Positions 1 to 38,664 of a DNA stretch of 38,664 bases are shown here, piece after piece. The translations under genes were made by a program, and so were the position numbers. Under the pieces are notes generated by a model, which was not told the origin of the DNA, did no database searches, and worked only from the letters and a program-made list of their open reading frames with translations. Positions within the stretch are counted from its first letter, which is position 1, and the number at the start of each line of letters is the position of its first letter. The DNA is from Betaproteobacteria bacterium (lineage in GTDB: Bacteria > Pseudomonadota > Gammaproteobacteria > Burkholderiales > SHXO01), in NCBI GenBank assembly GCA_009693245.1, contig SHXO01000020.1, forward strand, positions 1 through 38,664, given 5' to 3'.

Positions 1-338
1 ACTTCGCGGTCAATTTCCGTCGTGGCCTTCTCTTGCTCATGGTCTTGCTCCTCTTGGTTGGAAGCAAGGCTATCAATTATCCGCGTGTCCGAAAATCCGA
101 AGCCCTCTCCACCGTAGCGGTTCTCAAGGTCAGGGAGGCTGTTTTGCATGTGGTGTGCAGTTGCCTGAACGTCACCGATGCCCAGATCATCTCTGGGCTT
201 ACCAAGCTCACCGGCACCTGTGAGGAGCGAGTGAAAAGCCTGCAAGGCACTTTGCGTTGCGGCACGAATTGCGGTTCCTGCTTACTCGAAGTCCGGCGGA
301 TCGTGGAAGACCCAATTTCCCAACCCATGGCGGCCTGA
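1..338 (+). CDS. C-terminal fragment of an assimilatory nitrate reductase-like protein (BFD-type [2Fe-2S] domain)
   Basis: Only the C-terminal end is inside the window; the reading frame is open from base 3 with no stop upstream. The last ~55 residues hold four cysteines in the BFD-like [2Fe-2S] arrangement: CSC near the start and CGTNCGSC about 40 residues later, followed by a basic helix ending in RRIV. This domain closes many NasA-type assimilatory nitrate reductases, where it passes electrons to the molybdenum centre. The following hemD-type gene fits, because assimilatory nitrite reductase needs sirohaem. The ~45 residues before the domain are leucine-rich and do not resemble the usual NasA linker. 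Either the linker has diverged or there is a frameshift at or before the window edge. A stand-alone BFD-like protein starting at base 33 is the alternative. Confidence 0.6.
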   Translation, partial: FAVNFRRGLLLLMVLLLLVGSKAINYPRVRKSEALSTVAVLKVREAVLHVVCSCLNVTDAQIISGLTKLTGTCEERVKSLQGTLRCGTNCGSCLLEVRRIVEDPISQPMAA

Positions 339-359
339 TTCTGGATCAGAACGACGATT

Positions 360-482
360 AACCACGAGGGACACGAAGTAACGCGAAGGAAATACATGGA
401 ATTCGGGTAAGCGCGAGGAACACCCATTTAGCCAAATTGGATCCGGACGGAGGTTCTTGACTTCCTTCGTGTGCAGTGGTTT
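360..482. repeat. Imperfect inverted-repeat (MITE-like) element
   Basis: The left arm starts AACCAC, then after five bases ACACGAAG (360-378). The reverse complement of the right arm (463-482) reads AACCAC, then after three bases ACACGAAGGAAG. The ~85 bp between the arms has no convincing coding content, and the element fills the gap between the nitrate reductase fragment and hemD. Short elements ending in CCACGxxGGACACGxxG-like arms are known as dispersed repeats in many proteobacterial genomes. Calling this one such element is inference from a single copy. Confidence 0.45.
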
Positions 483-552
483 TTCTAAGGTCCTATACGC
501 AGTGCCCATGGCGCTGGCAGAATCGCGGTTCTTTCTCTTGGAACCGATAATC

Positions 553-1392
553 ATGGACACCCGATCCCCGCCCGTGGTGGCGTTTTTGGAGAGCCGGGCG
601 GGCGAGCAGATGGGCAAGCTCATCACTCGCCTGGGTGCCGTTGCCTTGCACGCGCCCGCAATGGCTGAGCAACCCGACATTGACCTCGCTCAACTACGCA
701 CATGGATCGATCGATGGGAAAAGGCCGGCAACCCCTTGGTGATTTTTCAAACAGGGGTGGGGGTAGAGGCGCTCTTTAGCGCGTTCGAGGAATTGGATCT
801 TGTCCCCGCATTTCGAACACTCCTGGAGCGCTCCACGATTACCGTGCGCGGGCCGAAGCCAACCGCCGCGTTGCGCAAACGCCAGATCCGCATCGACCTG
901 AGTGCCCCAACGCCCTTCACCAGCGAGACGTTGCTGCAAGCTCTGGCAAAGACCGAGCTGAGCGGGCGAGAAGTCTACGTCCAACGCCACGGCGGGCAAA
1001 ATCCGGAATTGATGGAAGCCCTTCAGAGCCAGGGCGCGAAGGTGATGGAGATCACTGCCTACCGGTGGAGTGTGCCGGAAGACACCGAGCCCTTGGACCG
1101 TTTGCTAGACGCTTTGGCTAGGGGCGAAGTGGGCACCCTGGTCTTTACCAGCGCCAGCCAGATTCAGAATTTGATCGCCTATGCGCAAACCAAGTGCCAA
1201 CGGGAAATGTGTGTTGGCGCGATCAACCACGCCAGCGTGCTGTCAGTCGGCCCAGTGTGTTCGAATGCGTTAAGGCAATGCGGCATCGTAGTTGCCGGCG
1301 AAGCATCGCCTCCTAAATTGGGGCCGTTGATGGAATTGCTGAAAGGTAATTTGCGCGGGCGCGGGCTACTTTCGCCAGCTGTTGGCTCCTAG
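553..1392 (+). CDS. hemD: Uroporphyrinogen-III synthase (HemD family)
   Basis: A 279-residue protein of the HemD fold: two Rossmann-like halves, the first with VAFLESRAGEQMGKLITRLG and the second with TLVFTSASQIQNLI, where HemD proteins carry a conserved serine/threonine stretch. The family closes hydroxymethylbilane with inversion of ring D to make uroporphyrinogen III, the precursor of haem, sirohaem and cobalamin. It follows the nitrate reductase-like fragment rather than hemC, so it is probably a second, nitrate-assimilation-linked HemD serving sirohaem supply. I chose ATG 553 because it precedes the family-like N-terminus (MDTRSPPVVAFLESR). The frame is open back to TTG 457, but that extension lies in the inverted-repeat element. 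No extra domain is attached. Confidence 0.78.
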   Translation: MDTRSPPVVAFLESRAGEQMGKLITRLGAVALHAPAMAEQPDIDLAQLRTWIDRWEKAGNPLVIFQTGVGVEALFSAFEELDLVPAFRTLLERSTITVRGPKPTAALRKRQIRIDLSAPTPFTSETLLQALAKTELSGREVYVQRHGGQNPELMEALQSQGAKVMEITAYRWSVPEDTEPLDRLLDALARGEVGTLVFTSASQIQNLIAYAQTKCQREMCVGAINHASVLSVGPVCSNALRQCGIVVAGEASPPKLGPLMELLKGNLRGRGLLSPAVGS

Positions 1393-1404
1393 GAGTCCGG
1401 AATT

Positions 1405-1480
1405 GGCATGGGGATGTGGAATTCCATGCCTTCGATGGAGGGAGTACAATCTGGCTAGTCTAGACAGAATTTTCAGAGGT
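1405..1480 (+). promoter_or_regulatory. Promoter/operator region of the toxin-antitoxin pair
   Basis: A good -10 hexamer TACAAT lies at 1445-1450, but no clear -35 is visible at 16-18 bp. Just downstream, where transcription would start, is the perfect palindrome GTCTAGAC (1458-1465), a candidate operator for the antitoxin. Further upstream GGCATGG (1405-1411) and CCATGCC (1424-1430) form a second inverted repeat. It could be another operator arm or a weak hairpin behind hemD. AGAGGT at 1475-1480 is the likely ribosome binding site for the gene at 1486. Confidence 0.5.
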
Positions 1481-1485
1481 AACAC

Positions 1486-1737
1486 ATGGGCGATCGCTGG
1501 CAGTTGCAAGATGCCAAGAACCGGCTGAGCGAACTGGTACGCAAGGCACGAGAAGACGGGCCGCAGGTGATCACCGTTCATGGCACGGATGCCGTTGTCG
1601 TCGTGGACGCGGGCCAATTTCGTAAGCTCAGCCCGCGCAAGGGCACGCTGGTTGAATTTTTCCGCCGTTCGCCACTCGTGGGTATCGAACTCGATATCAC
1701 GCGAAGCCAAGATACCGGAAGGCCAGTTAAGTTATGA
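1486..1737 (+). CDS. Phd/YefM-family antitoxin
   Basis: An 83-residue protein starting MGDRWQLQDAKNRLSELVRK, the usual Phd/YefM opening (W-x-L/V-Q-x-AK-x-x-x-S-x-L). The GPQVITVHGTDAVVVVD strand segment that follows completes the dimerising DNA-binding fold. The C-terminal tail (residues ~55-83) is the part that usually wraps around and neutralises the toxin. The gene shares a 4-base ATGA overlap with the PIN-domain gene behind it, the standard order for a type II toxin-antitoxin operon, so the two are translationally coupled. Family members bind their own promoter, and GTCTAGAC at 1458-1465 is well placed for that. It starts at the only sensible ATG, behind AGAGGT. Confidence 0.85.
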   Translation: MGDRWQLQDAKNRLSELVRKAREDGPQVITVHGTDAVVVVDAGQFRKLSPRKGTLVEFFRRSPLVGIELDITRSQDTGRPVKL

Positions 1738-2159
1738 GCCACTTACTCGATACGTGCGTCATCTCTGAATTGGTCAAGCCCGAGCCCAATGAAGCTGTGC
1801 TTCGATGGTTATCCGAGCAGGACGAAGGCCGGCTTTTCTTGAGCGTTCTGACCATGGGTGAGTTGGAAAGAGGGATCGCAAAACTCACTGCCTCCCGCAA
1901 GAAGGCCAGTTTGGGAAAGTGGGTGAGGAGAGAGCTTGCACGGCGATTTGAAGACCGGATCTTGCCTATCGATCTGCCTGTCGCGCAACATTGGGGGATG
2001 ATCGCAGGTTCGTCCGAGCGCACGGGCCAACCACTTCCGGTGATTGACAGTCTCATATCCGCAACGGCTATGGCCCATGGATTTATCGTGGTTTCGCGGA
2101 ACGAGGCTGATTTCAAACGCTGCGGCGCAGAATGCGTGAACCCGTGGCGGGCATCGTGA
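1734..2159 (+). CDS. vapC: PIN-domain RNase toxin, VapC/FitB-like
   Basis: A 141-residue PIN-domain protein. Acidic and polar residues expected at the metal site are present: Asp in LLDTCVISEL near the N-terminus, Glu in TMGELERG, Asp in PVIDSLISATA, and the closing SRNEADF motif. The N-terminus (LLDTCVISELVKPEPN) is closest to the FitB-like branch of VapC toxins. These are Mg-dependent RNases that cut specific RNAs, often tRNA, when the antitoxin is lost. All catalytic positions I can judge are intact, so the toxin is probably functional. Start ATG 1734 overlaps the antitoxin stop. The cyclase remnant begins six bases after its stop on the other strand. Confidence 0.87.
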   Translation: MSHLLDTCVISELVKPEPNEAVLRWLSEQDEGRLFLSVLTMGELERGIAKLTASRKKASLGKWVRRELARRFEDRILPIDLPVAQHWGMIAGSSERTGQPLPVIDSLISATAMAHGFIVVSRNEADFKRCGAECVNPWRAS

Positions 2160-2164
2160 TCCCT

Positions 2165-2604
2165 TTACTCGCTTAACTCCGTAAGCAACGCTTTTGCATC
2201 CTTCAAATCCTTGGTGCCGAAGCCCTCGGTGAACCAGTCGTAGACTGGCTTCAACAGAGCGAGCCGGGGCGTTCGACTTGCGCGCTCTGCTCGTCGATCA
2301 GTTGAAGGGCATTGTGGAGGTCGCCTGAGTCAGTCATACGAGAGAGGGTTGAGGACACGCCAGGACCGGCCGGCACCTCCCCCAGGGACATCGCCTCACC
2401 GGCGGGTGCGGAGTCGGCGGTGTCCTTCCGTACCGTGGCCGCCTTGAGCAATTTCTTGCGATGCGCGAGGGAAACCGCTAGTTCATGGAGTTCCTCCGCG
2501 CTCAGGAGGCGCAATGCATCGAGACCGACGTCGTTCTCGGCGAAGATCCGCGCATATTGCTTGAGGCCCAGGCCGTCCAGCCAAATAGACAAGGGATCGT
2601 CCAT
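2165..2604 (-). pseudogene. Remnant of a SAM-domain class III adenylate cyclase (N-terminal domain fused to C-terminal tail)
   Basis: Reading leftwards from ATG 2604, the first ~60 residues are a sterile alpha motif like the one opening long adenylate/guanylate cyclases with AAA-type and TPR regions: MDDPLSIWLDGLGLKQYARI, then FAENDVG, LSAEELHELAVSL and AHRKKLLKA. The frame stops at 2251-2253. In another frame, 2266-2165 encodes [19 protein letters not shown] and ends [10 protein letters not shown], which matches the usual extreme C-terminus of the same family. The cyclase catalytic domain, the ATPase and nearly all TPRs are missing, and the two ends are out of frame. The simplest reading is one large internal deletion plus a frameshift. 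The remaining SAM-only ORF could still be translated. Together with the antitoxin/toxin pair upstream this is the least gene-dense part of the window. Confidence 0.75.
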
Positions 2605-2606
2605 TC

Positions 2607-2622
2607 TTCTCGATCGCGAGAA
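2607..2622. promoter_or_regulatory. Short inverted repeat before the cyclase remnant start
   Basis: TTCTCG and CGAGAA form a perfect 6-bp inverted repeat around ATCG, three bases upstream of the minus-strand ATG at 2604. It could be an operator for the cyclase remnant or for the divergent acyl-CoA dehydrogenase gene. Its minus-strand copy also supplies the GAGAAG that could act as a ribosome binding site. No promoter hexamers were convincing nearby. Confidence 0.25.
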
Positions 2623-2722
2623 TTGGAGATGAGAGATAGTACGCTCGCGCGGCGAGGGCCCGCACTTGGGCGAAAGAATCGTGGAACCGGCACCGGCCCG
2701 CGGCTCGGGCGATAATCGCGGA

Positions 2723-3862
2723 ATGCTTACCGCCATGCAAGACGACACCTTTCGCCTCCTTAGAGAAAGTGTTCGCCGGTTTGTCGAGAAGGAGATCGTT
2801 CCCAACGCCCGTGCCTGGGAGGCCCAGGGCTTCGTGCCGCGCGAGGTGCTGCGAGCCATGGGTAAGCTCGGTTTCCTGGGATTGCGCTACCCAGAGGAGT
2901 TTGGCGGCGGCGCCATGGACGCACGCGCGACCGCGTTGCTGGCCGAGGAACTTGGCCGCTCTACCTTCGGCGGCTTCGCCATCACGGTGCTCGTGCATAC
3001 GGACATGGCCTCACCGCACTTGATGAACGCAGGCTCGCCGGAACAAATTGGCAAGTACATGCCGGGCATCGTCTCCGGTGACCTCATCACCGCCGTGGCC
3101 GTGACCGAGCCGGGAGCAGGCTCCGACGTGAAGAGCATCCGTACCACCGCGCGCCGCGATGGCGGGGATTGGGTCCTGAATGGTTCGAAAATGTTCATCA
3201 CCAACGGCGCGGAGGGCAACCTCGTCTTCGTTGCCGCGAAGACGGACCCGGCGTTGGGCTCGAAGGGCGTTTCGATGTTCATCGTCGAGAAGGGGACGAA
3301 GGGTTTTTCCACCGGGCGGCGGCTGCAGAAGATGGGTTGGCGCTCGTCGGATACCGCGGAACTTGTGTTCGACGGCTGCCGCGTGCCCGCGGAGAATCTG
3401 CTTGGCGAGGAGAACCGCGGCTTCTACGCGATCATGAAAAATTTCCAGAACGAACGCATCGCCATCGCCGCCATGACCATGGGCGAGGCCGCGCGCGCCA
3501 TCGAATTGACGCTCGATTACGTGCGAACGCGCCAGGCCTTCGGCGCACCCTTGTGGGAGAAGCAAACGATCCGGCAGCGGCTTTCCATGCTTGCCGCGAA
3601 AGTCGAAGCCGGCCGCCAGCTCGTGCTTCACGCCGCCTCGCTGGACGCGAGCGGCCACGACTGCGTGAAGGAAGTTTCCATGGCCAAGGCCTTCTGCGCC
3701 GAAACGCTGAACGAGGTCGTCTACGACTGCCTGCAGTTCCACGGCGGCTTCGGCTTCATCGAGGAATCCGCCATCGAGCGCATGTACCGCGACGCGCGCG
3801 TCCAGACCATCGGCGGAGGGGCCACCGAGGTGATGCTGGAAGAAATCGCGAAACGGCTCTAA
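2723..3862 (+). CDS. Acyl-CoA dehydrogenase, long-chain/isovaleryl type
   Basis: A 379-residue FAD-dependent acyl-CoA dehydrogenase that oxidises an acyl-CoA to the enoyl-CoA and passes electrons to ETF. The family landmarks are all present: AVTEPGAGSD in the middle domain, NGSKMFITNG, TRQAFG, and FHGGFGFIEE with MYRDAR near the end. The position of the usual medium-chain catalytic Glu (YEG) reads IGGGATEVM, with Gly instead. A Glu stands in the helix-G motif FQNERIAIA (Glu-244), which is where long-chain and isovaleryl-CoA dehydrogenases keep their catalytic base. The enzyme is therefore probably active but of that subclass; the substrate cannot be told. I chose ATG 2723; ATG 2735 is a close alternative. 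GATAAT at 2711 is -10-like and would make the transcript nearly leaderless. The next gene, a CoA ligase subunit, supports acyl-CoA catabolism. Confidence 0.88.
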   Translation: MLTAMQDDTFRLLRESVRRFVEKEIVPNARAWEAQGFVPREVLRAMGKLGFLGLRYPEEFGGGAMDARATALLAEELGRSTFGGFAITVLVHTDMASPHLMNAGSPEQIGKYMPGIVSGDLITAVAVTEPGAGSDVKSIRTTARRDGGDWVLNGSKMFITNGAEGNLVFVAAKTDPALGSKGVSMFIVEKGTKGFSTGRRLQKMGWRSSDTAELVFDGCRVPAENLLGEENRGFYAIMKNFQNERIAIAAMTMGEAARAIELTLDYVRTRQAFGAPLWEKQTIRQRLSMLAAKVEAGRQLVLHAASLDASGHDCVKEVSMAKAFCAETLNEVVYDCLQFHGGFGFIEESAIERMYRDARVQTIGGGATEVMLEEIAKRL

Positions 3863-3898
3863 TCCGTATTTTCCGCTCTCCAAATTCAACACGAGTCC

Positions 3899-5284
3899 AT
3901 GGCCTACAGTTCAATGAATGCATTTCTTTCGCCCCGTAGCGTGGCGATCGTGGGCGCGGGCGACCGGCCATCGAGTTCAGGCGGGGCGGTGCTACACAAC
4001 CTGGTGAAATCGGGATTCGGCGGGCGCATAGTGCCGGTCAATCCGAAAGGTGGAGAGTTGTTGGGGTTGCCCGTTGCGCGGTCGGTGAAGGACGTGGAAC
4101 CCGCCGCGGATTTGGTGGTGATCGTGGTGCGGCCCGATCTGATTCTGGATGTGGTGAAGGAGGCGGCAGCCAGCGGCCATGGGAATCTTCTGATTCTCCC
4201 CGGCGGATTCGCGGAAGGCGCGGAGGAGGGCAGGGCGCGAGACGTTCAATTGCGTTCGCTGGCCCATACCCACGGACTCGCCATAGGTGGCCCTAACAGC
4301 GCGGGGACCATCAATTTGCTCGATAAGCGCGCCCCCTTCGCGGCTACGTTTTTCCGCGATCTTCCCCGCGGCGGCAATGTTGGACTGGTGTCGCAGTCGG
4401 GGGCCATTGCCGAGGAACTCATCGGCGCCAGTAACCGGTTCCACGTGCCGCTCGGGGCAGTGGTGTCGGTGGGCAATGCCATGCACTTCGGGCTCACTGA
4501 GTACATGGAGGCGCTGGGTGAGAACGAGCGTTGCGAGGCCATCTTGCTCTATGGTGAATCCTTCGGTGATGCGGAACTATTTTCCCGCGTTGCGCGTGAG
4601 GTAGCGAGGAAGAAGCCCATCATTGCTTTGATGGGCGGGCGCACCCCGGCGGGTGTGGCGGCGGCATTTCGCCACACGGGATCGCAAGCCATGCCGCAGG
4701 CGCTAGCGGACGAATTTTGCCGGCAGGCGGGCATGGTGCGCGTGAAGAACCTGCGCGATTTGATGTTGGCTGGCAAGGCGTTCGGGCGCTACCCGCGCGG
4801 CATCGGAAAACGCGTTCTCGTGTTGTCCAATTCGGGCGGGCCCGGCGTGTTGTGCGCGGACGAGGCGGAAACGCGCGGGTTGCTTCTGCCAGATTTGCCG
4901 AAGGCCTTGGAGGAGCGATTGCGTAGTTTTTTGCCACCGGAAGCCAGCGTGGCCAATCCCATCGATTTGCTAGCGGATGCGCGCGATGAACGATTCGGCG
5001 CAACCTTGGAAGCGGTGTTGCAAACGGCTACCGGCCACTTCGACGCTATTCTGATGATCCACGTGATTCCCTTCATGGTGGATGCCGCGGCGGTGGTGGA
5101 GCGCTTGGTCAATGTGGGGAGAGGCGCAAAGATTCCCATCATGCATTCGATGATGGGGACCTTGGAGGACAAGGAAGCCTGGTTCGCCAAGCTGGAGGCG
5201 GCCGGTATTCCAATGTTCGATAACGTGGAAGACATGGCGGCCGCGGCGGGGTTGCTCGCGAGCCGCGCAAGGAGGCAAGCATGA
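3899..5284 (+). CDS. ADP-forming acyl-CoA synthetase, alpha-subunit-like (CoA-binding/ligase domains)
   Basis: A 461-residue protein with the layout of the alpha part of ADP-forming acetyl/acyl-CoA synthetases. An N-terminal CoA-binding Rossmann domain (SVAIVGAGDRPSSSGG) is followed by a succinyl-CoA-synthetase-like domain (GLVSQSGAIAEELIGASNR). The phosphohistidine motif FRHTGSQA carries His-259, matching the catalytic His in this family. A third CoA-ligase flavodoxin-like domain follows (VLVLSNSGGPGVLCADEAE). The ATP-grasp beta domain is missing and no separate beta subunit lies nearby, so a partner elsewhere would be needed for full synthesis. It sits 36 bases after the acyl-CoA dehydrogenase and overlaps maiA by ATGA, suggesting one catabolic operon. 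ATG 3914 is an alternative start. Confidence 0.8.
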   Translation: MAYSSMNAFLSPRSVAIVGAGDRPSSSGGAVLHNLVKSGFGGRIVPVNPKGGELLGLPVARSVKDVEPAADLVVIVVRPDLILDVVKEAAASGHGNLLILPGGFAEGAEEGRARDVQLRSLAHTHGLAIGGPNSAGTINLLDKRAPFAATFFRDLPRGGNVGLVSQSGAIAEELIGASNRFHVPLGAVVSVGNAMHFGLTEYMEALGENERCEAILLYGESFGDAELFSRVAREVARKKPIIALMGGRTPAGVAAAFRHTGSQAMPQALADEFCRQAGMVRVKNLRDLMLAGKAFGRYPRGIGKRVLVLSNSGGPGVLCADEAETRGLLLPDLPKALEERLRSFLPPEASVANPIDLLADARDERFGATLEAVLQTATGHFDAILMIHVIPFMVDAAAVVERLVNVGRGAKIPIMHSMMGTLEDKEAWFAKLEAAGIPMFDNVEDMAAAAGLLASRARRQA

Positions 5285-5919
5285 AACTCCATGGCTACTT
5301 TCGCAGTTCGGCGGCTTACAGGGTGCGCATTGCCTTGGCGATCAAGGGCCTGCCCTACGAGTACAAGAGCATCCATCTCATGAAGGGGGAACAGTATCTG
5401 CAGGAGTTCAGCGCCATCAGCCCGCAGAATCTGGTGCCGGTGCTGGAAGACGAGGGAGCGCTTCTCTACCAATCGCTCGCCATCATGCAGTACTTGGACG
5501 AAACCCATCCCAATCCCCCGTTGCTGCCCAAAGCTCCGGCGGAGCGCAATCGCGTGCGCTCGCTCGCACTCATTTGCGCTTGCGAGATCCATCCGCTCAA
5601 CAATCCGCGCGTGCTCAAATATCTGACGGAACAGTTTGGTGTGAGCGAAGAGCAGAAGAACCAGTGGTACGCCCATTGGGTGCAGACAGGATTTCGCGCT
5701 CTGGAGAAGCGTTTGGCCACGGAGACGTACACGGGCAAGTTTTGTCACGGCGACAGCGCGGGTTTTGCCGATTGCGTGTTGGTTCCCCAGGTGGCGAACG
5801 CGGTGCGATTCAAGGTGGACATATCCGCCTTCCCGACGATTCTTCGCATCAATGAAGAATGTTTGAAGCTCGAGCCGTTTCGGCAGGCCATGCCAGAGAA
5901 CCAGCCCGACGCGAGTTGA
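5281..5919 (+). CDS. maiA: Maleylacetoacetate isomerase (zeta-class glutathione S-transferase)
   Basis: A 212-residue GST-fold protein. It isomerises maleylacetoacetate to fumarylacetoacetate, or maleylpyruvate in related enzymes, using glutathione, in tyrosine or gentisate breakdown. The zeta-class active-site motif appears as FRSSAAYRVRIAL at residues 8-20, with the two serines and the arginine retained. The thioredoxin-like half continues through NLVPVLEDEG and the glutathione-binding YQSLAIMQYLDETHP. The C-terminal helical half has GDSAGFADCVLVPQ, as in MaiA. It is coupled to the CoA-ligase gene (ATGA) and to the following lipoprotein gene (TGATG). No fumarylacetoacetase or homogentisate dioxygenase is in the window, so pathway membership rests on the enzyme itself. 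Confidence 0.87.
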   Translation: MKLHGYFRSSAAYRVRIALAIKGLPYEYKSIHLMKGEQYLQEFSAISPQNLVPVLEDEGALLYQSLAIMQYLDETHPNPPLLPKAPAERNRVRSLALICACEIHPLNNPRVLKYLTEQFGVSEEQKNQWYAHWVQTGFRALEKRLATETYTGKFCHGDSAGFADCVLVPQVANAVRFKVDISAFPTILRINEECLKLEPFRQAMPENQPDAS

Positions 5920-7352
5920 TGCGGTTTCTCCTTCCATGGTTGGCGCTGGCCCTTGCCGGTTGTGTGCCGGCGCCCTTTTCCCGGCATCTGAGCGAGCGGG
6001 CGGACGCTCAGGTGCGAGAGTGCGCGCAGCTCTTTCGGCAAGTGGATACCATGGTGGAAAAAGCGGGCGTGAGGGACGGTGGCGAGGCCAGGATCAAGGG
6101 CTACCCCTATCTGCGAACGACGCGATTTCTCGCCTCCTTCATCGACAAGGCGGCCAAAGACCCGGAGAAAATGCAGTGGGTGGCTGCGCTTCGCCAGACC
6201 GATCTGAAGGCGCGGCACTATGAACTCATGAACGTCACCGGGCCAGGCGATGGGGCGCAGGTGCTCAAACGTTTGGACCAGTGCGGGGAATTGTTGGCTA
6301 AGGCTGACGCGGCAAACGATGTGGAATACGGCAACCTCAAGCGTGCGGTGGTTGTGCCGTCCGACTACCGAACATGGAAGCGAGCAATCGGGTTCTACGC
6401 CCTCACGAGAATTCCCTTTGCCTCGGGAGTGCGCGATTATCAACGCGACACGGAGAATATTTTTGGGACTGCCATCGAGAATCTCAAGGTGGAAGGAAAG
6501 CTGGTGCGCTACGGACCCGCCGCGGACGGGGCGCATGAAATTTCCGCCGGGTTACCTACCTACCCCGCGCCAGCACGTTCGGCGCGAGAGTTGGCGCGTT
6601 TATTCGAACGCAATGCACCTATTTTCGAGGTGGACGAGGCGGGAGATTTCGATCGCATCGGCGCACTCGCGTGGGGGCCCAAGGACCGCGTGGCGGCCGA
6701 TGCGAACTCGCCCACGGTCTATCATCGCGCGGCGTATACGCGCTACCAGGACCGCGTGTTGCTGCAACTGGTGTACAGCGTGTGGTTTCCCGCGCGGCCC
6801 AAGACGGGTTCTTTCGATCTGCTCGGCGGACATCTGGACGGTGTGATCTGGCGGGTGACGCTGGATGAGCAGGACCGCCCGCTGGTTTTCGACAGCATTC
6901 ATCAATGCGGCTGTTATCACCAGTTTTTCCCCACGCCGCGGGCTCGCCTCAAGCCTAAACCAGGTGGCTTGGATGAGTACGCCTTCGTGCCGCAAAAGCT
7001 CCCTTCCATCGGAGCGAAAGAACGGGTCGTCCTACGCATCGCTTCCCGTACGCACTATATTCAGCGCATTTCGCTCGTGGCGGATGACTCGCCCGTGGAG
7101 AGGACCTATACCTTCACCGATGACGACGATCTTCGGTCTTTACCCATGAATGGGAAGCGCCGCGGTGTTTTTCGGCCCGATGGCATCGTCCCAGGGAGCG
7201 AGCGCGGCGAGCGCTTCTTTTTCTGGCCCATGGGAGTCCCCAATGCAGGTGCCATGCGCCAGTACGGGCGCCACGCCACCGCTTTCGTGGGCAAGCGGCA
7301 TTTCGATGACCCCGGTCTGGCCGAGCGTTATTTCGCCATGGGTGACGAATGA
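5919..7352 (+). CDS. Conserved hypothetical lipoprotein with HxCxCxH motif
   Basis: A 477-residue protein I do not recognise as any named family. The N-terminus is a short lipoprotein signal with lipobox LALAGC, so Cys-15 is probably lipidated and the protein anchored in the envelope. The middle and C-terminal parts are well organised: LQLVYSVWFPARPKTG, then LLGGHLDGVIWRVTLDEQD, then DSIHQCGCYHQFF with His-328, Cys-330, Cys-332 and His-334 close together, and later ERFFFWPMGVPNAGAMRQYG. The His/Cys cluster suggests a metal site or a redox disulphide; this is inference. The start overlaps maiA's stop (TGATG) and the end overlaps the LOG-family gene (ATGA), so it is translated as part of this operon. 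The longer frame beginning at 5859 overlaps maiA and would lose the signal peptide. Confidence 0.8.
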   Translation: MRFLLPWLALALAGCVPAPFSRHLSERADAQVRECAQLFRQVDTMVEKAGVRDGGEARIKGYPYLRTTRFLASFIDKAAKDPEKMQWVAALRQTDLKARHYELMNVTGPGDGAQVLKRLDQCGELLAKADAANDVEYGNLKRAVVVPSDYRTWKRAIGFYALTRIPFASGVRDYQRDTENIFGTAIENLKVEGKLVRYGPAADGAHEISAGLPTYPAPARSARELARLFERNAPIFEVDEAGDFDRIGALAWGPKDRVAADANSPTVYHRAAYTRYQDRVLLQLVYSVWFPARPKTGSFDLLGGHLDGVIWRVTLDEQDRPLVFDSIHQCGCYHQFFPTPRARLKPKPGGLDEYAFVPQKLPSIGAKERVVLRIASRTHYIQRISLVADDSPVERTYTFTDDDDLRSLPMNGKRRGVFRPDGIVPGSERGERFFFWPMGVPNAGAMRQYGRHATAFVGKRHFDDPGLAERYFAMGDE

Positions 7353-7921
7353 GAATCTGCGTGTTCTGTGGCGCGAATGCGGGGGCTCGCCCGGTATTCG
7401 CCGAGGCAACCAAGGAGCTGGGAGCCCTCATCGCCCGCCGTGGCATGGGCGTGGTCTACGGTGGAGGAAACGTGGGGCTCATGGGTATCCTGGCCGGCGC
7501 CGCCTTGGAGGCCGGGGGCGAAGTGATTGGCGTGATTCCCAAGCGTTTGGTCGATCGCGAACTTGCGCATACTGGCGTGAGCGCGCTCCACATCGTGCCC
7601 ACCATGCATGAGCGAAAGGCGCTCATGGCCGATCTTTCCGATGCATTCATCGCCTTACCTGGCGGGTTCGGTACCCTGGACGAGATTTTCGAGATCCTTA
7701 CCTGGGCCCAAATGGGTATTCACTCCAAACCCTGCGGCGTACTAAACGTGGATGGTTTTTTCGATAGCCTAATGGCATTTCTGGACCGCGCGGTGGAAGA
7801 GGGCTTATTGCAACTCCGGAACCGGAATTTGTTCGCGATAGCTAGCGACCCTGGCGAACTTATCCGCATGCTGGACATCCGAGCTTCACATCGGACCGAA
7901 GAAGTGAAAGATGTGCGTTAG
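7349..7921 (+). CDS. LOG-family nucleoside 5'-monophosphate phosphoribohydrolase (YvdD-like)
   Basis: A 190-residue LOG-family protein. Such enzymes split nucleoside 5'-monophosphates (cytokinin ribotides in plants, AMP-type nucleotides in bacteria) into base and ribose 5-phosphate. The two family signatures are visible: VVYGGGNVGLMG near residue 35 and PGGFGTLDE at 104-112, which binds phosphate and carries the catalytic Glu. MHERK at 87-91 supplies the conserved Arg. The length is normal for the short YvdD-like group. It is coupled to the lipoprotein gene by an ATGA overlap and appears to be the last gene of the operon that began at 2723; 93 bp then separate it from the next gene. Older annotations often call such proteins lysine decarboxylases, which is incorrect. 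Confidence 0.88.
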   Translation: MRICVFCGANAGARPVFAEATKELGALIARRGMGVVYGGGNVGLMGILAGAALEAGGEVIGVIPKRLVDRELAHTGVSALHIVPTMHERKALMADLSDAFIALPGGFGTLDEIFEILTWAQMGIHSKPCGVLNVDGFFDSLMAFLDRAVEEGLLQLRNRNLFAIASDPGELIRMLDIRASHRTEEVKDVR

Positions 7922-8014
7922 CCAGCGTACGCTCAAGCTTTCCTCTAGAATCCGTGCTCGATACCCCTGGGCTCCTAGGGTCCGCGCGTCATCCATTCCA
8001 ATTATGACAAATTC

Positions 8015-8296
8015 ATGAAGAATCTAGCCCATCTATACATCGTCCTCCTGCTTTCGCTCGCCTCCATTCAGGTGGCCACCGCGGAAGGCGATCCAAAACC
8101 CACTTACCAGCGCGAAGCCGCGATGCAAAAGTACAAGGGATGCAAGTACACGGATGAGATGGGCAAGCATTTGTACGAATGCGTCAAGAAGAATGGCGGC
8201 TTCGGTACCCATTGGTGCTTTGATGAGTCCTTGGAAACGTTCTGCCCCAAACCTAGCGCCGCTGCGCCGTCCACCGTCACGCCCAGTTCACAATAG
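8015..8296 (+). CDS. Small exported protein with four cysteines, function unknown
   Basis: A 93-residue protein with a clear Sec signal: MKNL, then a hydrophobic core (IVLLLSLASIQV), then a likely cut after ATA near residue 23. The mature part has Cys-43, Cys-56, Cys-68 and Cys-77, which could form two disulphides in the periplasm, and ends in a Pro/Ser/Thr-rich tail. I do not recognise the family. No strong Shine-Dalgarno is seen before ATG 8015, and no convincing promoter in the 93-bp gap after the LOG gene. A strong terminator follows 34 bases after the stop, so it ends a transcript. The signal peptide and the terminator argue that it is a real gene rather than a chance ORF. Confidence 0.65.
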   Translation: MKNLAHLYIVLLLSLASIQVATAEGDPKPTYQREAAMQKYKGCKYTDEMGKHLYECVKKNGGFGTHWCFDESLETFCPKPSAAAPSTVTPSSQ

Positions 8297-8329
8297 ACAT
8301 CTACACTTGAGTACCAGACCCTACGTTAA

Positions 8330-8360
8330 GCAAAAGGCCGCAAGACGGCCTTTTGCTTTT
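8330..8360 (+). terminator. Rho-independent terminator after the small exported protein gene
   Basis: Eleven bases GCAAAAGGCCG (8330-8340) pair perfectly with CGGCCTTTTGC (8346-8356) across a 5-base loop, followed by TTTT. With the A-run on the left arm it could also work for a minus-strand transcript, but the nearest genes upstream are on the plus strand. It is the only strong intrinsic terminator I noticed in the window. Confidence 0.88.
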
Positions 8361-8443
8361 GGGGCAAGACTTGTTAGCCCTTCGCGCCAAATTGGAGTAG
8401 GATTTTCCTGCTTGGAGGCGGGGAAAGTCATCGTGAGGGGGAG

Positions 8444-8785
8444 ATGATGGATTTGTTTCGGCGCTTTGTGTTGTATACCCAGTCCTGCATGGACCATCCT
8501 TTGGGCTATCCCGATTGCAACCAGCTGTGGGGCGGGGTGTTCATGCTTGTCCTTTGCGTGGCCGGGATACTCGCCATCAAGCTTATTTACCGCAACTTCG
8601 TGGGCTGGCGTGCCGAGCAGCGTGCGATCCAGGAAATCATCGAGGGAAAGCGCGTAGCCTCGCCCGAGGTGATGGAGCAGTTCAAGTGGAAGGGTGACAA
8701 AGCGCTGGAATCGGGCTTGTCTTACGAGGAAATGATAGCCAGGGCGAAGGAAGAAACCGCCAAGCGCAAGGACGCCTACCAGTAG
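8444..8785 (+). CDS. Small single-span membrane protein, function unknown
   Basis: A 113-residue protein with one predicted transmembrane helix at about residues 31-48 (GVFMLVLCVAGILAIKLIY) and a charged, helical C-terminal half (SPEVMEQFKWKGDKALESG, later MIARAKEETAKRKDAYQ) that should face the cytoplasm. Two cysteines (CMDHPLGYPDC) lie in the short N-terminal part. I do not recognise the family. ATG 8444 is directly preceded by the purine-rich GAGGGGGAG; ATG 8447 is equally possible. It is a lone gene between the terminator at 8330 and a convergent gene whose stop lies six bases beyond its own. Confidence 0.6.
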   Translation: MMDLFRRFVLYTQSCMDHPLGYPDCNQLWGGVFMLVLCVAGILAIKLIYRNFVGWRAEQRAIQEIIEGKRVASPEVMEQFKWKGDKALESGLSYEEMIARAKEETAKRKDAYQ

Positions 8786-8791
8786 TAGGAC

Positions 8792-9394
8792 CTACCCCGT
8801 GGCTGCGTTCGCGGTGCCCAGGATCGCGGCGCGAATCTGGTGGGGTTTGGGCAATGCTCCTGGGGCGATGCTCACATAGCGGACGCCCAGTTTAGCGAAC
8901 AATTCGGTGCGCCTTTCGATCTGCGCGGCGTTTCGCTCATCGGCGATATCGGTCAGCACCACCGGTTGGAAGTCTCGGACGCAGATTAGAAAGTCCACTC
9001 GTTGCGCCAACTCCTGAGCAGGTAAGCCATCGAGAAAATCCGCGAGCCGGGCGTTGTGAAAAAGATAATGGTCCGCCAGCGTGGTTTTCAACAATAAAAA
9101 AAGCAGCCGTCTGGGACCCTCGGCGGCCGGCCTCAGGGCCGGATTGGAAATATCGATTCCGAGTGTGTGTTCGGGGGCCGGATCCGCGACCGCAAGGGCG
9201 GCTCTTGCCGTTTGGGCGCGGTAGTTCGCCATGAACTTTTCCATTTCGTTGGGGCCATCGCGCCGGGCCTTCTTCATACCAGCCACGACCAAGCCGCCGC
9301 TCTTGCGCCCCAGTAATTCATTGCGGTAACGATTCAGTCCATAGATCAAGCCACAGATGATTCCAATGGCCACTAATAGCTTTACAAGAAACAT
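8792..9394 (-). CDS. Membrane-anchored DUF2726-like protein
   Basis: A 200-residue protein with an N-terminal membrane helix (MFLVKLLVAIGIICGLIYGL) followed by a linker and a C-terminal cytoplasmic domain. The latter part (ADHYLFHNARLADFL, RVDFLICVRDFQPVVLTDIA, ERRTELFAKLGVRYVSI) has the pattern of DUF2726, a nuclease-fold domain of unknown role: a D-F-x-I-C strand, then a 'value' strand, then a helix leading to 'G-V-R-Y'. The match is by pattern only, and the usual acidic/lysine nuclease residues are not clear, so catalysis is doubtful. ATG 9394 was chosen over 9415 because GGAGGG lies at proper distance before it and it begins with the membrane helix. It is 46 bases downstream of the FKBP gene on the same strand. 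Confidence 0.55.
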   Translation of the reverse strand: MFLVKLLVAIGIICGLIYGLNRYRNELLGRKSGGLVVAGMKKARRDGPNEMEKFMANYRAQTARAALAVADPAPEHTLGIDISNPALRPAAEGPRRLLFLLLKTTLADHYLFHNARLADFLDGLPAQELAQRVDFLICVRDFQPVVLTDIADERNAAQIERRTELFAKLGVRYVSIAPGALPKPHQIRAAILGTANAATG

Positions 9395-9440
9395 ATTGTT
9401 GCCCTCCGGATGCAATCCGAAGGCAGTTTTTATGCCCTAG

Positions 9441-9884
9441 CTATTCCGGGGCTCCTTGTGGCACCACGCTTAGGAGATCGATCTCGAACACGAGCGTGGA
9501 GTTCGGCGGCACGCCCGCCGGTGCGGCGTGCTTGTGACCGTCGTAACCCAGTTTGGCGGGAATGAGCACGTAGCGTTTGCCTCCCACGCGCATCCCCGCC
9601 ATTCCCTTTTCGACCCCGGCGATGGCACGCCGCAAGCCATAGACCCAGGTGACAGTCTCACCGCGTGCCCTGGAGTCCCCGAACTGGGAGCCCTTGAACT
9701 CGGCGGCAGTTTCATCGTAAACCCAAGCAGAAAAATGCATGACGGCGAAGGCATTGCGCTTCAAGCTAGCTCCCGTACCGACTTCGATATCCTTGAACTC
9801 CACATCCGTGGGCGGAGCGGCACGTATTGAGGAGATGATGAGCGCGAGCAAAACCGCTACACATACTGAGATCAAGGATTTCAT
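9441..9884 (-). CDS. Exported FKBP-type peptidyl-prolyl isomerase, divergent active site
   Basis: A 147-residue protein with a Sec signal (MKSLISVCVAVLLALIISSI, cut probably after RAA) and one FKBP domain. Family features are the VGTGA start, GVEKGMAGMRVGGKRYVLIP, LGYDGHKHA and VPPNSTLVFEIDLLSV. FKBPs catalyse cis-trans isomerisation at proline and help periplasmic folding. Two pocket residues look altered: the usual Trp in the I-x-G-W-E-E-G motif is Val (IAGVEKG), and the usual F-D-S-S reads F-K-G-S. Activity may therefore be low, or the domain may act as a chaperone. ATG 9884 was chosen because it starts the signal peptide; an upstream in-frame start at 9926 would overlap sfsA. Confidence 0.83.
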   Translation of the reverse strand: MKSLISVCVAVLLALIISSIRAAPPTDVEFKDIEVGTGASLKRNAFAVMHFSAWVYDETAAEFKGSQFGDSRARGETVTWVYGLRRAIAGVEKGMAGMRVGGKRYVLIPAKLGYDGHKHAAPAGVPPNSTLVFEIDLLSVVPQGAPE

Positions 9885-9916
9885 CGAGAATTTCCGGCGG
9901 AAGTTGGCCGGCAATT

Positions 9917-10616
9917 CTAAGGGCAAACGACAGGAATTCCCCGCGACAGACGAATTTCCAGCGGCGAGACTTCCGCCTGGTAGGCCAAGGCTTCGACCCC
10001 TTGGGCAATAGCTTCGCGCAGGGTTGTGCCGTAAACGGGGTCGATCGCATCGGCGGGGCGAACCTCGGTCACATCACCGCGTTGCACGCAAAATACGAGA
10101 ACGGCACGGTTGCCGCGCCGCACTTCCAACATGAGTTCTCGCAGGTGTTTTGATGCGCGTTCGCTCACGGCATCGGGAAATAACGCTATGCCGTTGGAGA
10201 CCGCGGCTGTGACGTTCTTGACTTCCGTGTAGCAAGGCACCTGGTTAACGCCCTGCAATAGAAAATCTATGCGGCTATTTTCCGTGCCGTAGCGCACTTC
10301 CCGGGAAACGGAGTCGTAGCCTTGCAAGGGCACGATGACTCTGTTTTGAATGGCCTCTTCCACCAAGCGGTTGGCGATTAGGGTATTGATACCGACGATT
10401 GTCTTTGGCGTGGGCTCCACCAACTCCCAGGTGTGGGCGTACTTGCGCGTGGGAGAACTACTGTGGCTCAACCAAATAGGCGATCCTGGCGTTGCGCATC
10501 CCATCAGGGAACCGGTATTGGGGCATAGGGCGGTAAGGGTATCGCCATTGGTGAGTACAACATCGGTGAGGAAACGCTTGTAGCGCTTCACCAGACGTGC
10601 TGGGATGAGCGGCGCG

Positions 10617-10627
<11 letters not shown>
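9917..10627 (-). CDS. sfsA: SfsA family protein (sugar fermentation stimulation protein)
   Basis: A 236-residue SfsA protein of normal length. Typical landmarks are LIPARLVKRYKRFL at the start, CPNTGSLMGC, SRIDFLL and YTEVKNVT; the last two hold the Asp and Glu-x-Lys of a nuclease-like core. They are followed by FPDAVSERASKHLRELM, AVLVFCVQR and DPVYGTTLREA. In E. coli SfsA binds DNA and affects maltose metabolism genes, but its biochemical activity is not settled. The first 11 bases overlap the end of the upstream GNAT-like gene (both minus strand), so the two are likely co-transcribed, with the FKBP and DUF2726-like genes downstream. Confidence 0.9.
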
Positions 10628-12151
<1,524 letters not shown>

Positions 12152-12160
12152 CGCAGTGCT

Positions 12161-12745
12161 TCAAATGCCAGAATCGCGTGCGCTGGCCGGACGTTTGCCG
12201 GCCTTCAGTAGTACGATTACCGCGCCGGAGCCCCCATCCGCGGGGCCCGCCTCGATGTAGGCCAGCACTTCATCGCGCTGTACCAGCCAGCCCGCCACCC
12301 GGCCCTTGAGAACCGGTTGTCCATTGGGCGAGCGCATGCCCTTGCCGTGAATGATGGTGACGCAACGCAGTCCCCGGCGCACGCAACCCGACAGAAAACT
12401 CGCTAGCAACGGGCGTGCTTCCTCGGTGCGCAGGCTATGTAAATCAAGCCGGTCTTGGATGGACCATTGGCCCGCGCGTAACTTGCGCAAGGTTTGCCGA
12501 GGAATGCCATCGCGCAAATAGGCGAGTCCTTCGCCCACGTCTAGCGCCGAATCGGCGGTGAAGGCTTCGCTCAAGCTGTCCTTCATGACCTGGGCTTCGT
12601 CGCGCAGGCGTTGCCTCGGTACGGGCGCTGGGCGCGGCTTGGGTGGTGCCACGCTCTTGCGCTTGTGCATGGGATGCACGTCCTTCACCGCATCGCGGAA
12701 AAGGCTCGCGGCATCCTCGCCAGCTTTCGCGCCCCGCTTGTCCAT
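12161..12745 (-). CDS. Smr-domain protein (putative DNA endonuclease, SmrA-like)
   Basis: A 194-residue protein with an N-terminal charged, proline-rich half and a C-terminal Smr domain. Smr motifs are RLDLHSLRTEEARPLL (family L-D-L-H-G), CVTIIHGKGMRS and GGSGAVIVLLK. Smr domains, first seen at the end of MutS2, can nick DNA or RNA. The stand-alone bacterial form is annotated as a possible endonuclease, and its biological role is poorly defined. ATG 12745 was chosen because the longer frame running back to 13096 lies inside trxB. The gene begins 5 bases after the trxB stop, so it is co-transcribed with it. Confidence 0.85.
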   Translation of the reverse strand: MDKRGAKAGEDAASLFRDAVKDVHPMHKRKSVAPPKPRPAPVPRQRLRDEAQVMKDSLSEAFTADSALDVGEGLAYLRDGIPRQTLRKLRAGQWSIQDRLDLHSLRTEEARPLLASFLSGCVRRGLRCVTIIHGKGMRSPNGQPVLKGRVAGWLVQRDEVLAYIEAGPADGGSGAVIVLLKAGKRPASARDSGI

Positions 12746-12750
12746 GGCGG

Positions 12751-13710
<960 letters not shown>

Positions 13711-13727
13711 TTAGTGCGAAAACAGGG

Positions 13728-13756
13728 AATATAGGGGTTGAAGGGATTTGGGACAA
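13728..13756 (-). promoter_or_regulatory. Sigma-70-type promoter of trxB
   Basis: On the minus strand, TTGTCC (13756-13751) and TATATT (13733-13728) are separated by exactly 17 bases. They match the consensus at four and five of six positions. Transcription would start near 13721, about 20 bases before the trxB ATG. Confidence 0.6.
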
Positions 13757-13852
13757 CCCCGAATGCCGGTCAAATGCTATCCATTGTCGTGCCTAGAGGT
13801 CATGGTATATCTGCCCCATCGCGGTAAGCCGTCGAAAGAAGGCCCGGATCGC

Positions 13853-13858
13853 TATAAT
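13853..13858 (+). promoter_or_regulatory. -10 element (TATAAT) before ftsK
   Basis: A perfect TATAAT hexamer lies 10 bases before ATG 13868, but no -35 was found at 16-18 bp. If used, transcription would start at about 13865, making ATG 13868 nearly leaderless. Translation from ATG 13886 would then have an ~20-base leader. Confidence 0.35.
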
Positions 13859-13867
13859 GCCGGATGC

Positions 13868-16174
13868 ATGGTAAATCCCGCGAGCATGATCTTCAACCGA
13901 GGTAACACCAAGCGAGCGTCCCTGGCTCGCCGGCCTCATCCGCCCAAGCTCGCACGCCTTGTGGCCGAATCCTGGTGGTTACTTCTCGTGGCAGTGGCGG
14001 TGTATCTGCTGCTCGTGCTGTTCTCCTACTCCAAGGGCGATCCTGGCTGGTCCCATAGTGTCGCGGTGGGGCGGGTGCACAACTACGGCGGGCGCGTGGG
14101 TGCTTGGATTGCCGATATGCTGCTTTATTTGTTCGGGGTGTCGGCCTATTGGTGGGCGGCGGGCTGCTTGTTCGTGACTTATTGGGGGTACCGGCGCTTG
14201 AGCGATGCAAGCGGCGAAGAGCGCTTTCCCTTAATCCCCGCCGCTGGGCTGCTCCTGCTCACCCTTTCGAGCGCTAGTTTCGAGGCGCTACGCTTGCATA
14301 GCTTGAAAGTGATTTTGCCCCTGGCACCCGGAGGCGTGCTGGGTATGGCGCTCTCCGGAAGTTTGTCGCAGTGGTTCGGCTTTGCCGGTTGTAGCGTGAC
14401 CTTGATCATTCTGATGGGAATAGGTTTCAGTTTGCTCACGGGATTGTCGTGGCTTACCATTTTCGAGAAAGTGGGCGAATACCTGGAGCGGTTTTGGTTC
14501 GCTAGCGTGGAGCGCTGGCGGGACTGGCAGGACTGGCGCATTGGCGAGGCGGCGGCGCAGCGGCGCGAAGAAGTCGTGGCGGAGGACAAGAAGCACTTGG
14601 AAGTGCGCGAACCGTTGCGCATCGAAGTACCGCAGATGGCCATCCAGAAATCCGACCGGGTGGTGAAGGAGAAGCAGCGCCCGCTGTTCGAGGAATTGCC
14701 CGATTCTCCGTTGCCGCCTTTACATCTTCTAGATGAGCCACCGGCCACCGTGGAAGTGATGTCGGCCGAGACGCTGGAGTACACGTCGCGTTCCATCGAA
14801 AAGAAGTTGCTGGACTTCGGTGTGGAAGTCAAAGTGGTAGCTGCCTACCCTGGGCCGGTGGTCACGCGCTACGAGGTGGAGCCCGCGGTGGGCGTGAAGG
14901 GAAGCCAGATCACCAACCTTAGCCGCGATTTGGCGCGTGCGCTTTCCGTGAGCAGCATTCGGGTGGTGGAAAACATTCCCGGTAAGAGCTGCATGGGCAT
15001 GGAGATTCCCAATCCCAAACGGCAGATCGTGCGGCTCTCGGAAATTCTAAGTTCGAAAATCTATGCGGACAACGCGTCGGCCTTGATCCTGGCGCTAGGC
15101 AAGGACATCGCGGGCAAGCCCGTGGTTGCGGATCTCGCGCGCATGCCTCACTTGCTGGTGGCGGGTACCACGGGGTCCGGAAAATCGGTGGCTATTAACG
15201 CCATGATACTGAGCGTGCTCTACAAGGCGACGCCCAAGGAAGCGCGCTTGATCATGGTGGACCCCAAGATGCTGGAATTGTCCGTCTACGAGGGCGTGCC
15301 CCATCTGCTGGCGCCCGTGGTGACGGACATGAAGCAGGCGGGTCACGCGCTCACTTGGTGTATCGCCGAGATGGAACGCCGGTACAAATTACTCTCCACC
15401 TTGGGCGTGCGCAATCTGGCGGGTTACAACCAGAAGGTTCGCGACGCCGAAAAGGCGGGCCAGCCGTTGAAGGATCCCTTGGCGCTTAATCCCGAAGATC
15501 CGCCGCCTCTCACGGAGCTGCCCTTGATCGTCGTGGTGATCGACGAACTCGCCGATCTCATGATGGTAGTGGGCAAAAAGGTGGAAGAGCTGATCGCACG
15601 CTTGGCGCAAAAGGCGCGTGCCGCCGGTATTCACCTGTTGCTAGCGACCCAGAGGCCTTCCGTCGATGTGATCACTGGTTTGATCAAGGCCAACATCCCC
15701 GCGCGCATCGCCTTCCAAGTGGCGAGCAAGGTGGATTCGCGCACCATCCTAGACCAGGGTGGCGCCGATGCGTTATTGGGACAAGGCGACATGTTGTTCA
15801 TGTCGCAGGGTAGCCGCGAACCCGAACGGGTGCACGGCGCGTTTATCGCCGATGATGAAGTGCATCGCGTGGTGGAATGGTTGAAAGCGCGTGGCCAGCC
15901 GCAGTACATCGAGTCCATTCTCAATGGCGCGGAGGAAGCCGAAGAGGGCGTGGAGGGAGAAGAAGGCGGCACCGCCGAGGCTGATCCGCTCTACGATCAA
16001 GCGGTGGAAATGGTCTTGCGCTCGCGCCGGGCATCCATTTCCCTGGTGCAGCGCCATCTGCGTATCGGGTACAACCGCGCGGCGCGATTGATCGAGCAGA
16101 TGGAGCAAGCAGGCCTGGTTTCTTCCATGGCCACCAACGGCAACCGGGAAGTGTTGGTTCCCATACGAGAGTAG
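13868..16174 (+). CDS. ftsK: DNA translocase FtsK
   Basis: A 768-residue FtsK, the division-septum motor that pumps chromosome ends and activates XerCD at dif. The N-terminal part carries about four membrane helices ([39 protein letters not shown], and two more to ~200). A short linker follows, much shorter than that of E. coli. The RecA-like motor has Walker A GTTGSGKS and Walker [15 protein letters not shown], with [16 protein letters not shown] after them. The C-terminal gamma winged helix ([20 protein letters not shown]) reads KOPS sites. The frame is open back to 13748, but those residues do not look like FtsK; ATG 13868 or 13886 is the likely start. lolA begins 4 bases after the stop. 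Confidence 0.93.
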
Positions 16175-16178
16175 AGGC

Positions 16179-16787
16179 ATGCAAGGAATATTTTTCGGTT
16201 TTGTCTTGAGTGTTTCTTCGGTGGTGTGCTTCGCCGGCAGCATCGAGAAATTACAAGCCTTCATCGGCGAAACCCAAAGCGCGAAAGCCAATTTCGCCCA
16301 GTCGCAGTTGGACAAGAAAGGCAAGAAAATCAGTTCCACCAGCGGCAAGCTGTCCTTTTCACGGCCTGGCAAATTCCGCTGGGAATACGAGAAACCGTAT
16401 GAACAGACCATCGTCGGCGACGGCGTGAAGCTCTGGGTCTACGACAAGGATTTGAACCAGGTAACCGTCAAGAAAATGGACGGTGCGCTGGGCAATTCAC
16501 CCGCTGCTCTGCTAGCGGGCAACAATGAGATCGAAGATTATTACCAGTTGAGCGCCAAGGGCATGAAGAACGGCCTGGATTGGTTGGAGGCCTTTCCGCG
16601 CGAGGAGAGCATGTTCCAGAAGGTGAGGATGGGATTCAACGGTAACACCCTGGAGGCCATGGAATTGTTCGATCATCTCGGGCAAGTCACCTCGATTCGT
16701 TTCACCAAGGTCGAGAGAAATCCAGTTCTGGCGAGCGGTGTGTTTTTCTTCAGTCCTCCCGCCGGTGCCGACGTCATTACCGAATAA
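16179..16787 (+). CDS. lolA: Outer-membrane lipoprotein carrier protein
   Basis: A 202-residue periplasmic chaperone that takes lipoproteins from LolCDE and hands them to the outer membrane (LolB). The N-terminus is a signal peptide (GIFFGFVLSVSSVVCFAG). LolA landmarks are SAKANFAQSQLDKKGK, SGKLSFSRPGKFRWEYEKPY, DGVKLWVYDKDLNQVTVK, SPAALLAGN and GFNGNTLEAMELFDHLGQVT. The length is normal. It lies between ftsK and rarA, the usual place in betaproteobacteria and other proteobacteria. LolB is not in the window. Confidence 0.92.
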   Translation: MQGIFFGFVLSVSSVVCFAGSIEKLQAFIGETQSAKANFAQSQLDKKGKKISSTSGKLSFSRPGKFRWEYEKPYEQTIVGDGVKLWVYDKDLNQVTVKKMDGALGNSPAALLAGNNEIEDYYQLSAKGMKNGLDWLEAFPREESMFQKVRMGFNGNTLEAMELFDHLGQVTSIRFTKVERNPVLASGVFFFSPPAGADVITE

Positions 16788-16805
16788 CGAGCCGGCAGCG
16801 GGCCG

Positions 16806-18131
16806 TTGAAAGACACCGGTCTGTTTTCACGCCGCGAGCCCGAAGCCCCGCTGGCCGAGGCCATGCGGCCCCAGCGCCTGGAAGACGTGCTCGGCCAGCA
16901 ACACCTCGTGGGAGAAGGTAAGCCGCTTACGCTATGCGTGCGCTCTGGCAAACCGCACTCCTTGATCTTGTGGGGGCCGCCAGGGGTGGGCAAGACCACC
17001 ATCGCGCGCTTGCTGGCGGGGGCCTTCGATGCCGAGTTCATCGCACTTTCGGCCGTGTTCTCTGGCGTCAAGGAAATCCGCGAAGCGGTGTCGCGAGCCG
17101 AAGAGTGCTTGCAAGCCCAGGGCCGGCGCACCATTTTGTTCGTGGACGAAGTGCACCGTTTCAACAAAGCGCAGCAAGATGCCTTCTTGCCCTTCGTGGA
17201 GCGCGGGCTCTTCACTTTCATCGGGGCCACCACGGAGAATCCGTCCTTCGAGGTCAACGGCGCGTTGCTGTCGCGCGCCTCGGTGTACGTTTTGGAACCG
17301 CTGAAAGCGGATGATCTTTCTTTACTCATCGACCGGGCGTGCGAAACCGTTTTGCAGGGCTTGGTCTTTACCGCCGAAGCACGAGAAGCTTTGATTGCCG
17401 CCGCCGATGGCGATGCGCGGCGCCAGCTAAATTTCCTGGATCAGGTGGCACTAGCGGCGAAGACGTCGGCCAAGTCCGAGGTGGATCTGGACTTCCTGGG
17501 AACCATTTTGTCCAAGGCTCTACGCCGCTTCGATAAAGGAGGCGACGCGTTCTACGATCAAATCTCTGCTTTGCATAAGTCCGTGCGCGGCTCCAATCCC
17601 GACGCCGCGCTATATTGGTTCTGCCGCATGTTGGACGGCGGGGCCGATCCGCGCTATCTGGGCCGCCGCATCGTGCGCATGGCCAGCGAGGAAATTGGAT
17701 TGGCGGACCCGCGTGCGCTGCGTTTGACCTTGGATGCGTGCGAAACGTACGAACGCCTGGGTTCCCCCGAAGGAGAGCTGGCGCTGGCGCAAGCTTGTCT
17801 TTATCTTGCCTGCGCGCCCAAGAGCAATGCGGCCTACACCGCCTATAATCAAGGGCGCGAATTCGTGAGCAAGGATGCATCGCGCCCCGTCCCCGTGCAT
17901 TTGCGCAACGCCCCCACTCGCCTCATGAAACAGATGGGCTTTGGTAAGGAGTATCGCTATGCCCATGATGAACCCGAGGGTTACGCGGCCGGGGAAAATT
18001 ATTTCCCGGAAGGCATGAGTTCACCGCGCTTCTACCAGCCCAAGGAGCGTGGCCTCGAAGCAAAAATTGGAGAGCGTTTGCGATATTTGCGCGAACTCGA
18101 CGACCAAGCACTCAAAGACAAGAAAACCTGA
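16806..18131 (+). CDS. rarA: Replication-associated recombination protein A (AAA+ ATPase, MgsA/RarA)
   Basis: A 441-residue AAA+ ATPase related to clamp loaders and RuvB that acts at stalled replication forks. The N-terminal start PLAEAMRPQRLEDVLGQQHL is typical. Walker A is GPPGVGKTT and Walker B is ILFVDEVHRFNKAQQDAFLP. The sensor motif is FIGATTENPSFEVN. The C-terminal tetramerisation region has AALYWFCRMLDGGADPRYLG and FVSKDASRPVPVHLRNAPT. A TTG start at 16806 gives the family-like N-terminus; the first in-frame ATG (16863) would cut off the PLAE segment. It starts 18 bases after lolA and precedes serS by 9 bases. Confidence 0.92.
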   Translation: MKDTGLFSRREPEAPLAEAMRPQRLEDVLGQQHLVGEGKPLTLCVRSGKPHSLILWGPPGVGKTTIARLLAGAFDAEFIALSAVFSGVKEIREAVSRAEECLQAQGRRTILFVDEVHRFNKAQQDAFLPFVERGLFTFIGATTENPSFEVNGALLSRASVYVLEPLKADDLSLLIDRACETVLQGLVFTAEAREALIAAADGDARRQLNFLDQVALAAKTSAKSEVDLDFLGTILSKALRRFDKGGDAFYDQISALHKSVRGSNPDAALYWFCRMLDGGADPRYLGRRIVRMASEEIGLADPRALRLTLDACETYERLGSPEGELALAQACLYLACAPKSNAAYTAYNQGREFVSKDASRPVPVHLRNAPTRLMKQMGFGKEYRYAHDEPEGYAAGENYFPEGMSSPRFYQPKERGLEAKIGERLRYLRELDDQALKDKKT

Positions 18132-20884
<2,753 letters not shown>

Positions 20885-20939
20885 GTGTTGTCCAACCGGT
20901 GTTGGGATTTTCCTCGCGTTGTCCGTTGTTGTGAACAAA

Positions 20940-20945
20940 CTTATA
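20940..20945 (-). promoter_or_regulatory. Possible extended -10 of mltF
   Basis: On the minus strand TATAAG is preceded by TG directly before it, which makes an extended -10-like element about 55 bases before ATG 20884. No acceptable -35 is seen at 17 bp, so the call is weak. Confidence 0.3.
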
Positions 20946-21063
20946 CAGGAGTTCGTGTCATGGGCCATATTCATTGAGCAAGAACAAGACCACGAGGCAG
21001 TATCATGACATTCACTCGCCCGATCAACGCACTTGAGCCGCGTCGGGTAAACTACCGTCACAC

Positions 21064-21157
<94 letters not shown>

Positions 21158-21210
21158 ATCGTTGAGCGCGTCTGGTCGCTTGGACTACCGGCGGCGATCA
21201 ATACACTCAC

Positions 21211-21216
21211 AGGAGG
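21211..21216 (+). promoter_or_regulatory. Shine-Dalgarno site that fixes the TTG start of transaldolase
   Basis: AGGAGG, a perfect Shine-Dalgarno, lies 4 bases before TTG 21221. No ATG or GTG in frame exists between the tRNA and the conserved N-terminus of the enzyme, so this site decides the start. Confidence 0.8.
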
Positions 21217-21220
21217 ACGA

Positions 21221-22321
21221 TTGGCTACCATAGCGGAACTCGCGAAATTCGGGCAATCCATTTGGTTGGACTTCATCGACCGGAATCTCCTTGCCAAGGG
21301 CGGACTCAAGCGCTTGGTGGATGCCGGGGTCACAGGGGTCACCACCAACCCGACGATATTCCACAAGGCGATCACGGCAAGCGCGGACTACGATGCTTCC
21401 ATTGTGAGCGAGATTAACGCGAATCCGAGCATCGACGAATATGCATTGTTCGAGGCGCTCACCGCCGCCGATGTGCAATCGGCCGCCGACATCATGCGCC
21501 CAGTCTTCGACCGGACCGCGGGCGCCGATGGCTATGTCAGCATCGAAGTGGCGCCGGATTTAGCCTTCGACGCCCAAGGCACGATAAAGAGCGCTCGCCA
21601 TCTGTGGAAGCGCGTCGCGCGGCCCAACGTGATGATCAAGGTGCCTGGGACCGCCGAGGGAGTCAAAGCCATCGAGCAACTCATCGCCGATGGCATCAAC
21701 GTAAACGTCACGCTATTGTTCTCGGTCAAGCGCTACGAAGAAGTCGTGCGCGCTTGGGCGTTGGGGCTATCGCGCTGCGCCACGCCTCGCGAAGTGGCAT
21801 CGGTCGCGTCCTTTTTTGTTAGCCGGGTGGACGGCAAGACCGACAAATTGCTGGATGGCATCCAGGGCGCGGCCAGCTTGTTAGGTAAGATTGCCATCGG
21901 CAACGCCAAACTCGCCTACGCGAAATTCGAGGAATTGATGAAGGATCCCGTCATTGCGGAACAACTCGCACGCGGGGCACGGCCGCAACGGCCTTTATGG
22001 GCGAGTACCAGTTCCAAGAATCCGAAGTACAGCGACGTTCTGTATGTGGAATCTCTCATCGGGCGCGATACGGTGAATACATTGCCCCCCGACACCTTGG
22101 CCGCTTTCCAGGATCATGGGGTCGCGGCAGATACCGTTACCAGTGGCATGGCCAACGTGCAAAGCGAAATGAGTTTGCTGAAGCAGCATGGGATAGATCT
22201 CGAAGGAATCACGCGCGCGCTCGAAACGGAAGGGGTGGCCTCCTTCAAGGACTCCTACGACAAGTTGCTACACGATCTCAAGCAAAAGCGGCTGGTCATG
22301 GCTAAAGGGCTTGCCGCCTGA
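21221..22321 (+). CDS. tal: Transaldolase
   Basis: A 366-residue transaldolase of the longer subtype found in many betaproteobacteria, actinobacteria and cyanobacteria. It moves dihydroxyacetone units between sedoheptulose 7-phosphate and glyceraldehyde 3-phosphate in the pentose phosphate pathway. Landmarks are GQSIWLDFIDRNLLAKGGL, DAGVTGVTTNPTIFHKAI, VSIEVAPDLAFDAQGT, and NVMIKVPGTAEG, which holds the Schiff-base lysine. INVNVTLLFSVKRYEEV follows, and RPLWASTSSKNPKYSD near residue 270. TTG 21221 behind AGGAGG is the start. The reading frame runs back to 21005, but that part is tRNA. It lies 29 bases before ccmA; whether the two share a transcript is unknown. Confidence 0.93.
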   Translation: MATIAELAKFGQSIWLDFIDRNLLAKGGLKRLVDAGVTGVTTNPTIFHKAITASADYDASIVSEINANPSIDEYALFEALTAADVQSAADIMRPVFDRTAGADGYVSIEVAPDLAFDAQGTIKSARHLWKRVARPNVMIKVPGTAEGVKAIEQLIADGINVNVTLLFSVKRYEEVVRAWALGLSRCATPREVASVASFFVSRVDGKTDKLLDGIQGAASLLGKIAIGNAKLAYAKFEELMKDPVIAEQLARGARPQRPLWASTSSKNPKYSDVLYVESLIGRDTVNTLPPDTLAAFQDHGVAADTVTSGMANVQSEMSLLKQHGIDLEGITRALETEGVASFKDSYDKLLHDLKQKRLVMAKGLAA

Positions 22322-22350
22322 AGTACTGTTCACGAAACGCCCTGTAGAGG

Positions 22351-22989
22351 ATGCTCGAAGCCAAGGGGCTGGCCTGCATACGCGGCGAGAGGCTGTTGTT
22401 CCACGACTTGTCTTTTCGCGTGGGACCTGGATCGTTGCTCTGGATATCTGGTGGCAATGGATCTGGCAAGACCAGCCTGCTGCGCTTGTTATGCGGGCTT
22501 TCGCGCCCCGCGGCGGGCGCCGTGCTCTGGTTGGGGGCGGATACCAGCGAGGAGTGCGAGAATTTTCAAAGAGCACTCATCTACCAGGGGCATTTGAACG
22601 CGCTCAAGGACGACTTGGCGCCCGAGGAGAATTTGAGTTTTGCGTTGCACAAGGCGAGCGACCGGGCCGCTGTGTCGCATTGCCTGCGCGAGCATGGCTT
22701 GGGAGCCTGTTTGGGATTGCCGGTGCGCGTATTGTCTCAAGGGCAAAAGCGCAGAGTCGCGCTCGCCCGGTTATCCTTGGCGGGGGCGCGGCCGCTGTGG
22801 ATTTTGGATGAGCCCTTCGCCGCGCTCGATACGGCGGCCAGCGTGTCGCTCGCCAATTTGATCGTCAAGCACGTGCGCCAGCAGGGGACGGTGTTGCTCA
22901 CCAGCCACCAGGAGGTGGAGTTTGCGGACTTACCGCTTCAGCGCTTGCATTTGTCTGGCGAACCCGTCGTGCAACGAACGGGGCGATGA
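22351..22989 (+). CDS. ccmA: Haem exporter ATP-binding protein CcmA
   Basis: A 212-residue ABC ATPase of the CcmABCD haem release/export complex. Walker A is GGNGSGKTSLLRLLCG, the signature is LSQGQKRRVALARL, Walker B is LWILDEPFAALD, and the switch His is in LLTSHQEVE. In this system ATP hydrolysis releases holo-CcmE from CcmC. AGAGG directly precedes ATG 22351. The 3' end overlaps ccmB by ATGA. The full order ccmABCDEFGHI follows. Confidence 0.94.
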   Translation: MLEAKGLACIRGERLLFHDLSFRVGPGSLLWISGGNGSGKTSLLRLLCGLSRPAAGAVLWLGADTSEECENFQRALIYQGHLNALKDDLAPEENLSFALHKASDRAAVSHCLREHGLGACLGLPVRVLSQGQKRRVALARLSLAGARPLWILDEPFAALDTAASVSLANLIVKHVRQQGTVLLTSHQEVEFADLPLQRLHLSGEPVVQRTGR

Positions 22990-23651
22990 GTGCTTTCGCG
23001 GCGGTGCTGCGGCGGGATTTACTATTGGCCATGCGCCGCCGGGCGGATGTGCTGACGACGTTTTTTTTCTTCGTTATCGTGGTGAGTTTGTTTCCACTTG
23101 GCGTCGGGCCAGAGCCCAATACCTTGAGAACCATCGCCCCGGGGGTGATATGGGTGGCGGCGTTGCTCGCGTCCATGCTGTCCTTGGGCCGTTTATTCAT
23201 GGCGGATTACGCCGATGGGACGCTGGAGCAAATTCTATTGACGCCGGCGCCGCTGGCGCTATTGGTGCTGGCCAAGGTGCTGGCTCATTGGTTAGTCGCG
23301 GAACTTCCTCTGGTATTGATAGCCCCAATGCTCGGGTTACAGTTCGATTTGCCCAGTGACGTGCTGTGGGTGCTGATGGGTTCGCTACTGTTGGGCACGC
23401 CTGCGTTGAGCTTGTTGGGCGCCATCGGGGCGGCCCTCACTTTGGGGGTGCGTGGTGCGGGAGCATTGCTATCCTTGCTGGTGTTGCCGTTATGCATTCC
23501 AGTGCTCATTTTCGGTGCGGGCGCGGCCACCGCGGTGGCCGCGGGGCAGAGCGCGCAGCCCCATCTTTCTTTTTTGGCGGGCTTTCTTTTGATTAGTTTG
23601 GTCCTCGCACCTCTGGGCGTATCGGCGGCCTTAAGGATCGCGGTGGAATAA
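22986..23651 (+). CDS. ccmB: Haem exporter membrane protein CcmB
   Basis: A 221-residue membrane permease partner of CcmA with about six transmembrane helices (for example VLTTFFFFVIVVSLFPLGVG and the LLSLLVLPLCIPVLIFGAGA stretch). CcmB landmarks include GVIWVAALLASMLSLGRLF, DGTLEQILLTPAPLALLVLA and LLGAIGAALTLGVRGAGALL. The ATG is coupled to the ccmA stop (ATGA). Confidence 0.93.
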   Translation: MSAFAAVLRRDLLLAMRRRADVLTTFFFFVIVVSLFPLGVGPEPNTLRTIAPGVIWVAALLASMLSLGRLFMADYADGTLEQILLTPAPLALLVLAKVLAHWLVAELPLVLIAPMLGLQFDLPSDVLWVLMGSLLLGTPALSLLGAIGAALTLGVRGAGALLSLLVLPLCIPVLIFGAGAATAVAAGQSAQPHLSFLAGFLLISLVLAPLGVSAALRIAVE

Positions 23652-23669
23652 TGCACCGGCTCGTGATTC

Positions 23670-24422
23670 ATGGACATCGTTGAACAACATCGTAGCGGAT
23701 GGATCTGGCGTTATGCATCGCCTCGCAATTTCTATGTCCTGGCGGGGAAGATGGCACCGGCGTTGTTCGCGCTGGCGCTCCTCCTCGGGGGGGCCGGCTT
23801 GTACGTTGGATTTTTCGTGGCACCCACGGATTTTCAGCAAGGCGAGTCCTATCGCATCATTTTCATCCACGTGCCCGCGGCCTGGATGTCGATGTTCATC
23901 TATCTGGTCATGGCCTTCTGGTGTGCCGTGGGCTGGGTGTTCAACACACGGCTATCCTTCATGATGGCCAATGCCTTGGCGCCAACAGGCGCGCTGATGA
24001 CGTTCATCGCCTTATGGACGGGGTCTCTTTGGGGGCGGCCTACTTGGGGCACTTGGTGGGCATGGGAAGCGCGCCTGACTTCGGAGTTGATCTTGTTGTT
24101 CTTGTATGCCGGGTTCATGTCGTTGCATGCAGCCATCGACGAAGTGCGCAAGGCCGATCGCGCCAGTGCATTGCTGGCACTGGTGGGCGTGATCAACGTG
24201 CCCATCATCTATTTTTCCGTCAAGTGGTGGAACACCTTGCACCAGGGTGCCTCCGTGAGTATCACCAAGGGATCGTCCATGGCGGCGGTAATGCTTTGGG
24301 GCATGCTCATCATGGCGCTGGCCTTTTGGGCATATAGCATCGCGGCGTCCTTGGTGCGGGTGAGGGCGGTGATATTGGAGCGCGAATCGAGCGCTTCGTG
24401 GATCAAGGAGGTAATCCCATGA
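23670..24422 (+). CDS. ccmC: Haem-handling membrane protein CcmC
   Basis: A 250-residue protein with six transmembrane helices and the tryptophan-rich WWD motif WGRPTWGTWWAWEARLTSE in the second periplasmic loop. Haem-ligand histidines appear in IIFIHVPAAWMSMF and in KWWNTLHQGAS. It loads haem on CcmE. It starts 18 bases after ccmB and ends by overlapping ccmD (ATGA). A strong AAGGAGG for ccmD lies inside its last codons (24406-24412). Confidence 0.94.
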   Translation: MDIVEQHRSGWIWRYASPRNFYVLAGKMAPALFALALLLGGAGLYVGFFVAPTDFQQGESYRIIFIHVPAAWMSMFIYLVMAFWCAVGWVFNTRLSFMMANALAPTGALMTFIALWTGSLWGRPTWGTWWAWEARLTSELILLFLYAGFMSLHAAIDEVRKADRASALLALVGVINVPIIYFSVKWWNTLHQGASVSITKGSSMAAVMLWGMLIMALAFWAYSIAASLVRVRAVILERESSASWIKEVIP

Positions 24423-24592
24423 ACTGGGGAAGCGCACACGCATTTTTCGAGATGGGCGGATACGGTCTCTACGTTTGGGGCTCCTATCTTGTCACGGTGT
24501 TTGTTATCGCCGGCGAACTAGCGGCACTGCGCGGACGGCGCCGCGCCGCCCTGGCATTCGCCAAACGAGCACATGGGCAGGATAAGCCGTGA
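24419..24592 (+). CDS. ccmD: Haem exporter protein CcmD
   Basis: A 57-residue small membrane protein. It begins [20 protein letters not shown], the usual CcmD N-terminus, and has one transmembrane helix followed by a basic tail ([17 protein letters not shown]). CcmD helps release holo-CcmE. The chosen ATG lies behind AAGGAGG, and its start overlaps the stop of ccmC. The stop overlaps the GTG start of ccmE (GTGA). Confidence 0.9.
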
Positions 24593-25071
24593 AATCCAGG
24601 CATAAACGCTTGGCATGGATCCTCACGGGGCTGGCGGTGCTCGCGGTGGGAGCAGGCTTCATCCTGCAGGCATTTCGCAGCAATCTCGTATTTTTCTACA
24701 CGCCCACCCAAATCGTGGCTCGTGAGGCGCCCCGCGGACGCACCTTTCGGATCGGAGGGCTGGTGGAAGCCGGTAGCGTGCAGCGCCAGGCGGACGGAGT
24801 GACCGTGGGATTCGTGGTCACCGATACGATGCAACGCGTACCGGTACTCTACAAGGGCATACTTCCCGATCTGTTCAAGGAAGGCAAGGGTGTGGTGGCG
24901 CAAGGCCAGTTGGGAACCGATGGCCGCTTCACCGCCTCTGAAGTTCTGGCCAAACACGACGAAAATTACATGCCGCCTGAAGCCGCCGACGCATTGGAAC
25001 GCGCCCGCAAGGCGCGCGCCACCAGCGAGAAATCGTTGTCGCCACCCTACACTGGATACACCAAACCATGA
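24589..25071 (+). CDS. ccmE: Cytochrome c-type biogenesis haem chaperone CcmE
   Basis: A 160-residue membrane-anchored haem chaperone. After an N-terminal anchor ([20 protein letters not shown]) comes the OB-fold domain. Haem is bound covalently by His-123 in [13 protein letters not shown], with Tyr-127 as ligand. It begins at GTG 24589, overlapping the ccmD stop, and its stop overlaps ccmF (ATGA). Confidence 0.95.
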
Positions 25072-27065
25072 TCCCCGAGATTGGTCACTTTTGCTTGATC
25101 CTCGCCCTATGCATTGCCATCGTGCAAGCCGTGGTGCCGCTAATCGGTGCCCATCGCGGTAATGCCACCTGGATGGCCTTGGCGCGCCCGTCTGCCCAGG
25201 GCCAATTCGTGTTTGTCGCCATTGCGTTCGCTTGCTTGGCCGCCTCCTTCCTGGGCAATGACTTTTCCGTGCTCAACGTGGCGTCCAACTCCAATTCCTT
25301 GCTGCCCGCTCCGTACAGATTTGCCGCCACCTGGGGCAGTCACGAAGGCTCTCTCCTTCTTTGGGTGTTGATGCTTGGCTTGTGGAGCGTGGCGGTAGGC
25401 GCCTTCAGCCGCAACCTCCCCGAGGCGGTGCTCGCGCGCATACTTTCCGTCATGGGCATGCTCAGCATCGGCTTTTTGTGTTTCCTTCTACTCACCTCGA
25501 ATCCCTTCGAGCGCCTGCTTTCTCCTCCGTCAGACGGACGCGATCTCAACCCGCTCTTGCAAGATCCCGGCATGGTCATCCACCCGCCCATGCTATACAT
25601 GGGTTACGTGGGATTCTCGGTGGTCTTCGCTTTCGCCATCGCAGCTTTGATAGGCGGGCAATTGGACGCTGCCTGGGCGCGATGGTCGCGTCCATGGACC
25701 ACGGCGGCCTGGTCCTTCCTCACCGTCGGTATTGCGCTGGGCAGCTGGTGGGCTTATTACGAATTGGGATGGGGCGGCTGGTGGTTCTGGGATCCAGTGG
25801 AAAACGCTTCTTTCATGCCCTGGTTGGTGGGCACGGCGCTCATCCACTCCCTCATGGTCACGGAGAAGAGTGGCGGATTCAAGATCTGGACGGTGCTGCT
25901 GGCCATCATCGCCTTCTCCTTGAGTCTCCTGGGAACGTTTCTAGTGCGCTCGGGTGTGCTGACCTCGGTACACGCTTTCGCAACGGACCCCAAGCGCGGC
26001 GTGTTCATCTTGAGCTTTCTGGTGATAGTGATCGGCGGTTCCCTGGCGCTGTTTGCGTGGCGTGCACCCAAGGTGGGTTTGGGAGGTAAATTCGAATTGC
26101 TTTCGCGCGAAACCCTACTGCTTTCCAACAATGTGCTTCTAATGGCCGCTTCGGGATCCGTGCTCCTAGGCACGCTCTACCCCTTGTTCCTCGATGCGCT
26201 TGGCATGGGAAAAATTTCCGTGGGGCCGCCTTATTTCGAGGCGGTTTTCGTGCCGTTGATGGCGCCCGCCATGTTTCTCATGGCCGTAGGCCCGGTTGCC
26301 CGGTGGAAGCAAGCGGCATTGCCTGACATCTTCGTGCAACTCAGATGGGCGGCCGCGGTGGCCGCCGTGTGCGCTGTCGCGCTGCCCTATGTGATGGGTA
26401 AATGGACCCCGATTATTGGACTGGGCATGCTCATGGCCGCGTGGATTATCGCCTCGGGGTTCGCCGGTATGCATGCCCGTTTGAAGAATCTAGCCCAAGG
26501 TGCGGGCGGGCCTTGGCACGGCCAATTCCGCTCTCTGTCCCGGGGTTACTTGGGGATGCTGACAGCGCACTTTGGCGTGGGCGTGTTCATCATCGGTGTG
26601 ACCTGCGTGCGCGGCTACGAGACGGAGCAAGACGTGCGCATGAACATTGGCGATAGCGTCGCGCTCGGTGGTTACAGTTTCAAACTTGCGCAACTGGAGA
26701 ACTACCAGGGTCCCAACTACGAATCCGTGCGCGGCACCATGGAGGTGTCGCGTAACGGCAAGCTCACGCAGACCTTGCATCCGGAGAAGCGATTTTATCC
26801 TGTGCAGCAGATGCCCATGACCGAGGCTGCCATCGATACCGGTTTCACCCGCGACCTTTATGTTTCCTTGGGCGAAGCGCTTAGCAAGGATAGCTGGATC
26901 GTGCGCATCTACCACAAACCATTCATCGACTGGATCTGGGGCGGAGCTTTCCTCATGGCGCTAGGAGGCGTCATCGCGATCACAGACCGGCGTTACCGCT
27001 TGGAGAGGAAAGCGCAGACTCACGAGAGCACTCCTCGGGCCGCCACGGCGGAGGCCACGGCATGA
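25068..27065 (+). CDS. ccmF: Haem lyase CcmF
   Basis: A 665-residue polytopic protein of the cytochrome c haem ligation complex. The WWD domain is at [20 protein letters not shown], with periplasmic histidines in [19 protein letters not shown] and [14 protein letters not shown] and further His residues in [16 protein letters not shown]. About 13-15 membrane helices are expected. A large soluble segment (~540-630) precedes the last helix, as in other CcmF. It is coupled to ccmE and ccmG by ATGA overlaps. Confidence 0.95.
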
Positions 27066-27589
27066 TGCGCTTTGGATTGCCTCTGGCGATTTTCTTGGTT
27101 GTGGCGGCGTTCTTGTATAAAGGCCTCGCACTCAACCCCAGGGAAATTCCCAGCCCGCTGATCGGTAAGCCCGCGCCGCCTTTCTCCTTGCAGCGCTTGG
27201 ATAACCCCGCGCAAATGGTGAGCGAGAAATACTTGCAAGGCCAAGTGTGGATGCTCAATGTGTGGGCCTCGTGGTGCGTGTCGTGTTTGCAGGAGCACCC
27301 TTTGCTGGTGGAATTTTCCAAGGACGGTTCGGTTCCCATCTACGGACTTAACTACAAGGACCACAAGCCGCAGGCCGATGCGTGGTTGGGCAAGCACGGC
27401 AATCCGTACACCGCGTCGTTGATGGATCCCGAGGGCAAGGTGGGTATCGATTACGGTGTCTACGGCGTACCCGAGACTTACATCATCGACCAGCAAGGCA
27501 TCATTCGCTTCAAGCAAATAGGCCCGGTGGATCGCACGGTGTTAAGAGACCAGATCGTTCCTCTGGTCAAACGACTGCAGGGTAGTTGA
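27062..27589 (+). CDS. ccmG: Thiol:disulphide interchange protein CcmG (DsbE)
   Basis: A 175-residue membrane-anchored thioredoxin-fold protein that reduces apocytochrome c or CcmH. The N-terminal anchor is FGLPLAIFLVVAAFLYKGLA. The active site is WASWCVSCLQEHP (Cys-72, Cys-75). The CcmG-specific segments GLNYKDHKPQADAWL and GVYGVPETYIID (with the cis-Pro) are present. The start overlaps ccmF's stop and the stop overlaps ccmH (TGATG). Confidence 0.94.
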   Translation: MMRFGLPLAIFLVVAAFLYKGLALNPREIPSPLIGKPAPPFSLQRLDNPAQMVSEKYLQGQVWMLNVWASWCVSCLQEHPLLVEFSKDGSVPIYGLNYKDHKPQADAWLGKHGNPYTASLMDPEGKVGIDYGVYGVPETYIIDQQGIIRFKQIGPVDRTVLRDQIVPLVKRLQGS

Positions 27590-28047
27590 TGATGCGCGTA
27601 TTGCTAGGGCTACTGATGCTGGGGGCGGCCTTCCAGGTGCGCTCGGACGATGCTCAAACCGAACACCGCCTCAAGGTATTGTCCGCGGAGCTGCGCTGCT
27701 TGGTGTGCCAAAACCAGTCGTTGGCGGATTCCAACGCGGATCTCGCCATCGATTTGCGCAATGAAGTGAGGGCACAGATCGTAGCCGGTAAAACTGACGA
27801 GCAGATCAAGGATTATCTGGTGCGGCGCTACGGTGATTTTGTCTTGTACCGCCCCATGTTGAAGAACACGACCTATCTGCTTTGGGCGGGACCCTTCTTG
27901 CTCTTGCTGGCGGGTGCGGGCGCCATGTTCGCCTACATCAAACGCCGCCGCGCGGCGCAGGAGGAACCCGCATTAACCGAGGAGCAACGGGTGCGCGCGC
28001 GCGAACTGCTGGACACGGGCACCGCCAGCAAGCAGAGCGGCCCGTGA
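27589..28047 (+). CDS. ccmH: Cytochrome c-type biogenesis protein CcmH
   Basis: A 152-residue protein with a signal peptide, a periplasmic domain holding LRCLVCQNQ (Cys-37, Cys-40), and a C-terminal membrane helix (LLWAGPFLLLLAGAGAMFAY). It keeps apocytochrome c cysteines reduced and hands them to CcmF. This is the short CcmH; the TPR part is the separate ccmI gene. ATG 27589 shares one base with the ccmG stop; a TTG just before is unlikely. The stop overlaps a GTG six bases before ATG 28050. Confidence 0.93.
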   Translation: MMRVLLGLLMLGAAFQVRSDDAQTEHRLKVLSAELRCLVCQNQSLADSNADLAIDLRNEVRAQIVAGKTDEQIKDYLVRRYGDFVLYRPMLKNTTYLLWAGPFLLLLAGAGAMFAYIKRRRAAQEEPALTEEQRVRARELLDTGTASKQSGP

Positions 28048-28049
28048 CG

Positions 28050-29228
28050 ATGTTTTGGACAGTCGCGGTCATACTCGCCCTAGGAATGGGGGTTTGGATC
28101 GCGCGCCCGCTGTGGCGGCACCCGTTGCCAATAGAGCCTGTGGGCTCAATCGCCTCTGTCTATCGCGACCAACTGGAAGAACTCAGTACGGATTTGGCGC
28201 AGGGTACCCTTACGCAGGCTCGCTACGCAGCTGCCCGCGAGGAATTGGAGAGGAGGGCGTTGCAAGAAACCGCGCAGAGCGCGCACCACGCAAACCCCAC
28301 GGCATCGCGTGCGCTGGCCGCAACCCTATTCGTGGTCTTGCCTCTTGCGGCTTTGGCGTTGTACTGGATGCTCGGCCATCCCCAGGCCATCGGTACGCCC
28401 AAGCAGGCGGCCGCCGATTCCTCGGCCATGACTCCGGAACACTTTTCCGAGATGACCGAAAAATTGGCCGAGCGGCTGCGGCAAGATCCTTCCGATGCCC
28501 GCGCGTGGTTGATGCTCGCCAAGGCCTACAAGGTACAGGACCGCATCAAGGACGCCGCCGCTGCCCTGGAAAAAGGCATTGCCCTCAAACCCGATGATCC
28601 CGACATGCTCACGGAGTACGCGGAAGTGCTGGCGATGGCGCAAGGCGGCAGTTTCGCGGGAAAACCCGAGCAGGCCATTCAGCGCGCGTTGAGCGTTGCA
28701 CCCAATCACGCGAAGGGACTCACCATGGCAGGTGCACTGGCTTTCGAAAAGAAGAATTACTCCGGGGCCGTTGCCCATTGGCAGAAACTTTTCAAGCAAC
28801 TGAAACACGATCCGGAGCTACAAAAAGCGCTGCTGGCTGGTATCGCGGAGGCGAGCCGCCTGCGCACGGTGGCCAATACACCGGCTCAAGCTATTACGGG
28901 CCGGGTGCAACTAGATGCCGGACTGGCCGGCAGCATCGACCCGGCCGACACGGTGTTTATATTCGCGCGTGGTGAGGAGGGTCCCGGCATGCCGGTGGCG
29001 GCCATGCGCAGGCAAGCGCGCGAACTTCCCATCTCCTTTCGCTTGGACGACACCTACGCGGTGAATCCCTCGGTGCGGCTCGGTAGCTTGCCCAGTATCG
29101 TGGTGGGCGCACGTATTTCCAAGTCGGGAGACGCAAGTCCGCACCAAGGAGATTTGCAGGCCCTGAGCGCACCGCTGAAGCTGGGCGCCAGCGGCGTGGT
29201 TCTGACGATTAACGAGGTGGTGAAATGA
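28050..29228 (+). CDS. ccmI: Cytochrome c-type biogenesis protein CcmI
   Basis: A 392-residue protein with two N-terminal membrane helices (TVAVILALGMGVWIARPLW; LAATLFVVLPLAALALYWML) and a cytoplasmic loop between them (VYRDQLEELSTDLAQGTLT). A periplasmic TPR domain follows at about 130-270 (DPSDARAWLMLAKAYKVQDR, AAAALEKGIALKPDDPDM, AIQRALSVAPNHAKGLTMAG). The C-terminal beta-rich domain (GRVQLDAGLAGSIDPADTVF, later DASPHQGDLQALSAPLKLG) is typical of CcmI. It holds apocytochrome c for ligation. GTG 28044 (GTGA overlap) is an equal alternative start. The stop overlaps mltB. Confidence 0.92.
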   Translation: MFWTVAVILALGMGVWIARPLWRHPLPIEPVGSIASVYRDQLEELSTDLAQGTLTQARYAAAREELERRALQETAQSAHHANPTASRALAATLFVVLPLAALALYWMLGHPQAIGTPKQAAADSSAMTPEHFSEMTEKLAERLRQDPSDARAWLMLAKAYKVQDRIKDAAAALEKGIALKPDDPDMLTEYAEVLAMAQGGSFAGKPEQAIQRALSVAPNHAKGLTMAGALAFEKKNYSGAVAHWQKLFKQLKHDPELQKALLAGIAEASRLRTVANTPAQAITGRVQLDAGLAGSIDPADTVFIFARGEEGPGMPVAAMRRQARELPISFRLDDTYAVNPSVRLGSLPSIVVGARISKSGDASPHQGDLQALSAPLKLGASGVVLTINEVVK

Positions 29229-30262
29229 AGTGGCGTGCGCGGATTGCCCTGGCGGCATTCGGATTATCTTCCTTGGGGCTCGCGCAATCGCCTTCGCCTC
29301 TGCGCGCGGACGTGGAATTTTTCATCGCCAACATGGTGGAACGGCATGGCATGGACGCCCAGTCGTTGCGCGAGCTATTCGCCAACTTGAAATCCACGGC
29401 TCGCATCGTCAAGGCCGTCTCGGCACCGGCCACGGCCAAGCCTTGGCATGAGTTCCGTCCGCTCTTCGTGGACAAGAAACGCATCGAGGGCGGCGTCAAG
29501 TTCTGGAACGATAACCAGGCGGCTCTTACCCGTGCGAGCGAAGCGTTTCGCGTACCCGAGGCCCTTATTGTCTCCATTATCGGTATCGAGACCCGGTACG
29601 GCAAGCAGGTGGGGACTCACCGGGTACTGGACGCACTCTACACGCTGGGGTTCGAGTTGCCCGGCCGTAACGAGTACTTCAAGAGCGAGATGGAAGAATT
29701 TTTGTTGCTCGCGCGCGAGAAAGCCTGGGATCCGCGCGCGATAAAGGGTTCCTACGCCGGAGCCATGGGTCTGCCGCAATTCATGCCCAGCAGCTACCGC
29801 AAGTACGCCATCGATTTCAGCGAGAACGATAAGGTGGATTTGTGGACCGAGGTTTCCGACGTGATTGGTAGCGTGGCGAATTACATGAACCAATTCGGCT
29901 GGCGAGACGGCGAGCCCGTCGCCATTCCAGCGCGTTTCGAGGGTTCCGACGCACAGGCGCTTCTCGCCCTGGGCCTTAAGCCGCATACCTCCATATACGA
30001 ACTCAAGCAGCTAGGGGTGGTGCCTGTGGGGGAGGTGGATGAATCCTTGCAGGCCGCGCTTTTCACCCTTGACGTTCCCGAGGGGCAGGATTACTGGCTG
30101 GGACTCAATAACTTCAACACGATATTGCAGTACAACCGTAGCCGCAATTACGCCATGTCCGTCCACCAGTTGTCCCTGGAGATCGCGCGAGAACGCGAGC
30201 GTCTCGCGCTAGCGGGACAGGAACTGTCCGGCAAGCCAGGCGCTCGCCTCGCGCCTCGCTAG
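29225..30262 (+). CDS. mltB: Lytic murein transglycosylase B
   Basis: A 345-residue exported transglycosylase. The signal is AALAAFGLSSLGLAQS-like (MKWRARIALAAFGLSSLGLA) without an obvious lipobox Cys, so a soluble periplasmic form is likely. The catalytic Glu is in SIIGIETRYGKQVGTHRVLD (Glu-122). ALYTLGFELPGRNEYFKSEM, GSYAGAMGLPQFMPSSYRKY and VIGSVANYMNQFGWRDGEPV complete the MltB motifs. It is coupled to ccmI by ATGA and ends 12 bases from the convergent mutS. It was likely added to the ccm operon and has no known role in haem attachment. Confidence 0.93.
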   Translation: MKWRARIALAAFGLSSLGLAQSPSPLRADVEFFIANMVERHGMDAQSLRELFANLKSTARIVKAVSAPATAKPWHEFRPLFVDKKRIEGGVKFWNDNQAALTRASEAFRVPEALIVSIIGIETRYGKQVGTHRVLDALYTLGFELPGRNEYFKSEMEEFLLLAREKAWDPRAIKGSYAGAMGLPQFMPSSYRKYAIDFSENDKVDLWTEVSDVIGSVANYMNQFGWRDGEPVAIPARFEGSDAQALLALGLKPHTSIYELKQLGVVPVGEVDESLQAALFTLDVPEGQDYWLGLNNFNTILQYNRSRNYAMSVHQLSLEIARERERLALAGQELSGKPGARLAPR

Positions 30263-30274
30263 TCCGTTGTATCG

Positions 30275-32818
30275 TTAGTCCCTTGCTTTCTTGAGGCGGT
30301 AGAGCGCCTCCAGCGCTTCGCGTGGCGAAAGCGCGTCCGGATCGATGCCTTCGAGCATTTCCCCGAGGGCATCGCGCGGCGCCACGGGGGCCGGGGCCGC
30401 GAACAGATCTCCTTGCTGGTGGGCCACGGCGCTTCTCGATTCAAGTTCCGCGAGTTTGCGCTTTGCGCCGCGAATGGCGGCAACGGGAATGCCGGCCAGT
30501 TGCGCCACTTGAATGCCATAACTTTGGTTCGCGGGGCCTTCTTGCACGCTGTGCAGGAACACGATACGGTCCTTGTGCTCCACGGCGTGCACATGCACGT
30601 TGGCCACGTCTTCGTGGAGTTGCGCCAATTGGATCAACTCGAAGTAATGCGTGGCGAATAATGTGTAGGCGCGATTCTTTTCCACCAAATGCACGGCGAT
30701 CGCCCAAGCCAGCGATAACCCATCGAAGGTGGACGTACCGCGGCCCACTTCGTCCATCAGCACCAAGCTGCGGGATGTGGCGTTATGCAGAATTTCCGCC
30801 GCCTCGGTCATCTCGACCATGAAGGTGGAGCGGCCCCCGGCCAAATCGTCCGAGGCGCCGATGCGGGTGAAGATGGCGTCCAAGGGCCCCAATTGCGCGC
30901 GCTTCGCGGGGACGAAAGAACCGCAATGGGCGAGCAAGGCGATGAGGGCCAGTTGCCGCATGTAGGTGGATTTACCGCCCATGTTGGGACCGGTGACCAA
31001 GAGAAGTTTTCGGCGGTGGCCAAGGCGTACATCATTGGGAACGAACTCGCCGGCCTGCTGTTCCACCACGGGATGCCGGCCCGCCTCGACGATGATCTCG
31101 TCCAGGTTCGAGAAGGTTGGGCGGGATAGACCGAGCGCCTCGGCGCGCCTGGCGAAACAAACCAGCACATCCAATTCGGCGAGCGCTCGTGCTACTTGCT
31201 GAAACCATGGAATTTCGGCTGTGAGGTCCTCCAGTAGCACGTCGTAAAGATATTTCTCTCTCGCCAGCGCGCGGTCTTGCGCCGAGAGCGCTTTATCTTC
31301 GAAGCTTTTGAGTTCCGGGGTGATGTAGCGCTCGGCGTTCTTAAGGGTTTGGCGTCTCCTGTAGTCCGCCGGTACGCTCTCGGACCGCGCGCGGCTCACC
31401 TCGATGTAAAAACCGTGCACCCGGTTATATTCGACCTTGAGATTGGCGATTCCGGAGCGCTGGCGCTCGCGCGATTCGAGATCCAGCAAGAAGGCACCGC
31501 AATCGTTTTGAATGGCTCGCAGTTCGTCCAGCTCCGCATCGAATCCATCGGCGATCACGCCACCCTCTCGTACTACGGCACCAGGTTCGGGCCTTAGAGC
31601 GCGAGTCAAGAGAGCAAGCACCTGGGGCCTTGGTTCCAGTTGGTTGCCCAATTCCTGTAACCGCGTGCTACCGAATGAATCCAAGGGATCGCGAAGGGAG
31701 TGAAGCTGATGCAAGGTTTCTCGCAGCGCGGCGAGTTCCTTGGGCCGGGCAGACCTTAGCGCGATACGCGTGGCTATGCGTTCCACGTCGGCGCATTGAG
31801 CCAGATGGCGCCGCAGCGTCGCGGGGCCGCCCGGCATTCCGCCGTGGCACAGCGTCTCCACCGCTTCTAGCCTGGCTTCGATCTCGGTGCGGTCGCGCAG
31901 TGGATGATGCAACCACCGCCGCAAGGTTCGGCTACCCATGCTGGAGGCGCAGTCGTCTAGCAAGGAAAACAACGTTGGCGCATTTTCTCCGCGCAGGGTC
32001 TCGGAAATTTCGAGATTGCGGCGGGTCTGCGCATCGAGCCGTACATATTGATCGGAGGGTTCCCGCGCGATGGTGCGTATGTGGGCGAGCGATTGCGTTT
32101 GCGTACTCTTGCAATATTCGAACAATGCACCTGCCGCGCCCAGGGCAAGGTTCAACCCCTCCACGCCGAAGCCCGCAAGGTCGCGCGTGCCGAAATGCTC
32201 GCAAAGGACGCGTTGTGCTCGGTCAGGGTCGAATTTCCAAGCGGCCAAGCTCTTTTGTGCCGCCGTAGCGATGGCGAGTTCTTGCGAGTCGTCGGGCATG
32301 AGCAGTTCGGCCGGGCGCAGCCGCTCCAGTTCCGGCGCAAGCCTGCTTCTTGAAATTTCGAATACCCGGAACTCTCCCGAGGCGAATCCTATCCACGCAA
32401 TTCCCGCCCGGTCAGGCGAAAGCGCGACGGCGGCCAGAAGATTATCTTGGCGCTCGTCCAAGAGGCTCGCATCCACCAATGTTCCAGGCGTAATCACACG
32501 GGTGACTTGCCGCTCGACGGGGCCCTTGGACGTGCCCGGATCGCCTATTTGCTCGCAGATGGCAACGGACTCGCCCAGTCTCACCAGTTTGGCGAGGTAT
32601 TGATCCGCGGCATGATAAGGGACGCCCGCCATCTTGATTGGGCTACCAGCCGATTGTCCGCGCGAGGTGAGGGTGATGTCCAAGAGACGGGACGCTCGTT
32701 CGGCGTCCTCGTGAAACAATTCGTAAAAATCCCCCATGCGGTAGAACAGCAACATTCCGGGGTACCGAGCCTTGATGCTCAAGTACTGCTGCATCATGGG
32801 AGTATGCGTGGGCGTCAT
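30275..32818 (-). CDS. mutS: DNA mismatch repair protein MutS
   Basis: An 847-residue MutS. The mismatch-binding F-x-E motif is in [14 protein letters not shown] near residue 25. The clamp and core regions follow. Walker A is [14 protein letters not shown], Walker B/signature is [20 protein letters not shown], and the ATPase closes with [13 protein letters not shown]. The end carries a short C-terminal helical part after [20 protein letters not shown], as in E. coli-type MutS. ATG 32818 was selected as it begins [20 protein letters not shown]. The frame is open to 33163, but that extension has no MutS content. mutL is not in the window. Confidence 0.95.
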
Positions 32819-32991
32819 TCGTGTTGTCTTGCTGGAGGGGGAAGACCGGGTTACCGGGAAGAGCCGGCAATCGATAGAGGGTGGCTGGGGGCGAGCATTT
32901 TCCCGATAATAGGGGCTTACCTCAAGCTTGTTCGTGTTCATTTTCAGTGTCCGTGATGTATCCTTGAGGGGGATGCTGTGCCCGGGAGTGA
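32819..32991. promoter_or_regulatory. mutS upstream region
   Basis: The gap between mutS and the kinase remnant holds no gene I can support. On the minus strand TATTAT (revcomp of 32906-32911) with CGAACA 17 bases upstream is a weak promoter candidate for mutS, ~90 bases before its ATG. No kinase-like coding could be found in any plus-strand frame here, so the N-terminal half of the kinase to the right is absent. Confidence 0.3.
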
Positions 32992-34476
32992 ATTGATACG
33001 AGATATTACATGTCGCCGTAACAATACCGGGGGCAGCATGCGGACTGGCGCACGGACATTTTCTCGGCCGGCGTGATTTTCTACGAGCTTCTAACGGGCG
33101 AAAAACCTTTCCCCGGTACGACCAGTGCCCCGGTGATGCACCGGGTGCTGTTGGAGGAGCCACTCAACCCTTCGGTCATCAACACTCAACTCCCCAAGGA
33201 GCTCGACGCGGTAGCGCTAAGCGCCCTTGCCAAGGACTACCAGGAGCGCTTTCAATCGGCGCGTGAATTCTTGCAGATGATCGACACCGTGTTGCGCCGC
33301 CATTCGGGCCCCGGGCGTGCGCGTGAGGTCTCCCAGCAAGCACCGGTTATTGGCGATCCGCAGGCGCTGTCCATCGATCCTTCCGCCTCGCTGGGGCGCG
33401 CTAGTGCCGGGGGCAACCGCTTGAGCGCGGCCCGGCGGCTTTCCACCACGCTCCAGCGGGGTCCAGCCAGCCGCGGCCAGGCTGTCATTCCCCCGGCGGC
33501 AAAGGCGCTCAGAATCGAACCGACCCTTGACCATCCGGTGGCGTGGGAAAGGTTGGACGATGCGCGCGCGCGCATCCTCTTTGTGGATGATGAAGAGCGC
33601 ATCCTCACGGCGCTGCGTTCTGTATTCAGGGTGCATTACCAGGTGGTGACCTGCGCGCAACCGCTCGAGGCGCTGGCGCTCGTCGAAAGTTCCAGCTTTC
33701 CCGTGGTGGTGAGCGACCAGAGAATGCCGGGAATGCTAGGCGTGGAATTCCTACGCAAGGTAAGAGATATTTCGCCGGCCTCGGTGCGCATCCTTCTGAC
33801 CTGGTATTCCGATCTCGCCTCCATGGTGGGCTCCATTAACGAGGGCGAGGTCTACCGGTTCATCAGCAAACCTTGGGATACCCAGGAGATTCTGGAGGTG
33901 GTGGCCGAGGCCGCCAGCATCGGTAACCGGCTGCTCAAGCGCGGCATTACCGCCGAGTTGCCGCCCCCCATCACCCCCGATGCGGTGCTGGTGATCGACG
34001 AGTCGCGCGAGACCTACAACGAGATCGTGGGTTTTCTCGAAGGCGCGGCGGAGGTGGTGTACGCGAGAGGTATCACCGATGCCTTGAGCGTATTGCAGAA
34101 ACGCGAGACCGCCGTGGTAATCGCCGATGTCGATAGCGGTTTGGACAATTACCTCGTGTTCCTGAATGTGCTAAAGCGAGAACGCCCCGAGATACTGGTG
34201 ATCGCGCTCACTTCGGCTTCGGATTCCGAATACGTGATTCAATTCATCAGCTCGGCGCAGATCTACCGCTTTCTCAACAAGCCGGTGAACTTCGGTCTCA
34301 TGGAACAGTATGTGCGCTCGGCCATCGCGCAACACGAGGCGTATCGCGCGACTCCCGAATTACTTGACAAACACTCGGTGCACGAATCCCGGCAGGCCGT
34401 CGAATCCACGATCGCACGCTGGATTAAGGATGGACTGCGATCTTTGCGCGGCAGACTCGCATCTCCAAGACACTAG
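32992..34476 (+). pseudogene. Truncated Ser/Thr protein kinase - double receiver domain protein
   Basis: In frame from 32992 the translation reads IDTRYYMSP, then stop TAA at 33019-33021, then [17 protein letters not shown] and [15 protein letters not shown]. This is the activation-loop end and C-lobe of a bacterial Ser/Thr kinase; the stop stands where family members have the Glu of SPEQ. ALAKDYQERFQSAREFL closes the kinase. Two receiver domains follow. The first is ILFVDDEERILTALRSVF with phospho-Asp in VVSDQRMPGM, and has Trp where the usual T-G-Y has Gly (LLTWYSD). The second is AVLVIDESRETYNEIVGFL with Asp in VVIADVDSG. The N-lobe and catalytic loop are missing before 32992, next to mutS. 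The ORF from GTG 33073 (467 codons) is intact and could still produce the receiver part, so decay may be incomplete. The stop overlaps suhB's stop. Confidence 0.8.
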
Positions 34477-35279
34477 CCCCTAAGCGCAGCCGTGATATGC
34501 GGCTTTAAGGCCGCAACCAATTGTTCATAAATCTTCGGTGACCCGGCGATAATTCGCCCGGATTGCATGAATCCATTGCCGCCTTCCAGATCGCCCACCA
34601 ATCCGCCGGATTCGGTGATGAGCAGGGCGCCCGCCGCCATATCCCAGGGAGCTAGCCCGATCTCGAAAACCCCGTCCAACCGCCCGGCGGCCACGTTTGC
34701 AAGATCGAGGGCCGCGGCCCCTGGGCGGCGTATACCGGCGGTCTTTTGCATGAGATCCTTGAGCATCGCGCCATAGGCGTCGATGTGCTCGAACATGCGG
34801 AAGGGAAATCCCGTGCCGATCAACCCGTCGATGAGTTTGTCGCGTTTGGAGACCCGTAGGCGCCGGTCGTTCAAGAATGCGCCGCGTCCGCGCGTCGCGG
34901 TGTACAAATCATTGCGGCATGGATCGTAGATCACGGCGTGCGTCAGCACGCCCTTGTAGGCCAGTCCGATGGATACCGCATACTGCTCGAATCCATGCAA
35001 GAAATTAGTGGTGCCATCGAGGGGGTCGATGATCCAAAGATAGTCCGATTTGCCGGTGGCACCACTCTCCTCTGCTAGAATCGCGTGGTCCGGATAGCTC
35101 GCATGCAGCGTCTCGATGATGGCTTCCTCGGCGGCGCGATCGACCTCGGATACCAAATCGTTCAAGCTCTTGTGCCGGACTGTCAGGGCGTCCAGATTTT
35201 GAGCCCCGCGGCTGATCACCCGGCCTGCATTGCGGGCGGCCTTTACCGCGATGCTGACCATGGGATGAAGAGTGGACAT
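34473..35279 (-). CDS. suhB: Inositol-1-monophosphatase family protein
   Basis: A 268-residue Mg-dependent phosphatase; in bacteria SuhB also joins rRNA antitermination complexes. Metal-site motifs are ILAEESG (Glu-70/71), [15 protein letters not shown] (Asp-85, Asp-88) and [20 protein letters not shown] 35279 gives [19 protein letters not shown], the family opening; the frame runs back to 35330 without SuhB character. The 3' end overlaps the stop of the kinase remnant. trmJ is divergent, 111 bp away, as in many proteobacteria. Confidence 0.93.
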
Positions 35280-35390
35280 GTGAATGTTCTCTTGCGGAAA
35301 AAGGGAACCCAGCATTCTAGCCTGCTTCACGTACCGATCGATGTCCCACCCTTCGCCGTTAATGATTCCGTGTCCCTAGATCTTGGCGTT

Positions 35391-36146
35391 ATGAGCCCGC
35401 ACGCGCTCCTCGGGCGTGTGCGCGTGGTGCTATCTCATCCGAGCCACCCCAGGAACATCGGCGCGGCGGCGCGCGCCATGAAGACCATGGGCTTGTCGCG
35501 GCTCTATCTGGTGAATCCACTGAAATTCCCGCATCCGGAAGCAACGGCTTTGGCGGCGCACTCCACGGACATCCTGGAGCGCGCGCGGGTCTGCCAGTCC
35601 CTGGACGAGGCCCTCACGGGGACGGTTTTCGCCGTGGCCAGTACGGCTAGAGTACGCGGGCTCGCACACGAACAGTTGAGCGCTCGCGAAGCGGGCCACA
35701 GAATCGCCGTGGAGGCGGCGCGTGGCGAGGTCGCTCTCGTCATGGGGACGGAGAAGTGGGGGCTGACCACGGAGGAGGTAAGCCGCTGCAATGTGCTGGC
35801 GGTCATCCCCTCGAGCCCTGATTTCTCGTCTTTGAATCTGGCGGCTGCGGTGCAGGTGTTTGCATACGAAATCTACCAGGCGGTGGCGAAGCCTGCCGGC
35901 CAACGAATCACCGATCTACCAGCATCCCATGAAGAGACCGAGCATTTCTTGTCTCACTTGGAGGACGTCTTATATCAAGTGCAATTCCTCAACGACCATC
36001 ATCCCAAGAAGATCATGTTGCGCCTACGCCGCTTATTCGCCCGCGCTCGCATGGAGAAGAAGGAAGTGCGTATTCTGCGGGGGGTACTCACCGAAATTCA
36101 GAAGAATCTGAGGCCTGAGGCCCTGAACTTGTCACGTAAAGATTGA
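35391..36146 (+). CDS. trmJ: tRNA (cytidine/uridine-2'-O-)-methyltransferase TrmJ
   Basis: A 251-residue SPOUT-class methyltransferase modifying position 32 of several tRNAs with AdoMet. Landmarks are VVLSHPSHPRNIGAAARAMK, LYLVNPLKFPHPEATALAAH, LVMGTEKWGLTTEEVSRCN (the knot region, G-x-E-x-x-G-L) and IPSSPDFSSLNLAAAVQVFA. A C-terminal extension (~175-251) is typical for TrmJ. The first ATG with family content is 35391; the frame back to 35085 overlaps suhB. It is followed by iscR at 63 bp, as in E. coli and many relatives. Confidence 0.92.
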   Translation: MSPHALLGRVRVVLSHPSHPRNIGAAARAMKTMGLSRLYLVNPLKFPHPEATALAAHSTDILERARVCQSLDEALTGTVFAVASTARVRGLAHEQLSAREAGHRIAVEAARGEVALVMGTEKWGLTTEEVSRCNVLAVIPSSPDFSSLNLAAAVQVFAYEIYQAVAKPAGQRITDLPASHEETEHFLSHLEDVLYQVQFLNDHHPKKIMLRLRRLFARARMEKKEVRILRGVLTEIQKNLRPEALNLSRKD

Positions 36147-36166
36147 TCGAAACGCCCGGGTATTGT

Positions 36167-36191
36167 AAAGTTGAGGAAATTAGTCGGGGAT
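36167..36191 (+). promoter_or_regulatory. Candidate type-1 IscR binding site upstream of iscR
   Basis: The 25-bp stretch has half-sites AAAGTTGA (left) and TAGTCGGGGAT (right) around an A/T-rich GGAAAT. Against the type-1 IscR motif recalled from E. coli, 21 of 25 positions agree by my count; mismatches are at motif positions 2, 9, 10 and 23. It lies 19 bases before ATG 36210. It would give negative autoregulation of iscR-suf by [2Fe-2S]-IscR. Confidence 0.65.
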
Positions 36192-36209
36192 TCCTTCGAG
36201 GGCGAGAGC

Positions 36210-36689
36210 ATGAGACTTACGACCAAAGGCAGGTTTGCCGTCACCGCAATGATGGATTTGGCGATGCGAGAGGGCACGGGCCCCGTGTCCCTGGCCTCCA
36301 TTTCCGAGCGCCAGAAAATATCGTTGTCTTATCTGGAGCAGCTCTTCGGGCGCCTGCGGCGAGAGGGTTTGGTGAGTAGTGTTCGGGGGCCAGGAGGGGG
36401 ATACCGTCTGGGTAAGGGTGTTGAGGAAATTTCCGTGGCCGAAATTATCTTGGCCGTGGACGAACCCATCGACACCACCGGGTGCGCGGGCCAGGAGAAT
36501 TGCAAGGATGACAACGGCAAGTGTCTGACCCACGATTTGTGGATGTCATTGAATCATAAGATATTCGACTACCTGGGTTCCGTCAGTATCGGGCAATTGG
36601 TGGCGAAGCAGAAGAACGCCAAGCAAGGCGTCGTCGAAATCAAGGATCACCGGCTCCACCGGCGAGAAGGTGTGACGGCTAGAGTTTAG
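36210..36689 (+). CDS. iscR: Fe-S cluster-sensing transcription regulator IscR
   Basis: A 159-residue Rrf2-family regulator. The winged helix is MRLTTKGRFAVTAMMDLAMR with ISLSYLEQLFGRLRREGLV. The cluster ligands are Cys-92, Cys-98 and Cys-105 with His-108 (GCAGQENC, then KCLTHDLW). The spacing is one residue longer between the second and third Cys than in E. coli IscR (92, 98, 104). Normally [2Fe-2S]-IscR represses isc genes, and apo-IscR activates suf. Here it heads an iscR-sufA-sufB-sufC operon. ATG 36210 has a weak GAG ahead of it; the frame runs back to 36171. Confidence 0.93.
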   Translation: MRLTTKGRFAVTAMMDLAMREGTGPVSLASISERQKISLSYLEQLFGRLRREGLVSSVRGPGGGYRLGKGVEEISVAEIILAVDEPIDTTGCAGQENCKDDNGKCLTHDLWMSLNHKIFDYLGSVSIGQLVAKQKNAKQGVVEIKDHRLHRREGVTARV

Positions 36690-36722
36690 GCAGGGAGGCA
36701 ATTTTGAAGTCTGGAGTAAACA

Positions 36723-37046
36723 GTGGCGATTCAACTAACTGAGCGAGCAGCGAAGCAGATCAAGCGGTCCTTGGAAAAGCGCGGTAAAGGCTTGGGGCTG
36801 CGCTTGGGTATCAAGAAGGTGGGATGCTCGGGATTGGCCTATACCTTCGACTACGCCGACGACATCGGCGATGGCGACCAGTTGTTCGAGGCCCACGAAG
36901 TGAAAGTCGTGGTGGATGGCGAGGCCTTGAAGGTGATCGACGGCTCGACCCTGGATTTCGTCAGGGAAGGACTCAAGGAATCCTTCAAGTTCGACAACCC
37001 CAACGCCAAGAGCCAATGCGGGTGCGGCGAGAGTTTCAATGTATAG
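36723..37046 (+). CDS. sufA: A-type Fe-S carrier protein (SufA/IscA family)
   Basis: A 107-residue A-type carrier that accepts and delivers Fe-S clusters or iron. The three conserved Cys are Cys-35 (KVGCSGLAYTF) and Cys-99/Cys-101 (SQCGCGESF). It starts at GTG 36723, with GGAG at about 7 bases before it. It lies between iscR (33 bases after) and sufB (6 bases before). IscA and SufA cannot be told apart by sequence; its position with sufB argues for SufA. Confidence 0.88.
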   Translation: MAIQLTERAAKQIKRSLEKRGKGLGLRLGIKKVGCSGLAYTFDYADDIGDGDQLFEAHEVKVVVDGEALKVIDGSTLDFVREGLKESFKFDNPNAKSQCGCGESFNV

Positions 37047-37052
37047 ATTCCC

Positions 37053-38489
37053 ATGAGCGCCGTACTCGAAAACCTCGTCAACCAGCCCTATAAGCACGGT
37101 TTTATCACCGACATCGAATCCGATGTCGTGCCCAAGGGTCTGAACGAGGACGTGATACGGCTGATTTCCATGAAGAAGGAAGAGCCTGAATGGCTCCTGG
37201 AATTTCGCCTCAAGGCTTACCGGCACTGGCTGACCATGACCGAGCCGGTCTGGCCCAACGTGAAGTACCCGAAGATCGATTTTCAAGACATCAGCTACTA
37301 CGCCGCGCCCAAGCCCAAGAAGAAGCTCAATTCCATGGATGAGGTCGATCCGGAGTTACTGCGCACTTTCGAGAAGCTGGGCGTGCCGATGCACGAGCGG
37401 CAAGCCTTGGCTGGCGTGGCGGTGGACGTCATCTTCGACAGCGTATCGGTGACCACCACTTACAAGAAAAAGCTCGCCGAAGTGGGGGTGATTTTTTGTT
37501 CTTTTTCCGAGGCGGTGAAGGACCATTCGGAGCTTATCAAGAAATATCTGGGCAGCGTGGTTCCGGCTGGGGACAATTTCTATGCGGCGCTCAATTCGGC
37601 GGTATTCACCGACGGTTCCTTCTGCTTCATCCCAAAGGGCGTGCGCTGCCCCATGGAGTTGTCCACGTATTTCCGGATCAATACGCAGGATTCCGGGCAG
37701 TTCGAGCGCACCTTGATCGTGGCGGAGGAGGGCAGCCACGTGTCCTATCTCGAAGGTTGCACGGCGCCTAAGTTCGATACCAACCAACTGCATGCCGCCG
37801 TGGTGGAACTGGTGGCGTTGGACAATGCCGAGATCAAGTACTCCACGGTGCAGAATTGGTATGCGGGCGACAAGGACGGCGTGGGAGGCATCTACAACTT
37901 CGTCACCAAGCGCGGCTTATGTAAAGGCGTGCGCTCCAAGATCTCCTGGACGCAGGTGGAAACCGGCTCCGCCATCACCTGGAAATACCCCTCGTGCGTG
38001 CTCCAAGGCGATGAGTCCACCGGAGAGTTTTACTCCGTGGCGCTCACCAATCATCACCAGCAAGCCGACACTGGGACCAAGATGGTCCACATCGGCCGCA
38101 ATACCAAGAGCACCATCATCAGCAAGGGCATATCGGCGGGGAAATCGATCAACAGCTACCGCGGCTTGGTAAAGATCAGTCCCAAGGCCGCGGGTGCGCG
38201 CAATTACTCTCAGTGCGATTCCATGTTGATCGGCCAAGCTTGCGCCGCCAGCACCTTTCCATATATCGATGTGCAGAACAAAACGGCCACCGTGGAACAC
38301 GAGGCCACCACATCCAAGATCGGGGAGGACCAATTGTTCTATTTCGCGAGCCGCGGCATCGGCACCGAGGAAGCCGTGTCCATGATCATCAACGGTTTTT
38401 GCAAGGACGTGTTCACACAGTTGCCCATGGAATTCGCCGTGGAGGCTACCAAGCTGCTGGGCCTCAAGCTAGAAGGAAGTGTTGGATGA
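37053..38489 (+). CDS. sufB: Fe-S cluster scaffold subunit SufB
   Basis: A 478-residue SufB of the SufBC2D scaffold. It has the long N-terminal segment ([20 protein letters not shown]) and [20 protein letters not shown], then the beta-helix. The conserved Cys is in [14 protein letters not shown] (Cys-388). The protein ends with [17 protein letters not shown]. Its start is ATG 37053, 6 bases after sufA. The stop overlaps sufC (ATGA). sufD, sufS and sufE or sufU would be expected beyond the window. Confidence 0.95.
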
Positions 38490-38664
38490 TCGCAATAAGC
38501 GCGAGCACCTTGCTCGAAGTGCGCGGATTGGCCGCGTCCGTCGCGGGTGTGTCCATTCTCAAGGGTATCGATATCACCGTGAAGGCTGGGGAAGTGCACG
38601 CCATCATGGGGCCGAACGGCTCGGGCAAGAGCACGTTCTCCAAGGTTCTGGCGGGGCATCCTTC
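38486..38664 (+). CDS. sufC: Fe-S assembly ATPase SufC (5' part, cut by window end)
   Basis: The first 59 codons read into a Suf[41 protein letters not shown] with Walker A complete, then VLAGHP at the edge. SufC hydrolyses ATP in SufBC2D. It starts at ATG 38486, sharing ATGA with the sufB stop. Confidence 0.93.

Follow-up and report, generated by a model that had tools for sequence, protein, structure and literature searches.

Known SAM-cyclase proteins and the locus studied here

Multidomain proteins combining SAM, adenylate/guanylate cyclase and AAA domains have been described for root nodule bacteria (PMC4653623), and the relatives of the gene studied here share with them the Pfam domains PF00536, PF00211 and PF13191, to which a TPR region is added. 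As regards toxin-antitoxin (TA) genes, which are found next to this locus, protection of the surrounding DNA from deletion has been reported on plasmids (PMC6354349). The window, i.e. the whole stretch of DNA analysed (38,664 nucleotides), is one complete contig (C20) of a 3.0-Mb assembly with 130 contigs and 97% completeness. Like the proteins described in PMC4653623, the gene remnant located in this window has an N-terminal SAM domain, but it is devoid of the cyclase domain, the AAA domain and nearly all of the TPR region. Comparison of the sequences indicates that positions 2165-2604 very probably represent a pseudogene, the parent gene having encoded a signalling protein with SAM, class III nucleotide cyclase, AAA ATPase and TPR parts. 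As such it is a case of ordinary gene decay, in a type of gene already known, and among the papers retrieved by a literature search, judged mainly by their titles, no account of such a remnant was found. The features of the region are as follows:

1486..1737, plus strand: Phd/YefM-family antitoxin gene (Pfam E 4.9e-12; NCBIfam phd_fam E 3.4e-15)
1734..2159, plus strand: PIN-domain toxin gene (Pfam PIN E 5.3e-17)
2251..2604, minus strand: 117-aa open frame containing SAM domain, linker and TPR scrap, ending with SLC and a stop past the second junction
2440..2586, minus strand: SAM domain, residues 7-55 (Pfam SAM_1 E 4e-10)
2365..2424, minus strand: linker of uncertain origin, holding the first junction within it or at its end
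2263..2364, minus strand: C-terminal TPR-region scrap, in frame with SAM (60% identity over 35 residues to the copy in genome G385, E 1.5e-6; shuffle control)
2260..2266, minus strand: second junction (about 202 bases missing with respect to the G385 copy; frame shift; breakpoint placed within a few bases)
2165..2263, minus strand: C-terminal tail in another frame, ending with ALLTELSE and a stop (alignments and shuffle control)

Composition of the remnant

The 117-aa ORF starts with the ATG at 2604 and reaches its stop at 2251; an alternative, longer in-frame start is present at 2859 and overlaps the divergent acyl-CoA dehydrogenase gene. The SAM domain that the initial annotation had placed on the minus strand at 2604-2420 was confirmed there by the Pfam SAM_1 match and was also recognised by SAM_2 (E 4.5e-9, residues 6-56), both scores being above the curated cut-offs. 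When compared with solved structures, this part resembled eukaryotic SAM domains, the best match being Caskin-1 (E 9.6e-7), whereas the NCBIfam scan assigned the 117-aa ORF to no family. With regard to membership of the SAM-cyclase-AAA-TPR proteins, the N-terminal SAM domain is present (Pfam SAM_1). The class III cyclase domain (PF00211) is absent, with eight Guanylate_cyc matches in the genome and none on C20. AAA_16 (PF13191) gave no match in the 117-aa frame, and the only AAA_16 match of C20 was located at 16938-17036, far from the remnant. Genome-wide, 37 AAA_16 matches were obtained, the best one with 40.9 bits, whereas the two full-length relatives that were tested reached 71.9 and 75.2 bits. 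The missing middle (cyclase and ATPase) was not found elsewhere in the assembly. Of the TPR region and the family tail, a 34-residue scrap and the last 32 residues are left, in different frames.

The ORF had initially been described as SAM-only; instead, it continues through the linker into the TPR scrap. Its residues 81-114 (2364-2263) matched the TPR region near the C-terminus with a score of 91, while 500 shuffles reached no more than 49, and weaker matches were obtained at the corresponding place in G003, G157 and others. The tail frame (2263-2165) encodes 32 residues followed by a stop. When it was aligned with 18 C-terminal sequences, the highest score was 135, the maximum across 500 shuffles being 52, which bears out the earlier observation of an out-of-frame family tail at 2266-2165. 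This tail also found the C-terminal end of another piece from the same genome (74% identity, E 2.3e-9).

Comparison with full-length relatives and position of the junctions

A search with the first 61 residues yielded 33 matches in 19 of the 399 genomes of the order (own genome included), 22 of them within open frames longer than 1000 aa and the other 11 within frames shorter than 600 aa. Twenty stretches were fetched, from which 16 long frames (1106-1197 aa), all picked for their SAM match, were used. The window tail was matched near the C-terminus by seven of these 16 frames at E <= 0.01 in the small database of fetched loci, and two of the seven, G002 (1141 aa) and G003 (1129 aa), belong to the genus of the window; all seven carry both ends in one protein. 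The proposal that both ends derive from one gene thus withstood the search for full-length relatives with N- and C-terminal matches. Both G002 and G003 showed SAM_1, Guanylate_cyc and AAA_16 matches, together with weaker TPR matches. Two full-length relatives also matched TIGR03903 (kinase/cyclase fusion), below its cut-off.

The nearest relative found was the copy on contig C12 of G385 (L078), which is 49-53% identical in the SAM part, 60% in the TPR scrap and 81% in the tail. This copy belongs to another genus and differs from the window in that it keeps the whole length (about 3.3 kb), its frame being broken in that assembly.

In full-length relatives the SAM part, the scrap and the tail are located at about residues 10-80, 1010-1040 and 1100-1137, respectively; in the window the three parts are collinear and occupy 440 bases of a single strand. 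With the G003 protein as reference, the SAM part extends as far as residue 80 and the scrap starts at residue 1010, whereas only 25 codons lie between them in the window, and hence about 900 codons are missing at the first junction, with the frame kept. At the second junction, two DNA diagonals offset by 202 bases were visible against the G385 copy; the frame changes before the tail because 202 is not a multiple of three. This junction was placed by eye, its left side being traceable to about 2262 and its right side from about 2263. No convincing repeat was detected at the junctions, and none was longer than a few bases. As read from these alignments, the remnant has at least two junctions. 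The loss of about a thousand codons suggested initially was correct in so far as cyclase and ATPase are gone, with about 900 codons missing at the first junction, but it does not correspond to a single deletion. The parts are therefore ordered as in a full-length relative, with the middle missing and the frame changed, which is the pattern of a deletion remnant.

As the simplest account, we propose that the locus would have started as a complete gene of about 1100 codons, within which at least two deletions would have occurred. One of them would have taken out the cyclase, the ATPase and the greater part of the TPR region (about 900 codons), leaving the frame open, and another would have removed about 200 bases, shifting the frame just before the tail. 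The deletions probably took place in situ, the second one may have been mediated by a few shared bases, and the resulting product would be without function.

Some observations count against the pseudogene reading. Internal stops are absent from both open stretches, which would mean that the deletions are of recent date or that selection acts on the SAM frame. In addition, a closer relative with an intact gene at the site was not found in 60 genomes or in ten loci around neighbouring genes, and for this reason deletion in place was not directly seen. A DNA search with 2150-2700 in the 60 genomes matched only the own genome, the arrangement being absent from the 59 others. Among the ten loci around relatives of the acyl-CoA dehydrogenase (six) and hemD (four), with a flank of only about 1.5 kb each and with the acyl-CoA dehydrogenase query rows left out, neither the SAM ORF, the tail, the Phd gene and the PIN gene nor any of the 16 full-length cyclases found a match at E <= 1e-3, and the ancestral site is therefore unreadable from them. 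A distant DNA search of 1400-2760 against a plasmid collection gave no matches. Elsewhere in the window, the plus strand contains a 497-aa open frame (5859-7352) with no Pfam matches at E <= 1e-4.

Other incomplete pieces in the same genome

No complete copy of the family was found in the assembly. Four further incomplete pieces, belonging to the same or a closely related family, were located:

C17:2-676: SAM domain and start of the cyclase, the piece running off the contig
C17:23789-25403: C-terminal part of about 540 codons in which the frame changes, front half gone, between metK-like and ahcY-like genes (names assigned by eye)
C130:136-558: C-terminal part of about 140 codons, interrupted by a TAG
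C12:33951-34277: 109 codons matching residues 72-180 of a G119 SAM-cyclase at 81% identity, with a different N-terminus

Since the assembly yielded no complete copy, the lineage seems to be losing the SAM-cyclase family, and this loss of large signalling proteins seems to proceed piece by piece. SAM_1 matched the genome twice, in the window remnant and at C17:497-664. A scan of genome contigs with the SAM-cyclase half from C17 found two loci. The piece at C17:2-676 could belong to an intact gene, with the contig ending inside it, which is a further point against the pseudogene reading. The piece at C17:23789-25403 resembles the window remnant in that the tail is shared (74%), it is also decayed and it is also near a PIN gene; unlike the remnant, it retains about 540 C-terminal codons.

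A stretch of 126 bases from a CopG/RHH-type antitoxin gene was identical on C130 (L006:3-128) and C17 (L007:1230-1355); on C130 these bases run directly into the C-terminal part of the broken cyclase. The identity may stem from a duplicate copy, from strain variation or from an ambiguity in the assembly. On C12 (L092:4220-6284), two PIN toxin genes with antitoxin-like partners adjoin the truncated cyclase fragment, the first part of which appears zinc-ribbon-like by eye and is in another frame.

Proximity of the remnants to toxin-antitoxin genes

The Phd/YefM and PIN genes beside the remnant overlap by 4 bases and are predicted to form a type II TA pair. The PIN gene and the remnant are convergent, with 5 bases separating their stop codons. 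Decaying cyclase genes might be worn down by deletions as far as the neighbouring TA pairs, the loss of which would be counter-selected, and the scars would persist beside the pairs; this explanation is unlikely. A protective effect of TA systems on chromosomes was reportedly described by Szekeres et al. in 2007.

Eighteen PIN and four ParE matches were found in the genome (20 of the 22 above the cut-offs). Among the matches listed, the distances between Pfam matches were 45 bases in the window and 123, 502 and 1243 bases for other pieces, with none for C130, where an antitoxin fragment alone is present. Measured between gene borders, the toxin gene lies about 5 bases from the window remnant, about 100 from the left C17 piece (ParE), about 460 from the right C17 piece (PIN) and 100-200 from the C12 piece (PIN). 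With the window left out, a PIN or ParE match was located within 2 kb of three of the four pieces and within 500 bases of one, as compared with one and none, respectively, of the 37 AAA_16 loci used as control. Under random placement, the probability of at least three of four pieces falling within 2 kb was 0.00015 with 22 toxin matches, 0.0025 with 50 and 0.076 with 200.

These figures are post hoc, concern few loci and two toxin families only, and ignore contig ends. Moreover, the C12 piece differs at its N-terminus and its nearest PIN gene (protein scan E 3e-9) is absent from the genome-wide list. None of the 11 PIN matches in five other genomes was within 30 kb of a cyclase match, and one of the six other cyclases of this genome likewise had a PIN match within 500 bases. 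Among the 16 full-length relatives only one had a TA pair less than 1 kb away (the scan covered the shorter flanking ORFs, 28 out of 52, and such ORFs were present at 12 of the 16 loci), which fits the TA explanation and also simple chance. It may simply be that TA pairs and decaying genes occur in the same plastic regions. The closeness of the remnants to TA pairs is suggestive as a pattern of gene positions, and we doubt that TA pairs, by halting further loss, decide where in this genome the remains of large signalling genes persist. If they did, a scar next to a TA pair could be read as a record of TA action on the chromosome; should the closeness hold, it would offer a sequence-based test of whether chromosomal TA pairs shield their surroundings from deletion. 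This is the sole part of the locus deserving a wider look. As a separate observation, a cyclase-domain match with an in-frame TAG at G000:C106:1493-2537 (L087) lies 257 bases from a PIN match.

Coding potential of the remnant and integrity of the assembly

The remnant had initially been considered either a scar or an expressed small protein. In the second case, the 117-aa SAM-linker-TPR frame would be a working product, capping or titrating SAM-mediated assemblies, for example. Features compatible with this are the open frame, the SAM match well above the cut-off, a start located as in full-length relatives and a 5' leader (2560-2660, minus strand) whose predicted fold is more stable than those of its shuffles (-40.1 kcal/mol, z -3.66). 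Against it, the last three residues are a product of the frame change, a consensus scan of 1300-2900 revealed no promoter-like site on either strand, and none of the 59 other genomes matched the arrangement at the DNA level. In addition, the genome holds one further SAM_1 match and hence at most one such SAM partner. The small protein, for which no positive evidence was obtained, appears very unlikely, and the scar is the better supported of the two options. The least probable explanation, an assembly error or a mixture of strains that joined the two ends of a gene intact in the organism, is in keeping with the division of the genome into 130 contigs and with the C130 piece opening with the 126 bases shared with C17, but the junctions are 2.2 kb from the left contig end with no repeat beyond a few bases, and the missing middle does not appear at another place in the genome.

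In practical terms, the pseudogene reading warns annotators against entering this locus as a SAM protein or a cyclase. Finally, G148, G215 and G385, which form one genus of another family of the order, contained 21-25 cyclase-domain matches per genome and up to eight SAM matches, several of the latter in short frames; gain and decay of the SAM-cyclase family may be common in that genus.
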